Translations under genes and position numbers: made by a program | Part shown: positions 1-64,000 of the stretch, in pieces | Layout of the letters: every line of letters begins with the position of its first letter | Position numbering within the stretch: the stretch's first letter is position 1 | Source of the DNA: an uncultured bacterium | GTDB lineage: Bacteria > Elusimicrobiota > Elusimicrobia > Elusimicrobiales > Elusimicrobiaceae | Assembly (NCBI GenBank): GCA_949297775.1 | Contig: CASFTM010000001.1 | Span: forward strand, 62,001-126,000 | Length of the DNA: 64,000 nucleotides | Reading direction: 5' to 3' | The notes under the pieces: model-generated | What the model was told of the DNA's origin: nothing | Databases searched by the model: none | What the model saw: the letters and a program-made list of their open reading frames with translations, nothing else

Positions 1-1
1 G

Positions 2-406
2 TCCCTCTTGCATATTACGATGGAGGATGAACGCCCCCCGCTGGAAAATCCATTAGTCGGGCCGGAAATATCCGCCCTGCTGGATGATTTTTTAGCCCGC
101 CGCCGGGCCTATAATTCCCAGCAAGTGCAAGCCGTGCAAACGCTCTTTGGCACCCCAGCCGCGCAGGAAGCCGTGCGGATTTTGCACACTGACGAAACCG
201 CCTCTTTTGCCAATGCCGCTACCTGCCAAACGCCCCGCGCCTTTGCCGCCAACCAGCAACGCATTGATGACCAAACAGAACAAGCCATGCTGGCTCTCTT
301 TAACCGCTATAAACGGGAAATCGGAAAACAAAAAGATGTTTCGCCTGAATGGAAAGCGTTTTTTAAACGGGTAGAAAATTATAAACGCGCCGCCGGACAG
401 AACTGA
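2..406 (+). CDS. Unknown protein, C-terminal part, cut by left edge
   Basis: An open frame runs in from the left edge without a stop and ends at 404-406, so this is probably the C-terminal part of a longer gene; a TTG at 8 or ATG at 20 could also be a start. The visible part of about 130 residues is hydrophilic and probably helical, rich in Glu, Arg, Gln and Ala, with no signal peptide, membrane segment or familiar motif. It is followed by a bidirectional hairpin terminator and faces the convergent rplT operon. Function not recognised; the reading frame is likely real because composition and codon use resemble the neighbours. Confidence 0.55.
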   Translation, partial: SLLHITMEDERPPLENPLVGPEISALLDDFLARRRAYNSQQVQAVQTLFGTPAAQEAVRILHTDETASFANAATCQTPRAFAANQQRIDDQTEQAMLALFNRYKREIGKQKDVSPEWKAFFKRVENYKRAAGQN

Positions 407-486
407 TTGCCCCCGCCAAAAGGCTCCCGCCGGCAGGCCATCCAATCCTCCGCCGATAGAAGCTCCCTTTTCCTCCGGATGCCAAC

Positions 487-514
487 AAAAACCCCGCTCT
501 TAGAGCGGGGTTTT
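487..514. terminator. Bidirectional intrinsic terminator
   Basis: A 9-bp perfect stem (CCCCGCTCT at 492-500, AGAGCGGGG at 502-510) is flanked by A-rich sequence on the left and TTTT on the right. It can end both the left-edge gene and the convergent infC-rpmI-rplT operon. Confidence 0.8.
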
Positions 515-533
515 ACTTGCAAAGCAGAAACGC

Positions 534-881
534 TTAGGCGGCTTTGACTACGTCCACCAATTTCTTGAAGGACACCGGGTCTTTAATCGCCATTTCGGAC
601 AACATCTTGCGGTTAAGCGTGATGTTGGCTTTGGCTAAGCCGCTGATGAATTTAGAGTAAGACAAGCCTTCCTCTCTCACCGCGGCGTTGATGCGGGTAA
701 TCCACAGCTGGCGGTAAGTGGTTTTTTTGTCTTTGCGGCCAACGTAAGCATGCACGCCGGATTTATCCAGCTGCTGGGTGGCCATGCGCAAGCGGCGGGA
801 TTTATCTCCGTAGTAGCCGCTGGCTCTTTTCAATACTTTTTTCTTTCTTGCGTGTCTGGGAACGCTGAATTTAATTCTCAT
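534..881 (-). CDS. rplT: 50S ribosomal protein L20
   Basis: L20 binds 23S rRNA and is needed early in large-subunit assembly. The 115-residue product has the usual family length, a very basic N-terminal extension (MRIKFSVPRHARKKKVLKRA) that threads into rRNA, and the globular C-terminal half with the family pattern around YRQLWITRINAA. It is the last gene of the infC-rpmI-rplT operon, 12 bases after rpmI. In E. coli and Bacillus this operon is autoregulated by L20 or through the infC leader; no leader structure is claimed here. Confidence 0.98.
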   Translation of the reverse strand: MRIKFSVPRHARKKKVLKRASGYYGDKSRRLRMATQQLDKSGVHAYVGRKDKKTTYRQLWITRINAAVREEGLSYSKFISGLAKANITLNRKMLSEMAIKDPVSFKKLVDVVKAA

Positions 882-893
882 GTTTCTAACCTC

Positions 894-1100
894 TTATTTG
901 GCCATCGGGAGATATTTTTCCAAAATCTTCCCTTTGTTGGACTCGGGCGTAATCACGCCGGTCTTTCTGGTTTCGTGCTTCCGGGAGGCAGAAACAGGCG
1001 TAAGCAAGTGTTTTCTGCCGGCTTTTCTGTGGGTGAATTTACCCGTGGCGGTTTTTCTGAAGCGTTTTTTGCCGCCGCTGTGGTTTTTCAATTTAGGCAT
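894..1100 (-). CDS. rpmI: 50S ribosomal protein L35
   Basis: A small, highly basic ribosomal protein of 68 residues beginning MPKLKNHSGGKKRF, matching the conserved L35 opening (MPKxKTxxGxxKRF) and close to the usual 64-66 residues. It lies in the middle of the infC-rpmI-rplT operon. The 101-base infC-rpmI spacer (1101-1201) is long for this operon and contains G+C-rich inverted segments, so it could hold a translational control structure, but I could not define one. Confidence 0.97.
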   Translation of the reverse strand: MPKLKNHSGGKKRFRKTATGKFTHRKAGRKHLLTPVSASRKHETRKTGVITPESNKGKILEKYLPMAK

Positions 1101-1201
1101 TTTTATAGTACCTCTGTTTAATTAGCCCTTTTTCCGAACAACCTGCGCCGGGAGCCGGTCAAGCCCCGCACGCAGTACACTAAAAAGGACCTAAAAATCG
1201 T

Positions 1202-1741
1202 TTAGTTTTTGGGCACAAACGTCATAGACATCCGGTTCCCCATAGACTGCAGTCCGCCGTCTACGTTGGCAATTTCTGCCAAGCGTTTGGCAGTATCGTT
1301 TAAAATCTGGATGCCGATATCCTTGTGCTGGTTTTCGCGGCCGTGGAACACCACTACGAAACGGACCATATCTTTCTTGCGCAAAAATTCTTCAATCTGG
1401 CGTATTTTAACGTCCAAATCGTGCGGAGCAATGCGCGATTTAATGCGCAGCTCTTTCAAGGTTACTTTGGCTTGTTTCTTTTTGGCTTCCGCCGCTTTCT
1501 TTCCCTGTTCGTAAACATACCGGTTGTAATCAAGTATTTTACAGACAGGAGGTTGGGCGTTGGGTGAAATTTCCACCAGGTCCAACTCTTGTTCTTTGGC
1601 CAGGGCGATGGCTTGCGCCACCGGCATGACCCCAATCATTGCGCCGTCGGAATTGATGACTCTCACTTCCGCAACGCGGATATTCTGGTTTCTGCGATAG
1701 AGATCTTTTTTGTATTCTCTTCTAGTATCGTATCTGGCCAT
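1202..1741 (-). CDS. infC: Translation initiation factor IF-3
   Basis: IF-3 binds the 30S subunit, prevents premature 50S joining and checks start-codon/initiator-tRNA pairing. The 179-residue product shows the N domain (NIRVAEVRVI...GVM...A), the lysine-rich interdomain helix around residues 80-95, and the C domain with KVTLKELRIK and the conserved RFVVVFHGRE block. The start is ATG at 1741; many bacteria use the rare AUU here for autoregulation, so that control is not evident. First gene of infC-rpmI-rplT. Confidence 0.97.
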   Translation of the reverse strand: MARYDTRREYKKDLYRRNQNIRVAEVRVINSDGAMIGVMPVAQAIALAKEQELDLVEISPNAQPPVCKILDYNRYVYEQGKKAAEAKKKQAKVTLKELRIKSRIAPHDLDVKIRQIEEFLRKKDMVRFVVVFHGRENQHKDIGIQILNDTAKRLAEIANVDGGLQSMGNRMSMTFVPKN

Positions 1742-1814
1742 TTAATTATTCTTTCAAAAAAATAGTTCCCCTATACAGGAACACATTTATTATACCAACT
1801 TATTCGAAAACGTG

Positions 1815-2240
1815 TCAATTCTCCTGAGGATTGGGGGCCGTATACAACAGGCGGCCTTGGTGCCAGCATTCCCACCCTTGCGGCAGGCGTTTTAACAGCC
1901 AGGAGTTTTGGGGAGCGGTCCAATAAGGGCCGTCCGGCGTAAAAGCACGCACCAAAAGCGGCGGGCGGGTTTTGACAGGTACAAACAACTCGGCCTGGGA
2001 TCCGTCTTTGGAAAGCACCACAAACGCCGCCAAATTTTTGTCCGTCCCATCCGCGGGAAATAAGGCAATTCCCTCTTCCCACAGCCGCACGCAAGACCCC
2101 TGCACTTCGCTCCAGGTGTATCCGGCTGACCCTATGCAGCCGTGCGCGTCGCGGTCGGCACCGACCAAATGTTGTTCAGGCACGGCGGAACAGGCTCCTA
2201 GCAAAAGCCCTGTCAACGAACAAATTAAAAATTTCTTCAT
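1815..2240 (-). CDS. Predicted lipoprotein of unknown function
   Basis: A 141-residue protein with a lipoprotein signal peptide: two Lys after Met, a hydrophobic stretch and the lipobox LLGAC with Cys17 as lipidation site. The mature part has paired Cys residues (in HGCIGS and GSCVRL) and is rich in Trp and Pro, suggesting a small disulfide-bonded periplasmic domain. No known domain recognised. It lies alone between infC and a DUF2807 gene, both on the same strand. Confidence 0.7.
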   Translation of the reverse strand: MKKFLICSLTGLLLGACSAVPEQHLVGADRDAHGCIGSAGYTWSEVQGSCVRLWEEGIALFPADGTDKNLAAFVVLSKDGSQAELFVPVKTRPPLLVRAFTPDGPYWTAPQNSWLLKRLPQGWECWHQGRLLYTAPNPQEN

Positions 2241-2292
2241 AGGACTATTATATTTCTTTTGAGTCCGTCTGCCCAGCCGGGACCGCCATAAA

Positions 2293-2316
2293 AAAGCCCC
2301 GCCGAAGCGGGGCTTT
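2293..2316 (-). terminator. Intrinsic terminator after DUF2807 gene
   Basis: A 10-bp stem (AAAGCCCCGC at 2293-2302, GCGGGGCTTT at 2307-2316) with a four-base loop lies four bases past the stop of the DUF2807 gene. A-rich sequence on the plus strand supplies the T-run on the minus strand. Confidence 0.8.
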
Positions 2317-2320
2317 AAAA

Positions 2321-3130
2321 TTAGTCGTCGTAATCGTCATCGCGGTCGCGGCGGATTTTTTTGGAGTTTCCATTCCGTTCAACCTTGCTCGGATATCCTC
2401 TGTATTCAATTTTTCCGCGCCCGTTAGCCGTAGCGTACAGGGCTTCTGTCGGGTTCACTTTAATACTCCCCGAAGCGTTGCCCGTAGCCGTTACGGTAGC
2501 GGCACGCAAGTCTTCGGCGTCCACATCACCGGAGCCGTTGTTGGTTAAAACAGCTTGCTGCACATCGCCGGACAAATCAATTTCGGCACGGTTGTGGGCC
2601 GTCGCTTCCACACGGTCCGCCTGTACGCGGCCCAGATCCACATCCGAGCGGTCCGCCGCTTCAATCGTCACAGAAGAGGCCTGAATATGATCCGCAGCAA
2701 TTTCGGCATCTCCCGCCGATTGCAGGGACAACTGATCCGCATGCAACGAGCCGCGCACTTCAAAATCGCCGTTCTGATGTACCGCAACAGACGCCAATTC
2801 CGGCGCGCTTACAGCTACTTGCAAATCCCGTTCACCGCGCACCCGAATCGGCTGTGTATAACCAATAATCAGCACGTCGTTTTCTACGCGCACATCAGCC
2901 AACCGGACCAGGTTTTCCGGGCCGCTCACATTCACGGCAATATTAGGCCGCTGCATAAAATCCACTTCCACATCGCCGCGGACTTCTACAGCGCTGAACG
3001 CGCCCAAGCCCTGCACCGCGCGGGAAGTATAGCGCCCCTGGCCGGAAATGGTTTTCATTTTTTGCGCGGCTGCCGGTACAGCCAGCGCCATGGCCAATAC
3101 GGCCGCTAAGATTGCTTTCTTGTGGTTCAT
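2321..3130 (-). CDS. Exported DUF2807 (head GIN domain) protein
   Basis: A 269-residue exported protein with a signal peptide ending at AAAQ. The body shows the GIN-domain/DUF2807 pattern of Bacteroidota-type putative adhesins: an opening like FSAVEVRGDVEVDF, then short strand repeats of alternating Asp/Ser/Val/Ala that should form a right-handed beta-helix. The tail is highly charged (KKIRRDRDDDYDD). ATG at 3130 is chosen over an upstream in-frame start because it follows a strong AAGGGGG ribosome site. Cellular role in this family is not established. Confidence 0.75.
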   Translation of the reverse strand: MNHKKAILAAVLAMALAVPAAAQKMKTISGQGRYTSRAVQGLGAFSAVEVRGDVEVDFMQRPNIAVNVSGPENLVRLADVRVENDVLIIGYTQPIRVRGERDLQVAVSAPELASVAVHQNGDFEVRGSLHADQLSLQSAGDAEIAADHIQASSVTIEAADRSDVDLGRVQADRVEATAHNRAEIDLSGDVQQAVLTNNGSGDVDAEDLRAATVTATGNASGSIKVNPTEALYATANGRGKIEYRGYPSKVERNGNSKKIRRDRDDDYDD

Positions 3131-3303
3131 AAATCCCCCTTGTTCTAAATTAAGCACGTATATAGTAGCACAAAAAATAAACGGGAAACCAGTATAAAAA
3201 ATTATTAGGGCTTATTTCAACACGGCAACCCTGCACGCAGCACCCAAATTTGCTAAAATTTATGTGGCTTTTATGACAATTTTTACGTTTTAAGGTGGCA
3301 ATT

Positions 3304-5708
<2,405 letters not shown>

Positions 5709-5720
5709 TCGGTTTGAAAC

Positions 5721-5754
5721 AAAAAAGCGGAGAGGAAAACCTCTCCGCTTTTTT
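5721..5754. terminator. Bidirectional intrinsic terminator between ligA and TPR gene
   Basis: A 10-bp stem (AGCGGAGAGG at 5726-5735, CCTCTCCGCT at 5740-5749) has six A before and six T after it, so it can act for the convergent ligA (plus) and TPR gene (minus). Confidence 0.85.
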
Positions 5755-5767
5755 ATACATCATTCGA

Positions 5768-7120
5768 CTATTCTAACAAATCACCGTCATCCAAACAAAC
5801 GGTATACCCATAGAACGCATAACTTTCCACCAGAGAGTTGGACGGCACTTTAATTTTAGGGTTACGTTTGGCGCGCGCCGCCATTAAATAGTAATACGGC
5901 ACGCCTTTTTTGGGGTCTGCCGTTTGGCGCGCCAAAATAAAGTAGCGGCGTTCGTTTTTGGTGACATTCAAAATATATACCCCTAATTTAGTTACCAAGG
6001 TTTTTTCGGAGCATTTGGTTTGGTTTTCAATCATCTTCAGCTCCGAGCGGGTAATTTCCACATATCCCGCATCCTGCAGCTGTTTTACGCGGGACGCAAC
6101 CTGCGTTAAAAATTCCTCCGTAGGGGGCACGTCTTCCTTCGGAAGCAGAAATGTTTTGCGCCCTTTTAACGCTTCGGTATAAACCGCAAACCCGCTTGCC
6201 GTCAGCGTGCTTTGCGGCGTAAAAATTTTTTCCCCTTTCATATCGCGCAAGTCAAAAACGTCTTTTACCGGCACACCCGCTTTTTGAAAAACGGCTATCG
6301 CGTCCTGCCCGATGCTCTTTTCCAGTGCATTATGCCCGTCCAACGTCAAAATATCGCGGGCAAAATCCGTATCTTTGTTAAGCGTGGCTACATACCCCTG
6401 CGGAATGCGGGTATATTTGTTTTTTAAATAGTCCAACCCGCCGCGCTGTTCCGCGCTGTGGATTTTAGTAAATAATTCCCGGTTTTCCTCGGTTAATTCC
6501 TGGGCGTTAGGGTCCACAGCGTAACGCTGTTTTAAAGCCGTCAGCATTTCTGCATCGGTAAAGTAGTCCGGCTCCAAACTGATTAGCCGTTTGCGGGCAA
6601 TCAGATTAAGCGGCTCCACCGCCAAGGCCGAACGGTAATACCCCGCCGCGCCCTGCTTGTCCCCCTGGTACTCCAAAATAACCCCTTTGCCGACCAGCGA
6701 ATTTACATTTGCCGCATTATACTCCAACGATTTGGAATACATATTCAGCGCATCGTCGTTTTGCTGGCGCTTAAGGGCTATGTCCCCCAGCATAGAATAA
6801 GTGTAGGACCAATACGGCGACGTACGCGCCATATTGCGCAAGGCCGCATAAAATTGTTTTTCCGCACCGGACAAATCTTCCTGCGTCAGCAGGACGCCCG
6901 CCAAAGAAAGATGCGCGTCCACATTATCCGGAGCTATTTTTAAGCAGCGGGTAAACGTATTTTGCGCCTGCAGATACTTTTTGGCGGCAAACGATTTTTT
7001 CCCGCTTTCCAAGCAGGAAACCAATGTTTGCCCGGCCCCGAACACACAGGCCGGCACCAAGCACAACCCAACGGCGGCAATTATCCACAGACGGTTAGAA
7101 GAAAGTTTTAAATAATGCAT
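5768..7120 (-). CDS. Exported TPR-repeat protein
   Basis: A 450-residue protein with an N-terminal signal peptide or anchor (hydrophobic residues about 10-29) and at least four TPR-like helical repeats between residues 35 and 190 (patterns such as AKKYLQAQNTFTRCLKIAPDN and NAANVNSLVGKGVILEYQGD). The C-terminal half is a separate, unrecognised domain rich in Lys and aromatic residues. TPR repeats mediate protein contacts, so a periplasmic scaffold role is plausible. The start overlaps the upstream gene by 26 bases, indicating translational coupling in the M3 peptidase-coaW operon. Confidence 0.75.
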   Translation of the reverse strand: MHYLKLSSNRLWIIAAVGLCLVPACVFGAGQTLVSCLESGKKSFAAKKYLQAQNTFTRCLKIAPDNVDAHLSLAGVLLTQEDLSGAEKQFYAALRNMARTSPYWSYTYSMLGDIALKRQQNDDALNMYSKSLEYNAANVNSLVGKGVILEYQGDKQGAAGYYRSALAVEPLNLIARKRLISLEPDYFTDAEMLTALKQRYAVDPNAQELTEENRELFTKIHSAEQRGGLDYLKNKYTRIPQGYVATLNKDTDFARDILTLDGHNALEKSIGQDAIAVFQKAGVPVKDVFDLRDMKGEKIFTPQSTLTASGFAVYTEALKGRKTFLLPKEDVPPTEEFLTQVASRVKQLQDAGYVEITRSELKMIENQTKCSEKTLVTKLGVYILNVTKNERRYFILARQTADPKKGVPYYYLMAARAKRNPKIKVPSNSLVESYAFYGYTVCLDDGDLLE

Positions 7121-7913
7121 ATAAAAGACTGTTGAATTTTTCGGTTTTCGTCAATTTGACGGGACGCGTAAAAATAAAACCCGTTTTTCTTATTTTAGCA
7201 AGATTTTTTAAATATACATACCCCATCACCCGGCAAGGGAGCATCTTTATACGGGGGAAGAGCTTCATTTGTTGAAACGCGGCTTGATAATCCTTCTCGG
7301 CCCGCGCCGCCAATACTTGCAAGGCGGCAGCCAAAGCGCTTGGGTTGTGTTTCTCCAATATATCCCGCCGCGTGAGCCCAAATTGCGACAGTAAATCTTC
7401 CGGCACATACACCCGCCCCATCTGCGCATCGGAAGCAATATCCCGGATAATATTGGTCAGCTGGACGGCGGAGCCTTCATACTGCGCCAAAGTTTCCGCG
7501 CTTTGTCCTTTTACACCCAAAATATCCAATGTGGCCAACCCCACCACGACAGCCACCCGGTAGATATACCAGTCCAAGTCGGCTTGGCGGAGGTAGAAAC
7601 GCCCTTGCAAATCGGCGCGCATACCCTCTATCAGCAACAAAAATCGGTCTGACGGAATAGAAAAAGAACGGATATCTTCCTGCAGTCTGCAGCCTAAATC
7701 TGTTTCTGCTGTACCGGCGTAAATCCGATGAATTTCCTGCTCCCAAAACATTAGAGCCTGCTGCGGGGCCGGAATATTGGGTTCATCCGCAATATCATCC
7801 ATTAACCGGCAAAACTCATAATAGTTCGCCAACGCCGCACGACGGCGTTTAGACAAAAAGAAAAACGCCGGGCCAAAGCTGGATTTTTTATACGACTGCT
7901 GATTAGCCGACAT
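7095..7913 (-). CDS. Squalene/phytoene synthase family protein
   Basis: Members condense two prenyl diphosphates head-to-head (or make related intermediates) for carotenoids, squalene or hopanoids. The 272-residue product keeps both Asp-rich diphosphate/Mg sites: DDIAD near residue 39 and NIIRDIASD in the central helix, followed by GRVYVPED as in the family. Start ATG at 7913 is chosen over upstream in-frame codons because of a GGGAA site six bases before it; it overlaps coaW by 11 bases. No desaturase or cyclase gene is in the window, so the product cannot be named. Confidence 0.8.
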   Translation of the reverse strand: MSANQQSYKKSSFGPAFFFLSKRRRAALANYYEFCRLMDDIADEPNIPAPQQALMFWEQEIHRIYAGTAETDLGCRLQEDIRSFSIPSDRFLLLIEGMRADLQGRFYLRQADLDWYIYRVAVVVGLATLDILGVKGQSAETLAQYEGSAVQLTNIIRDIASDAQMGRVYVPEDLLSQFGLTRRDILEKHNPSALAAALQVLAARAEKDYQAAFQQMKLFPRIKMLPCRVMGYVYLKNLAKIRKTGFIFTRPVKLTKTEKFNSLLYALFKTFF

Positions 7914-8748
7914 GCAGTTTCCCATGTTTGTACAGATACGACAACGCCGCACCCGTGGCGGTGGCGTAAATAGCGTTGGGCGGAATGATAAAATTTACAC
8001 CGTGCATTTTGTGCAGTGCCTGAAATACCCGCTTGGCAAACGGCACTTGCGTAAGCGTACCGGTAAGTACCACATCTTTTACGGCGTCGTTGCGGCAGGC
8101 AAAGACCGCCATCATCCCTATTGTTTGGAATACCATATTCAAAATACCCAGTGTCAAATCTTCCGGCGTAACGCCGTCTTCCATCTTGCCAAAATTGGAA
8201 GCCGTGGTATCCGGCGTAAGGGTAGAAATCACGCCTTTGCTGATATCGCAAATATTTAAATCCACCCGGTCCAGCTTACCGTTTTCGGCCAGTTCCACCA
8301 CCGTTTTAAAGGAAGTGGCGCCGCATAGTTTTTCACATAGGCCCAGCACCGTACCGCCGCCGACGCCTGACCCGCCGATATGGCGGATGCCGTCTTTGCC
8401 AGCGCGCACGAAAGCCGTCCCGGTCCCCATGCTGACAATCAATCCTTCCTTTTTGCCAGAAAGCGCCAGCCCGCCCGACCCGATGGCTACAAATTCATCC
8501 ACCGACGATGTGGGAATGCCGTAAATGTCTTTTTTGAACAAAGAAGACCCCACCCCCGTCAAAATAATTTGTACCACGTCCGAAAGGGCCAGGGCGTTTT
8601 CGTTGATAAATTTACCCAACGCGCCATAGGCGGATGTAAGCGGGTCGGCGGCTTCCACCTTGAGCATAGAAATCAGTTTGCCTTCGTCGGTATAACCTAC
8701 AATTTTAGTGGTGGAACCGCCAACGTCTATTCCAATCACAACGCTCAT
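7903..8748 (-). CDS. coaW: Type II pantothenate kinase (CoaW-like)
   Basis: Phosphorylates pantothenate, the first step of coenzyme A synthesis. The 281-residue protein has the actin/BadF-type ATPase fold: phosphate-1 loop GIDVGGSTTK at residues 6-15, SMGTGTAFV, and the type-II signature HIGGSGVGGGTVLGL. This differs from the usual type I (CoaA) or III (CoaX) kinases. It overlaps the stop of the M3 peptidase by four bases and the downstream phytoene-synthase-like gene by 11, so it sits in a tightly coupled operon. A BadF-type activator is a less likely alternative because it lacks the Fe-S Cys residues. Confidence 0.82.
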   Translation of the reverse strand: MSVVIGIDVGGSTTKIVGYTDEGKLISMLKVEAADPLTSAYGALGKFINENALALSDVVQIILTGVGSSLFKKDIYGIPTSSVDEFVAIGSGGLALSGKKEGLIVSMGTGTAFVRAGKDGIRHIGGSGVGGGTVLGLCEKLCGATSFKTVVELAENGKLDRVDLNICDISKGVISTLTPDTTASNFGKMEDGVTPEDLTLGILNMVFQTIGMMAVFACRNDAVKDVVLTGTLTQVPFAKRVFQALHKMHGVNFIIPPNAIYATATGAALSYLYKHGKLHVG

Positions 8749-10793
8749 AAATCCTCCTGACCAAGCCCGATGGACTGCAAGAAAGGCGTGATGTCCGCCG
8801 GGCGGCCCAAAAAGTTTTCCACCATTTTTTCTTCGTCTATGGTGCCGCCTTTTTCCAAAATTTCGCGGCGGAATTTTAAGCCCGTTTCGGGATTAAAAAT
8901 GCCGTTCTTTTTAAACTCGCCGAAGAAATCCTCCGCAATCACCTCCGACCATAAATACCCGTAATAGCCGGCGTCATACCCGCCCATAATGTGCCCGAAA
9001 GACGCCTGCGGGATGGTGCCTTTGGTAAGCGGCAGGCGGCGGATTTTTTTGGTCAAATCAAAATACAATTTGGTGGTATCCGGCGTGGATTTGGCAGTGT
9101 GGAGTGTCATATCGTACTGGGCAAAAAAATCCTGCCGCAAATAGGTGCCGCCGGAACCGAAATTTTTGGCGGCAATCATCCGTTCAATCAAATCATCCGG
9201 CAACGGCTCGCCCGTTTTATAGTGTTTGCTGATTTTTTTAAGCACCTGCGGGTCCCACGCCCAGCGTTCCAGCATTTGGCTGGGGGCTTCCACAAAGTCC
9301 CAGCTGACGCTGGTGCCGGAAAAAGCCGAATATTTGGACTTGGTCAGCGCGTTGTGCAGCACGTGCCCGAATTCGTGGAATAAGGTTTCCACTTCGCCGT
9401 GTTTTAACAGAGAAGGTGTTGCGGCGGAAGGTTTGTTCATATTGGCTACAATCGCTACAAACGGGGTTTGGTAAGTACCGTCTTGCTTTTCTTCCCCCTC
9501 CACCAGGCCAAAGCAGGCCGCGTGTTTGTATTTGCCTTCGCGCGGGTAAAGGTCCATATAAAAGTAAGCGATGAGTTCACCGCTTTGGCGGTCTTTGATT
9601 TTAAAGGCTTTTACGTCCGGGTGCCATACGGGAATGTCCGCCGGCTCAAACGTAATGCCAAACACTCCGCCGAATAAATCCAACATCCCGTCAACGACTA
9701 CCTGAGAGGGAAAATATTCCTTGATTTTTTCGCTGTCCAACTCCAGGTTTTCCTTGCGGTATTTGTTGCTCCAGTAGCCGCTTTCCCACGAATAAAGCGT
9801 ACGGCTTTTTTTGCCCGTCTTGCTGTTTTTGTAGGCGATCATTTCTTTGTCTTCTTTTTGGGCAAGTGGTTTTAATTTTTTTTGCAGATTTTTTAAAAAT
9901 TTCATCACCGTTTCGGGGTTTTTGGCCATACGGTCTTCCAACTTTAGCTGGGCGTGGTTTTCGTACCCCAATAATTGGGCAATCTGACGGCGCAGCGCAA
10001 GCGTTTTTTCCAAAAGTTCCACATTTTCCTGCCCGCCGCGGCGGTTGTATTTAAATTCCAGCGCTTTGCGGGCTTCTTCGTCGTCGGCGTTTAACATAAA
10101 CGGCACATAGTCCGGGTAATCCAGCGTAACGAGATATTTGCCGTCGTCGGTTTTTTCTAATTTTTCAATATAATCGTTTCCGAGTCCTTTTAATTGGTCC
10201 GCCGTAACCGCCAGGGGATCTTTATATTCCTGGATGTTTTTGTCAAACTTAATAATATATTCCGCTTTTTCTTTATTTAAGGCTTTAAATTTTTCCAACT
10301 CTTCATCATTTAATTCCATACCGCTGTTTTTAAAACCAATCAGCATTTCCTTTACCAATTTGGCCTGTACGGGGTCCAGCTGGGGGTTGGTGTCGGTATA
10401 TTCGCGGATGGCGCGGTACACATCGCGCCGGGTGGCAACATCCACCATATATTGGCTGATTTGCATTTGCAGCGCCAAGGCGGCATCGCGGAAGTTTTTG
10501 TCCGTAGATACGTAGGATAAAAACCCGCTCATACCCAGGGCGTTGCCGTACTTGTCAAACGCCCGTTCGTACGCCATAATGGTATTGTCAAACGTGCGCT
10601 GCTCTTTAGGTATGGCCACCAACGCCGCCAGGTCTTTTTCCAGCTGCACGCGCGCAGCCGCCTCGGCCGGGGCCAATTCCTCCGCCTTATAATCAAAATG
10701 TAACACGCCGTTTTTAAACATATCTGCCATACAATACGCTCCCGTAGCGGTAAAAAGCAATGCCGTAACTAAAAGAATTTTTGTTTTTTTCAT
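8745..10793 (-). CDS. Exported M3-family zinc oligopeptidase
   Basis: A 682-residue M3A metallopeptidase (thimet oligopeptidase / Dcp / OpdA relatives) that would cut short peptides. The zinc site HEFGH lies near residue 470 inside ETLFHEFGHVLH, with the family's downstream Glu and Tyr/His-rich helices (GGYDAGYYGYLWSE). An N-terminal hydrophobic segment (residues 5-20) is a signal peptide, placing the enzyme in the periplasm, whereas most M3 oligopeptidases are cytosolic. First gene of a four-gene overlapping operon with coaW. Confidence 0.92.
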   Translation of the reverse strand: MKKTKILLVTALLFTATGAYCMADMFKNGVLHFDYKAEELAPAEAAARVQLEKDLAALVAIPKEQRTFDNTIMAYERAFDKYGNALGMSGFLSYVSTDKNFRDAALALQMQISQYMVDVATRRDVYRAIREYTDTNPQLDPVQAKLVKEMLIGFKNSGMELNDEELEKFKALNKEKAEYIIKFDKNIQEYKDPLAVTADQLKGLGNDYIEKLEKTDDGKYLVTLDYPDYVPFMLNADDEEARKALEFKYNRRGGQENVELLEKTLALRRQIAQLLGYENHAQLKLEDRMAKNPETVMKFLKNLQKKLKPLAQKEDKEMIAYKNSKTGKKSRTLYSWESGYWSNKYRKENLELDSEKIKEYFPSQVVVDGMLDLFGGVFGITFEPADIPVWHPDVKAFKIKDRQSGELIAYFYMDLYPREGKYKHAACFGLVEGEEKQDGTYQTPFVAIVANMNKPSAATPSLLKHGEVETLFHEFGHVLHNALTKSKYSAFSGTSVSWDFVEAPSQMLERWAWDPQVLKKISKHYKTGEPLPDDLIERMIAAKNFGSGGTYLRQDFFAQYDMTLHTAKSTPDTTKLYFDLTKKIRRLPLTKGTIPQASFGHIMGGYDAGYYGYLWSEVIAEDFFGEFKKNGIFNPETGLKFRREILEKGGTIDEEKMVENFLGRPADITPFLQSIGLGQEDL

Positions 10794-10887
10794 AGGAATA
10801 TATTACACTTTTATTGTATCGGTTTTTGGCCCTGCGGGGCAACCGATAGCGGTACTCGGATTATAACAAGAAACAAAATCTTTCCTT

Positions 10888-10916
10888 TTGTTATTTGTTA
10901 TAATTTATATTATATT
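10888..10916 (+). promoter_or_regulatory. Candidate sigma-70 promoter for the arginine decarboxylase operon
   Basis: TTGTTA (10888-10893) and TATATT (10911-10916) are separated by 17 bases in a very A+T-rich divergent spacer, 34 bases before the ATG at 10950. A second TATAAT at 10899 without a good -35 is an alternative. Confidence 0.4.
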
Positions 10917-10949
10917 AATTCACATCAAGGAATTAGTGGAAAAATAAAA

Positions 10950-11504
10950 ATGTACGAAGCGTTTGTACCCAAAGAGATATTCCTTACCAAAGGAATCGGC
11001 AGACACAAAGAAAAACTGGCCAGCTTTGAAGAAGCGTTGAGAGACGCCAAAATCGCCAGCTTTAACTTGGTGCCTGTTTCCAGCATTTTCCCTCCCGGCT
11101 GCAAAACCGTGCCGATATCAAAAGGTTTGCAGGAATTGCACCCGGGCCAAATTCTGCATTGCGTCATCAGCAGAAATACCAGCAACGAATACCGCCGCTT
11201 GATTTCCGCTTCCGTGGGGTTGGCTATCCCGAAAGAAGGAAAGAAAACGCACGGGTACATTTCCGAGCACCACAGCTTCGGCGAAACCGACAAACAAGCC
11301 GGCGACTACGCGGAAGACTTGGCTGCTTTGATGCTCTCCACGACGCTGGGCATTGAGTTTGACAACAATACCACTTGGGACCAGAAAGAAGAAATCTGGA
11401 AAATGAGCGGCAAAATCGTCCGCACGACCAACATCACCCAATCGGCCATCTGCGTGGAAGGCCTTTGGACCACCGTCATTGCGGCGGCGGTGTTTGTCAA
11501 ATAA
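10950..11504 (+). CDS. pdaD: Pyruvoyl-dependent arginine decarboxylase
   Basis: Converts arginine to agmatine and CO2. The 184-residue proenzyme belongs to the pyruvoyl type, which self-cleaves at a Ser pair; the motif NLVPVSSIFPPGC places it at Ser44/Ser45, so Ser45 becomes the pyruvoyl group of the alpha chain. The conserved GLAIP and EHHSFGET blocks and the C-terminal helix fit the archaeal/chlamydial-type enzyme. It is followed after 13 bases by agmatinase, giving arginine to putrescine in two steps. Confidence 0.93.
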   Translation: MYEAFVPKEIFLTKGIGRHKEKLASFEEALRDAKIASFNLVPVSSIFPPGCKTVPISKGLQELHPGQILHCVISRNTSNEYRRLISASVGLAIPKEGKKTHGYISEHHSFGETDKQAGDYAEDLAALMLSTTLGIEFDNNTTWDQKEEIWKMSGKIVRTTNITQSAICVEGLWTTVIAAAVFVK

Positions 11505-11517
11505 CTCCGGTATCATT

Positions 11518-12402
11518 GTGAGCGATAACGTACAAACCGATAAGTTTATGGGGCTAGAGAGCAAATACAGCTCTCTGCCCCTTTGTAAATTCGTGGTAGT
11601 GCCCGTTCCGTTTGAAAAAACGGTTTGCTACGGGCACGGTACCGCCAAAGGCCCCGCCGCCGTGATTGAAGCCTCCACCCAGATTGAACTTTGGGACGAA
11701 GAAACCAAAACCGAAACCTGGAAGCTGGGCATCAACACGCAGCCTGCCGTCAACTGCAAAGGGTCCACCAACACGGTTTTTAAGAACATTGATAAAACCG
11801 TGCGCAACCTGATGCAATATAAAGCCATTCCGTTTTATATTGGCGGAGAGCACACCGTCACGCAGGCGTTGGCACAGCCTTATATTGAAAAATACAAGAA
11901 CCTAAGCATTTTGCACTTTGACGCCCACGCCGATTTGCGCGAAACCTTTGAAGGTACGCCCAAAAGCCACGCGTGCGCGCTGTACCCGGCTTCCCGCCAG
12001 GTACCTGTGGTGCAAGTGGGCATCCGCAGTGTAGCCAGCGAAGAAAAGCAATACTGCAACGCCGGCAAAGTTACCACGTTTTTAATGCACGAACACCGGG
12101 ATATTAAAAAACTGATCCCACAGGTGCTTAAAAAACTGACGGATACGGTGTATATCACCATTGACGTGGACGGCTTTGATCCGTCCGTCATCCCGGCAAC
12201 TGGCACGCCGCAGCCCGGCGGTTTTATGTGGTATGAAGCGCTGGACTTGTTCCGCGAAGTCATTAAACACAAAAACATCGTGGCGGTGGACGTGGTGGAA
12301 GCCTGCCAGCGCAAAGCCGATACCATTACCGAGTTTAACGTGTCCAAGTTAATCTACCGGCTGATGGGGTATCTGGCCTTGAAAAACCAAAAGAAAAAAT
12401 AA
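11518..12402 (+). CDS. speB: Agmatinase (arginase/ureohydrolase family)
   Basis: Hydrolyses agmatine to putrescine and urea. The manganese-binding motifs are present: GGEH, HFDAHADLR and DVDGFDPS. GTG at 11518 is chosen because it gives an N-terminus with FMGLESKYS, an opening conserved in agmatinases (FLGLEEEYS type) that the ATG at 11548 would remove; the ribosome site is weak either way. About 294 residues, normal for the family. It directly follows the arginine decarboxylase and ends at two consecutive terminators. Confidence 0.93.
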   Translation: MSDNVQTDKFMGLESKYSSLPLCKFVVVPVPFEKTVCYGHGTAKGPAAVIEASTQIELWDEETKTETWKLGINTQPAVNCKGSTNTVFKNIDKTVRNLMQYKAIPFYIGGEHTVTQALAQPYIEKYKNLSILHFDAHADLRETFEGTPKSHACALYPASRQVPVVQVGIRSVASEEKQYCNAGKVTTFLMHEHRDIKKLIPQVLKKLTDTVYITIDVDGFDPSVIPATGTPQPGGFMWYEALDLFREVIKHKNIVAVDVVEACQRKADTITEFNVSKLIYRLMGYLALKNQKKK

Positions 12403-12409
12403 CTTTTCA

Positions 12410-12434
12410 CCCGCTCCTAAGGAGCGGGTTTTTT
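12410..12434 (+). terminator. Intrinsic terminator after agmatinase
   Basis: An 8-bp perfect stem (CCCGCTCC at 12410-12417, GGAGCGGG at 12421-12428) with a three-base loop is followed by six T. Confidence 0.9.
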
Positions 12435-12462
12435 ACAGGATTTTATCCTGCCGCTAATTCCG

Positions 12463-12496
12463 CCCGCTCCGGCCTCGTACCCGGGGCGGGTTTTTT
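12463..12496 (+). terminator. Second tandem intrinsic terminator
   Basis: A 10-bp stem with one G-T pair (12463-12472 with 12481-12490) is followed by six T. It backs up the terminator 29 bases upstream; a small CAGGAT/ATCCTG hairpin lies between them (12436-12450). Confidence 0.75.
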
Positions 12497-12501
12497 GCCG
12501 T

Positions 12502-12532
12502 AAAAAACCCCGCGCCAAACTGCGGCGCGGGG
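12502..12532 (-). terminator. Intrinsic terminator of the barrel-protein gene
   Basis: A 9-bp perfect stem (CCCCGCGCC at 12508-12516, GGCGCGGGG at 12524-12532) is preceded by six A, which read as T on the minus strand. It lies 33 bases past the stop of the gene at 12566. Confidence 0.85.
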
Positions 12533-12565
12533 CTTATAGAACGGATGCTAATACCGTTTGTTTAG

Positions 12566-13282
12566 TTAAAAACGATACCCCAGCTTGAACAACAAGGCAA
12601 AATAGCTCAGGTTTTCTTTGCCGTATTCATTGGAGAATTTACCGTAATCAAACGTAAACGCTTGGTAGCGGCCTTCCACTCCCCAAATCCAGTTTTCATT
12701 AAACGTACCTTCCAGCCCTAAACCCACATAATAGGCAAAGGAAGTGGTGCGTTTGCTGGCGGAAGAGCTGTCCCGGTCTAAAAGGCCTCCGATCCTTTCG
12801 GCATAGCTGTAATCAAAGGTAGCTTTAGACGAGGCAATACCTAATCCTAACGGGATATAAAAGCGGGTTTTGGCTTGCGGGTTGAAGGTGTAACGACCGG
12901 CTACCATAAAATTCTGTACGTTCATTTTGCTGTTAATTTCATCTTCTCCCCAATTATCAATATCTAAAAAATACTCTCTTTCATATTCGGCATCGCCAAA
13001 ATTGTTCCCGTTGTATTCGGCACCGACAGCAAAATGAGGTGTAAGGGCATACATATACTGCGCTCCATAAGAACCTGCCCCATCACCCCAGTCCAATACG
13101 GAATTGCCTACGGAATCCCCAGTAATGGATTCAGAGCGTACACCAGAATCCTGCAGCGGGGCCGCTCCGCCCAAGAAAACGGAAACCATTTGATCCCCTT
13201 TTTCAATTCCCTGGGCCGAAACGGCCACAGGCCATGCACACAACATACTTAAAAGTACTGCCAGCAACGTTAGTTTTTTCAT
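12566..13282 (-). CDS. Outer-membrane beta-barrel protein
   Basis: A 238-residue exported protein with a signal peptide cut after SAQ. The mature part has alternating hydrophobic/polar strands with aromatic girdles and ends in GYRF, with the C-terminal Phe that targets barrels to the BAM complex. The pattern (FAVGAEYNG, GRYTFNPQAKTRFYIPLGLG, GLEGTFNENWIWGVEGRY) is shared with the protein at 17500, so the two are paralogues of an 8-strand OmpA/OmpW-like barrel. Cargo or ligand unknown. Monocistronic with its own terminator. Confidence 0.8.
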   Translation of the reverse strand: MKKLTLLAVLLSMLCAWPVAVSAQGIEKGDQMVSVFLGGAAPLQDSGVRSESITGDSVGNSVLDWGDGAGSYGAQYMYALTPHFAVGAEYNGNNFGDAEYEREYFLDIDNWGEDEINSKMNVQNFMVAGRYTFNPQAKTRFYIPLGLGIASSKATFDYSYAERIGGLLDRDSSSASKRTTSFAYYVGLGLEGTFNENWIWGVEGRYQAFTFDYGKFSNEYGKENLSYFALLFKLGYRF

Positions 13283-13341
13283 TTTTCCTCCTAAGGAAAT
13301 GTTTTGAATATATTACTACTTTTTGTTTGTTTTGCAAAATA

Positions 13342-13372
13342 AAGCCGTCCATATATAACTGGACGGCTTTTA
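13342..13372 (-). terminator. Intrinsic terminator after TPR gene
   Basis: An 11-bp perfect stem (AAAGCCGTCCA at 13342-13352, TGGACGGCTTT at 13361-13371) lies just past the stop of the gene ending at 13381. Its T-run on the minus strand is short and part of the stem. Confidence 0.65.
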
Positions 13373-13380
13373 GGCAAATA

Positions 13381-14580
13381 TTATCCCTGCGGCGGCAGCG
13401 GCCCCACATCCCCTCCGGACGGCGCCGTATAGGGAGCTTTCAAGAGCGTTTCTGCCGCAGCGTCAAACCCCCATTTGTCATCAAAGGACAATACATATTT
13501 GTATTGTTTGATCGCCTTTTCGCGCTCGCCCAACACATCATACACTTGCCCTAAACGCAGTTCGTTCCACACGCCCCAGCGGCTGGGGTCTTGATGTTGG
13601 ATGGCTTCGCGCCCTTCCTCAAACAAGGCACGCGCCTGTTCCCAGTTTCCTTGGGCCATTTGCACGGTGCCCAGGGCCGTATATGCGCGGGAAAGATAGA
13701 TGTCTTTATAGAAAGGGTCTTTGCCAATGAGTTTTAAAAACTGCCGGGCTTGGGAAGAAACTTGGTCGTAATGGCCCGTTTCGTACAAGCAGATAATTTC
13801 CACATAATGCATCAGCGGATTTTTGGGATATTTGGCGCGCAGCTGGCGGATATACTCCAGCGATTTTTGCGGGTCGTAGTACTTATTGCCGCGTGTATTT
13901 TGGATTTCAATTAAGATAAGCTTGGAGCTGTCTCCGGTAAAATGCGCTTTTTCGCGTGACAAATTCAGCTGTTGGACGCCTTCGTCCGGGTCGCCTTTAA
14001 TGGCCACGATTTTGGCCAAAATTTTAATGACGGACGGCAACGTGCCGGCGTAATACTGGTAAATACCCAGGCCGAAATAAGCGTCGTAATATGTAGGGTC
14101 CAATTCCAACGATTTTTCCAAGCTCTTAATGGCTTTGCGGCCCGAAAAATACGCCGTGATCCAGCTGCGGTTGCGCATCGTAAACATCGCGCGCAGCCCA
14201 TACAGCGCGCCGATGCCCATATAGGCGTTGGGATCGTCGGGATTTTTTTTCATCCAGCGTTTGATGCCGGCAATAGAATCATCCAGAATTTTTTCAAACA
14301 CTTTGCGCTGGCGGTTGTCACTGAGTTCGTATTCGTACTCGTAGCGGCTCCAGGCAATCATCGCGTTGCCAAAGTGAGCAAACGGATGGTCCGGATAATG
14401 TTCAAAAACCCATTCAATGTTTTTTTGGGCGGTATCAAAATCCAGGCTGTACACGCCGTTAATGCCTTCGGTGGCATGCTGCATAACATCCGGCGGCAGC
14501 GTCAGCTCGGCGGAAGCCGGCATCACCGCCGCCCCCAGCGCCAGCCAGCACGCGGCGGCTAAACGAAGCAGGCGTTTCAT
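13381..14580 (-). CDS. Exported TPR-repeat protein
   Basis: A 399-residue protein with a signal peptide (cleavage near PASA-E). Helical TPR-like repeats recur through the chain, for example AQKNIEWVFEHYPDHPFAHFGNA, SLELDPTYYDAYFGLGIYQY and QARALFEEG. A periplasmic scaffold or assembly role is inferred, nothing more specific. Its start overlaps the serS stop in a TAATG arrangement, so it is translationally coupled to serS, an odd partner that probably reflects only operon position. Confidence 0.75.
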   Translation of the reverse strand: MKRLLRLAAACWLALGAAVMPASAELTLPPDVMQHATEGINGVYSLDFDTAQKNIEWVFEHYPDHPFAHFGNAMIAWSRYEYEYELSDNRQRKVFEKILDDSIAGIKRWMKKNPDDPNAYMGIGALYGLRAMFTMRNRSWITAYFSGRKAIKSLEKSLELDPTYYDAYFGLGIYQYYAGTLPSVIKILAKIVAIKGDPDEGVQQLNLSREKAHFTGDSSKLILIEIQNTRGNKYYDPQKSLEYIRQLRAKYPKNPLMHYVEIICLYETGHYDQVSSQARQFLKLIGKDPFYKDIYLSRAYTALGTVQMAQGNWEQARALFEEGREAIQHQDPSRWGVWNELRLGQVYDVLGEREKAIKQYKYVLSFDDKWGFDAAAETLLKAPYTAPSGGDVGPLPPQG

Positions 14581-15869
14581 TATTTTTTGGCCTCAATTTT
14601 GTCTTTGCCAAAATACGGGCGCAACGCCGGCGGAATAATAACGGACCCGTCTGCCTGTTGGAAGTTTTCCAAAATGGCGGCAAAGGTGCGGCCTACCGCC
14701 AATCCGCTGCCATTTAAGGTGTGCACATATTCCTGTTTGCCTTGCGCGTTTTTGTAGCGCAGTCCCATGCGACGGGCCTGGAAGTCCAGGCAGTTGGAGC
14801 AGGAAGAAATCTCGCGGAAGCGGTTTTCGCTCGGCATCCATACTTCAATATCATACGTTTTAGCCGACGAAAAACCAATATCCCCGCTGCACAGCTCCAC
14901 CACGTGGTACGGAATGCCCAGCTCTTTCAAAATTTCCTGTGCGTCGGAAACCATAATTTCCAACATTTGGTAGGAATGTTCCGGTTTGGAAAGCATTACA
15001 AGTTCCACTTTGTCAAACTGGTGGTTGCGGATTAACCCGCGGGTGTCTTTTCCGTAGGTGCCCGACTCTTTACGGAAGCACGGCGAATAGGCCGTAAGTT
15101 TAATGGGCAGTTCCGCTTCCGGGATGACGCGGATGCGGTTTAAATTGGTAAGCGGAATCTCGGCGGTGGAAATTAAAAATTGCTTCGGCTCGCCCAACAG
15201 CTCGTACATATCTTCGCGGAATTTGGGCAGCTGCCCGGTGCCAATCAAAATATCTTCGTTTACAATGACCGGAGGCAACACTTCCGTATAGCCTTTTTTG
15301 GCGTGCATATCCAGCATAAACGAAATAATCGCGCGTTCCAAGCGGGCGCCGTCGCCTTTAAACAAGGCAAAACGGCTGCCAGACAAAGCGGCGGCGGCTT
15401 CAAAATCCAAAATACCCAATTTTTCGCCAATGGCTTGGTGATCCAGCGGTTTAAAATCAAATTTAGGAAGAGACGTCGTGCACGGTAAATATTCCGGGTT
15501 GTCCGCATCCGACACACCCACCGGAATATGTTCGTTGGGCATATTGGGAATGCTTAACAATAAATCGTTGATTTCTTTCTTCATCGGCTCCAGCTCGGCT
15601 TCTTTTACCGCCATTTCTTCTTTGAGCTTGCCCACTTGGGCCATTGCTTCTTTGGCGGCTTCGGCGCCTTGCTCTTTTTTAATTTTGCCGATGGATTTAG
15701 ACATCTCGTTGCGTTTGGCGCGCAGTTCTTCCACCCGGGCCAGAACGGTTTTATAAGCACTGTATTTTTCCAACACGCCGTCTATCTGGGCGGCCAATTC
15801 AGGTTTGCGTAAAGAAAGTCTTTTTTTGACTTCTTCCGGATTTGCAACAATATATTTAATGTCTAACAT
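14580..15869 (-). CDS. serS: Seryl-tRNA synthetase
   Basis: Charges tRNA-Ser. The 429-residue class II synthetase starts MLDIKYIVANPEEVK and has the long N-terminal coiled-coil arm (residues about 30-105) that grips the tRNA variable arm. The catalytic domain shows motif 2 (CFRKESGTYGKDTRGLIRNHQF) and motif 3 (LNGSGLAVGRTFAAILEN). It is third in a minus-strand operon: CsgG-like lipoprotein, small membrane protein, serS, TPR protein. Confidence 0.98.
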   Translation of the reverse strand: MLDIKYIVANPEEVKKRLSLRKPELAAQIDGVLEKYSAYKTVLARVEELRAKRNEMSKSIGKIKKEQGAEAAKEAMAQVGKLKEEMAVKEAELEPMKKEINDLLLSIPNMPNEHIPVGVSDADNPEYLPCTTSLPKFDFKPLDHQAIGEKLGILDFEAAAALSGSRFALFKGDGARLERAIISFMLDMHAKKGYTEVLPPVIVNEDILIGTGQLPKFREDMYELLGEPKQFLISTAEIPLTNLNRIRVIPEAELPIKLTAYSPCFRKESGTYGKDTRGLIRNHQFDKVELVMLSKPEHSYQMLEIMVSDAQEILKELGIPYHVVELCSGDIGFSSAKTYDIEVWMPSENRFREISSCSNCLDFQARRMGLRYKNAQGKQEYVHTLNGSGLAVGRTFAAILENFQQADGSVIIPPALRPYFGKDKIEAKK

Positions 15870-15880
15870 AGAAACCTCGG

Positions 15881-16129
15881 TTAATTATTTTCTAAATCAA
15901 TTAAATATGGCTCGGGGAACAAATGCCGGTACGGTTTAAAGGTAGCTACCGCATACTCCATCCCATACGACGTCAGCAGCCGCAGGCTGACCGGCGCCAC
16001 CGCGCTTTGCCCCGCTACCAGCGCGCCCACCGCTAAAGCCAGCAAAATAAAAAAGGTTTTGACCAGCACAAAAAAAGCTTTAAACAATACAGCGGCCGAT
16101 TGTTCGGCAAAGGAAGTGCGCGGATACAT
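15881..16129 (-). CDS. Small membrane protein of unknown function
   Basis: An 82-residue protein with one long hydrophobic segment (about residues 16-40, FKAFFVLVKTFFILLALAVGALVAG) between short polar ends. Its start overlaps the stop of the CsgG-like gene (TAATG), and serS follows 11 bases after it, which supports it being a translated gene. Function not recognised; coupling with a CsgG-like lipoprotein suggests an envelope partner. Confidence 0.6.
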   Translation of the reverse strand: MYPRTSFAEQSAAVLFKAFFVLVKTFFILLALAVGALVAGQSAVAPVSLRLLTSYGMEYAVATFKPYRHLFPEPYLIDLENN

Positions 16130-16809
16130 TATTTCTGTTCCTGTAATTTAGCCAATTCTTTGGTAAAACTTTTCACTAATGTGCGGGCAATATAATTGGC
16201 GGCCGAAAGCGCATTGGAAGAAGAATCCTCATACGAACCAATCCAAATAATCTCAGCCGTTTCCACATCCACCAATTTGGCAATAATACCTACTTTTGCA
16301 TTAATCGTGTATTCTTCCGGGCGGACGTCGGTATAATGGTGGTATTCCGTCCCTACTTGGCGTGAATAGGCTACAAAAGTACCATCTGGCAATTGCATTA
16401 CATCTTGGGAATAAACCGGCTCCGATTTAGTATGTTGGGTGGAAGTAAGCCGTAATTCGGTGCGGGCCGGAGAATAAGAACTGACTTCGCCAATCAACAG
16501 GGCGTCCACCCCTAAAATCCGCCCGATTTGACGGGTGGTCGCCGGAGACAAATAGCCCGAAACCGATAAATTATGTTCCTTCAGCACGCTTTCCAGCTGG
16601 GCGCGTTCCACCACCTGGTAGCCGGCTTCAATGAGATATTTGGCAAACAGGTTTTCCACCCCTTGCAGTTCCGTCCACGGGTTGGAAAAACTCATCACAC
16701 CAATGCGTTTCATCTGGTTAAAGTTATAGGTCTTGCTAATTACCGTGTGGGGAGTACACCCCAACAGGCCCAATAATCCTATACAAGCCAAAGCGATAAA
16801 TTTTCTCAT
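16129..16809 (-). CDS. CsgG-like lipoprotein
   Basis: A 226-residue lipoprotein with lipobox LLGC (Cys18). The body resembles the CsgG/FlgT/LpoB-type fold: MKRIGVMSF, GYQVVERAQLESVLKEH, TRQIGRILGVDALLIGEV and a C-terminal VDVETAEIIWIGSYED. CsgG itself is the curli secretion pore; many relatives are periplasmic lipoproteins of unknown role. No curli genes are nearby, so the label describes the fold only. It heads the operon with the small membrane protein and serS. Confidence 0.75.
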   Translation of the reverse strand: MRKFIALACIGLLGLLGCTPHTVISKTYNFNQMKRIGVMSFSNPWTELQGVENLFAKYLIEAGYQVVERAQLESVLKEHNLSVSGYLSPATTRQIGRILGVDALLIGEVSSYSPARTELRLTSTQHTKSEPVYSQDVMQLPDGTFVAYSRQVGTEYHHYTDVRPEEYTINAKVGIIAKLVDVETAEIIWIGSYEDSSSNALSAANYIARTLVKSFTKELAKLQEQK

Positions 16810-16854
16810 AGAGTCATTATATAATTTTTCAATATAAAGTATAATAAAAGAGCT

Positions 16855-17457
16855 ATGACTGCACCACTGTTACAACCGCTTTTTATCCAAAAAGCCAAAC
16901 AAATCAAACTCTTGCTAACGGACGTGGACGGCGTAATGACCAACGGTACGCTTAGCTTTTTTACCGATGCGCAAGGCGTCACGCGCGAAATAAAAAATTT
17001 TGAATCCTTAGACGGGATGGGCCTCTTGTACCTGGCTTACTGCGGACTGCAAACAGGTATTGTATCCAAAGGGGCCAGCAATACGCTGGAGTTTTGGGCC
17101 AAAGAATTGGGCATGAAATTTTTGTTTTATAATACCTCGGTTAAACACCATGTATTGGATTTTTTACAAAACAAATACAGTATCCGCCCGGAAGAAATCG
17201 CTTTTATCGGGGATGATTTAATTGACTTGGGGCTCCTGCAACGCGTAGGCCTGCCGCTGGCAGTAGCCAATAGCGTCCCCGAAGCCAAACAAATTGCACT
17301 GTATACTTCCCCCCGCCACGGCGGAGAAGCGGCGGTGCGGGATATCGCCGAGCAGATTTTGCGCATCCGCGGGCAGTGGGACCAAGTGGTGGCGGACAAC
17401 GCATCAGGCGTTTTCCGAAACCCCCAAAATGAACTTTGTATTGTAAAAGGATTGTAA
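16855..17457 (+). CDS. kdsC: KdsC-like 3-deoxy-D-manno-octulosonate 8-phosphate phosphatase
   Basis: Removes phosphate from Kdo-8-phosphate, giving Kdo for the lipopolysaccharide core. The 200-residue HAD phosphatase has motif I LLTDVDGVMTNG (Asp nucleophile and acid/base), a small alpha/beta insertion typical of KdsC tetramers, motif III Lys (SVKHHVLDFL) and motif IV GDDLIDLGLL. The RHGGEAAVRD segment is the KdsC tail motif. Supports a Gram-negative envelope; no other kds gene is in view. Confidence 0.88.
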   Translation: MTAPLLQPLFIQKAKQIKLLLTDVDGVMTNGTLSFFTDAQGVTREIKNFESLDGMGLLYLAYCGLQTGIVSKGASNTLEFWAKELGMKFLFYNTSVKHHVLDFLQNKYSIRPEEIAFIGDDLIDLGLLQRVGLPLAVANSVPEAKQIALYTSPRHGGEAAVRDIAEQILRIRGQWDQVVADNASGVFRNPQNELCIVKGL

Positions 17458-17499
17458 AATTCTTACAATATATTTAATCTTTAGCACGAAAGGAGCCTT

Positions 17500-18135
17500 A
17501 TGAAAAAATTACTTTTGCTGTGCGCGTTGTTCTTGTCCATCCCTGCCGCCGCGCAGGAATATTATGGACTTCAGGAATACGGTCTGCGCAAAAACACCAC
17601 CCGTATTGAATTTTACGGCGGTATGGTCTTGCCGCAGGACGATTGGACCCATAACAACCAACCGGTAGATTTAGGCGGTACCGGCTGGACGGCTGGTTTG
17701 GGGTTTGTGCGCAACATCTCCCCGGTGTTTGCCGTAGGGTTGGATGGCAACTATGCCCAATTGGGCGACGGAGACACCTTTACCTCCGGAGGACAAGAAG
17801 CTTACTACCGCACCGGCATTGCTACCGGGTTAGTGACCGGACGCATTAATTTCTTCCCGCGCGAATCCACCCGCCTGTATGTGCCGTTTGGGGTAGGCGT
17901 GGGGCATATGTTCGCCCGCCAGAAAAACGATGACGGTTCCCACGTAACCACCGACAGCACCGACTTGGCGTGGATGTTGGGTTTAGGGTTGGAATTTGAT
18001 ATTGACGAAACCGTCATTTTTGGTGTGGAAGGCCGCTATAATTTGATTGAAGCCGACGGCGAATTCAAAGACGCCTTTGGGCAAAGCCGCTTCCATTACT
18101 TATCCGTAATGTTAAAATTCGGAGCGCGTTTTTAA
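17500..18135 (+). CDS. Outer-membrane beta-barrel protein
   Basis: A 211-residue exported protein with a signal peptide cut near AAAQ. Amphipathic strands end in LMLKFGARF-like sequence with a C-terminal Phe, typical of outer-membrane barrels. Shared strand motifs (FAVGLDGNY, FFPRESTRLYVPFGVGVG, GLGLEFDIDETVIFGVEGRY) make it a paralogue of the barrel at 12566. It has a clear AGGAG ribosome site and its own terminator; substrate unknown. Confidence 0.8.
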   Translation: MKKLLLLCALFLSIPAAAQEYYGLQEYGLRKNTTRIEFYGGMVLPQDDWTHNNQPVDLGGTGWTAGLGFVRNISPVFAVGLDGNYAQLGDGDTFTSGGQEAYYRTGIATGLVTGRINFFPRESTRLYVPFGVGVGHMFARQKNDDGSHVTTDSTDLAWMLGLGLEFDIDETVIFGVEGRYNLIEADGEFKDAFGQSRFHYLSVMLKFGARF

Positions 18136-18152
18136 CCGCTGTATTTTCCAAA

Positions 18153-18186
18153 ACCCACCGCTTGGCAACAGGCGGCGGGTTTTTTT
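18153..18186 (+). terminator. Intrinsic terminator after barrel gene
   Basis: A G+C-rich stem (ACCC-A-CCGC at 18153-18161 with GCGG-C-GGGT at 18172-18180) is followed by seven T. Confidence 0.8.
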
Positions 18187-18237
18187 ATAACCTAAAATAC
18201 CCCTTTGACAAACTTTCCAAAAAGGATTTAATAAAGT

Positions 18238-19290
18238 ATGGAACAACAACTTTCTGCAACTGCAATGACGCTGCTTTCGTTAATTGTACTGGCAGCCCTG
18301 ACTCTGCCGTTTTTAATCCACAAAGTGGAAGAAGAACTGGAAATCTTCCTCTTGGTGTGCGGCCTGTGCGCCGTGACCATTTCCGGCGCGTGGCACGGAC
18401 ACCTGGTAGCGGAAGCGCTAAAAGAACCTATCGCCATTACCCTTGCCGTATTGGTGCTGGGCGTGTTGTTTAAACGCTTTGGGCATTGGACCGCTCACGC
18501 CGTGCACGCCGTGGAAACCAAGACAGGCCCCAAAACACTTTTGTTTTTGACGGTATTCTTGATTGGCCTGTTCTCCAGTGTGCTGACCGCTATCATCGCG
18601 GCTTTAATCACGGCGGAAATTATCAAACTGCTGGACATGCCTGCCGCCGCTAAAACGCGCCTGGCGGTATATGCGTGTTTTGCCATCGGATTTGGCGCTA
18701 TTTTAACGCCGATTGGAGAGCCGCTTTCCACCATTGTCATCGCTAAATTAAAAGGCGAACCGTACCAGGCGGATTTCTTCTTTTTAACCCGTCTGATGGG
18801 CGTGTGGATTCTGCCGGCCTTGGTACTGTTTGGCGCGCTGGCCGCCCGGCTGGGCTCCCGGCCCCTCACGGCCAAACCCGAAGGAAAAGCCGAAACCGAG
18901 CCCTACAAGCAAATTTGGCTGCGGGCCGGGAAAGTATATATGTTTGTGGCGGCGCTTATTCTGCTGGGCGAAGGGCTGAAGCCGTTAGCCGCCCGCACCA
19001 TTACGCATTTGTCCAAATACGCGTTGTATTGGATTAATTCGCTGTCCGCCGTGCTGGATAACGCCACCCTGGCCAGTATTGAAATTATGCCTTCGCTGCC
19101 CAAAGAAACGTTGGTGTTTTTGCTGGCGTCGCTTATTTTGGCGGGCGGGTTATTAATTCCGGGGAATATTCCCAATATTATCTGTGCGGCCAAACTGGGC
19201 ATCAAAAGCCGCGAATGGGCGCGCGAAGCCCTGCCGATAGGATTGGCCTTAATGGTGGTTTACTTTATCTTGCTGTCTATTGTATTATAG
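18238..19290 (+). CDS. DUF1646 multi-pass membrane protein, putative cation transporter
   Basis: A 350-residue integral membrane protein with about ten hydrophobic segments. It resembles DUF1646, placed in the ion-transporter superfamily with NhaD/ArsB-type carriers: a conserved AIGFGAILTPIGEPLSTIV loop and a second re-entrant-like NATLASIEIMP segment, with LLIPGNIPNIICA near the end, give an inverted-repeat layout. Substrate is unproven; sodium or another cation is likely. Followed after four bases by mgtC-like gene. Confidence 0.75.
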   Translation: MEQQLSATAMTLLSLIVLAALTLPFLIHKVEEELEIFLLVCGLCAVTISGAWHGHLVAEALKEPIAITLAVLVLGVLFKRFGHWTAHAVHAVETKTGPKTLLFLTVFLIGLFSSVLTAIIAALITAEIIKLLDMPAAAKTRLAVYACFAIGFGAILTPIGEPLSTIVIAKLKGEPYQADFFFLTRLMGVWILPALVLFGALAARLGSRPLTAKPEGKAETEPYKQIWLRAGKVYMFVAALILLGEGLKPLAARTITHLSKYALYWINSLSAVLDNATLASIEIMPSLPKETLVFLLASLILAGGLLIPGNIPNIICAAKLGIKSREWAREALPIGLALMVVYFILLSIVL

Positions 19291-19294
19291 AGTT

Positions 19295-19924
19295 ATGGAC
19301 GACATCTTGATTAAAATTTTTCTCTCGTTGGTGTTGGGCGGAGCGCTGGGCTTGGAACGCCAATACCACGATAAACCGGCTGGTTTCGCCACCAACTGTT
19401 TGATTTGTTTGGGGGCCATGTTGTTTACGGTATTATCCGAATTTATGAGCGAGCAAGGCGGCGACCCGGGCCGGATTGCGGCGCAAGTAGTAACCGGTGT
19501 GGGCTTTATCGGTGCGGGATCCATCCTGCGCGACGGGAATAAAATTTCCGGCTTAACTACCGCCGCCGGCGTGTGGCTGGTGGCCGCCATCGGTATGGCG
19601 GTAGGATACGGCCAATATTTTTGGGCCTCGCTGAGCGCAGCCGCCATTTTGATTGTGCAATTAGGCGTACGCAAAACATTGACGCTGATGGAATTTGTCA
19701 AACGTTACGACACCTTTTATGTCACTTGTGAGCCCAGTTGGCAGGTGGTGAATAAAATCATCAAACAAATTGAAGCCCAGAATGTTACCATTTTAAAGCG
19801 TGAGGTTTCCAAACAGGACAACCGTTTCCACGTCAGCTTAGTGGCAACCTTCACCGGACACGATTTTCAAAATATCACCCGAGAACTGCTGGAAATGCCC
19901 GAAGTATACAGCTTGTTTAAATAA
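19295..19924 (+). CDS. MgtC/SapB family membrane protein
   Basis: A 209-residue protein with four to five transmembrane segments and the MgtC signature in the N-terminal half ([20 protein letters not shown] and [14 protein letters not shown]). The C-terminal soluble part resembles an ACT-like domain. In pathogens MgtC modulates the F-type ATP synthase and magnesium/phosphate homeostasis; in free-living relatives the role is unclear. ATG at 19295 is chosen over a TTG at 19280 inside the DUF1646 gene. Confidence 0.88.
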
Positions 19925-19938
19925 TACAGGAGCAACAC

Positions 19939-21084
19939 TTGTTTATGACCGACGACATAAAACCCATCCCGCTGTTTAACCTCAAAGAACAACACGACAG
20001 TTTAAAAGAAGAAATTAACCGCGCCGCGCTGGACGCCCTGAACTCTATGCGGTGGCTGCTCGGCCCGCAAACCGAAAAATTTGAAGAAGAATTTGCCGCC
20101 TTAATCGGCGTCAAGCATTGCATCACGTGTTCATCGGGAGCCAGCGCCTTGCAAATTGCCCTGGCGGCCGCCGGCATAGGCGAAGGGGACGAAGTCATCA
20201 CCACGCCGTTTACGTTTATTGCCACAACTTCTTCCATTTCTCTCACGGGAGCCAAATTCGTTTTTGCCGATATTGACCCCCGCACCTACAACTTGGACGT
20301 TAAAGACGCCGAACGTAAAATCACCAAAAAAACCAAAGCCATTTTGCCGGTGCACCTCTACGGGTACCCCGCCAATATGGACGCCATTATGCACCTGGCA
20401 AACGAACACGGTCTGAAAGTGATTGAGGATTGCGCCCAAGCACATTTGGCTATGGCGGACGGCGTGATGGTGGGCGGCATTGGGGATGCCGGATGTTTCA
20501 GTTTTTATCCCAGCAAAAATCTGGGGGCTTGCGGGGATGCCGGCTGTATTACTACCAACGACGACGAAATCGCCAACCGCTGCCGTTCCTTGCGCCACAG
20601 CGGGCGCGCCTTGGGCAAAGCTTATGAATATGACTTGGAAGGCTCCACCCTGCGTATGGACGAAATCCAGGCGGCTATTCTCCGCGTAAAACTGCCGCAC
20701 CTGGAAGAATGGACCGAAAAACGCCGCCGCGCCGCCGCCTTATATGAAGAAGGTTTAGCGGGAGTTCCGGTGGTGTTGCCGCCGACGCCGCCGGCAGGAT
20801 ATGCCCAATCCTACTACGTCTACACCATCCGCGCCGAAAAACGCGATGCGCTGCAGGCGTTCCTCAAAGAACGCAGCATCGGGTCCGCCGTCTATTACCC
20901 CGTACCGCTCTACAAACAGCCGGCCTATAAAAACCGCGGTTTTAAAGCGGAAGACTACCCCGAAGCGGAAAAAGCCGCCCAAGAGGTATTGTCTATCCCG
21001 ATGTTCCCGGAAATAACGGAAGAACAAATCCACCGGGTATGTGAAACAATTCGGGAATTCTACGAACAAGACGCTACTGTTTAA
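19939..21084 (+). CDS. DegT/DnrJ/EryC1/StrS-family sugar aminotransferase
   Basis: A PLP-dependent aminotransferase of about 381 residues that would aminate a nucleotide-linked keto-sugar for surface glycans. PLP Lys lies in [10 protein letters not shown] near residue 193; other family blocks are the [15 protein letters not shown] phosphate site, VIEDCAQAH with the ring-stacking Asp, and [19 protein letters not shown] at 19939 is seven bases after AGGAG and therefore fits better than ATG at 19945. No sugar-nucleotide dehydratase is adjacent, so the substrate is open. Confidence 0.88.
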
Positions 21085-21100
21085 TGAAGTAGGACAATTG

Positions 21101-21130
21101 AACGCCGGGCTCTACCGCCCGGCGTTTTTT
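21101..21130 (+). terminator. Intrinsic terminator after aminotransferase gene
   Basis: A 10-bp perfect stem (AACGCCGGGC at 21101-21110, GCCCGGCGTT at 21117-21126) runs into six T. Confidence 0.88.
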
Positions 21131-21139
21131 ATTTCCACT

Positions 21140-21612
21140 CCCCCACAGAACAGCCGGCCACCTGCCGAAAGTACGGTACGGCAAAAAGCGTTTTGCCACA
21201 TCTCTTTCCCCCACCCGTGCATCAAAAACCCAACAGAACACAGATTTTAAAAATTATCCTTATTTTTTAAGCATTTTTATAAGAACACAAATAAGTGTTG
21301 TGTTTTTGCCATACGCCTTGCGGCTCCCCCCAGCCGGGTGGCACGATTTGCTTGGATAACCGCCGCTTGCCGCCAAATCCGCGGCTGCACACGCCTTGCC
21401 TGCTGTTCGCTTGCACCCTTAGGTACCCAACGGAACCGATTGTATTCGGTTCCTCGCCAGGCCGCGCCCCCGCTGTTTTGCATATCTGTTTATGCGGTCC
21501 GCTTATGCGGGGCGTACCCCTTCTTTCCGAACCGCCGGGGGTAAGTAACCGGATGACACTGGAGACATATCCGGATCAAACCCTATATTTACCATACCAC
21601 CGGGGCTGACAC
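21140..21612. other. Gene-free, strongly folded intergenic stretch; candidate non-coding RNA
   Basis: About 470 bases between two terminators have no credible gene. The first 150 bases are low-complexity and A+T-rich up to about 21300. The rest is G+C-rich with successive perfect hairpins: GGAACCGA/TCGGTTCC (21432-21439, 21446-21453), GCATA/TATGC (21480-21484, 21491-21495), TACCCC/GGGGTA (21515-21520, 21538-21543) and CCGGAT/ATCCGG (21549-21554, 21569-21574). I found no signature of tmRNA, RNase P RNA, SRP RNA or tRNA, so the identity is open. Short open frames here are Pro/Cys- or Arg-rich and look spurious. Confidence 0.35.
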
Positions 21613-21614
21613 AC

Positions 21615-21640
21615 AAAAAACCCCGGCATAAAAGCCAGGG
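21615..21640 (-). terminator. Intrinsic terminator after parB
   Basis: On the minus strand CCCTGGC, a six-base loop and GCCGGGG (plus coordinates 21634-21640 and 21621-21627) are followed by six T (21615-21620). It lies just past the parB stop. Confidence 0.85.
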
Positions 21641-21662
21641 TTGAAATATTTCTACAAGAGAA

Positions 21663-22562
21663 TTACAGCATTTTGTTTTTCAGGCGGCTGGCAATATTAT
21701 CCAATTCATCCAGCGAATGGTAATGGATAACCAACGTGCCTTTTTTGATATTTTTACCGCATTTTACTTCCACCTTGGTACCTAATGCGTTTTGCAATTC
21801 ATTTTCAAAAGAGGCTACTTCCACCGGTTTGGCGGCTTTATCGGCCTTTTTGGCGGGAAACATCAAGGCACGGGCGGCATCTTCCGCCTGGCGGACGGAC
21901 ATCTTGCTTTTGCACATTTTTTTAAATAACATATCGCGCTTATCACTGTTGGTTACCATAAGCAAGGCCCGGCCATGCCCTTCCGAAAGGATTCCTTCCT
22001 GTAAAGCCTGCTGAATTTCAGGCTCTAAATCCAACAACCGCAGGGCATTGGAAATTGCCGCTTTGGATTTGCCGCAATAAGAAGCCAAATCCGTTTGCGT
22101 AATATAGAATTTGCTCATTAGGTTACGATACCCAAGGGCGGTTTCAATGGGGTTTAAATCTTCGCGCTGGATGTTTTCAATCAAAGCTAACGCGCACATT
22201 TCCTGGTCGCCCAAGTGTTTGTGGACAATAGCGTCAATTTCGGTCATTCCCGCTAGCTGGGTAGCGCGGAAGCGGCGTTCCCCCACCACAATTTCGTATT
22301 TATCCAAGCCAGCGTCATACACCACTACAATCGGCTGGGTAAGGCCGTGTTCTTTAATAGATTGGGCTAATTCCTGGAGTTTTTCTTCGTCAAATACACG
22401 ACGCGGCTGAAAGCGGTTGGGAACAATTTTATTAACGGCAATGCGGGTAACGCTCATACCGGGCGTTTGCAGCTGTTGGGCCTGCTCCGTAGGCATTTGC
22501 ATAACTTCTTGGGTTTGTTTAATCAAGGCGTCTAAGCCTTTTCCTAATGCTTGTCTGGACAT
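21663..22562 (-). CDS. parB: Chromosome-partitioning protein ParB
   Basis: A CTPase and DNA-binding protein that loads on parS, spreads and recruits SMC and ParA for chromosome segregation. The 299-residue product has an N-terminal ParA-interaction helix (RQALGKGLDALI), the CTP-binding motifs GERRFRAT and ENIQREDLNP, a helix-turn-helix (TQTDLASYCGKSKAAISNALRLL) and a C-terminal dimerisation domain. It follows parA by six bases, and three parS-like palindromes lie within 2 kb, matching the usual origin-proximal layout. Confidence 0.97.
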   Translation of the reverse strand: MSRQALGKGLDALIKQTQEVMQMPTEQAQQLQTPGMSVTRIAVNKIVPNRFQPRRVFDEEKLQELAQSIKEHGLTQPIVVVYDAGLDKYEIVVGERRFRATQLAGMTEIDAIVHKHLGDQEMCALALIENIQREDLNPIETALGYRNLMSKFYITQTDLASYCGKSKAAISNALRLLDLEPEIQQALQEGILSEGHGRALLMVTNSDKRDMLFKKMCKSKMSVRQAEDAARALMFPAKKADKAAKPVEVASFENELQNALGTKVEVKCGKNIKKGTLVIHYHSLDELDNIASRLKNKML

Positions 22563-22568
22563 CTAAGG

Positions 22569-23402
22569 TTATCCTCCAAAATCGTAATTCACGGGCATAT
22601 CCCCCGTCATTTTAAAATCCTTATACATATCCGCCTGGGCGCCGCGGCGGGTTAAGAACTCAATGGCCAATTGGATATAGGCATTGGCCCCGCGGCAAGC
22701 CGGGTCATAATCAAAAATAGACTGCCCGAAGCTGGGCGCTTCCGCTAGACGGATATTGCGCGGGATAGGCGTTTTGTACACTTGGTCTCCAAAGAAACGG
22801 CTGACTTCCGCCAATACTTGCTTGGACAAATTCATACGGGCATCGTACATTGTCAGCACGCCGCCGTCCATTTTTAATTTAGGATGTAAAAATTGTTTAA
22901 TTTTGGAAACTGTACTCATAAAATGGGCCAACCCTTCCATAGCGTAGTACTCACACTGTACGGGCGTAATCACACTGTCTGCCGCCATCATCGCATTGAG
23001 CGTAAGCAAGCCTAACGAAGGAGGGCAGTCAATGATAATGTACTTATACATATCCCGTAAAGGGGCCAGGGCGTCTTTGAGCATATTTTCCCGCCCACGG
23101 ACGTTTACCAATTCCACCTCGGCGCCGGCTAAATCCTTGCAGGCCGGAAGAACATCCAACATTTCGCTGGAAGTTTGTCGGACAACTTGTTCAAAAGGAG
23201 CCGTCTTGGTAAGTAAATGATAAACGGATTTTTCGCCGTCAGCCACCGTAACACCCAAGCCGGAGCCGGCATTGCCCTGAGGGTCAAAATCTACCAGAAG
23301 GACCTCCTGGTTTAAGCACGCCAAAGCATAAGACAAATTGATAGAAGTAGTGGTTTTCCCCACCCCTCCTTTCTGGTTCGCTACGACGACTATTTCTCCC
23401 AT
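22569..23402 (-). CDS. parA: Chromosome-partitioning ATPase ParA (Soj)
   Basis: A Walker-type ATPase that binds DNA non-specifically and moves ParB-parS complexes. The 277-residue product has the deviant Walker A KGGVGKTT near residue 11 (signature Lys and catalytic Lys present), switch I DFDPQGNAGSG and Walker B-type IIIDCPPSLGLLT. ATG at 23402 is preferred over the in-frame TTG at 23414 because a GGGAGG site lies five bases before it. Pairs with parB; the upstream spacer carries two parS-like sites that could also autoregulate the operon. Confidence 0.96.
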   Translation of the reverse strand: MGEIVVVANQKGGVGKTTTSINLSYALACLNQEVLLVDFDPQGNAGSGLGVTVADGEKSVYHLLTKTAPFEQVVRQTSSEMLDVLPACKDLAGAEVELVNVRGRENMLKDALAPLRDMYKYIIIDCPPSLGLLTLNAMMAADSVITPVQCEYYAMEGLAHFMSTVSKIKQFLHPKLKMDGGVLTMYDARMNLSKQVLAEVSRFFGDQVYKTPIPRNIRLAEAPSFGQSIFDYDPACRGANAYIQLAIEFLTRRGAQADMYKDFKMTGDMPVNYDFGG

Positions 23403-23469
23403 AAAACCTCCCAATCAGTATACTTATATTAAACATTAATTCGGTTTAAAAAGCAAGATAGGGGATTTT

Positions 23470-23485
23470 GTTTTCACGTGAAAAC
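23470..23485. promoter_or_regulatory. parS-like ParB-binding palindrome, site 1
   Basis: The perfect 16-base palindrome GTTTTCACGTGAAAAC lies in the spacer upstream of parA. It matches the canonical parS (TGTTTCACGTGAAACA) at the central 12 bases and differs at the two outermost bases on each side. Confidence 0.8.
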
Positions 23486-23514
23486 AATCCCCCTATCTAA
23501 CAATTTTTTAATGT

Positions 23515-23530
23515 GTTTTCACGTGAAAAC
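23515..23530. promoter_or_regulatory. parS-like ParB-binding palindrome, site 2
   Basis: The same 16-base palindrome as site 1, here extended to a perfect 20-base palindrome (23513-23532). It sits 29 bases after site 1, immediately before the lepB stop codon. Confidence 0.8.
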
Positions 23531-23533
23531 ACG

Positions 23534-24502
23534 TTACTTAATTAAACCGATACGGTCCACTGGCCAATGGATAAACCACGCTTTTCCTTTAATATTTTCA
23601 CGCGGGACCGGCCCCCAAAAGCGGGAATCACAGGAGTTATCCCGGTTATCACCCATTACAAAATACGTATTATCCGGCACAGTAACCGGGCCAAACGAGT
23701 CCCGCAAGTACAATCCTAAATAATTGTCCAGGAGATGTTCTTCCCAGATTTTTTGATATTGTTCTTTATCTTCTGCTTCTTCATAAGGGGCTCGTTCCAT
23801 CTCTTCATATAATTCATAAGGCTGCGGCGGAAGTTCCTTCCCGTTCACCCAGGGCCGCCCATTAATTACTTGTATCGTATCCCCCGGCATAGCCACCACC
23901 CGCTTTACAAAGTCTTTTCCATACTGGCTGCCACCGCAATTTTGCTGGCTGCGGTCTTTGGCAGGGAATTGGAAAATCACAATATCCCCCGGCTGAATGT
24001 CTTGGGAAGCGCCAAAGCGGATATCCGTTAAGGGTATACGAAACCCATATACAGCCTTATTCACAAATAAATGGTCCCCTTCTAACAAGGTATTATGCAT
24101 AGACGCGGAAGGAATTTTAAAAGCCTGGATAAAAAAGAACATTACAAAAGACGCTACAAACCCGGCAAAATACACCGTATTACTCCATTCCAAATCACTC
24201 TTCATTAATTGTTCTTGCTTTTTAGCGTCCGCTTTGCGTCCCACGCCATATCCATACCAAGCACACACTGCTGCCAATACAATACTGGCGATAATTTTAC
24301 TTATTCCGATAGGCTCCCCGGTGCCTCCGTTCATCACAAAAAGAAGCAGACAGGCCGCACACAACAGAATAATAAATAAGAAAATGCCGTGCCACCAGGC
24401 AAAAGCTTTGGCGGTACTTAACCGGTTACGTTTTTTTAAATACCGTGTTACTAACGTAAAGGCGTACATAACGCACGCCGCCAGAAAAAGACGTTGTTCC
24501 AT
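23534..24502 (-). CDS. lepB: Signal peptidase I
   Basis: Membrane serine protease that removes signal peptides from exported proteins. The 322-residue product has three to four N-terminal transmembrane segments (to residue about 128) and then the catalytic domain: Ser134 in PSASM, Lys200 in DFVKRVVAMPGD, and box E MGDNRDNSCDSRFWGPV. It is longer at the N-terminus than E. coli LepB. It lies between parA and a glycosyltransferase, and its flanks carry parS-like sites. Confidence 0.96.
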   Translation of the reverse strand: MEQRLFLAACVMYAFTLVTRYLKKRNRLSTAKAFAWWHGIFLFIILLCAACLLLFVMNGGTGEPIGISKIIASIVLAAVCAWYGYGVGRKADAKKQEQLMKSDLEWSNTVYFAGFVASFVMFFFIQAFKIPSASMHNTLLEGDHLFVNKAVYGFRIPLTDIRFGASQDIQPGDIVIFQFPAKDRSQQNCGGSQYGKDFVKRVVAMPGDTIQVINGRPWVNGKELPPQPYELYEEMERAPYEEAEDKEQYQKIWEEHLLDNYLGLYLRDSFGPVTVPDNTYFVMGDNRDNSCDSRFWGPVPRENIKGKAWFIHWPVDRIGLIK

Positions 24503-24510
24503 ATAAGCTC

Positions 24511-25626
24511 CTAAGGGGTTGTTTTCACGTGAAAACGACCGTTAATAAGTTGTTGATAAAGGTGTTGATATTGTGGAGAAGTGCGGGTCATCCGCTCGGA
24601 AACCGTACGAGCATGTTCTCCCATTTGCCGGCGAAGCACGGAATTTTGAGCCAGTTCAGTCAAGAAACAGCTCAGCAGGGTAATGTCGCCAGACGTAAAC
24701 ACAAAACCATTCTTTCCGTGTTCAACCCACAACGGCATATCCCCCACCCGGCTGACTATACACGGCAACCCAACCAGGAGGGCTTCCATTAATGCCAACG
24801 GCAACGATTCCTCCACAGAGGGCAATACAAATACATCCGCCATATTCAGCCAAGCATTAATGTCCGTTTGTTCCCCCGCCAAGGCGATTACCCCTTCCAA
24901 CTGATTGGCGCGGATATACACTCCCAGTTTTTCCCGTTCCGGCCCCTCCCCTACATATACCAGCCGGACCATAGGATGGGTACGAAATACATTGCGAAAA
25001 GCTTGCAGCAAAGTAATAGGATCCTTTACGGGAGCTAAGCGCGCTACACTGATAAATACAATATTTTCCGGCTGATAACCGTGCGCTTGGCGCATTTTAG
25101 CGCGTAAAGAAATATCTGGGTAAAACACTGCGGGGTCGGCCCCGTTGGGGAGTAGATAGACTTTTTCTTTGAGATATTTTTGGTGGTTAATTAAATAACG
25201 AGCGGTAGAAAAAGATTCCGCTACCGTTAGGTTATCCAAGTCTTTTAATAAAAAATCCATCCAGCGGAACAGAAAACACTTTTTAGATAAGTCAAAATGC
25301 GGCGTAGTAACCAACTTGATGTTCTTACCGGCACACGCCATACGGGTATATTCTATCGCCCGGTACAACATGGCGTGTACAATATCCGGCTGAAAAGTTT
25401 TTATTTCTTCAGCCAACTGCCGGATAACAGAACCCTGGTTATACCAGTGCATCTGTAACGTTTTTACTTCCGCCCCAGCCTGCTGCATATCCGCCGCTAC
25501 AGGCCCCAAAGATTTAAGCGAAACAACCCGAACGGTATTTTCCGAAAGCATAAAACGAACCAAGCCAAGCAAGGCTTTTTCCGCTCCCCCCGTTTCGGTG
25601 GAAGTAATTACATAAAGAATCTTCAT
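24511..25626 (-). CDS. Glycosyltransferase family 4 protein
   Basis: A 371-residue GT-B fold glycosyltransferase. The N-terminal domain opens with TSTETGGAEKALLGLVRF, the acceptor-side glycine-rich loop, and the C-terminal domain holds FISVARLAPVKDPITLLQAF, the Lys/Arg diphosphate site, and the donor motif VLPSVEESLPLALMEAL (E-x7-E). It probably adds a sugar to a surface polysaccharide or lipid. The last codons (F-H-V-K) are formed by a parS-like palindrome. Followed after eight bases by lepB. Confidence 0.9.
   Translation of the reverse strand: MKILYVITSTETGGAEKALLGLVRFMLSENTVRVVSLKSLGPVAADMQQAGAEVKTLQMHWYNQGSVIRQLAEEIKTFQPDIVHAMLYRAIEYTRMACAGKNIKLVTTPHFDLSKKCFLFRWMDFLLKDLDNLTVAESFSTARYLINHQKYLKEKVYLLPNGADPAVFYPDISLRAKMRQAHGYQPENIVFISVARLAPVKDPITLLQAFRNVFRTHPMVRLVYVGEGPEREKLGVYIRANQLEGVIALAGEQTDINAWLNMADVFVLPSVEESLPLALMEALLVGLPCIVSRVGDMPLWVEHGKNGFVFTSGDITLLSCFLTELAQNSVLRRQMGEHARTVSERMTRTSPQYQHLYQQLINGRFHVKTTP
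24521..24536. promoter_or_regulatory. parS-like palindrome, site 3, inside glycosyltransferase coding sequence
   Basis: A third exact copy of the 16-base palindrome GTTTTCACGTGAAAAC, about 1 kb from sites 1 and 2. It lies in the last codons of the glycosyltransferase gene. Confidence 0.75.
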
Positions 25627-25706
25627 ATGTTTATTATACTAAAGTTTACCTGTCCGGCCCGGTAAAATTCTGTCGCGCGGTTTACCCGTCCGCCCCTATG
25701 AAACCC

Positions 25707-25738
25707 AAAAAAGGGGCTTCCTGAAGAAGCCCTTTTTT
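25707..25738 (-). terminator. Intrinsic terminator of the oxygen-defence operon
   Basis: GGGCTTC (25714-25720) and GAAGCCC (25726-25732) form a 7-bp stem with a six-A run before and six-T run after. It serves the minus-strand rubredoxin end and could work in both directions. Confidence 0.8.
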
Positions 25739-25791
25739 GTTTGTAAAAAATGCTTAAATTTTAAGTGTTTTTTTCAAAAACACCCCTAAAT

Positions 25792-25953
25792 TTAATTTTC
25801 CGGTTTAAACTGGTCCTTTCCTACCCCGCAAACCGGGCATACCCAATCTTCTTTTACATCTTCCCACTTGGTTCCAGCCGGCACGCCGTGTTCCGGATCA
25901 CCTAATGCAGGATCATACGTATAACCACAAATTTCACACACATATTTTACCAT
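25792..25953 (-). CDS. rub: Rubredoxin
   Basis: A 53-residue electron carrier with a single iron held by four Cys in two C-x2-C-G motifs ([10 protein letters not shown] at residues 6-15 and CPVCGVGKD at 39-47). The acidic, aromatic-containing sequence ([14 protein letters not shown]) is typical rubredoxin. A GGGGAGG site precedes the ATG. It ends the operon tpx-dfx-fprA-flavin reductase-rubredoxin and probably passes electrons to the flavodiiron protein and desulfoferrodoxin. Confidence 0.97.
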
Positions 25954-25994
25954 AAGAGTTTTCCTCCCCTTTGTTTATTTTTTGAAATATATTT

Positions 25995-26507
25995 TTACAA
26001 ATGCGTGGCGCCAGCCGGCGTTTTGCCTTTTATCACATGATGATAATAATCATACGTCAGCGCCGTTCCATTTGGCTTAAGCACGCCGGCGTCTTTTACC
26101 TCGCCGATAAACAATGTATGCGTGCCGACATCCACTTGCTGGGCCACCTGTACTTCCATATACGAAAGCGTATGCTCCGTAACAATCGGGCAGTCTAACG
26201 AGCCTATTTTGTAGGGAACATTCGCAAATTTATCAAAGGTGCGGCCCGTGCGGAAACCAAAAATTCCGATAAACGGCAACGTCGTAGACTGCTCCAAGGG
26301 CATAGCGGCAAAGACGCCGCTTTTTAAAATCATCTCGTGCGTTAAGCTGTTTTTATTGACGGAAATCGCCACCCGCGGCGGCTGCGCCGTCACCTGAAAA
26401 ACGGTGTTCACAATCAGCCCGTTTTTCTTGTCTCCGTCGGCAGTAGTAACAATATATAAGCCATACGTCACATACTGCAAACCGTCGTTAATTTCCTGCA
26501 CGGACAT
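25995..26507 (-). CDS. Flavin reductase-like FMN-binding split-barrel protein
   Basis: A 170-residue member of the flavin-reductase-like family. The family block TTADGDKKNGLIVNTVFQVTA near the N-terminus, the VAISVNKNSLTHEMI strand and the C-terminal GKTPAG fit. Such domains are fused to rubredoxin in high-molecular-weight rubredoxin (Hrb) of clostridia, which feeds electrons from NAD(P)H to flavodiiron protein. Here the same parts are separate genes side by side (42 bases apart), suggesting the same electron route. Confidence 0.85.
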   Translation of the reverse strand: MSVQEINDGLQYVTYGLYIVTTADGDKKNGLIVNTVFQVTAQPPRVAISVNKNSLTHEMILKSGVFAAMPLEQSTTLPFIGIFGFRTGRTFDKFANVPYKIGSLDCPIVTEHTLSYMEVQVAQQVDVGTHTLFIGEVKDAGVLKPNGTALTYDYYHHVIKGKTPAGATHL

Positions 26508-26515
26508 AAACGCTC

Positions 26516-27712
26516 CTATTTTACTTTTTCGGCCAATTTTTGGCTGACCGTTAAGCCCAAATCGCGGCAGACTTGTTTGATTTTATCGTCGGGCACAAAC
26601 GGCGATTTGACCGCCGGCGCCACCACTTCTACTTGCATACTTTCCAGCGTTTTGGTCAATTCGTCCACCGGCGAACCGTTCCAGCCGTATGAGCCGAACG
26701 CCGCCCCAATGAGGCCTTTTTTGCGAAGGCCCTTTAAGTAGCACAGCACATCGGCCATCGCCGGGAAAATTTGGCTGTTGAGCACCGGCGAACCGATTAA
26801 CAGAGCGCTGGAGTCTAACAGCTCGGTCGCTACGTCGCTGCGGTGGTTGGAATGCATGGAAAGCATTTTAACTTCCGTCCCTCCTGCACGCAGTCCTTCG
26901 GTAATGTAATTAGCCATTTTTTCGGTGCTGCCCCACATCGTATCGTATACGACAAGCGCTTTATTCTTGGGCGCCTGGGAAGCCCATTTGGCATACAAAT
27001 TGATAATTTTAGCCGGGTCTTTGCGCCATACAAATCCGTGGTCCGGCGCAATCATACGCGGGGAAAGCCCCATTTTTTGCACTTGCCCTAAAAAGCGCAG
27101 CACAATATCGGAATACGGAAGCACGATGTTGGCGTAATATTTTTCCGCTTCGTAGAGCCACAGCCGTTCTTCGTTTTCATCGTCAAACAGTTTGCCGGTG
27201 GCGTAGTGCATGCCGAATACGTCGTTGGTGAACAGTACGTTTTCTTTTTCCAAATACGAAAACATACTGTCCGGCCAGTGCAGCATGCGGGCTTCCACGA
27301 AGGAAATCATATCCCCTCCGACGTCAATCCGGTCGCCGGTTTTAACGGTTTTTAATTTCAAATCACAGTGAAATTGGGCGGTAATATCTTTAAACCCCAT
27401 ATCCGACACGTATACTTCATCGGGCTGGATATAGTTAACCGCTTCCGGCAGGGCTCCCGAATGGTCCATTTCCGAATGGTTGGAAATGATAATTTTAATT
27501 TTTTTCGGGTCAATCACGCTTTGGATGCGTTCCATCATTTCGCCGTAAAATTCTTTCTTTACGGTATCGATTAAGGTGGGTTTTTCTCCCATCACCAAAT
27601 AAGCGTTGTACGTCGTACCGCGTTTGGTGGAATAACCGTGGAAATCCCGGATGTTCCAATCAATCGCGCCTACCCAATATACGTGTTCTGAAATTTTTAC
27701 CGCTTCCATCAT
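26516..27712 (-). CDS. fprA: Flavodiiron protein (FprA-type oxygen/NO reductase)
   Basis: Reduces oxygen to water (and in some members NO to N2O) in anaerobes. The 398-residue protein has the metallo-beta-lactamase-like domain with diiron ligands H-x-E-x-D-H (SNHSEMDHSG near residue 82) and the later His/Asp ligands (APDHGFVW), then a C-terminal flavodoxin domain (VVYDTMWGSTEKMA...). No rubredoxin fusion, so this is class A. Operon with desulfoferrodoxin, flavin reductase and rubredoxin. Confidence 0.95.
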   Translation of the reverse strand: MMEAVKISEHVYWVGAIDWNIRDFHGYSTKRGTTYNAYLVMGEKPTLIDTVKKEFYGEMMERIQSVIDPKKIKIIISNHSEMDHSGALPEAVNYIQPDEVYVSDMGFKDITAQFHCDLKLKTVKTGDRIDVGGDMISFVEARMLHWPDSMFSYLEKENVLFTNDVFGMHYATGKLFDDENEERLWLYEAEKYYANIVLPYSDIVLRFLGQVQKMGLSPRMIAPDHGFVWRKDPAKIINLYAKWASQAPKNKALVVYDTMWGSTEKMANYITEGLRAGGTEVKMLSMHSNHRSDVATELLDSSALLIGSPVLNSQIFPAMADVLCYLKGLRKKGLIGAAFGSYGWNGSPVDELTKTLESMQVEVVAPAVKSPFVPDDKIKQVCRDLGLTVSQKLAEKVK

Positions 27713-27769
27713 ACCTAAATTCTCCTCTTACGCTAAGCGCGCCCCCCGTTCACCGGAGGGCGCTGAAAA

Positions 27770-28156
27770 TTAATTTTCTTTTTCCCACAGCCCGTGCAAG
27801 TTGCAATATTCGCGCGCGGTCACTTTTTCTGCTTTTGTTTCAAACACCGCTTCCGGTGCATCGCCGGGCTTTAAGTGTTTGCGCATCACTTTGCCGCATT
27901 CCGCGCAAATTAATTCAATCCATTCAATATAATGAGCGTCCAACATCGGGTGGGCCACACTGCCTACTTTGACGTGGTAGCCGCCGTCAATTTTTTCAAT
28001 CACGGGGACGTGTTTTTCCGTCGCTCCGTCGGTCGTACCGGCGTTTTGCAATTTCATCGGCTGCCCGCAGCACACCAGTTCCCCCGCACCGGCGTGTACC
28101 ATTTCCACCATATTACCGCATACAGAGCATTTATAAATTTCGTTGATTTTCGTCAT
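27770..28156 (-). CDS. dfx: Desulfoferrodoxin (superoxide reductase)
   Basis: Reduces superoxide to peroxide without making oxygen. The 128-residue protein is the two-iron class: an N-terminal desulforedoxin domain with C-x2-C...CC (CSVCG and VCCGQP) and the catalytic domain with His ligands in [20 protein letters not shown] and the Cys-His CNLHGLW. ATG at 28156 follows GGGAG and is preferred to an upstream in-frame start inside tpx. A stem of GCGCCC/GGGCGC (27739-27763) without T-run separates it from fprA. Confidence 0.95.
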
Positions 28157-28166
28157 AGTTTTCTCC

Positions 28167-28676
28167 CTATAAACATTTTTTAATTTCCAGCAGAACCACC
28201 TCATAATCCGGTTCCTGGGTTACTTCGGGAACAAACTGGATATATCTTATTATACCTTGTTTGTCTACGATAAACACAGCCCGGGTAAGTAATCCCAAAT
28301 CCTCCAGTAATACACCATAATCCTGCGCGAACCCAAAGTTGCGATAGTCCGACGCCGTGATTATATTTGCAATTCCATTAGCGGCGCACCAACGCGCCTG
28401 GGCAAACGGCAAATCCCGGCTGACGGTTAAAATAACTACCTCTTTAGGCAGCCTGGAAGCCTCTTGGTTAAACCGGCGGGTTTCCAAACTGCACACCGGC
28501 GTATCCACCGACGGCACACAGGAAATAACGCACACTTTCCCGCTAAAGCGGTCGGATGTAACCGGCTCCAGCGAATTGCCCACTAAACGGAAGGCCGGTG
28601 CTTTATCCCCCACTTGTAATACGGCCCCGCTGAGGGCGGCAGGCAACCCGTTCATCGTAATACGTTTATCAGACAT
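28167..28676 (-). CDS. tpx: Thiol peroxidase Tpx
   Basis: A peroxiredoxin that reduces hydrogen and alkyl peroxides with thioredoxin. The 169-residue protein has the Tpx pattern: peroxidatic Cys in [15 protein letters not shown], resolving Cys in the ARWCAANGI helix and the [16 protein letters not shown] strand. First gene of the oxygen-defence operon; peroxide made by the downstream desulfoferrodoxin would be its natural substrate. Confidence 0.95.
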
Positions 28677-28705
28677 ATTTTCTTATTAATAATTATTCCT
28701 ATTAA

Positions 28706-28714
28706 AGTATAGCA
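28706..28714 (-). promoter_or_regulatory. Extended -10 promoter element for the tpx operon
   Basis: On the minus strand TGCTATACT forms an extended -10 (TGn-TATACT), about 30 bases upstream of the tpx ATG. No good -35 is visible, as often with extended -10 promoters. Confidence 0.4.
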
Positions 28715-28923
28715 TATTTATAATTTCTTTATTATAAAAGAAGCATAGATGTTATACAAGTACAAAAAGTAACTAGATACGAAAATACATAAAAAGCTTT
28801 TTTTTCTAAAATCCCTGTTTTTACACATATTAACACTTTATTAAGGTGGATATAGCTAAAATTTTAAAACGCGCAAAATTACGCATTTTAAGCTATTTTA
28901 AAGGCAAATTTACGTTTTTTTCA

Positions 28924-28953
28924 TTGACCAGACCTTTCATAAAGTAGTATTAT
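28924..28953 (+). promoter_or_regulatory. Sigma-70-type promoter for dnaA
   Basis: TTGACC (28924-28929) and TATTAT (28948-28953), each five of six consensus bases, are spaced by 18 bases and lie about 30 bases before the dnaA start. Confidence 0.6.
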
Positions 28954-28984
28954 GTAAGAAACTTCTTTTTATGGCGGCATTATT

Positions 28985-30352
28985 GTGGACAATTTGCAAA
29001 ATTACCCCCAGCTGGTTCCCGTTTTCCAAGACATCGAAACTATTATAGGAAAAGATACATACGATATGTGGCTCCGTCCAGCGCAATTTGCCTATGACGG
29101 GACCACCTTAACTATTTCGCTGCCGAACCAATTTTGGGGCAAAACCATCCGGGAACGCTATGAACATATTATTAAAGACGCGTTTTTAAAACACCTAGGC
29201 GCGGAAATTGCCGTATTGTACGAAGTATCCGCCCAGGAACCGGCGCCTTCTGTCAGTTCCGCACAGGATGTCATCCCTGCATATACCGCCCCGGCGCCGG
29301 CCGTCAAAAAAAATCCTTTTTTATCGCGCTTAAATTCTTCGTATACCTTTGATAATTTTATTGAATCCCCCTCCAACCGCTTTGCTTATAAAGCGGCGGA
29401 AGCCGTGGTACATAAACTGGGTAACCGCGAAAACAACCCGCTGGTAATTTATTCCGCCCCCGGGCTGGGCAAAACCCATTTGCTCCATGCGATTGGAAAC
29501 CAGATTTTAAAAGAAAATCCAAACGCGAAAGTGCTGTATATGTCCGGGGAAGAATTCGTCAGCGAATATATTGAAGCGCTGCAAAACAAATCGTCGGAAA
29601 GTTTCCGCAAAAAATACCGCTCGCTGGATTGTTTTTTAATGGACGATATCCAGTTTGTAGCCGGAAAATCCGCCAGCGAAATTGAATTTTTCTATACCTT
29701 CAACGCCTTGTTTGAAAGCCGAAAACAAATTGTTTTGTCTTCGGACCGAACCCCCCAGCAACTGGATTTGGACGAACGTCTTTCCTCGCGGCTGCTGTCG
29801 GGAATTATCGCCGAAGTAAAAAAACCGAATTTGGAAACCCGTATTGCCATCCTGCGCCAAAAACGCGAGTCTATTAATTTTGACATCGGCGATGATGTCC
29901 TTTCCTTTATTGCAGAAGGCATCCAAACCAATATCCGCGAATTGGAAGGCTCCCTCTTCCGGCTGGTGGCTTACTGCGGTATGCATGGCGTAACGCCGAC
30001 GATCGCGATTGCCAAAGAACTGCTGGCGGATATTTTAACCAACGAAAACGATTTATCCATTAACGTTAATTCCATAAAAAAGATTGTAGGCAAACACTTT
30101 AATATTAAAATGGAAGATTTTAATTCCAAACGCAAAACCCAGTCTATAGCCTGGCCGCGCCAAATTGCCATGTATTTAACCACGGAACTGACGGATTTAT
30201 CCCTGCCGGAAATCGGGCGGGAATTCAACCGCGACCACAGCACCGTCGTCCACGCGCGGGATGTGGTAAAAGACAAAGTGGAAGCCGATCCATTTTTCGC
30301 GGCAGAAATCAACCAAATTATTTTGGATATTAAGGCTGTGGATAAAAAATAA
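28985..30352 (+). CDS. dnaA: Chromosomal replication initiator DnaA
   Basis: Binds DnaA boxes at oriC and opens the duplex. The 455-residue protein has an N-terminal DnaB/DiaA interaction domain (1-75), a Pro/Ala-rich linker, the AAA+ core with Walker A APGLGKTH and Walker [10 protein letters not shown], and domain IV with the DnaA-box-binding signature [13 protein letters not shown]. Starts at GTG 28985, overlapped by a DnaA-like box. Boxes cluster from the last codons through the spacer to dnaN. Confidence 0.98.
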
Positions 30353-30487
30353 AAAACGGTGGATAACCCGTTTATAAAAAAAAGAAAAAGCGGATAAAAT
30401 TTTTTGCGGTGGAAAATGTGGACAAAAAAAGCAGTTTATGCACAACTCCCGATATTAGGCTGTATAGGGAAAGAAACATTATCCACA
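30337..30487. other. Probable oriC: DnaA-box cluster between dnaA and dnaN
   Basis: Five DnaA boxes lie in 150 bases: TTATCCACA on the minus strand (30337-30345, in the last dnaA codons), TTATCCACC minus (30358-30366), TTGTCCACA minus (30417-30425), TTATGCACA plus (30436-30444) and TTATCCACA plus (30479-30487). Three are exact TTATNCACA matches. A/T-rich runs between them could serve as the unwinding element. Position next to dnaA and parAB and the strand switch of genes support oriC. Confidence 0.8.
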
Positions 30488-30520
30488 CAATAAACAGGAC
30501 ATATAAATAGAGATTAAGAT

Positions 30521-31629
30521 ATGAAAATAAATATTACTAAAGCCACCCTTTTGGAAGGCATTCAGATTGTTTCTTCGGGCGTATCATCCCGGACCACGCT
30601 TCCGATTTTGCACAACTTTTTAATGGAAGCAGAGAACGGTAAGTTAAAACTTGTCCGCACCGATATGGAAATGGCTACCGTCCACTACGTAAACGCCGAA
30701 GTGGAAGAAGAAGGCAGCATTACCGTACCGATGAAAGAATTTTCGGATATCATCAAAAACTTATCCGACGACAAAGAAATCAATCTTTACAGTGATGAAA
30801 ACAATAAATTTCATATCAAATCCGGCAAGAGTAAATTTTGGGTGATTGGTACCCCCAAGTCCGAATATCCCGCCATCCCCGAAGTGGAACGCGCCAACAG
30901 TGTAGCGTTGGATCCGCTCCTGTTGCAGCAAATGATTGAAAAAACCGCTTTTTCCGCTTCCACCCAGGAAACCCGCTATATTTTAAACGGCTTGCTGTGG
31001 AACAATACGGCGGAAAAGTTTGAAATCGTGGCGACCGACGGCGGACGCTTGGCCATGGCTACGCACGAGGCGTTGCCCGGAAGCAAAGAATTTAAAATCA
31101 TCATTCCTACCAAAGTACTAACGGAGCTGTGCCGCTATATTACCATTGCCAAACCCGGCAAAGACAGTAAAATTGAAGTGAATGTAGCGTCCAACCAAGT
31201 CAGCTTTATGATGAACGAAACAACCTTTATTTCTCGGTTGATTGAAGGAAATTTCCCCAACTACAACCAAGTCATCCCGACGAAAAAGAACATCGGGTTT
31301 GAAGTATTCTCCAAAGAGCTTTTGGCTTCTACCCGCCGGGCCGCTTTGTGCGCGGGGGAATTTGGCAGCGTGGTGAAATATAAGCTTGAAAACAATACGC
31401 TGACGGTTTCTTCCAATTCTCAGAATATGGATTTTACCGACGAACTGCCGGTGGAATATACACAGGAAACCTTTGAAGCCGCCTTCAACCCGCAGCATAT
31501 TATTGATGTATTAAAAAATATTTCTTCGGAAAAGGTATCTTTTGCGTTTGTGAATACTTCCCAGCCGGTATTGGTGGAACCGGTGGGGGATAGCACTTTT
31601 AAATACGTAATGTTGCCGCTGAGAGCGTA

Positions 31630-31630
<1 letters not shown>
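30521..31630 (+). CDS. dnaN: DNA polymerase III beta sliding clamp
   Basis: Ring-shaped clamp that tethers the replicative polymerase. The 369-residue protein has the usual three-domain length and the family blocks ISSRTTLPILHNFLMEA near residue 20, ETRYILNGLLW mid-protein and the C-terminal YVMLPLR. It follows the probable oriC and its stop overlaps the DciA-like gene start (TAATG). Confidence 0.98.
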
Positions 31631-34417
<2,787 letters not shown>

Positions 34418-34481
34418 TTTCCGCCGGGCGGAGCTGAAACGCCGCCCGGCAACGATTTATCCGTAACAGGAGATATTTGTA

Positions 34482-37001
34482 ATGAGTGAAGAATTAACCA
34501 ATCCGCCGCAAGACCAAAATACCAATGTGGACTTGTTTGGCAATATCCAACAGCGCGACATCGCGGGCGAAATGCGCTCGTATTACATTGACTACGCGAT
34601 GAGCGTTATCGTCGGGCGCGCGCTGCCCGACGTGCGCGACGGTTTAAAACCGGTGCACCGCCGCGTGCTGTACTCTATGAACGAAATGGGGTTAAAGTAC
34701 AATAAACCCTACAAAAAATCCGCCCGTGTGGTGGGGGATGTATTAGGTAAATACCACCCGCACGGCGACAGCGCCGTGTACGATACGCTGGTGCGTATGG
34801 TGCAGGATTTCTCCCTGCGTAAACCTTTAATTGACGGGCAGGGCAACTTTGGCTCCATTGACGGCGACTCCGCCGCCGCTATGCGTTACACCGAATGCCG
34901 CTTGCAGCGCATTTCCGAAGAAATGCTGGGCGATTTGGACAAAGATACCGTCAAAATGATCCCCAACTACGACGGATCTTTGATGGAACCTTCCGTATTG
35001 CCGGCCAAACTGCCCGCGCTCTTGGTTAACGGTTCTTCCGGTATCGCCGTCGGTATGGCCACTAACATTCCCACCCATAACCTGGGCGAAGTGTGCGACG
35101 GGATTATCGCCTACATTCAAAACCCGGATATTTCCACCAAGGAAATGATGAAAATCATCAAAGGGCCCGATTTCCCGACGGGCGCCATCATCCGCGGCAC
35201 CAAAGGCATTTACGAATATTTTGAAACGGGCCACGGCAGCGTCAAAGTACAAGCCAAAACCGAAATTGAACAACGCAAGAACGGACGCGAGGCCATCATC
35301 GTTACCGCCATTCCGTATCAGGTAAACAAAACGGCGCTGATTGAAAGCATTGTAGGCCTGGTGCGCGATAAAAAAGTAACCGATATTTCCGATATCCGCG
35401 ACGAGTCGGACCGGCGCGGCATGCGGCTGGTAATTGAAGTCAAACGCGACGGCAACGCCCAAGTGGTGCTGAACCATTTGTTCAAACACACCCAGCTGCA
35501 GACGTCTTTCCCCGTCAATATGCTGGCGATCGTGGACGGACGCCCGCGCGTGCTTTCGCTGAAAGAAGTGATGAAGGCATATGTAAAGCACCGCCAGGAA
35601 ATCATCACCAACCGCACCAAATTTGATTTAAACAAAGCCCAGAAACGCGAACACGTGTTAAACGGCTTGCTGGTAGCCATTGCCAATATGGACGAAGTGG
35701 TCGCCATTATCCGCAAAGCCAAGGACCCGACGGAAGCCAAGTTTACCTTAATGGCGCGCTTTACGCTTTCGGAAGTACAGGCCCAGGCTATTTTGGATAT
35801 GCGCCTGCACCAGCTGACCCAACTGTCCGCACTGGCGATTGAAAACGAACGCAAAGATTTGCTTAAATTGATTGCCGATTTGCAGGATATTTTGGGAAAT
35901 CCGCAAAAAATCCTGGATATCATTGTGGAAGAACTCCAGGAACTGAAAAAAGACTACGGCGATGCGCGCCGCACGGAAATCGGCCCCGACGTGACGGACT
36001 TCTCTATGGAAGATTTGATTGAAAAAGAAGACGTCGTCATTACCATTTCCAACGACGGCTATGCCAAACGTATTCCGCTTTCCACCTACAAGAGCCAGAA
36101 CCGCGGCGGAAAGGGCATTATCGGCAGCAAAACGAAAGAAGAAGATTTTATGGAACACCTGTTCATTACTTCTTCGCACGCGACGATTTTGATGTTCACC
36201 AACCGCGGACGTGTATTTGCCCTGCGCGCGTTTGAAATCCCCGAAGGCAATCGTATGTCCAAAGGCAAGGCGATTGTGAACCTGCTGCAGCTGACGGGTG
36301 AAGAAAAGGTAACGTCTGCCGTGGCGATTGAGGAATTCAACCCCAAACACTGCGAAAACACGTACCTGACGATGTGCACCCGCTACGGCAGCATTAAACG
36401 CGTGGAATTGGCGGAATTTGCCAACATCCGCCGCACGGGTATCATCGCCATCGGCCTGGAAGAAGGCGACGTGCTGGTGGGCGTACAGACCACGCACGGC
36501 AAATCCGATATTATCGTAGCCACCAAGAACGGCAAATCCATCCGGTTTGACGAAAACCAGGTGCGCTGCATGGGCCGCCCGGCTAAGGGCGTGCGCGCCA
36601 TCAATTTGGCGCAAGGCGACGTCGTAGTGGGTATGGAACACGCCCCGAACGACGAACCGCAGCCCGATGTGCTGTCCGTGTGCGAAAACGGCTTCGGCAA
36701 ACGCACGGAATTTAGCGAATACAAACGCCAGAACCGCGGCGGTATGGGTGTGATTACCATCAAAACCAGCGCGCGCAACGGTTCGGTGGTCGGTATTAAA
36801 TTGGTGGACGAAAGCAAGGACCTGATGATCGTAACCGAAAAAGGGATGACTATCCGCGTCCGCTGCGCCGATATCCGTTCCGTCAGCCGCAACGCCCAAG
36901 GCGTCACGCTGGCGAAGATGGAACCCGGCGATAAAATCGCCCGCATTGCGCCGGTCGTCAAAGACGAATCGGACGACGCAAACGAGGAATCCGCTAAATA
37001 A
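34482..37001 (+). CDS. gyrA: DNA gyrase subunit A
   Basis: Breakage-reunion subunit of gyrase. The 839-residue protein has the winged-helix domain with catalytic Tyr in [11 protein letters not shown], the coiled-coil tower with the C-gate, and the six-bladed C-terminal pinwheel. The GyrA box QNRGGKG appears early in the pinwheel, with a second QNRGGMG copy later, which supports gyrase rather than topoisomerase IV. A very acidic tail ends the protein. Confidence 0.98.
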
Positions 37002-37025
37002 CGGCGGCATCTTCCGGCTTGTTTT

Positions 37026-37058
37026 ACTTCCGCCCCTGTTTGGGGGCGGAAGTTTTTT
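37026..37058 (+). terminator. Intrinsic terminator after gyrA
   Basis: An 11-bp stem (ACTTCCGCCCC at 37026-37036, GGGGCGGAAGT at 37043-37053) is followed by six T in all. Confidence 0.88.
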
Positions 37059-37170
37059 ATATGCTTTTCCAGGTGTCCAGCGTGGAAAAGCCCGGTAAGT
37101 TACCGTGCGGTAAAAAAAGGTTTACAACCGCTCCCGAAAGTGCTATAAAAAGAATAGGGGAAAATTTTTT

Positions 37171-38634
37171 ATGAGGACAAATCCGCACATTTTGGAAATT
37201 AATACGCGTTCCTGGATTAAACGCCTGGAAGCGCGTTTGGGGCGTCCGGTTACTTTAGGTGATGTACCGGATGAATATTGGCATCAGGCAAAAAAAGCCG
37301 GATTTGATGCCATTTGGTTCATGGGGGTGTGGAAATTAAGCCCGGCCGCCGAGCAAATCGCGCGTGAAAACACGGAAATTCAGGCCCAAATCCGCGCCAT
37401 TAAACCCGATTTTAAACCGGAAGACATTACGGCCTCTCCGTATGCGGTATACGAATACGAAGTGGATGATTCTTTGGGCGGGAACGCCGCCTTGGCGGCT
37501 TTGCGCGCCAAACTCAACGGTCTGGGTATTCAGCTGCTGTTAGATTTTGTCGGCAACCATACCGCTATAGACAGCCCGACGGTTACCTCGGACCCGGATT
37601 TGTACATTAACACCGGCACGCAAGAACCTTCCGCCCACAAAGACTGGTTTTTTAAAAACGCGCAAGGGGTGTATATTGCTTACGGGAGGGACCCTTATTT
37701 TGCTCCGTGGACGGACACCGCCCAACTGAACTATTTTAACCCCAAAACGCGCGAATTTATGCTTGCCAATTTGCTGCACGTAGCCGAGATGTGCGACGGA
37801 GTACGCTGCGATATGGCGATGCTGTCCTTAAATAAAGTCCAGCGCGATACGTGGTGGGAATTTATCGGCGGGAATTTGCCCAAAGAAGAATTTTGGCACC
37901 AAGCCTTAACCGCCGTGCACGAAAAACACCCCGAATTTATTTTTATCGCCGAAGTGTATTGGGGCTTGGAATGGGACATCCAGGAAATGGGGTTTGACTA
38001 TACGTACGATAAAGTATTGTACGACCGTTTGCGCTTTTCCAACCCGGAAAACATCAAAGGCCACCTGGGGGCGGAACATCTGTTCCAAATGCGTTCCATC
38101 CGCTTTACCGCTAACCACGATGAGGAAGAAAGCTTAAAGGCGTTTGGAAAGGAAAAATCCCTTGCCGCCAGCACTATTATCGCCACTCTGCCGGGCGCGC
38201 GAATGTTTCATCTGTTCCAATTGCTGGGCCGCCCGGAACGGATGCCTATCCAGTACATTAAGGACGATTTCCAAACCAATAAAGAAGTAGCCGCGTATTA
38301 CGAAAAACTGCTGCACATCGCATCCGACCCGGCTTTCCACGGGGGACAATGGTCCCTGCGGGATGTCGCTCCGGCGGCGATGGGGGATGGTTCGCATCGC
38401 AATATTTTGGCCTGGCAGTGGAAACAACGCAATACGGGCAAGATGATTGTGATTAACTACAGCAATGCCCCGGCGAAAGGGCGCTTATCTATGAAGGGCG
38501 TCTACGGCCCGGGCAGCCAAGTGAAAGAAGAATTGACCGGCGAGCAAATTACCGTTACGCCGGAAATGCTTGCGCAAGGCTACGAGCTGCAGCTAAAACC
38601 GTACGAAAGTAAAATTTTTACCTATACGGTATAA
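37171..38634 (+). CDS. GH13-family alpha-amylase-like glycosidase
   Basis: A 487-residue cytosolic protein with no signal peptide. The alpha-amylase (beta/alpha)8 barrel is recognisable: LLLDFVGNHTA (conserved region I), nucleophile Asp214 in DGVRCDMAML, acid/base Glu261 in FIAEVYWG and third Asp317 in TANHDEEES. The C-terminal beta domain ends the chain. It probably acts on an alpha-glucan or glycogen-like substrate or on a glucoside; the exact subfamily is not clear. Own promoter likely; ends at a terminator before the ATP synthase operon. Confidence 0.85.
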   Translation: MRTNPHILEINTRSWIKRLEARLGRPVTLGDVPDEYWHQAKKAGFDAIWFMGVWKLSPAAEQIARENTEIQAQIRAIKPDFKPEDITASPYAVYEYEVDDSLGGNAALAALRAKLNGLGIQLLLDFVGNHTAIDSPTVTSDPDLYINTGTQEPSAHKDWFFKNAQGVYIAYGRDPYFAPWTDTAQLNYFNPKTREFMLANLLHVAEMCDGVRCDMAMLSLNKVQRDTWWEFIGGNLPKEEFWHQALTAVHEKHPEFIFIAEVYWGLEWDIQEMGFDYTYDKVLYDRLRFSNPENIKGHLGAEHLFQMRSIRFTANHDEEESLKAFGKEKSLAASTIIATLPGARMFHLFQLLGRPERMPIQYIKDDFQTNKEVAAYYEKLLHIASDPAFHGGQWSLRDVAPAAMGDGSHRNILAWQWKQRNTGKMIVINYSNAPAKGRLSMKGVYGPGSQVKEELTGEQITVTPEMLAQGYELQLKPYESKIFTYTV

Positions 38635-38642
38635 CGTTACAG

Positions 38643-38670
38643 CCCCCCGCTTTCCAGCGGGGGCGTTTTT
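38643..38670 (+). terminator. Intrinsic terminator after GH13 gene
   Basis: An 8-bp stem (CCCCCGCT at 38644-38651, AGCGGGGG at 38656-38663) is followed by CGTTTTT. The 235 bases from here to the ATP synthase operon have no credible gene; a TATAAT (38862-38867) sits 38 bases before atpZ. Confidence 0.78.
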
Positions 38671-38905
38671 GTTAGTAATAGGCTTTCAATTGCCGGGCGC
38701 ACACAAGGCCCGGCTGTTTTTTTGCAGAAGGTATAACCGGCGCCGTGTTGCAGAACGGCATTTGGTGTATGGTTTTTATTGGAAAAGTTTCCACGTACCG
38801 CTTTAGATTTAATACAATAAAAGAAAGACAAAAAGAATAGCTTTTTTGTTGAAAGTTTTTTATAATATAAATATATTTACCGCTCGGTAGAAAACCGGGG
38901 AATTT

Positions 38906-39163
38906 ATGGCGTTGGGACCGTTCAGCAAACAGGACCATTTGCAGATTACCACCTTAGGTTTGGAATTTGCCGTTTCGGAAATTCTGTGCGTATGGGCCGG
39001 GTATTGGATGGATAAAAAACTGGGGTCATTCCCGTGGGGCATTATTGTGGGTGCGGTGGCCGGGTTTGGATTGGGGTTTTACCAAATTCTGCGGGCCGCC
39101 AAACAAATGGCGCGGGAAAACGCCAATTTACAAAAGGCAGAAAAAAAAGATGGACGTCGTTGA
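38906..39163 (+). CDS. atpZ: AtpZ/AtpI-family ATP synthase assembly protein
   Basis: An 85-residue membrane protein with two transmembrane segments (about residues 18-36 and 43-61) and a charged tail. The pattern EFAVSEILCVWAGYWMDKKLG then WGIIVGAVAGFGLGFYQ matches the AtpZ/AtpI (Gene1) family, which helps c-ring assembly or ion handling. It heads the atp operon and overlaps atpB by 14 bases. Confidence 0.82.
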   Translation: MALGPFSKQDHLQITTLGLEFAVSEILCVWAGYWMDKKLGSFPWGIIVGAVAGFGLGFYQILRAAKQMARENANLQKAEKKDGRR

Positions 39164-39911
39164 AATTATTTCTCATCATATTTTAGACCACGACTGGGGG
39201 GTTACCCTCGGCGGGTTTCGTCTTCCGATTACTACGCACACCGTTACGCTCTTTGCCGTAAGCCTTGTGCTGTTGCTGGGGTTGTATTGGATATCATTGG
39301 GGCGGCAAAGCCGGGCAGGCCGCTTGCTGACTACTTTGACAGAAGAATACGTAGCTTTTATCCGTGACGGTATGGTACTGCCGAATATGGGTGAAGAAGG
39401 CCGCCGCTTCCTGCCGTATTTCTGCACGCTGTTTTTGTTTGTGCTATGTTGCGCGCTGGTGGGGCTGATTCCCAATATGAAAACCGCCACCGCCAATATT
39501 TCCGTTACCGCCGCACTGGCTTTATGCTCCGGCGGGCTTATTTTATATTGTGGGCTTAAATTCCACGGGTTTGTCGGCTTTTTGAAAGGCTTTGTCCCTT
39601 CCGGCACGCCGGGGTGGCTGGTGCCGCTGTTGTTCCCGCTGGAAGTATTGAGTTTAATTATTAAAGTGTGCGTGCTGGCTATCCGTTTGTTTGCCAATAT
39701 GCTTTCGGGGCATATGGTGCTGATTTGTTTGCTGCTGATTATTTTTATTGTCGGGCAAATGCATATTGCCGCCGGCGCCGGGGCCTTTTTGCCGGCGATG
39801 GCGCTGGAACTGTTTATGACGTGTCTGGAATTGTTGGTGGCGTTTTTGCAGGCGTATGTGTTTACGCTTTTAACCAGCATTTTTGCGGGCTCGGTCATTC
39901 ACACGCATTAA
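39150..39911 (+). CDS. atpB: ATP synthase F0 subunit a
   Basis: Forms the proton half-channels next to the c-ring. The 253-residue protein has about six transmembrane segments; the essential Arg is in VLAIRLFANMLSGHM, and GLIPNMK and the N-terminal H-x2-D region are family features. ATG at 39150 gives the usual length; an upstream in-frame extension inside atpZ is rejected. Confidence 0.95.
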   Translation: MDVVEIISHHILDHDWGVTLGGFRLPITTHTVTLFAVSLVLLLGLYWISLGRQSRAGRLLTTLTEEYVAFIRDGMVLPNMGEEGRRFLPYFCTLFLFVLCCALVGLIPNMKTATANISVTAALALCSGGLILYCGLKFHGFVGFLKGFVPSGTPGWLVPLLFPLEVLSLIIKVCVLAIRLFANMLSGHMVLICLLLIIFIVGQMHIAAGAGAFLPAMALELFMTCLELLVAFLQAYVFTLLTSIFAGSVIHTH

Positions 39912-39959
39912 TTTAAAAATCTATCAAAAATGGGGATTTCCCCAAAAGGAGAAGAATAT

Positions 39960-40190
39960 ATGGAACTCGTAGCACTGAAATACATCGCCGCCGGTATCGG
40001 CGCGGGACTCACCGTAATTGGTGCGGGTCTTGGGTTGGGCAAAATCGGTAACGCCGCGTTGGAAGGTACGGCCCGTCAGCCGGAAGCCGGTTCCGATTTG
40101 CGCTCCACGATGATTATTATTGCCGCGTTGTTGGAAGGGGCCGCCATGTTGGGTCTGGTCATCTGCCTGCTGACGCTGGTACTCAAATAA
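39960..40190 (+). CDS. atpE: ATP synthase F0 subunit c
   Basis: The rotor-ring hairpin of 76 residues: helix 1 with GAGLGLGKIG, the polar loop RQPEAGS and helix 2 with ion-binding Glu59 in IIAALLEGAAMLG. The Gln of helix 1 and the Glu-Ser/Thr pair of sodium-type rings are absent (Leu and Gly-Ala instead), so proton coupling is more likely. ATG at 39960 follows GGAGAAG. Confidence 0.95.
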   Translation: MELVALKYIAAGIGAGLTVIGAGLGLGKIGNAALEGTARQPEAGSDLRSTMIIIAALLEGAAMLGLVICLLTLVLK

Positions 40191-40208
40191 TCCGCCGGGA
40201 AGTGCACT

Positions 40209-40703
40209 ATGGAGAATTTGTTAAAGCCGGACTACGGCGTGCTCGTACTGACCATCTGCAACTTTCTGCTGTTGGTGTATTTGCTTAAAAAATTTGCGTG
40301 GAACCGCATTATTGGCGCGTTGGAACAGCGCGAAAAGCAAATAGCCGATGACAAACAGCAGGCGCAGGACGCCCGCGCCGCCGCGGAAACACTCAAACGC
40401 GAATTGGACGCGAAACTGGCCCAAATTTCGGACGAAGCCGCCAAACGGATGGCGGAAGCCGTAAAATTGGGCGAAACGCAGAAAGAACAAATCCTGTCCG
40501 CCGCCAAGGAGCAATCCGAACGGCTGCTGGAACAAGCCAAAACGCAGATTGAGGCGGAAAAGAACAAAGCTTTGGCCGATGTACGCGGCGAAATTGCGCG
40601 TACGGCGGTACTGGCTGCCTCCAAAGTGGTGCAGCAGCAAATGAGCGAAGAATCCGCCAAACAGGTAGTGGACCGCGTTTTACAAGAAATTAAAGCGAAG
40701 TAA
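40209..40703 (+). CDS. atpF: ATP synthase F0 subunit b
   Basis: Peripheral stalk of 164 residues: one N-terminal transmembrane helix (residues about 9-27) followed by a long charged coiled coil rich in Ala, Glu, Gln and Lys (residues 35-160), as expected for b. Lies between atpE and atpH. Confidence 0.95.
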   Translation: MENLLKPDYGVLVLTICNFLLLVYLLKKFAWNRIIGALEQREKQIADDKQQAQDARAAAETLKRELDAKLAQISDEAAKRMAEAVKLGETQKEQILSAAKEQSERLLEQAKTQIEAEKNKALADVRGEIARTAVLAASKVVQQQMSEESAKQVVDRVLQEIKAK

Positions 40704-40707
40704 CGAT

Positions 40708-41235
40708 ATGAACAGTTCAGACAGAATAGCGGTGCAGCGTTACGCCGCCGCTTACGACGGGTTAAGCCAAACAGACGAACAGGCCGTGCGCCGCGCGGAA
40801 GATTTGCGCGCCGCCGCCCGGGCGTTGGATGCCGTGCGCGGCTATATGACCAGCCCGCGTGTGATGACGCAGCAAAAAAAGCAAACCGTCCGCGCGGCTT
40901 TACAACACGCGCCGGAAACGGCGTCGTTTGTGGAACTGTTGATTGACGCCAAACGGTACGCGCTTTTGGATGCTGTTACCCGCCGGGTGGGGGAATTGTT
41001 GGATAACCGGCTGGGCATTGTGCGGGCGGAGGTTGTATCGGCCCGCGCGTTAAGCGCCGCGCAGCAAAAAGAAACGCAAGAGGCCCTTTCGTCGCGCTAC
41101 GGCGGACGGGTGGAAGCGGTTTTTACGGTGGATCCCGCGCTGTTGGGCGGGCTTAAAATCCGCTGCCGGGGCGAACTGATAGACGGCAGCCTGCAGGGGC
41201 GTTTAGCCAAACTGCAGGAAGAATTGACACATTAA
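40708..41235 (+). CDS. atpH: ATP synthase F1 subunit delta
   Basis: Links F1 to the stalk. The 175-residue product has the six-helix N domain and the C-terminal motif GGLKIRCRGELIDGSLQGRLAKL that matches the family's GGxxxxxGxxxxDxSxxxxLxxL. It starts four bases after atpF. Confidence 0.95.
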   Translation: MNSSDRIAVQRYAAAYDGLSQTDEQAVRRAEDLRAAARALDAVRGYMTSPRVMTQQKKQTVRAALQHAPETASFVELLIDAKRYALLDAVTRRVGELLDNRLGIVRAEVVSARALSAAQQKETQEALSSRYGGRVEAVFTVDPALLGGLKIRCRGELIDGSLQGRLAKLQEELTH

Positions 41236-42783
<1,548 letters not shown>

Positions 42784-43722
42784 ATGGACGCTAAAACGAA
42801 GAAAAAATATTTGGTTACCGGCGGCGCCGGGTTCATCGGCAGCAACATTGCCAAAACCCTGGAAGCCCAAGGCCACGAAGTGACCGTACTGGATGATTTT
42901 TCCAAAAACGGACATTTCAAAAACTTAATCGGCTTTAAAGGCGACGTCATTACCGCGGACCTGTTTGAATATATGCCCACGGATATGTATTTTGACGCCA
43001 TTTTCCACGAGGCCGCCATTACCGATACCACCGTTATGGACCAAAAAGCCATGATGGAACAAAATGTGGAAGCGTTCAAAAACCTGCTGAACTTTGCGGC
43101 GGAAAACGATATTAAAAAAGTGATTTACGCTTCTTCCGCCGCCACCTACGGCAACGGCCCCGTGCCCAATGTGGAAACGCAGCCCACGCACCCGGAAAAC
43201 GTATACGGTTTTTCCAAGGTGATTATGGATAACGTCGCCCGCCAGTTTGCGGAAGACAATAACGATATGACCATTATCGGCCTGCGCTACTTCAACGTGT
43301 ACGGCCCGGGCGAATACTTTAAGGGCAAAATGGCCAGCATGGTGTACCAGCTGTACAACCAGATGAAAGCCGGCCAGCGCCCGCGCGTATTTAAATATGG
43401 CGAACAACAGCGCGATTTTGTGTATGTCAAAGACATCGTCAAAATCAACCTGTGCGCGCTCAATAACGGCAAGGAAACCGGCGTCTACAACGCCGCCACC
43501 GGCATTCCGCGCGACTATAATGCCATCATTGCGTGCTTAAACAAAGAACTGGGCACCCACCTGGAACCCGAATACATTGATAACCCGTATCCGTTCTTCC
43601 AGCTTAAAACACAGGCGGATATGACGCTGGCGAAGGAAAAACTCGGCTACGAACCGGATTATTCGCTGGAAGCCGGCATCGCCGACTATGTGTCCATCTT
43701 GGAAGGCCGCAACCAGAAATAG
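42784..43722 (+). CDS. hldD: NAD-dependent epimerase, ADP-heptose 6-epimerase-like
   Basis: A 312-residue extended short-chain dehydrogenase: Rossmann motif GGAGFIGSN near residue 13, catalytic Ser-Tyr-Lys (ASSAATYG and VYGFSK) and the HldD/RfaD-type region RYFNVYGPGEY, KMASMVYQLYNQMKAG and KYGEQQRDFVYVKDI. HldD inverts C6 of ADP-D-glycero-D-manno-heptose for the LPS core; a related sugar epimerase is possible. Its place between atpA and atpG is unusual: it starts on the base after the atpA stop and ends nine bases before atpG. Confidence 0.82.
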   Translation: MDAKTKKKYLVTGGAGFIGSNIAKTLEAQGHEVTVLDDFSKNGHFKNLIGFKGDVITADLFEYMPTDMYFDAIFHEAAITDTTVMDQKAMMEQNVEAFKNLLNFAAENDIKKVIYASSAATYGNGPVPNVETQPTHPENVYGFSKVIMDNVARQFAEDNNDMTIIGLRYFNVYGPGEYFKGKMASMVYQLYNQMKAGQRPRVFKYGEQQRDFVYVKDIVKINLCALNNGKETGVYNAATGIPRDYNAIIACLNKELGTHLEPEYIDNPYPFFQLKTQADMTLAKEKLGYEPDYSLEAGIADYVSILEGRNQK

Positions 43723-43731
43723 GATTATTCC

Positions 43732-46073
<2,342 letters not shown>

Positions 46074-46076
46074 GCT

Positions 46077-46487
46077 ATGTCCAAACAACTGACCCTAAAC
46101 CTAATTACGCCGGAAAAACAGCTCATCTCCAACTTGCAGGTGGATATGGTTATTCTGCCTGCTTTGTTGGGGGAAATGGGCATTTTGCCCGGGCACGTCA
46201 AAACGATTGTGCAGCTGGGTATGGGTTCCTTGCGTTATAAAAAGGACGGGAAGGAAGAAGAATTCGCCGCACTGGGCGGGTTTGTGGAAGTGCTAAACGA
46301 TGTAGTAAACGTGTTTGCCGAGGGAGCGGCCCTTGCCGATGAAATTGACGAGGAAGCCGAAAGACAAAAAATCAAAGCCGCCAAAGAATCCCTCTCCCGC
46401 AAGGACGCCGATATTGATTTTGAACTCGCGGAGATTGAAATCAAGCAGGCCATCGCTCGGATGAAAGTGAAAAAGCGACATATGTAA
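46077..46487 (+). CDS. atpC: ATP synthase F1 subunit epsilon
   Basis: Inhibitory/rotor subunit of 136 residues: N-terminal beta sandwich with GEMGILPGHV and GFVEVLNDVVNVFAE, then a C-terminal helical pair. Last gene of the atp operon, three bases after atpD; its stop is followed by a terminator. Confidence 0.94.
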   Translation: MSKQLTLNLITPEKQLISNLQVDMVILPALLGEMGILPGHVKTIVQLGMGSLRYKKDGKEEEFAALGGFVEVLNDVVNVFAEGAALADEIDEEAERQKIKAAKESLSRKDADIDFELAEIEIKQAIARMKVKKRHM

Positions 46488-46499
46488 TGCGTTGTTTTG

Positions 46500-46529
46500 A
46501 AAAAGCCCCGCCTTGGTGTGGGGCTTTTT
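46500..46529 (+). terminator. Intrinsic terminator of the atp operon
   Basis: AAAAGCCCC (46501-46509) pairs with GGGGCTTTT (46520-46528) around a ten-base loop, ending in five T. Confidence 0.8.
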
Positions 46530-46546
46530 GCTATAGGAGAAACGAT

Positions 46547-47410
46547 ATGGACAAACAACCGGTGGTAGTAGGGTTGGGCGAAGTGCTGTGGGATGTTTTC
46601 CCCAGTCAAAAACGCCCGGGAGGCGCCCCCGCCAATGTGGTGTATCATGCATGCCGGCAGGGAGCCCGGGGTTGTTTAATCAGCGCCGTAGGCGCCGACT
46701 GCGAAGGGCAGGAACTCACCGTTGCGCTCCGGGCGCACGGAGTGGAAGGGGAGCTTTCTCCGGTTTCGTATCCCACCGGGCGGGTGGAGGTAATGCTTCA
46801 AAATGGGGTTCCCTCTTACCGGATTGTAGAGAACAGTGCGTGGGACCACATGCCTTTGACAAAGGAGGCCGCCCGGCGGATAGCGCAGGCCGATGCGGCG
46901 TGCTTTGGCACGCTGGCTTTCCGCTCGCCCGACACGCGGCATACCCTGCAGTGTTTGCTGGCCCAAATGCAGCCGCAGGCGCTGAAAGTGTTGGATGTCA
47001 ATTTGCGGGCTCCGTATTATTCCCAAGCGTTGCTGGAGGACTTGCTGCCCCGCTGTAACGCCCTTAAATTAAATGACGAAGAAGCCCGCGTGCTGGCGCC
47101 GCTGGCGGGTATTTCGGCGGCGGGGACAGCGGATTTGGCGGGCATATGCCGCGCGTTGCTGGCGCGGTATGGGCTGAGGTGGGTGATTTTAACAGCTGGC
47201 GCCCGCTACAGCGAAATTTATACGCCAAATGGCGTGTCGCACCTGGAGACGCCTGTCGTCCAGGTAGCGGATACGGTAGGAGCCGGAGACGCTTTTACCG
47301 GTTCCTTTATCACGGCGTTGCTGCAGGGCCAAACGCTGGCGGACGCACACCGCCAGGCTGTGCAGACGGCGGCGTATGTTTGCACCTGCCCCGGCGCGTG
47401 GCCGCAGTAA
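46547..47410 (+). CDS. PfkB-family sugar kinase (fructokinase-like)
   Basis: A 287-residue ribokinase-fold kinase. It has the N-terminal GEVLWDVFPS, the first PfkB signature region (GGAPANVVYHACRQG) and the second signature DTVGAGDAFTGSF with the catalytic Asp. Fructokinase is the closest reading of the GEVLWD opening; sugar specificity is not proven. ATG at 46547 after AGGAG is chosen, which places the atp terminator outside the gene. Confidence 0.85.
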   Translation: MDKQPVVVGLGEVLWDVFPSQKRPGGAPANVVYHACRQGARGCLISAVGADCEGQELTVALRAHGVEGELSPVSYPTGRVEVMLQNGVPSYRIVENSAWDHMPLTKEAARRIAQADAACFGTLAFRSPDTRHTLQCLLAQMQPQALKVLDVNLRAPYYSQALLEDLLPRCNALKLNDEEARVLAPLAGISAAGTADLAGICRALLARYGLRWVILTAGARYSEIYTPNGVSHLETPVVQVADTVGAGDAFTGSFITALLQGQTLADAHRQAVQTAAYVCTCPGAWPQ

Positions 47411-47475
47411 GCGGAAAAATTTCTGTATAATATAACCATATCCGTCTTCCCGACGGGAAATAATGAGGAGAAAAA

Positions 47476-48285
47476 ATGAGAAACATCACCCCTATTTCAC
47501 TAAACTGGAAAAAAATCGCACTGCCGCTGGTCATTTTGGTGCTGGCCGTCGGTGCGTTTGAATCGTTCTTTACCGTTTCCGCCGGCAGTGCCGCGGTAAA
47601 ACTGCGCTTTGGCAAAATTGTCGGGGCGTATGGCGAAGGGCTGCATTTTAAATTGCCGTTTGTGGACAAAGTGGAAAAATTTTCCGTCCGTATTAAAAAA
47701 GATTCATTTGAAACGGAAGCCTTTTCCAAAGACTTGCAGACAGTCGGCCTGACGCTGGCCATCAACCACCGCATTTTGCCGGACACGATTGAATCCATTT
47801 ACCGCAACTTGGGGCCGGAATACACTACCACGGTTTTAAAGCCGATGGTGGAAGAATGGACCAAAGCCGTCATCGCCAAATACTCCGCCGACAGTTTGAT
47901 TTCCAACCGCGTGGAAGTGGCGCGCGAACTGGACCAAATTTTAAAAGAGAAAATGAAAGAAAAAGAAGTCATCGTATCTGATATCGCCATTACGAACTTT
48001 GAATTTTCTCCCCAGTTTTTAAAAGCCGTGGAAGAAAAACAAATCGCCGAGCAGGAAGCCAAACGCGCCACCAATTTGGTGGAAAAAGTAAAAAAAGAAG
48101 CCGAACAGAAAATTCTGCAGGCCGAAGCGGAAGCCAAATCCCTGCGGCTGCAGCGGGAAGTGGTGTCCGACAACTTAATTAAGTTGCGTCAGGTGGAAGC
48201 GCAGCTCAAAGCCATTGAAAAATGGGACGGGCGTATGCCTACCTATATGGCGGGGGACCAAATGCCGTTTGTGATGACCAAATAA
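47476..48285 (+). CDS. SPFH/prohibitin-family membrane protein
   Basis: A 269-residue protein with one N-terminal transmembrane segment (about residues 15-32) and an SPFH domain (VKLRFGKIVGAYGEGLHFKLPFVDKV near residue 40). A charged coiled coil rich in Glu, Ala and Lys follows (residues 190-245). Such proteins form large membrane rings (HflK/C, prohibitin) that scaffold proteases such as FtsH. Single gene with GAGG ribosome site. Confidence 0.88.
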   Translation: MRNITPISLNWKKIALPLVILVLAVGAFESFFTVSAGSAAVKLRFGKIVGAYGEGLHFKLPFVDKVEKFSVRIKKDSFETEAFSKDLQTVGLTLAINHRILPDTIESIYRNLGPEYTTTVLKPMVEEWTKAVIAKYSADSLISNRVEVARELDQILKEKMKEKEVIVSDIAITNFEFSPQFLKAVEEKQIAEQEAKRATNLVEKVKKEAEQKILQAEAEAKSLRLQREVVSDNLIKLRQVEAQLKAIEKWDGRMPTYMAGDQMPFVMTK

Positions 48286-48317
48286 GCGTTTTAAAAACAG
48301 CTTGGGAAAGGTATAAT

Positions 48318-48347
48318 AAAAGGGAGGCCTTGGTCTCCCTTTTATTT
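48318..48347 (+). terminator. Intrinsic terminator-like hairpin after SPFH gene
   Basis: AAAAGGGAG (48318-48326) pairs with CTCCCTTTT (48335-48343) around a GCCTTGGT loop, followed by ATTTT. A TATAAT directly before it (48312-48317) also makes it a possible leader hairpin of the next gene. Confidence 0.65.
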
Positions 48348-48363
48348 TCGGAGAAGACGAGCT

Positions 48364-49494
48364 ATGAAAACTTTTTTAAAAATTTTTGTTTTTTTGCTGA
48401 TTTTAGTTGGCTTATGTATGTTTGCTTTTTATAAAACGCCGCAGGAACGCCTGTTTGAAAAGACCTTTGCGTCCGCTTCAGCGGGGGATACCCAAGCCGC
48501 TTATCAGCTGGCGCGGATGTATGCCCAAGGCCAAGGAACCGCGGCGGATGGAAACCAAGCGGCGGAATGGTACCGTAAAGCGGCGGCGGACGGCAATATG
48601 CAGGCCGCGTGGGAATTGGCGGACCTCTATATTCAGGGGCAGCTCATCACGCAAAATTTGGAAGAAGCGGCGGTGTATTTGCAGGCGGCGGCCCGCGGGG
48701 GCAATACGGACGCGCAAAAAGAACTGGCGCGTTTTTACCAGCAAGGGTTGGGCGGCCTGCCGGCCCAGCCGGGGGAAGCGCTGTTTTGGCAAATAAAAGC
48801 GGGCGAAGCCGGCGATGAGGAAGCCCAAACGGCGGTGCAGGATGTACAGTTGGAAAATCCTCAGTTATATGAAGACGTAACCCGGTTTATAGAACTTTTA
48901 AAGAGTGCGCAAAACGGCAACAGCCAAGCCCAGCTAGAGGTTGGACAGGGCCTGCAAGCAGGCGTTCCTTTGGCGCAGAACGAAGAAGAAGCGTTCCGCT
49001 GGTTTACGCGTGCGTGGCAGGAAGGGGATAAACTGCCGCAGGCCGCGTATGAACTTTCCCAGCTCTATCAAAACGGGGCCGGGGTGGAAAAAGACGAAGC
49101 CAAAGCCATGGAGCTGTTGGGTGCGGCCGCCCAAGCCAAAAACCCCGACGCCCAATATATGCTGGGCACGATGGCCTACGGGGCCAATCCGCCCAAGTAT
49201 GAAGACGCTTTTGCCTGGTTTTCCAACGCGGCCGCCGGCGGACAGGCGCAGGGGCAGTATATGACGGGGTTTATGCTGATGCAGGGGCAGGGAACGCCCA
49301 AATCTGTGTCGCTGGCTATTGAGTTTTTCCGCAAAGCCGCGGAGCAAAACCATACCGCCGCCCAATATGTGCTGGGGCAGATTTATTGGAAAGGATTGGG
49401 GGTAGCCGTCAACAAAAAAGAGGGGGAACAATGGCTCCGCCGCGCGGCGGACGCCGGCAATACCGCCGCCCGGGAATTATTGGAAAACCGATAA
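48364..49494 (+). CDS. Sel1-repeat (SLR) protein
   Basis: A 376-residue protein with an N-terminal membrane anchor (residues 5-22) and about eight Sel1-type 36-residue helical repeats, for example AYQLARMYAQGQGTAADGNQ, AWELADLYIQGQLI and YVLGQIYWKGLGVAVNKKEG. The repeats mediate protein contacts; anchored outward they suggest an envelope adaptor. Partner unknown. Confidence 0.85.
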   Translation: MKTFLKIFVFLLILVGLCMFAFYKTPQERLFEKTFASASAGDTQAAYQLARMYAQGQGTAADGNQAAEWYRKAAADGNMQAAWELADLYIQGQLITQNLEEAAVYLQAAARGGNTDAQKELARFYQQGLGGLPAQPGEALFWQIKAGEAGDEEAQTAVQDVQLENPQLYEDVTRFIELLKSAQNGNSQAQLEVGQGLQAGVPLAQNEEEAFRWFTRAWQEGDKLPQAAYELSQLYQNGAGVEKDEAKAMELLGAAAQAKNPDAQYMLGTMAYGANPPKYEDAFAWFSNAAAGGQAQGQYMTGFMLMQGQGTPKSVSLAIEFFRKAAEQNHTAAQYVLGQIYWKGLGVAVNKKEGEQWLRRAADAGNTAARELLENR

Positions 49495-49522
49495 ATTTTT
49501 TGCTTTCATCCGATACACAAAC

Positions 49523-49558
49523 GCCCCGGCGCATATACACGCCGGGGCATTTGGTTTT
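49523..49558. terminator. Hairpin between Sel1 gene and protease operon
   Basis: An 8-bp stem (GCCCCGGC at 49523-49530, GCCGGGGC at 49541-49548) is followed on plus by ATTTGGTTTT. It lies between two convergent genes and probably ends both, though the T-tracts are imperfect. Confidence 0.6.
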
Positions 49559-49567
49559 ACGGGAAGG

Positions 49568-50758
49568 TTATAATAAAGCCGCAGAAATGACTTCTCTGGT
49601 TGCCAAATCCACCACCACCAGCCTTTTGCTGACGGGAACGTTAGATTCCGGGCCGTTTTTAGCAATCACAAATTCTATTTGCGCAGCATATTTGAGAGAA
49701 ATCAAATCTTCCAGGCGTTGGTAATCCACTTTCTTTTCTTGGTGCCACAAAGTCAGGCTGTTAAGGGTACGGTTGGAAACTTTGGTCTGTACAGACAGGA
49801 TGTATTCATCTATATTGATAGAGCCAATTTTCTTTCCCTGGAAGATTAAATCCTGCGGTTTGTTTTTTCCGTTTGCATAGGCCAATAATTCCTTCAAGAC
49901 GGAAACCGGCACGGCGTAACTTTCCCGGCGGGAGTCTGAACTGCCGCAATGAACCCCCACGACTTCGTTTTGTTCGTTTAACACCGGGCCGCCGCAGGCG
50001 CCGGAGCGGTTCCAAGAACCGAATTCCATAGAGGTAACCAGCCGGTTGGGTGTGTTTTCCTGCACCACCCGGTTGCGGACGATACGGAAATCTTTGGCAA
50101 AATAACCGTAGGAGCGGACCAGGCTGTTGAATTCCGGTTCTTCCGAAGCCAATGCCAGCGGCCGGACCAAGGGGACTATGTTTTCCGGCACTTCAAACAA
50201 CGCCACATCCGCCATGCCGGAGGACCCTTTGGCAATTATGTTCAGGGGGAAGTGTTTTTCTTTTCCGTTGGGCAGGCGGATGGTCGCCCGCCGCGGGTCC
50301 ATTAACCATTCCGCCACATGGGCCGCTGTCACCCCGACGATTTGTTTCTTGCCCTTCCAGTCGGTTTCTATAAAAAAGCCGGTGGCGGTGGAAGCGCCGG
50401 TCAGCCCGGGGGTGGTTTCTTCCAGGCGTACCACGCTTTGGAGCATTCGGGAATCAAACGCCGCTATTTTGTGGAGTATTCTGTTGTTTGCTTGCAAAGA
50501 AAGTGTACCTGCAGGCCACCGCTGAGAAAGGGGTTGTTCCCTTTTGGCGGCGGCTATACGTGCAAGATGAGTGGTCCGGGTGGCAAGGCCTTTTTGCTGA
50601 ACCGTGCGGAGGAAGTTCTTTCCTGGCTGGAGCCCGGCGGCCCGGACGGTTTGTTGCCCAAAGGCCTGGACAGCGTGAGTTACTTTTTTTTGAGCATATG
50701 CGCCGGGGGCGGCCAGTAAACAAATACAGACGACGGCAAAAAGTTTTTTTGCAGACAT
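49568..50758 (-). CDS. Exported trypsin-fold protease with Cys nucleophile, copy 4
   Basis: A 396-residue exported protein (signal peptide cut near AYAQ) with an Ala/Gln-rich linker, a chymotrypsin-fold protease domain (about 105-290) and a C-terminal domain. His147 (VTAAHVAEW), Asp184 (GMADVALFEV) and, in place of the catalytic Ser, Cys255 (SGACGGPVL) form the presumed triad; the GxSGGP motif of trypsins is GACGGP here. It starts on the base before the stop of copy 3 and is last in a four-gene minus-strand operon. Substrate unknown. Confidence 0.8.
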   Translation of the reverse strand: MSAKKLFAVVCICLLAAPGAYAQKKVTHAVQAFGQQTVRAAGLQPGKNFLRTVQQKGLATRTTHLARIAAAKREQPLSQRWPAGTLSLQANNRILHKIAAFDSRMLQSVVRLEETTPGLTGASTATGFFIETDWKGKKQIVGVTAAHVAEWLMDPRRATIRLPNGKEKHFPLNIIAKGSSGMADVALFEVPENIVPLVRPLALASEEPEFNSLVRSYGYFAKDFRIVRNRVVQENTPNRLVTSMEFGSWNRSGACGGPVLNEQNEVVGVHCGSSDSRRESYAVPVSVLKELLAYANGKNKPQDLIFQGKKIGSINIDEYILSVQTKVSNRTLNSLTLWHQEKKVDYQRLEDLISLKYAAQIEFVIAKNGPESNVPVSKRLVVVDLATREVISAALL

Positions 50759-51952
50759 TTATTTCGCCTCGGTCCGGGTGACGGTATGGGTTTGGCTGTT
50801 CCATTCGTACCAGTAGCGGCTGCGCTTGGAAGAGGAACGGTCCCCTTTGTGGATGATGATACGGAAAATATCCCCGGGTTCTATTTCAAAAAAACGTTCT
50901 AAATGAGCATAATCCATAAACGGATAAGCAGAGAAAGTTTTGTGCAGGCGGTCTTCGCGCAACTGTTGGATGGAGTGTATATTTTCATCCGGGTGCAGCA
51001 AGCCCAGCGTTTCTCCGGCAAAGCGGAGCGTTATTCCTCCGGAGGAGGGTTGCTGGCGGACTAAAATCCGGACCCATTCCACGGGCACTGCGTGGTTGAA
51101 CGGACTGATAGTAATGGAGCCGGTGGGAGAAATCATGGGGTACCAAGCGCTTTTTTGAGCGGTCTCAGGGGTGACTACACCGGTAAAAACGCCAATTACT
51201 TTACCGTTTCTGAGCAACGGCGACCCGCAATAACCGTTGCGGATAGGGTAATCCTGATAATTAGTTAGGATGCGATGGTCGCTGGCGAACAAAACATCAA
51301 TTTTGGGAAACCAGCTAAAAAATCCATGGGAAAAACCGGCCGATTGAATAGAAGAGTGTGCTTTGGGTAAGGTATAATCCGGTTCAAACGGGTGAATATA
51401 CGCCAAGGCTTCTTGCGGAATGCGAAACAGGGCAATATCCGCTCCGTGGACATTTCCTTCCCGCAGCGAATATACTTGGAAAAACTTTTCTTTCCCTTGT
51501 TCGTCCGTAACGGACAAAACGGGAGAGCGCCCGATATCGTCCAATACGTGGCGGGCCGTTACGCCCCAGGCGGTGCCGTCAATCATCACGGCAAAAGCAG
51601 AGCCTTTGCCGTGTGTTTTAGGGGTTTCCTGCAGGGTAAAAACGCCCTTTCGTATGGTGGTTGGCGCCGGCAGCAACGGGCGCGGCCCGGTGGAGGGGAG
51701 CTCTTGACTAAATAAAGGCGAAACAGCCGCTAAAGCCCGGTGCCTGGACAGCCCGGCTACCGAAGCTTTTATGAGGGTGGTACTCGGTTTTACCAGCCAC
51801 CGGCCCCAGGACGAACGAACTGATTTCTCTTCCAAGGAAGAGAGCTTTTGCAAAATTTTATCCAGCTGTTTTTGGGCATACGCCGGCTGGCCCCATCCTC
51901 CGGCGGCTACTAAAAAAAAGCTGCATAAAAATAAATAAAAGCAATGTTTCAT
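50759..51952 (-). CDS. Exported trypsin-fold protease with Cys nucleophile, copy 3
   Basis: A 397-residue paralogue of its neighbours with a signal peptide ending near AYAQ. The triad is His135 (VTARHVLDD), Asp172 (GADIALFRIP) and Cys242 (NGYCGSPLL), with H-D spacing 37 and D-C spacing 70, the same as in the other copies. The C-terminal domain (about 300-397) begins ITLRFAGETLGLLHPDENIHS, a motif recurring in the other copies. Four bases separate it from copy 2 and none from copy 4. Confidence 0.8.
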   Translation of the reverse strand: MKHCFYLFLCSFFLVAAGGWGQPAYAQKQLDKILQKLSSLEEKSVRSSWGRWLVKPSTTLIKASVAGLSRHRALAAVSPLFSQELPSTGPRPLLPAPTTIRKGVFTLQETPKTHGKGSAFAVMIDGTAWGVTARHVLDDIGRSPVLSVTDEQGKEKFFQVYSLREGNVHGADIALFRIPQEALAYIHPFEPDYTLPKAHSSIQSAGFSHGFFSWFPKIDVLFASDHRILTNYQDYPIRNGYCGSPLLRNGKVIGVFTGVVTPETAQKSAWYPMISPTGSITISPFNHAVPVEWVRILVRQQPSSGGITLRFAGETLGLLHPDENIHSIQQLREDRLHKTFSAYPFMDYAHLERFFEIEPGDIFRIIIHKGDRSSSKRSRYWYEWNSQTHTVTRTEAK

Positions 51953-51956
51953 AAAC

Positions 51957-53174
51957 TTAATTTACACGTGTTACGGTGCGGTTTTTTAAATTTACTAAAT
52001 ATCCATAGGTCTCTGTACGGTTTTTATTGATAACAATTTCCGCCTGTATGGCGTTTTCCAAATGGAACAGCGCGTGCAATTTTTCTAAAGCAAAGAAAGG
52101 ATTGCGCGGCAGTTTTACCAGCATGCCGTTTTGGTAACGTACACCGACACTTTCAATAAACTCATCCGGACGCAAATACCCCACCCGCAGTCCATTAAAC
52201 AGCATAATCCGCTTGGAGGAACCAGGGTTCCGGTATTGCTGCAGCAAATCCAGTGCGCGGGACAAGGGGACGATTTCGCTGATGCGCGATAAATTGGCAT
52301 GCGGCATTTTTTGCAGCTGCTTGCGGTAGCGGTACCAATCCAAATTCTCTTCTTTCGGCGAATAACCGCCGACTTCTATACCTACGGCTTCCCCGCGTTC
52401 GTTTAGCACCAAACTGCCGCAGAAACCGGGCTTTGGCTGGTTATAGAAAGGGAAAGAGGCCACCACCCTTTCACTGCCGGAATGAATCGTTTGCCGAATA
52501 GTCTTTTTATATTTCCCGGCGCTAAAACCAAAGGTGAACAGCAAATCTTTTGGCTTCGGCAGGGTGCGCGCCGGAATAACCGGCAACGCTACTTGGGCCA
52601 CTGCGGGCGGCAGTTTAATTAAGGCCGCATTGAGCCCAAATTTTCTTCCCGTCAGGACGATTTCTGCCGGGAAGGTATATTCTTTCCCGTCCGAATAAAA
52701 GGTAACATTTACTTCTGTCCCCATATAACGGACGGCGTGCGCGGCGGCAAAGCCCCATAGGACGGTGTCTTTGCCGTTTTTGTCAGCAAACACAAACCCG
52801 CTTGCTTTAAATGGATTTTTTACCCCACGGGCGGACACGGTAAAGACAAAATGTTTGGCATATTGTTCAAATGGGTGTAATTGCGGGGCCGCCACAAGAG
52901 GCTTTGTTGCCGTGGTTTCTTTTAGCATCGCCCGGGAAAACGCCAACGCCCTTTTGGCTGACATATCCGCCACGACAAACGGGCGTGAAAGCGGAATGGC
53001 TGTCAGGCGGCGGGTTTTTAGGATAACAGTCGGATTAATTGGGGATGGAATGATTTTTTGGAGCATAGCATCCCACGCCTGGGTGCCTGTTTTGCCTAAA
53101 AATTTTTGGGCGCAGGCGGGTTCCAGGCTTACCATACTGCATAATACAAGGAGCAAGGAAAGAAGTTTTTTCAT
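51957..53174 (-). CDS. Exported trypsin-fold protease with Cys nucleophile, copy 2 (catalytic Asp missing)
   Basis: A 405-residue paralogue with a signal peptide (cut near ACAQ). His146 (FAAAHAVRY) and Cys252 (PGFCGSLVL) are kept, but the Asp position is Asn182 (GLNAALIKL), so at most a Cys-His dyad remains. The Pro after the GS is Leu as well. The C-terminal domain starts IMLFNGLRVGYLRPDEFIES. Six bases downstream of copy 1. Either a dyad protease, as viral 3C-like enzymes can be, or an inactive partner. Confidence 0.8.
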   Translation of the reverse strand: MKKLLSLLLVLCSMVSLEPACAQKFLGKTGTQAWDAMLQKIIPSPINPTVILKTRRLTAIPLSRPFVVADMSAKRALAFSRAMLKETTATKPLVAAPQLHPFEQYAKHFVFTVSARGVKNPFKASGFVFADKNGKDTVLWGFAAAHAVRYMGTEVNVTFYSDGKEYTFPAEIVLTGRKFGLNAALIKLPPAVAQVALPVIPARTLPKPKDLLFTFGFSAGKYKKTIRQTIHSGSERVVASFPFYNQPKPGFCGSLVLNERGEAVGIEVGGYSPKEENLDWYRYRKQLQKMPHANLSRISEIVPLSRALDLLQQYRNPGSSKRIMLFNGLRVGYLRPDEFIESVGVRYQNGMLVKLPRNPFFALEKLHALFHLENAIQAEIVINKNRTETYGYLVNLKNRTVTRVN

Positions 53175-53180
53175 AAGCGA

Positions 53181-54338
53181 TTACCACCGAACGGGCTGAA
53201 AATATGAGGTATTTGTTTGTACATCGTAAAGTAAATACCGGAAAGGATGATTAATGTCAAACTCCATCGGGTTTTTCCCGCGGTCTTCCAGCAGAATGCG
53301 CAAAAAGCGCGTGTGCGGTTGCTGGAGCAACTGCTTGATAGTAGATTGGGTTAGGCGGTTTTCCGTATCATAGCGGGTAATGGTTCGCCCGTATCCGTCT
53401 ATGGCTTCCACGGAGTGGATGTGTTCAGTCGTTTGAATTTCGCCTAACGTGACCGAGCCTGCTACCAGCGGAATCTCGGCGGAACCTTCGTGTGCGGCTT
53501 TCAGCAGGTAGTGCAGCAGCCCAATGTTGGACGCATAGGCGGTGTTCTCGTCCCATATATTGCCGCACAGTACACCGGCGGCTTTCCCGTGGGAGTTGAG
53601 CAAAGGCGACCCGCACAAGCCAATACGCTGGTTGAAAGGAACATTAAATTCCGTGCGCAAAAAGCGCTGGTTATCTTTTTGTAAAAACTGTTTTCCGGTA
53701 TAGACCAGTTTGTGTTTGCAATAGCCGGCGGAAATCAACGCCTCGCCTAATTTGACAGGGCGGGACTCCAGTTCCAGCGGGGTAATTTCCGGCGGAAGCG
53801 GTTGGGTGATTTTTAATAAAGCGATATCCGATACCAGGTTCGGACCATACTGTACCACTTCGGCAGGGACGACAAATGGTTGCTCTCCGTTGTAAAAAAT
53901 AAGGTTTAAATTTTTGCCCATTCCTTTGGCAATGTGCCCGGCGGTGGCGCCCCATACTTCTTGCTGCCCGTTATGCTGGACGGTAAAAACGAAAGCGGTG
54001 GCTGAAGGCTGTTGGCTTTCGGGCAGATTGGCTAACAAGGCGGACTGCAGTTTGGCAACGGACAGGCGGATGTCCTGCCCGGCGCGTTGGCGTGCGGCCC
54101 GCGCGGCGGTTTGGAGCGTTTGGTTGACAAGTGCGGGCAGTCGGGAAGTGGCTGCGTGGCTGGCTGCCGCGGGAAGCATCCGTTGCGGAACCTGCCGGAG
54201 GGCGGCCTTTGCGGCGGCTGCCTTGGCGGCCTGCGTTACCGGTAATTTTTGGGCATAAGCGTTCCCGGCGGGAATCATTCCCGCCGAAAGGGTACAAACA
54301 AAAGGAAAAATAAAAAATATAGAACGCTTCATATACAT
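53181..54338 (-). CDS. Exported trypsin-fold protease with Cys nucleophile, copy 1
   Basis: A 385-residue paralogue (counted from ATG 54338; ATG 54332, giving MKRS, is an alternative). Signal peptide ends near AYAQ, then an Ala/Arg/Gln-rich linker (residues 31-100). The triad is His135 (ATAGHIAKG), Asp171 (SDIALLKI) and Cys242 (GLCGSPLL). First gene of the operon; no Shine-Dalgarno site precedes either ATG. An unusual element with three GGCC cores and GACCCTGG lies 26-32 bases upstream. Confidence 0.8.
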   Translation of the reverse strand: MYMKRSIFFIFPFVCTLSAGMIPAGNAYAQKLPVTQAAKAAAAKAALRQVPQRMLPAAASHAATSRLPALVNQTLQTAARAARQRAGQDIRLSVAKLQSALLANLPESQQPSATAFVFTVQHNGQQEVWGATAGHIAKGMGKNLNLIFYNGEQPFVVPAEVVQYGPNLVSDIALLKITQPLPPEITPLELESRPVKLGEALISAGYCKHKLVYTGKQFLQKDNQRFLRTEFNVPFNQRIGLCGSPLLNSHGKAAGVLCGNIWDENTAYASNIGLLHYLLKAAHEGSAEIPLVAGSVTLGEIQTTEHIHSVEAIDGYGRTITRYDTENRLTQSTIKQLLQQPHTRFLRILLEDRGKNPMEFDINHPFRYLLYDVQTNTSYFQPVRW

Positions 54339-54364
54339 AATTTATCGCTTTTATATAGCTAAAA

Positions 54365-54404
54365 CCAGGGTCTTTGGGCCTATACACAGGGGCCTTTTGG
54401 GCCT
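54365..54404 (-). promoter_or_regulatory. Upstream element of the protease operon: three AGGCC cores plus GACCCTGG
   Basis: Read on the minus strand: AGGCC (54404-54400), AGGCC (54395-54391), AGGCC (54381-54377), then CAAA and GACCCTGG (54372-54365). The same order of elements recurs at 63188-63233 before the right-edge exported gene, with GACCCTGG 32 (to ATG 54332) and 33 bases from the respective start codons. Could be an operator, a promoter variant or a leader RNA element. Confidence 0.5.
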
Positions 54405-54415
54405 AGGTCTGGTAT

Positions 54416-54448
54416 AAAATAAAACCCCGCGGCATCGGGCCGCGGGGG
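54416..54448 (-). terminator. Intrinsic terminator after glyA
   Basis: An 8-bp perfect stem (CCCCGCGG at 54425-54432, CCGCGGGG at 54440-54447) has an A-rich run on its left, read as T on the minus strand after the glyA stop. Confidence 0.85.
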
Positions 54449-54464
54449 CAACAAAAACAGTCCG

Positions 54465-55712
<1,248 letters not shown>

Positions 55713-55864
55713 ATCAGGCTCTCCTTGGGCGGCGGTGCGGAAAAAAGAAAATTCCGCCCCCTTTTCCCGCCGCGAATTTTTTATAATTTTTCTATGAAAA
55801 TCTGTCGTTATTTAATATAATTTACTAAATAGAAGTAAATAAATCCAGCAGAGGTGTAAAAGAA

Positions 55865-56941
55865 ATGGCTAAACTTACCAAAAAAGACTTTCTCAAAGAC
55901 ACCATCAAACACATTGACCTGAAAAAATACAATGTGGTTCCTATGGTGGAAGCCTTTGGGAGCATGGCCTATGCGTCCCGCGAAGTGGCCAGAGCGAGCA
56001 AAATCTATAATATGATGCTTTCCGACAAGAAATGCTCTGTCATTTTGTGCATCGCGGGGTCGCTCGTATCCGCCGGCCTGAAAAAAGTAGTGGTGGATAT
56101 GATCCAAAACAATATGGTAGACGCGATCGTTTCCAACGGCGCCAACATCGTGGACCAGGACTTCTTTGAAGCGCTGGGCTACAAACACTACATCGGCACC
56201 CCCTATAACGCCGACGACAATTTGCTGCGCGACCTGCATATTGACCGCATCTACGACACCTACATTGACGAAGACCAGCTCAAAGAATGCGACGAAACCG
56301 TCCACAAAATCTGCAACTCCTTGGAGCCCCGCCCCTACTCTTCCCGCGAATTTATTTGGGAAATGGGCAAATGGCTGGAGAAAAAAGGCAAAGGCAAAGA
56401 TTCCATCGTTTATAACGCTTACAAATACGGCGTGCCCGTGTTTGTGCCGGCGTTCTCCGACTGCTCGGCTGGTTTCGGTTTTGTAGCCCACCAGACCGAA
56501 CATCCGGAAGCCCATGTATCTATTGACAGCGCCAAAGATTTCTTGGAGCTGACCAAAATCAAAATCAAAGCCAAAGAAACCGGACTGATGATGTTCTCCG
56601 GTGGCGTACCGAAAAACTTTGCGCAGGATACCGTCGTGGCGGCTGAAATCTTGGGCGCCGACGCTCCGATGCACAAATACGCCGTACAAATTACCGTAGC
56701 CGACGTGCGCGACGGCGCGCTCTCCGGCTCCACCCTCAAAGAAGCTTCTTCTTGGGGTAAAGTTTCCACCGCGCTGGAACAGATGGTTTACGGGGAATGC
56801 ACGACGCTTATTCCGCTCATCATCGGTTACGGCTATCACAAAGGCGCGTGGAAAAAACGCAAAGCCGCTAACTACGTCAAATTCCTGCAGGATGAAGATG
56901 CCAAAGTGGCTGCGCTGAAAGCCAAAAAAGCGAAAAAATAA
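55865..56941 (+). CDS. Deoxyhypusine-synthase-family protein
   Basis: A 358-residue NAD-dependent polyamine-modifying enzyme of the deoxyhypusine synthase (DHS) fold. The catalytic Lys is Lys299 in SSWGKVSTAL, aligned by eye with Lys329 of human DHS. Asn251 (GGVPKNF) sits where the human enzyme has His288 next to spermidine. Bacteria have no eIF5A, so bacterial members act on free polyamines (homospermidine-type or agmatine-coupling reactions have been described). The arginine decarboxylase/agmatinase pair at 10.9 kb can supply agmatine or putrescine. Confidence 0.85.
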   Translation: MAKLTKKDFLKDTIKHIDLKKYNVVPMVEAFGSMAYASREVARASKIYNMMLSDKKCSVILCIAGSLVSAGLKKVVVDMIQNNMVDAIVSNGANIVDQDFFEALGYKHYIGTPYNADDNLLRDLHIDRIYDTYIDEDQLKECDETVHKICNSLEPRPYSSREFIWEMGKWLEKKGKGKDSIVYNAYKYGVPVFVPAFSDCSAGFGFVAHQTEHPEAHVSIDSAKDFLELTKIKIKAKETGLMMFSGGVPKNFAQDTVVAAEILGADAPMHKYAVQITVADVRDGALSGSTLKEASSWGKVSTALEQMVYGECTTLIPLIIGYGYHKGAWKKRKAANYVKFLQDEDAKVAALKAKKAKK

Positions 56942-56947
56942 CTTGTA

Positions 56948-57802
56948 ATGCGACTAAAAACCGCGTTTGTCAGTTTACTGCTGCTGATCTGCCCGTGTGC
57001 GTTATGCTACGGGCAGCTCAGTTTTTCGGGGGTAAACGGCGAACGCGGTTACGCCGCTTTGCGGGGGGCTTACCGGCTGGATTTGGATAACGGATTTGTT
57101 TTTACGCCGATGTACGGCTACTACCGGATGTCGGATAAAGAAATTGACGAAGCGGGCTCCACCTCCCGCTACGGGCTGGAAGTTTCCTACGAACTAAATG
57201 ACAGTTGGCACGCGCTGGCGGAAGGCTTTTGGCAGCCGCAGGCGGTGGGGTATCAGGCCGTAGGTTATGCGGCGGGGGCCGGATGGAAACCTTTTTATCG
57301 TTGGGGCGTATTTAAAAACCCGCTTTTAAACGCCTATATAGGCCAAACGCGTTACCGAACCTATGTGGACAAGCAAGGCAACGATTTGTCCGGCGGGTCG
57401 TTTGGCGAAGTGGAAACCTCCGCGTATGTGCAAGCCTCTGCCGACGCGGGAAATTTTAATTTGAAAGCCGCTTGGCAGAAAGTGATAGAATATAGTAGCA
57501 AGCCGCCGGCCAATGTAACGTTCAGCTGGGCCAATATCCCTTTTATGACGGCGGTGGTGCAAGGATTTATAAAAGAAGCCGCCGCGCTGCGCCTCAGTTA
57601 CCGAACGGAATATATTACGCCGTATGCGTCTTTGGCGCGGTACCGTTATAACGAACTGAGCGATACGGCGGCGGCGGTCAGCGCGGGGCTTCACCTGCAT
57701 TTGGGAGAGCTGGACCTCTCCGGCGGGGTGGAAGTGTTTGAACCGCGGCGGGAAGCCAACCGCAAAACCTATTTTTCTATGTCTGCGGAAGTGGAATTTT
57801 AA
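56948..57802 (+). CDS. Exported outer-membrane barrel-like protein
   Basis: A 284-residue exported protein (signal peptide cut near CYGQ) made of amphipathic strands rich in Tyr, Trp and Gly, ending in SAEVEF with C-terminal Phe. The sequence (YGLEVSYELNDSWHALAEGF and so on) suggests about ten to twelve strands. It is different from the barrels at 12566 and 17500. It starts seven bases after the DHS-family stop, so the two are probably co-transcribed. Confidence 0.72.
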   Translation: MRLKTAFVSLLLLICPCALCYGQLSFSGVNGERGYAALRGAYRLDLDNGFVFTPMYGYYRMSDKEIDEAGSTSRYGLEVSYELNDSWHALAEGFWQPQAVGYQAVGYAAGAGWKPFYRWGVFKNPLLNAYIGQTRYRTYVDKQGNDLSGGSFGEVETSAYVQASADAGNFNLKAAWQKVIEYSSKPPANVTFSWANIPFMTAVVQGFIKEAAALRLSYRTEYITPYASLARYRYNELSDTAAAVSAGLHLHLGELDLSGGVEVFEPRREANRKTYFSMSAEVEF

Positions 57803-57816
57803 CTGGAGGTTGCGTC

Positions 57817-58257
57817 GTGCCTATCACCAATTTGCGTTGCAATATAGATGAAGATGTATTTTCCTTGACGGTTTTTATCACCCGCCTGCTTACGGGCGGT
57901 GTATTGCTGTATATGTCGGCGGGATGTTTGTTGTTCTACCGCGAATTTTTGTATAACGCAACGGCTATTGGTATTCCTCTTCCTGTTCCTGTGGGATTGA
58001 CGGTAGCGGTGGCGGAACTCTTTTTAGGGTTGTTTTTAATTTTAGGCTGGTTTACCCGTCCGGCGTCCGCTTTGGCGATTATTTGCACCGGAGTGTTGGG
58101 CGTTATCTTTTTTGCCGCGGACATCAATAAATTGTATGTGGCGCTGTTGGTTTTGCTCCTGGCGGCTTTGGTTCCCGCGGCTATGATGGGGCCGGGCAAA
58201 ATCAGTTTGGATTATAAACACGCAGTCCGCCGTGCCCAGAAAAAATACAGAGGTTAG
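57817..58257 (+). CDS. DoxX-like membrane protein
   Basis: A 146-residue protein with four transmembrane segments and the DoxX pattern (RLLTGGVLLYMSAGC, then GIPLPVPVGLTVAVAELFLGLFLILGWFTRPA). DoxX proteins are small redox-linked or unknown membrane proteins. The start is GTG at 57817, preceded by GGAGG at 57804. It is the third gene in a row, before dnaX. Confidence 0.72.
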   Translation: MPITNLRCNIDEDVFSLTVFITRLLTGGVLLYMSAGCLLFYREFLYNATAIGIPLPVPVGLTVAVAELFLGLFLILGWFTRPASALAIICTGVLGVIFFAADINKLYVALLVLLLAALVPAAMMGPGKISLDYKHAVRRAQKKYRG

Positions 58258-58260
58258 TTT

Positions 58261-60168
58261 ATGGAAATGTTTGATGAAAATACCCAATATGTCAGTTTAG
58301 CCAACAAGTACCGCCCCCAAAAATTTGAGGATATGGTGGGCCAGGAAAGCATTTCCAAAACGCTTCAAAATGCGTTAAAATCGGGCCGCATAGGGCATGC
58401 TTATTTGTTTTACGGACCGCGTGGATGCGGCAAAACGACGACGGCGCGTATTTTGGCCAAAGCGCTCAACTGCACGGGCAACGGAAACGGGAAACCCACT
58501 GCCGAGCCGTGCGGACAATGCCCGCAATGTCTAGAGATTGCCCAAAGTGCCGATATGGACGTGCTGGAATTGGACGCCGCCAGCAATACGCAGGTGGAAA
58601 AAGTACGCGAGGCCATTATTGACACCGTGGCTTTGGCGGCCTCTCGCGACCGTTTTAAAGTGTTTATTTTGGACGAAGTGCATATGCTTTCGGCCAGTTC
58701 CTTTAACGCGCTTTTAAAAACCATTGAAGAACCCCCGGCCCATGTGGTGTTTATCTTGGCCACGACGGAAAAGCACAAAGTTCCCGCCACCATTGTCAGC
58801 CGCTGCCAGACGTTCCGCTTCCGCCCGATTACGGTGGACGAAATCAGCAGCCATTTGCTGGATTTAGCCGGCGCGGAAAATATTGATTTAACCCCCGGCG
58901 CGGCGAAAATTATCGCCAAAAACGCCGGCGGCGCCATGCGCGACGCGCTGACGCTGTTGGACCGCGCCATCGCTTATTCCGGCGAGCGCATTGACGAAAA
59001 ATTGGTGGGGGAAATGTTGGGGCTGACGCCGGATGAACTTTTAAAACAAGCGGTGGAAGCGTTGGTCAAAAAAGACGGCGTTCGACTGCACCAAGTGTTT
59101 GAAACGTTAAAAGAAGAAGGCTTTGACGCTAATTCTTTCTTGAAAGATTTAAAAAATACTTTGGGCGATTTATTTTATTTTTCGCTCGGGCAGGGAAGCG
59201 AACCTTTTGAAGGCGCTTCTTCCGTGTTGGAGGGAGTGTCGTCCGGCTTTTTGGCGCAGCTGTCACGCAAAATTAACAAGATTATTGAAGAAGTAAAATT
59301 TTCCGATAATGCGCTTGTCAGTGCGGAAGTGGGAATGTTTACCGTGATGGACAGCTGTTTGGACATTGACGCATTTATCCGCCGTTTGGAAGCGTTGGAA
59401 CGCGGGGAACCCTTGCCGCCTTCCGGCCCGGCTTCGTCCGCGCGCCCGTCGGCGGTTTCGGCTGCCAAACCGGCCGCCAAGAAAACGCCCTCGGCCGCCC
59501 AAGCAACGGCATTCTCCGGGGCGAAAGCGGCATTGGCCAGTCCTGCTTCGGTGCAGTCTGCGCGCCCGGCGGTACAGGCGGCCCCCGCGGCACGGCCTAC
59601 TGTGGCAAAAGCGGCGGAAGAAATCATCGCGGAGGATGAAGAAGATTTATCAGCTCCGGCGGAGTCTGCCGTCACTCGGGCCGTTGGCAACCGCCAAATT
59701 TGGGATAAAATGCTCAAACAATTTGAAAAAAGCCCCTTTGTGTACGACGTGATGACGAACTGTTCGGTCAACTTTGGCGAAACGGAATGGACGCTCCGCT
59801 TTGCCCCCGGCAAAGAGTTTTACCAAATTCCGGCCCAGCATAAATTGCCGGAGCTGGAAAAAGCCGCCCGGGCCATCAGCGGGCGGGCGATAACCATTAA
59901 ACTAGCCCCGGCGGAAGAAACGCCGGCGGCAAAAACCGTCCAACCCGCCGCTAAAAAAGCCGAGGAGCCCTCTTTGGCTGCTCAGCCGGCCCGCGCCGCG
60001 GCCAAGCCTGTCCAGTCCGCTGCCAAGCCCCAAGCTTCTTCCCCGGTTATTTCCGAAGAAGAACCTTTTGTAAACGCCAGTTTTGAGGCCGATATCGTAT
60101 CCGCCGAAAACACGCCGGAAGAAGTAAAAGAAATTTTGGATATTTTCCCCGGGGAGTTGCTTGCTTAG
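58261..60168 (+). CDS. dnaX: DNA polymerase III subunit gamma/tau
   Basis: Clamp-loader subunit that also holds two polymerases together. The 635-residue product has the AAA+ domain with Walker A GPRGCGKTTTAR near residue 48, a four-Cys zinc module (from Cys60 to CGQCPQC) and Walker B LDEVHML. A long Ala/Pro-rich linker follows (about 385-470), then an unconserved C-terminal tau-like part. In E. coli frameshifting makes gamma; no slippery signal was searched for in detail. Operon dnaX-recR-comEC. Confidence 0.96.
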   Translation: MEMFDENTQYVSLANKYRPQKFEDMVGQESISKTLQNALKSGRIGHAYLFYGPRGCGKTTTARILAKALNCTGNGNGKPTAEPCGQCPQCLEIAQSADMDVLELDAASNTQVEKVREAIIDTVALAASRDRFKVFILDEVHMLSASSFNALLKTIEEPPAHVVFILATTEKHKVPATIVSRCQTFRFRPITVDEISSHLLDLAGAENIDLTPGAAKIIAKNAGGAMRDALTLLDRAIAYSGERIDEKLVGEMLGLTPDELLKQAVEALVKKDGVRLHQVFETLKEEGFDANSFLKDLKNTLGDLFYFSLGQGSEPFEGASSVLEGVSSGFLAQLSRKINKIIEEVKFSDNALVSAEVGMFTVMDSCLDIDAFIRRLEALERGEPLPPSGPASSARPSAVSAAKPAAKKTPSAAQATAFSGAKAALASPASVQSARPAVQAAPAARPTVAKAAEEIIAEDEEDLSAPAESAVTRAVGNRQIWDKMLKQFEKSPFVYDVMTNCSVNFGETEWTLRFAPGKEFYQIPAQHKLPELEKAARAISGRAITIKLAPAEETPAAKTVQPAAKKAEEPSLAAQPARAAAKPVQSAAKPQASSPVISEEEPFVNASFEADIVSAENTPEEVKEILDIFPGELLA

Positions 60169-60171
60169 TTT

Positions 60172-60765
60172 ATGAAGAGTTTGGACCGTTTTATCCGTGC
60201 ACTCAGGCGTCTGCCCGGCGTAGGGCCGCGGCAGGCGGAGCGTTTTGCGGCGTATTTTTTGCGTGCTTCGCAGGGAGAAACGGAAGAATTTATCAACGCG
60301 CTTTTATCCATTAAACAAGATATTAAACTTTGTCCGGTGTGCTTTAACTATTGTGAGGACGGGTTATGCGATATCTGCCGCGACCCGGACCGCGACCAAA
60401 GTCTTATTTGTGTGGTGGAGGACCCGCAGGATGTGGAATCGCTGGAAAAAACAGGCGCCTATAAAGGGCTGTACCACGTCTTGCACGGGGCCGTTTCGCC
60501 CATGGACGGGCGCGGCGCAGAACAAGTGAAAGTGCGCGAACTCCTCCAGCGGGTGCAGCAGGCCAAAACGCCCGTGCGGGAAGTAATTATCGCCACCGAC
60601 CCGGACAGCGAAGGCGAAACCACCGCTTTGTATTTGGCGGATTTGCTGCGCGGGCTCGTTGGGCAGGTAACGCGCATTGGCTACGGCGTGCCGCTGGGCG
60701 GCGATATTGATTATATGGACGAAATGACGCTGGGCTATTCTTTGAAAGGCCGCACCAAACTCTAA
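60172..60765 (+). CDS. recR: Recombination mediator RecR
   Basis: Works with RecO/RecF in loading RecA at gaps. The 197-residue product has the N-terminal HhH (LRRLPGVGPRQAERFA), a C4 zinc finger (CPVCFNYCEDGLCDIC), the Toprim domain (LICVVEDPQDVESLEKTGAYKG and IIATDPDSEGETTALYL) and the C-terminal GVPLGGDIDYMDEMTL. Starts three bases after dnaX. Confidence 0.97.
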   Translation: MKSLDRFIRALRRLPGVGPRQAERFAAYFLRASQGETEEFINALLSIKQDIKLCPVCFNYCEDGLCDICRDPDRDQSLICVVEDPQDVESLEKTGAYKGLYHVLHGAVSPMDGRGAEQVKVRELLQRVQQAKTPVREVIIATDPDSEGETTALYLADLLRGLVGQVTRIGYGVPLGGDIDYMDEMTLGYSLKGRTKL

Positions 60766-62627
60766 TGCATCCCGATATTTACAAGCGCCCGCTGTTGTGG
60801 TGTTTGGCGGCGTTGATTGTTCTGCTGGTATGTTTTTACCGTCCCGCTCCTTCCCAGCGGGACATTTTCCATTCCCTTCCGTTAAAAACCGTCACGCTGA
60901 CGGGCCGCGTGGAAAGCTTTGCGGTCAGCAAAAAGAAATCCAAGAATGTCAAAATAAAAGTATTTTCCGTAAATGGTCAGCCCGCCGAGGGCTATGTGTA
61001 CGCCCGGTTGCAGCAGTTTGACCCGCAATGGAAAGATACGTTGGAAATTACCGGGCGCTTGCAGACGCCGTATGGCATTGATTTGTTGGGGAATTTTGAC
61101 TGGCGGCGCTACTTGGCTTACCAACACATCTTTACGGAAATTAAGAGCGATACCGTCCGCCTGGTGCACCGGGCCGCCTGGCCTTACCGTTGGATACGCG
61201 CCCTGCGGGCGGATATATTAAGTGTGTTTCGGGCTGCTTTTCCGCCGGAATTGGCGGCAATTGCAGGCGGGGTGTTATTGGGAGAGCGCGGGGAAATTTC
61301 CCCCGGCCTCTATACGGCCTTCCAGGATAGCGGAGCCATCCACTTATTGGTGGCTTCCGGCGGCAATGTGGGGTTCGTTACGTTAGTGACGGTAGCCGTT
61401 TGCGGGCTGTTTGGCCTGGGCCGCCGCAAAACACTGCTTACCGCTTTGTTGGTAGCCGGTGGATACACCTTGGCCGCCGGGGCCGACGCACCGCTGGTAC
61501 GGGCGTATTTTATGGCGGCGTGCGCGTGCGGCGGGTATTTTTTGGGGCGTAACAGCGGGGTGTTCCAGGGGTTGCTGGTTTCGTGTTTTTTGATTTTGTG
61601 CTTTCAGCCGGCCTCGGTGTTTGAAACGGGGTTTCAGATGTCCTTTTTGGCGACCTTGGCTATTATCGTGTGCCTAAATAATTATACCGTTCCCGGAAAG
61701 TGGCCTGCGTGGGTGCGGTTTTTTGCGCAGATTTTTTTGGCGACGCTTTCCACCCAGCTTGCCTTATTGCCCGTATTTACCAATGTGTTTTATAAAGTGT
61801 CGGTTACGGGGCTGGTGTCCAATATGATTTTGGTGCCGTGGGCATCGGCGTTGATGGGGCTGAGTTTTGCTTACTATGTGTTAGCAAAGCTGTCGGCCGG
61901 GTGGGTGCTGTACGTGCCGCTTTTGTGGTGCTTGGAAGGATTTAAAACGTTGGTGGAATTTTTTGCCTCGTTCCGGCTGTCGGCTGTGCCGGTTTCGGCC
62001 TGGAGTGCGGGGGCGGTGGTGTCGTTTTATGCGGGGCTGTTTTGGTTGTTTCATTTGCCGCAGAAAACCTTTGCGCGGAAATTGTTGTGGCCCTGCGCGG
62101 CTTTAGTGTTTGGCGCGCCGTTGGTGCAGGCGCTGTTCTTTTCTCCGGGCAAAATATATTTGCTTAACGAATGGAACAAAAGCGTGGCTTTGGTGCAAAT
62201 GCCAAACGGCGAAACCTTTGTATTGGGTACGGCGTTGGAGGCGTCCAAAATAGCCGCCGCCTTGGCCAAAGCCGGCGTGCGGAAAGCGGATGCCGTACTG
62301 TCCTTTACGGAGGGGGAACCGGGCCCACAGTGGAGCGAATTGTCCCGCCAGGGGGGCGTCATCCGTCCGTTTGCAGACGGGCGCTGGCCCGGGGATTCTT
62401 TTTTGGTAGGGGATACCCGTATTCAACTGGACTGGGGCCTGCACCGTACCCGCGCGGGGCGTTTGTGGACGAACGCGGGCTACTCCGGCACGAAAAAAGA
62501 TGACGTGTCCTATTGTTTGCAGCAGGGCAAAACCCGGGTATGCGTGGGGGCTTTTGCCCGGTTTGCCCAAACCGAGGACGGATGGGTGCTGCAGCAAAGA
62601 AATCAAACCGTCCAGGCTAAAATTTAG
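60765..62627 (+). CDS. comEC: ComEC/Rec2-type DNA uptake channel
   Basis: Inner-membrane channel for single-stranded DNA in natural transformation. The 620-residue product has an N-terminal OB-like DUF4131 region (about 45-125), then the competence domain: GVLLGERGEISPGLYTAFQDSGAIHLLVASGGNVG and VRAYFMAACACGGYFLGR. About ten transmembrane segments follow. The C-terminal part (from about residue 470) resembles the metallo-beta-lactamase-like region but lacks H-x-H-x-D-H. Starts on the last base of recR. Confidence 0.85.
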   Translation: MHPDIYKRPLLWCLAALIVLLVCFYRPAPSQRDIFHSLPLKTVTLTGRVESFAVSKKKSKNVKIKVFSVNGQPAEGYVYARLQQFDPQWKDTLEITGRLQTPYGIDLLGNFDWRRYLAYQHIFTEIKSDTVRLVHRAAWPYRWIRALRADILSVFRAAFPPELAAIAGGVLLGERGEISPGLYTAFQDSGAIHLLVASGGNVGFVTLVTVAVCGLFGLGRRKTLLTALLVAGGYTLAAGADAPLVRAYFMAACACGGYFLGRNSGVFQGLLVSCFLILCFQPASVFETGFQMSFLATLAIIVCLNNYTVPGKWPAWVRFFAQIFLATLSTQLALLPVFTNVFYKVSVTGLVSNMILVPWASALMGLSFAYYVLAKLSAGWVLYVPLLWCLEGFKTLVEFFASFRLSAVPVSAWSAGAVVSFYAGLFWLFHLPQKTFARKLLWPCAALVFGAPLVQALFFSPGKIYLLNEWNKSVALVQMPNGETFVLGTALEASKIAAALAKAGVRKADAVLSFTEGEPGPQWSELSRQGGVIRPFADGRWPGDSFLVGDTRIQLDWGLHRTRAGRLWTNAGYSGTKKDDVSYCLQQGKTRVCVGAFARFAQTEDGWVLQQRNQTVQAKI

Positions 62628-62661
62628 CTATAATAAAAAAACACCCGGGGAGGACTTATCT

Positions 62662-63150
62662 ATGGAACAAGCGGAACTGAAACAACACCAAAAATTTTTG
62701 AAAGAAGCCGTTAAAATGGCCCAAAAAGGAATGCAGCAAGGCAAAGGCGGTCCTTTCGGGGCGGTCATTGTTAAAGACGGCAAAATTATTGCCCGGGGCT
62801 GTAACCAAGTTACTTCTTCCAATGATCCCACCCGCCACGCGGAAGTGGACGCCATTCGCAAAGCCTGCAAAAAACTGGGGACGTTTGAACTGAAAGACTG
62901 CGTGATTTATTCTTCCTGCGAACCGTGCCCGATGTGTTTGGGCGCCATTTATTGGGCGCGTCCAAAAGCGTTGTTTTTTGCGGCGGATCGTTTTACCGCC
63001 GCCAAGTATGGTTTTGACGATGAATTTATTTATAAAGAAGTACCCCTTCCGGTGGAACAACGTTCCTTAAAAACGTATTGCATTGATCTGGACACCAAAA
63101 ACGAACCGTTTGAGCAATGGAACGCCAAAACCGATAAGATAGCTTACTAA
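62662..63150 (+). CDS. guaD: Guanine deaminase (CDA-like fold)
   Basis: Deaminates guanine to xanthine. The 162-residue protein has the cytidine-deaminase-like zinc site HAEVDAIRKAC and PCPMCLGAIYWARPKA, and tracks the Bacillus GuaD sequence closely (GGPFGAVIVKDGKII, YSSCEPCPMC, GFDDEFIYKEV). TadA (tRNA adenosine deaminase) is the main alternative but normally lacks the GFDDEFIY block. ATG at 62662 follows GGGGAGG; upstream in-frame codons lie in comEC. Confidence 0.88.
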   Translation: MEQAELKQHQKFLKEAVKMAQKGMQQGKGGPFGAVIVKDGKIIARGCNQVTSSNDPTRHAEVDAIRKACKKLGTFELKDCVIYSSCEPCPMCLGAIYWARPKALFFAADRFTAAKYGFDDEFIYKEVPLPVEQRSLKTYCIDLDTKNEPFEQWNAKTDKIAY

Positions 63151-63160
63151 TCCTTGTTTT

Positions 63161-63187
63161 AAACCCCGCGGCAAGCGGGGTTTTTAA
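63161..63187 (+). terminator. Intrinsic terminator after guaD
   Basis: AAACCCCGC pairs with GCGGGGTTT around GGCAA, followed by TTA. It separates guaD from the element that follows. Confidence 0.8.
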
Positions 63188-63233
63188 TGGCCTATATAAA
63201 AGGCCTAGTGGGTTGTAGGCCTTATGACCCTGG
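63188..63233 (+). promoter_or_regulatory. Upstream element of right-edge gene: three GGCC cores plus GACCCTGG
   Basis: TGGCC (63188-63192), AGGCC (63201-63205), AGGCC (63217-63221), TTAT and GACCCTGG (63226-63233). The same four elements in the same order, with the same four-base gap before GACCCTGG, precede the protease operon on the other strand at 54365-54404. The second core is part of the palindrome AGGCCT. Confidence 0.5.
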
Positions 63234-63266
63234 CGGCGGGCAAACATAAAACTTACAATAAAAGTA

Positions 63267-64000
63267 ATGAAAACAATAAATCTTCTGATGATGTTGTTCC
63301 TAATAACCCCGCAAGTTCTTTCTGCCCAAACGTGGGAGAAAGTCTGGCACGGGGCACAAAAAACGGTTCTTAAACCCGGCCTTTCTTTGCAGGAAAGCCG
63401 TGCCGCTTTGCGGCAGGCCCGGAAAGAATTAGCAGTTCCGTCTTCCCGCGTGCAACATTGGCTGGAACAGAGGTATGCTCCTATGACGCCAGTTTCTGTA
63501 GACAAACTAAATGGTTGGGCGGCTTTGAGCAACCGCCTGATGCTTCGGGAAAGTTCTTTACGCAAGCGACAGTTGGCTTTTTTTAATTCTTTTTCGGAAG
63601 GCGTCCCGGAAGGAAAATGGCAGTCTTTGTCGTGCGGGGTTACCAAGCTTGCCCAACAAATTGGGGATGCGCCCCGGGTGGTGCTGGTAGGGAGCAAACC
63701 CCAGTATCCGCAAGCTGTTTCCACGTTCAAAAGAATAGTGTTGGCTTATAAATCGGCTTACCCCAAAAGAAAAATTATCGTTTTTTCGGAAGCCTTGCCG
63801 GACAAAGGAATGCATTTCGCTTCCCCTGTGTATGGAGCGGAAGAGCATTTGCCGTTTATAAAGACCTTTACCCAAAAAGGGATAGAAGTGGTGGGCTTGG
63901 GGGATGCCTCGGCTAACCCGCAGGGCTATTTGAAGCAGGATTATTCCCATTTAATTCTTCCCGCTAAAGATGCACCCGCTTCGGTAGCGGTTTCCAGCGC
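63267..64000 (+). CDS. Exported protein of unknown function, cut by right edge
   Basis: An open frame of 244 codons starts at ATG 63267 and continues past the window. It begins with a signal peptide (MKTINLLMMLFLITPQVLSAQ), then a helical region and an alpha/beta region from residue 124 (APRVVLVGSKPQ, KIIVFSEALPD, EVVGLGDAS), which loosely recalls the ChaN/erythromycin-esterase-like (Tiki) fold. It shares the upstream element and the lack of a Shine-Dalgarno site with the protease operon. Function not assigned. Confidence 0.6.
   Translation, partial: MKTINLLMMLFLITPQVLSAQTWEKVWHGAQKTVLKPGLSLQESRAALRQARKELAVPSSRVQHWLEQRYAPMTPVSVDKLNGWAALSNRLMLRESSLRKRQLAFFNSFSEGVPEGKWQSLSCGVTKLAQQIGDAPRVVLVGSKPQYPQAVSTFKRIVLAYKSAYPKRKIIVFSEALPDKGMHFASPVYGAEEHLPFIKTFTQKGIEVVGLGDASANPQGYLKQDYSHLILPAKDAPASVAVSS

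Follow-up and report, generated by a model that had tools for sequence, protein, structure and literature searches.

The bacterial atp operon has one of the most conserved gene orders known, and the locus described here raises the question of why a gene for a sugar-nucleotide epimerase stands in the middle of it, and whether its product serves the ATP synthase or the synthesis of heptose. The gene, hldD, whose product acts late in the synthesis of an outer-membrane sugar, was found between atpA and atpG in the window, by which we mean the whole stretch of 64,000 nucleotides that was analysed. The reading that we put forward, with a probability of about 0.85, is that the atp operon acquired the gene of an ordinary epimerase at an early stage and has retained it as a co-expressed passenger, not as a part of the ATP synthase.

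As shown in Table 1, the genes of the operon lie on one strand in the order AtpZ-like gene, atpB, E, F, H, A, hldD, G, D, C, and the operon is otherwise complete. The open reading frame of hldD encodes 312 amino acids, begins with ATG and has no internal stops. The stop codon of atpA (TAA, 42781-42783) is followed by the ATG of hldD at 42784 with a gap of 0 nt, and the stop of hldD is separated from the start of atpG by 9 nt. The earlier note had placed an HldD-like epimerase between atpA and atpG, directly after the atpA stop and in an atp operon otherwise complete and in standard order, and both the reading frame and the NCBIfam matches of the neighbours agree with this description. Compared with the usual bacterial F-type ATP synthase operon (atpIBEFHAGDC, which we take to be the order in E. 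coli), all eight structural subunits are encoded on one strand and in the customary order. The window differs in that the gene of a metabolic enzyme separates atpA from atpG, and in its leading gene, which is AtpZ-like and gave no NCBIfam match at E<=0.001, so that an identity as atpI is unsupported. Just 3' of atpC lies a pfkB-family kinase gene (46544 to about 47410), which is unmatched in several near relatives (e.g. L021, L024, L027); these relatives do retain the Band 7 gene that follows it, as well as the atp genes.

Table 1. Features of the atp operon and the inserted gene in the window.
Feature	Position	Strand	Evidence
Sigma-70-like promoter candidate 5' of the operon	38849-38877	+	consensus match only, 10/12 positions
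atpZ-like gene, first of the operon	38906-39163	+	PF09527 (ATPase_gene1, AtpZ-like)
atpB (F0 subunit a)	39150-39911	+	NCBIfam; start picked by us inside the open frame
atpE (F0 subunit c)	39930-40190	+	position and sequence, without a family search of its own
atpF (F0 subunit b)	40209-40703	+	NCBIfam
atpH (F1 delta)	40708-41235	+	NCBIfam
atpA (F1 alpha)	41248-42783	+	TIGR00962, 815.1 bits
Shine-Dalgarno-like AGGAG for hldD, within the last codons of atpA	42773-42777	+	sequence; similar in many relatives
hldD (ADP-glyceromanno-heptose 6-epimerase), inserted gene	42784-43722	+	ORF, profile match, catalytic residues
atpG (F1 gamma)	43732-44634	+	NCBIfam
atpD (F1 beta)	44655-46073	+	NCBIfam
atpC (F1 epsilon)	46077-46487	+	NCBIfam
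Terminator-like hairpin with T tail, 3' of atpC	46510-46524	+	consensus match only

To compare this arrangement with that of relatives, the best 80 loci of a genome collection were chosen by HldD similarity (59-99% identity); the source was named Elusimicrobium or Elusimicrobia for 69 of them. The next searched gene upstream of hldD on the same strand was atpA in 80/80 loci, and atpG was found downstream in 79/80, the lone miss being L072, where the contig ends. Since the genome of the window is a draft in 32 contigs, two loci could in principle have been joined falsely during assembly or binning. Such an artefact has a negligible probability when the same neighbours recur in all these loci up to that contig end, and when the same arrangement is seen in the single-contig genome G071. 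The earlier note had named an assembly join within atpA-atpG, or an insertion absent in all relatives, as results that would speak against it; the former is excluded by the recurring neighbours, and comparison of the relatives' atp operons showed the insertion to be present.

The extent of the linkage was then counted in a second sample, a draw of 149 genomes from the phylum Elusimicrobiota that partly overlapped the genomes of the 80 loci, with hldD counted as linked when at most 1500 nt from atpA. Linkage was found in 55/57 genomes of the window's order. The two others were G033, in which the locus is split over two contigs and the start of hldD is yet seen after atpA, and G159, which matched neither hldD nor atpA. 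Among the other genomes of the class Elusimicrobia, 10/14 were linked; in G069 and G144 the gene is elsewhere, in G096 hldD was not found at the search threshold, and in G102 the HldD is of the E. coli type and atpA was unmatched. Outside the class, inspection by eye showed linkage in 0/78 genomes of the draw; both genes were present in 44 of these 78, sharing a contig in only 4, where 26 kb or more separated them. The suggestion that the insertion may be a lineage marker thus emerged stronger than first stated, although the marker is imperfect, as G040 (a further genome of the order), G069, G096 and G144 are without the linkage. Judged from these sequence comparisons, the placement of hldD inside the atp operon is genuine and ancient, and it has been retained widely through the class Elusimicrobia, in gut members as well as environmental relatives. 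Because the order of atp genes is so conserved, it is unusual for a foreign enzyme gene to persist among them in most of the sampled genomes of a class; no earlier report of the arrangement was found in the part of the open-access literature that was searched.

The junctions of the inserted gene were similar in most relatives. The distance from the atpA stop to the hldD start was -4 to 20 nt in 76 of the 80 loci (exceptions: L031, L076, L080 and L095), and 4-nt overlaps were seen in L087, L089, L094, L106 and L109. Six class-level loci (L107, L108, L110, L111, L114 and L115) have a gap of 421-494 nt. In the window, hldD is on the same strand as the atp genes with short gaps, and a consensus scan of the + strand from atpA through hldD to the atpG start gave neither promoter-like nor terminator-like sites, leaving both borders free of them; such a scan is weak evidence, as it gave 10 promoter-like sites against a shuffled mean of 6.2 and 17 terminator-like sites against 14.4. 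The claim in the earlier note that hldD is coupled to ATP synthase expression is likely to hold, given the spacing of 0 and 9 nt in the window and junctions that are likewise short, or overlap, in relatives. hldD would be co-transcribed with the atp genes and read from the atp transcript, using a ribosome-binding site of its own that overlaps the end of atpA.

Some junctions carry additional DNA. In L111, an ORF of 143 amino acids (8450-8881) lies between atpA and hldD and overlaps the atpA stop by 4 nt; it gave no Pfam or NCBIfam match. About 590 nt are inserted between atpA and hldD in L137 (G154), and about 1.2 kb between hldD and atpG in L135 (G148). In L031, the frame of atpA (~3680-5209) was read as ending about 560 nt early and the alignment runs through, which could be a frameshift, a stop or an assembly error.

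The identity of the product was examined by profile search, structure match and alignment. The window HldD scored 313.8 bits against TIGR02197, above the equivalog cut-off of 274.6, with residues 10-306 covering profile positions 2-313 of 316, and this score and match length ruled out chance similarity. Its best solved relative was 3sxp (250.4 bits), labelled ADP-L-glycero-D-mannoheptose-6-epimerase and presumably HP0859 of H. pylori, and the E. coli structure 1eq2 scored 176.5 bits. The window protein is thus nearer to 3sxp than to 1eq2, whereas for the L120 copy, from another family of the phylum, the order is reversed (99.0 and 229.9 bits, respectively). The NAD-binding motif TGGAGFIG was found at T12-G19, and S118, Y141, K145 and K180 were invariant in 50/50 aligned HldDs of the phylum (43 linked, 3 orphan and 4 E. 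coli-type); their catalytic roles are those we assume from the E. coli enzyme. Aligned to 1eq2, the window HldD therefore fits the family signature of NAD-binding motif, catalytic Ser, Tyr-x3-Lys and second Lys, and it shares with the HldD/RfaD proteins 1eq2 and 3sxp the fold family, these residues and a full-length match. In PMC8204981, HP0859 is described as the HldD of H. pylori, whose knockout is reported to give truncated LPS. PMC10269868 places hldD of H. pylori in a heptose gene cluster, in contrast to its place in the atp operon of the window.

Candidates for the partners of HldD in the ADP-heptose pathway, as in other HldD/RfaD systems, were found in the window's genome. This genome has a single TIGR02197 match at E<=1e-60, among 8 PF01370 matches. 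Lower profile scores had raised the idea of a diverged, atp-linked paralogue accompanying a 'real' HldD; for this genome, the single match ruled it out. Specific cut-offs were passed by heptose-7-P kinase (371.1 bits, cut-off 345, contig C15) and by the adenylyltransferase (188.3 bits, cut-off 181.5). The GmhA candidate, at about 190 bits, is under its specific-model cut-off of 209.45, and the GmhB candidate passes the general TIGR01656 model with scores under the cut-offs of the GmhB models (148.4 vs 178 and 110.2 vs 149.6). On contig C15, heptose kinase, the GmhB candidate, KdsB and an LpxL-like gene are clustered together. A GT9 protein on contig C30 passes the heptosyltransferase II model (200 bits, cut-off 134.6), and its gene follows a KDO-transferase candidate that is under its own cut-off. 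The pfkB-like kinase downstream of the operon was considered as heptose kinase and rejected, with 46.8 bits to TIGR02198 vs 371.1 for the gene on C15. The other heptose pathway genes lie on contigs C2, C6, C15 and C30, apart from the atp operon, and the atp-embedded hldD is the gene that fills the sole empty place in this otherwise scattered LPS inner-core pathway. The end use of the window HldD would then be LPS. Outside the class, six genomes (G042, G046, G052, G055, G074 and G078) have matches to GmhA and the adenylyltransferase, whereas HldD was unmatched at E<=1e-60; such lineages may rely on D,D-heptose or on a different epimerase.

The profile score, the catalytic residues, the nearest solved structure and the candidates for the rest of the pathway all support the identification as HldD made in the earlier note, and the protein would be expected to have epimerase activity, as predicted from its sequence. 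It could still be an HldD-like SDR epimerase that acts on another sugar-nucleotide substrate, given that the epimerase family is broad, with the 8 PF01370 members of this genome, that a long branch splits its clade from E. coli-type HldD, and that 8 of the 121 genomes with a TIGR02197 match, all in the class and outside the window's order, score 259-274.2 bits, under the cut-off of 274.6. We regard this as quite improbable, since the window protein itself exceeds the equivalog cut-off, its closest solved relative carries the HldD label, the remaining pathway has candidates and lacks a second HldD, and in G040, a genome without the atp-type gene, an E. coli-type HldD stands in for it.

The case of G040 also bears on the relation to the ATP synthase. 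This genome belongs to the window's order and was outside the draw of 149; its atpA is directly followed by atpG, it is without an atp-type HldD, and its best match, 39% identical, is an E. coli-type HldD of 395.6 bits. One HldD type thus seems, from these matches, to stand in for the other, as would be expected if the embedded gene encodes a working epimerase and not a part of the ATP synthase. The replacement argument is incomplete, because no adenylyltransferase was found at E<=1e-30 in this genome, which is 89% complete. In G119, of the window's genus, both types were found (two copies, L118:7851-8837 and L117:7546-8481), the atp-linked one with 319.5 bits and the E. coli-type one, about 38 kb from it, with 386.5 bits; this double state may be how replacement begins.

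Operons with an empty site were found elsewhere as well. In G069, G096 and G144, as in G040, the atp gene that follows atpA is atpG and hldD is missing from the junction, and the same holds for 12/14 operons fetched from outside the class, atpG being unrecognised in the other two. An accessory subunit of the ATP synthase would be expected wherever this ATP synthase occurs, and HldD failed this expectation in G040, G069, G096 and G144. In G067, of another family of the phylum, a more distant SDR epimerase (L129:11763-12668, 29% identity) lies about 0.9 kb 3' of atpC. In G049, outside the class, an HldD of the atp-linked type was found (L116:2285-3193); there was no atpA match, and other atp operon genes were unrecognised within the 9 kb fetched.

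To trace the descent of the linkage, trees and distances were compared. On an AtpA tree of 59 loci that we chose from those fetched (L087 was dropped as too short, and L129 was labelled 'empty' by hand, its match being a different epimerase about 3.6 kb off), the linked state was strongly clustered, with 3 changes against a shuffled mean of 14.9. Of 42 linked loci, 40 had all five genes, and in these the HldD pairwise distances correlated with those of AtpA (Mantel r 0.767; 0/999 permutations as high), AtpG (0.770), AtpB (0.733) and AtpD (0.615), compared with 0.907 for AtpA-AtpG and 0.757 for AtpA-AtpD. This agreement of sequence distances fits shared descent, slightly looser than between the best-matched atp genes. 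In the HldD tree, the 43 linked copies and those of G069, G144 and G049 formed one group, and the four E. coli-type copies stood apart with support of 100. A single clade of linked HldDs without the G069, G144 and G049 copies was rejected (p 0.0005), and the same one-clade test on the linked AtpAs was not significant (p 0.077); the root of the trees is unsure, and the outgroup branches are long. The simplest reading would be a single early capture, after which the gene escaped in G069 and G144 and was lost in G096.

The dN/dS of hldD was 0.010-0.063 in the 7 usable pairs of 8, the eighth being saturated, and was under that of atpA in 5/7 pairs, which points to strong purifying selection in the sequences compared. 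In 8/8 genomes compared, HldD was more similar to the window's protein than were GmhA and the adenylyltransferase, with the provisos that the GmhA of G018 (49%) is probably not an orthologue and that in G010 the lower-scoring of two GmhA matches, thought to be the orthologue, was taken.

Such conservation might be taken to mean that HldD has a second role in the ATP synthase, as an assembly factor, a chaperone or a regulator of alpha or gamma, which keeps it between atpA and atpG. The retention of the linkage over most of the class, a conservation of hldD that is among the highest in the operon (dN/dS 0.010-0.063) and its higher identity than GmhA and adenylyltransferase in all eight genomes would agree with such a role. 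We consider it very unlikely, as ATP synthase operons persist without hldD in four genomes of the class and in 12 of the 14 outside it, hldD survives off the operon in G069 and G144, and all catalytic residues are kept.

The other alternative, which is compatible with the passenger reading, is adaptive coupling, in which the supply of heptose follows the growth-rate or energy control of the ATP synthase. Long retention, many junctions that overlap or are near zero, and strong purifying selection are in its favour. The other pathway genes, however, are on other contigs, so that the pathway as a whole is uncoupled; hldD is elsewhere in two lineages, of the E. coli type in one and missing in one; and long retention in an essential operon would also be expected without any benefit, presumably because clean removal is rare. 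We therefore hold adaptive coupling to be unlikely. That selection has built a regulatory link between the supply of outer-membrane heptose and the expression of the ATP synthase in this class, or that HldD was recruited there as an accessory factor of the enzyme, is likewise doubtful, and neither a benefit of coupling nor a role in the ATP synthase is needed to explain the data.

Under the preferred reading of a captured passenger, hldD would have been inserted between atpA and atpG at an early point in the history of the class Elusimicrobia and passed down at this site ever since, and its product would be functional, expressed with the ATP synthase and working in heptose synthesis. According to PMC10269868, ADP-heptose is a signal to host cells, and its control in gut bacteria is for this reason of some wider interest. 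The arrangement provides a gene-order marker for Elusimicrobia and a simple test case for whether or not the supply of a cell-envelope sugar is coupled to energy metabolism, and the filled and empty atpA-atpG sites offer a case in which the gain, loss and replacement of genes within essential operons can be studied.

What the first reader, a model, noticed from the sequence alone, without database searches (positions are those of the whole stretch)
49568..54338. Operon of four exported trypsin-fold proteases, all with Cys in place of the catalytic Ser
Four tandem paralogues (gaps of 6, 4 and 0 bases) have signal peptides and the chymotrypsin-fold His and Asp motifs. At the nucleophile position each has G-x-C-G-[GS] instead of G-x-S-G-G. 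The Cys residues are 242, 252, 242 and 255, and the H-to-D (36-37) and D-to-C (70-71) spacings are nearly constant. Cys nucleophiles in this fold are best known from viral 3C/3C-like proteases and are rarely described in bacteria. The uniform replacement suggests a selected cysteine-protease family rather than decay.
Basis: partly seen in the sequence, partly recalled or inferred. Interest (0 to 1): 0.8.

Follow-up and report, generated by a model that had tools for sequence, protein, structure and literature searches.

The report
Bacterial trypsin-fold proteases using cysteine
A gut bacterium of the little-known phylum Elusimicrobiota carries a whole, fast-evolving family of exported trypsin-like proteases whose cutting residue is cysteine instead of serine, a swap that the classification literature I found records only for RNA viruses; activity has not been tested.

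Summary
Four tandem exported trypsin-fold proteins (window 54338-49568, minus strand; gaps 6, 4 and 0 bases) have G-x-C-G-[GS] at the nucleophile position. Protein 3 (51957-53174) has Asn182, not Asp, so only three of four have a full triad.
The family is larger than reported. This genome holds nine members, all with Cys. Homologues occur in 47 of 66 genomes of the genus, up to 13 per genome. Among 126 distinct homologues, Cys is present in 121 and Ser in none. Of the five without Cys, three also lost His. The four-gene order is kept in many species, always next to glyA.
The predicted structure has an HtrA-like fold, with Cys255 at about the position of the catalytic Ser. About half of the members have no other Cys in the mature protein. 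The genome has no detectable DsbB or VKOR.
The proteases are 27-62% identical to their window counterparts where neighbours are 62-100%, yet remain under purifying selection (dN/dS about 0.2). 90 of 126 carry a His at the position of the V8 S1 His.
Best reading: active exported PA-clan cysteine proteases, a new bacterial variant of a known kind. Activity and substrates are untested.

The parts
53181..54338 (-). P4 (P0004, 385 aa), first gene of the operon: exported trypsin-fold protein, His135-Asp171-Cys242 (GLCGS)
   Evidence: signal sequence ends AYA-QK
51957..53174 (-). P3 (P0003, 405 aa): same family, His146-Asn182-Cys252 (GFCGS); acid is Asn; Cys and/or His lost in some species
50759..51952 (-). 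P2 (P0002, 397 aa): His135-Asp172-Cys242 (GYCGS), Phe at the S1-His position
49568..50758 (-). P1 (P0001, 396 aa): His147-Asp184-Cys255 (GACGG), S1-type His270; modelled structure m7438e913b930
53613..53615 (-). Codon TGC of the predicted nucleophile Cys242 of P4
52419..52421 (-). Codon TGC of the predicted nucleophile Cys252 of P3
52629..52631 (-). Codon AAT of Asn182 of P3 at the catalytic Asp position
   Evidence: shared by most orthologues
51227..51229 (-). Codon TGC of the predicted nucleophile Cys242 of P2
49994..49996 (-). Codon TGC of the predicted nucleophile Cys255 of P1
49571..49870 (-). C-terminal ~100-aa all-beta domain of P1 (residues 297-396), one in each member, with the nearly invariant Glu318; no clear match among solved structures
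54425..54447 (-). Terminator-like stem-loop after glyA, which separates the operon from the upstream gene
   Evidence: 9 G-C pairs, then TTTTATTTTA; pattern match only
49523..49548 (.). Palindromic terminator-like stem-loop between the operon and the convergent Sel1-repeat gene
   Evidence: pattern match only

Best explanation
The four genes encode exported endopeptidases of the chymotrypsin (PA) fold in which a cysteine thiol, activated by His (and Asp in three of the four), does the job that Ser does in HtrA and V8 proteases. Each protein is made with a signal peptide, crosses the inner membrane, and carries a variable N-terminal stretch, the two-barrel protease domain and a C-terminal beta domain of unknown fold. 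P1 and most of the family carry the His that sets Glu/Gln preference in V8-type and 3C proteases. P2 (Phe), P3 (Glu) and P4 (Leu) differ there, so the four enzymes should cut at different residues. P3, with Asn for Asp, is either a Cys-His dyad enzyme or is drifting into a non-catalytic partner. The family has multiplied in tandem arrays and changes much faster than its neighbours, so its targets are probably extracellular proteins that vary between hosts or communities. Shown here: gene structure, signal sequences (by inspection), fold (predicted model), residue conservation, the linked loss of Cys and His, rate of evolution, synteny. Inferred: catalysis, cleavage preference, cellular location after export, targets.
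For: Cys in 121 of 126 homologues, Ser in none; His in 121 of 124 that cover the site; Asp in 114, Asn in 11; of five proteins without Cys, three lack His, while no protein that keeps Cys lacks His where the site is covered. 52 of 110 Cys-bearing members have that Cys as their only Cys after residue 25, so it cannot be half of an internal disulfide. No DsbB or VKOR was found in the genome, which fits a free exported thiol. AlphaFold2 model with pLDDT mostly above 90 from residue 100 on; VIA Z about 22 to HtrA/Deg/MarP protease domains; aligned ranges put Cys255 at or within a residue or two of the Ser named in the S328A (6z0e) and Ser343Ala (3lt3) titles. A profile aligns GxCG with the catalytic GxSG of V8 and also matches 3C proteases at the same motif. 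Purifying selection in orthologues, dN/dS 0.14-0.25 against 0.01-0.11 in neighbours. Gene order kept between species, next to glyA. A 5734-aa ORF of the sister genus has six Cys in all, four of them in GxCGS sites.
Against: No activity has been measured. A conserved catalytic-looking site can also serve acyl transfer or thioester chemistry. P3 lacks the Asp and degenerates in some species. Two orthologous members in other species have Gln/Trp at the His/Cys positions. Three of four window proteins score just under the Pfam cut-off. The dN/dS values are simple pairwise counts, and several dS values are near saturation.
Confidence: 0.7

Rival explanations
1. General digestive proteases: the arrays simply break down dietary or host protein so that an amino-acid-fermenting gut bacterium can feed. 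The enzymes are active Cys proteases, but the diversity only widens the diet. (This rival concerns the role, not the chemistry.)
For: Up to 13 members per genome, export signals, varied residue at the S1-His position. All relatives seen are Elusimicrobiota or unclassified; the named ones are metagenome-assembled genomes.
Against: Family absent from some nearly complete genomes of the same genus (G025, G055). The unusually fast change at a fixed locus is not needed for bulk digestion.
Confidence: 0.4
2. Non-catalytic or partly catalytic binding proteins: the fold is kept for binding, with the Cys as a metal or adduct site, as in repurposed HtrA homologues such as MamO.
For: Several members have lost catalytic residues. 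P3 has Asn instead of Asp in most of its orthologues. MamO is a published case of a repurposed trypsin-like protein (PMC4794232, listed).
Against: 109 of 126 keep the complete His-Asp-Cys set, with GxCG around it. Cys is not lost independently of His except in two P3-type proteins.
Confidence: 0.15
3. HtrA-type quality-control proteases of the periplasm that happen to use Cys.
For: Closest solved folds are HtrA/Deg protease domains.
Against: The genome already has ordinary strong Trypsin_2 proteins on contigs C23 and C2, the latter read as a Ser form. No PDZ domain is found; the C-terminal domain matches nothing clearly. Housekeeping proteases do not normally diverge to 27-62% where neighbours stay at 62-100%.
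Confidence: 0.15
4. Decaying Ser proteases in which Cys is an accidental first step.
For: Ser and Cys codons differ by one base; some members are clearly degraded.
Against: No Ser in 126 homologues, purifying selection, and the same residue across deep subfamilies of a tree in which Ser forms fall on one side of a branch with support 79.
Confidence: 0.03

Closest known systems
HtrA/Deg proteases (MEROPS S1C), including HtrA1, DegP/Q/S, plant Deg1/2/9, and MarP (Rv3671c)
   Same: Two-barrel protease fold (VIA Z about 21-22.5, rmsd 2.3-3.6 over 170-197 residues); His-Asp-nucleophile order; exported bacterial members
   Different: Cys instead of Ser; 12-24% identity; no PDZ domain found; large fast-evolving paralogue arrays
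Glutamyl endopeptidases, V8 and Spl proteases (MEROPS S1B)
   Same: Best sequence-level matches around the nucleophile and the following G-[VI]-H-x-G with the S1 His; secreted bacterial enzymes
   Different: Cys instead of Ser; added C-terminal domain; the His is replaced by Phe, Glu or Leu in P2, P3 and P4
Viral 3C and 3C-like cysteine proteases (MEROPS C3, C30, C37 and others)
   Same: GxCG nucleophile motif in the same fold; S1 His in most members; His-Cys dyads are tolerated there (PMC6524800), as P3 would need; profile matches at E about 0.001
   Different: Bacterial, exported, in operons with signal peptides; nearest folds are bacterial HtrA proteases; no relative found in phage or viral collections
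Trypsin-like proteases of anti-phage systems (retron type XI RT-protease, Avs1b, nuclease-protease pairs of PMC12799240)
   Same: P1 matches the protease part of the RT-Protease_XI models (E 2e-11)
   Different: Exported stand-alone proteins; no reverse transcriptase or nuclease beside them; the match only shows a shared domain

Membership tests
PA-clan trypsin-like peptidases (Pfam Trypsin_2, PF13365) | Match to the domain profile over its full length | tested here: met
   P1 36.0 bits over the 27.6 cut-off, full length; P2-P4 23.5-27.3 bits, full or nearly full length but just under the cut-off
PA-clan trypsin-like peptidases (Pfam Trypsin_2, PF13365) | Double beta-barrel chymotrypsin fold | tested here: met
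   Model of P1, VIA Z 22.5 to HtrA1; P2-P4 not modelled
PA-clan trypsin-like peptidases (Pfam Trypsin_2, PF13365) | His-Asp-nucleophile triad | tested here: inconclusive
   Met for P1, P2 and P4; P3 has His-Asn-Cys
PA-clan cysteine peptidases (MEROPS C families of clan PA) | Cys at the nucleophile position, with or without the acid | tested here: met
   All four; 121 of 126 homologues
PA-clan cysteine peptidases (MEROPS C families of clan PA) | Encoded by positive-strand RNA viruses (all such families in 2019 per PMC6524800) | tested here: not met
   Bacterial chromosome with conserved synteny; no match in viral or phage collections
PA-clan cysteine peptidases (MEROPS C families of clan PA) | Cys-dependent proteolysis | not testable with these tools
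   Needs purified protein
HtrA/DegP (S1C) | Catalytic Ser in GNSGG | tested here: not met
   GxCG[GS]
HtrA/DegP (S1C) | C-terminal PDZ domain(s) | tested here: inconclusive
   No PDZ profile hit; the C-terminal model has no clear structural match, best Z 4.9 to other folds
Glutamyl endopeptidase (S1B) | S1 His after the nucleophile (G-x-H-x-G) | tested here: inconclusive
   Present in P1 and 90 of 126 homologues, absent in P2, P3 and P4
Glutamyl endopeptidase (S1B) | Catalytic Ser | tested here: not met
   Cys

The most novel reading that the evidence does not exclude
A cellular lineage of PA-clan cysteine proteases: in gut Elusimicrobiota a Ser-to-Cys switch became fixed, independently of RNA viruses, in an exported, fast-diversifying family that includes 3C/V8-like Glu/Gln-preferring members.
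Probability: 0.55. Interest if true: 0.75.

Novelty: new variant of a known kind. Interest (0 to 1): 0.62.

Why it matters
The exchange of Ser for Cys in the chymotrypsin fold is a classic question of enzyme evolution, and the 2019 classification I read (PMC6524800) lists the Cys forms only from positive-strand RNA viruses. A bacterial family with at least 121 natural Cys members, dyad and triad versions and secondarily dead copies would let the switch be studied outside viruses. It also marks a candidate set of secreted proteases in an animal-gut bacterium about which little is known.

Tried and rejected
Phage, plasmid or viral origin: no relative in viral contigs, phages or plasmids. PDZ or another known fold for the C-terminal domain: modelled alone, no Foldseek hit below E 0.4 and best VIA Z 4.9, so no assignment. 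Decay: rejected. A survey of Cys forms in other phyla could not be run: the search accepts only genome handles as centre, and all those I had are of this phylum; the one genome-contig scan used P1-specific patterns. It returned only Elusimicrobiota or unclassified MAGs; several of these are contigs already seen in the same genus. Searching with all nine paralogues failed for lack of a conserved stretch. Paper searches for bacterial PA-clan cysteine proteases found none, in a library that lacks most subscription journals. The retron paper that would tell the nucleophile of type XI proteases is not held. The tree is a quick one with weak deep support, so one or two origins of Cys cannot be told apart.

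Full report
WHAT IS THERE. The window lies at C1:62001-126000 of a 1.69-Mb genome in 32 contigs, 97% complete. Four ORFs run on the minus strand from 54338 to 49568, with gaps of 6, 4 and 0 bases. A strong terminator-like hairpin after glyA lies upstream (54447-54425), and another hairpin lies between the operon and the convergent Sel1-repeat gene (49523-49548) (pattern matches only). All four have an N-terminal hydrophobic segment ending in A-x-A-Q-K, a Trypsin_2 match and G-x-C-G-[GS] at the nucleophile position, Cys 242, 252, 242 and 255. It is Asn in seven of the nine orthologues aligned with it; the other two (L090, L093) have Asp but have lost the Cys.

A GENUS-WIDE FAMILY. The same genome has a second array of four on contig C21 (L014) and a single copy on C8 (L015), all with Cys. 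The other Trypsin_2 proteins of the genome that could be read are Ser types: GNSGG on C6, GMSGS on C16, and a Ser form on C2. In a search of 341 Elusimicrobiota genomes the profile is strong in this genus (47 of 66 genomes at E 0.001 or better) and its sister genus, and only marginal elsewhere. Fully scored genomes of the genus hold 0 to 13 members. I extracted 113 members from 42 loci plus the window and, with nine named loci from a second collection, reached 126 distinct proteins. At the nucleophile position 121 have Cys, 2 Trp, 1 His, 1 Ala, 1 Tyr and none Ser. The three proteins that lost His are all among the five that lost Cys (Fisher P 3e-5, not corrected for relatedness; two of them are orthologues). 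109 keep His-Asp-Cys, 9 are His-Asn-Cys.

STRUCTURE AND SITE. The AlphaFold2 model of P1 (35-sequence alignment) has mean pLDDT 84, above 90 in most of the protease and C-terminal domains. Foldseek and VIA give HtrA/Deg/MarP protease domains, Z about 22. From the aligned ranges, Cys255 falls at or within a residue or two of Ser328 of HtrA1 and Ser343 of MarP, the residues named in the titles of the S328A and Ser343Ala entries. This is an inference from ranges; no residue-level overlay or His-Cys distance was available. A profile of the family aligns its GxCG with the GxSG of V8 protease and its G-[VI]-H-x-G with V8's G-I-H-W-G, and it also matches enterovirus-type 3C proteases around the same motif, all at E about 0.001. 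The His after the nucleophile is present in 90 of 126; it is Phe in P2, Glu in P3 and Leu in P4 (alignment). That this His sets Glu/Gln preference is established knowledge of V8 and 3C proteases, not tested here. In 52 of 110 members the catalytic Cys is the only Cys after residue 25, and the genome has no detectable DsbB or VKOR, so a free exported thiol is plausible.

C-TERMINAL DOMAIN. Each member ends with about 100 residues of beta structure with a nearly invariant Glu (Glu318 of P1). Modelled alone it is confident (pLDDT 92) but has no clear match in the PDB. It may hold or select substrates; that is a guess.

EVOLUTION. The operon sits at one fixed place, beside glyA and a block with a Sel1-repeat gene, an SPFH gene and ATP synthase genes, across the genus. 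Compared with the window, neighbours are 62-100% identical (glyA 91-97%, an exported neighbour 81-92%), while P1 is 37-44%, P2 49-59%, P3 28-57% and P4 27-62%; the lowest P3 and P4 values may be paralogues matched where the orthologue is missing. Between three closer species dN/dS is 0.14-0.25 for the proteases and 0.01-0.11 for the neighbours: constrained, but about four times less so. A quick tree puts all Ser forms on one side of a branch (support 79) and the main Cys family on the other, with a second Cys group (GTCG) from giant proteins placed uncertainly.

SISTER GENUS. In genomes G077-G079 the domain occurs inside very large ORFs (1077 to 5734 aa), often several per protein, nearly all with Cys. 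One 5734-aa ORF has six Cys, four of them in GxCGS. A distant genome (G297) has one in a 3451-aa ORF. A Ser form sits in a large ORF of G090 (GFSGG). Pfam finds little else in these giants apart from pseudomurein-binding repeats in one and a phosphatase-like match in another.

COMPARISON WITH WHAT IS KNOWN. [quoted passage not shown] I found no paper on bacterial PA-clan cysteine proteases, but the library is incomplete and databases outside this phylum could not be surveyed. So: it works like a viral Cys protease in its nucleophile, is a bacterial PA-clan protein by descent and fold, and does not meet the Ser criterion of the HtrA or V8 families.

VERDICT. A real, selected, bacterial Cys variant of the trypsin fold; active proteases are likely (0.7), role and targets open. 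P3 should be treated as doubtful.

Noticed in passing
L126:1990-19191 (-), L125:2-10660 (+), L082:3663-7775 (+), L127:960-4190 (+), L128:2-3322 (+): Giant ORFs of 1077-5734 aa in the sister genus carry one to five of these protease domains, mostly with Cys; most of their length has no Pfam match, one has pseudomurein-binding repeats.
   Followed up: partly
L128, domains at residues 467-789 and 947-1032 of the ORF at 2-3322: One large ORF carries both a Cys-type (GTCGS) and a Ser-type (GSSGS) trypsin domain side by side.
   Followed up: no
window 49571-49870 and equivalent parts of the family: C-terminal all-beta domain of about 100 aa, confidently modelled, with no clear match among solved structures and one nearly invariant Glu.
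   Followed up: partly
window 55865-56941: Deoxyhypusine-synthase-type protein (PF01916), 97-100% identical across species of the genus and so among the most conserved genes of the block; less usual in bacteria (from memory).
   Followed up: no
L014:3408-4286 (-): Exported 292-aa protein near the second array, no Pfam hit; its R-G and S-L-S-S-S motifs recall ADP-ribosyltransferases by eye only.
   Followed up: partly
P0001, residues 119-292 (window 49883-50404): Closest defence-library match is the protease part of type XI retron RT-protease models (E 2e-11); whether those use Ser or Cys was not determined.
   Followed up: partly
L069:7032-8159, L070:5905-7032, L064:8990-10207: Family members with His and Cys both replaced (Gln/Trp or Ser/His), apparent pseudo-proteases inside otherwise normal arrays.
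   Followed up: partly
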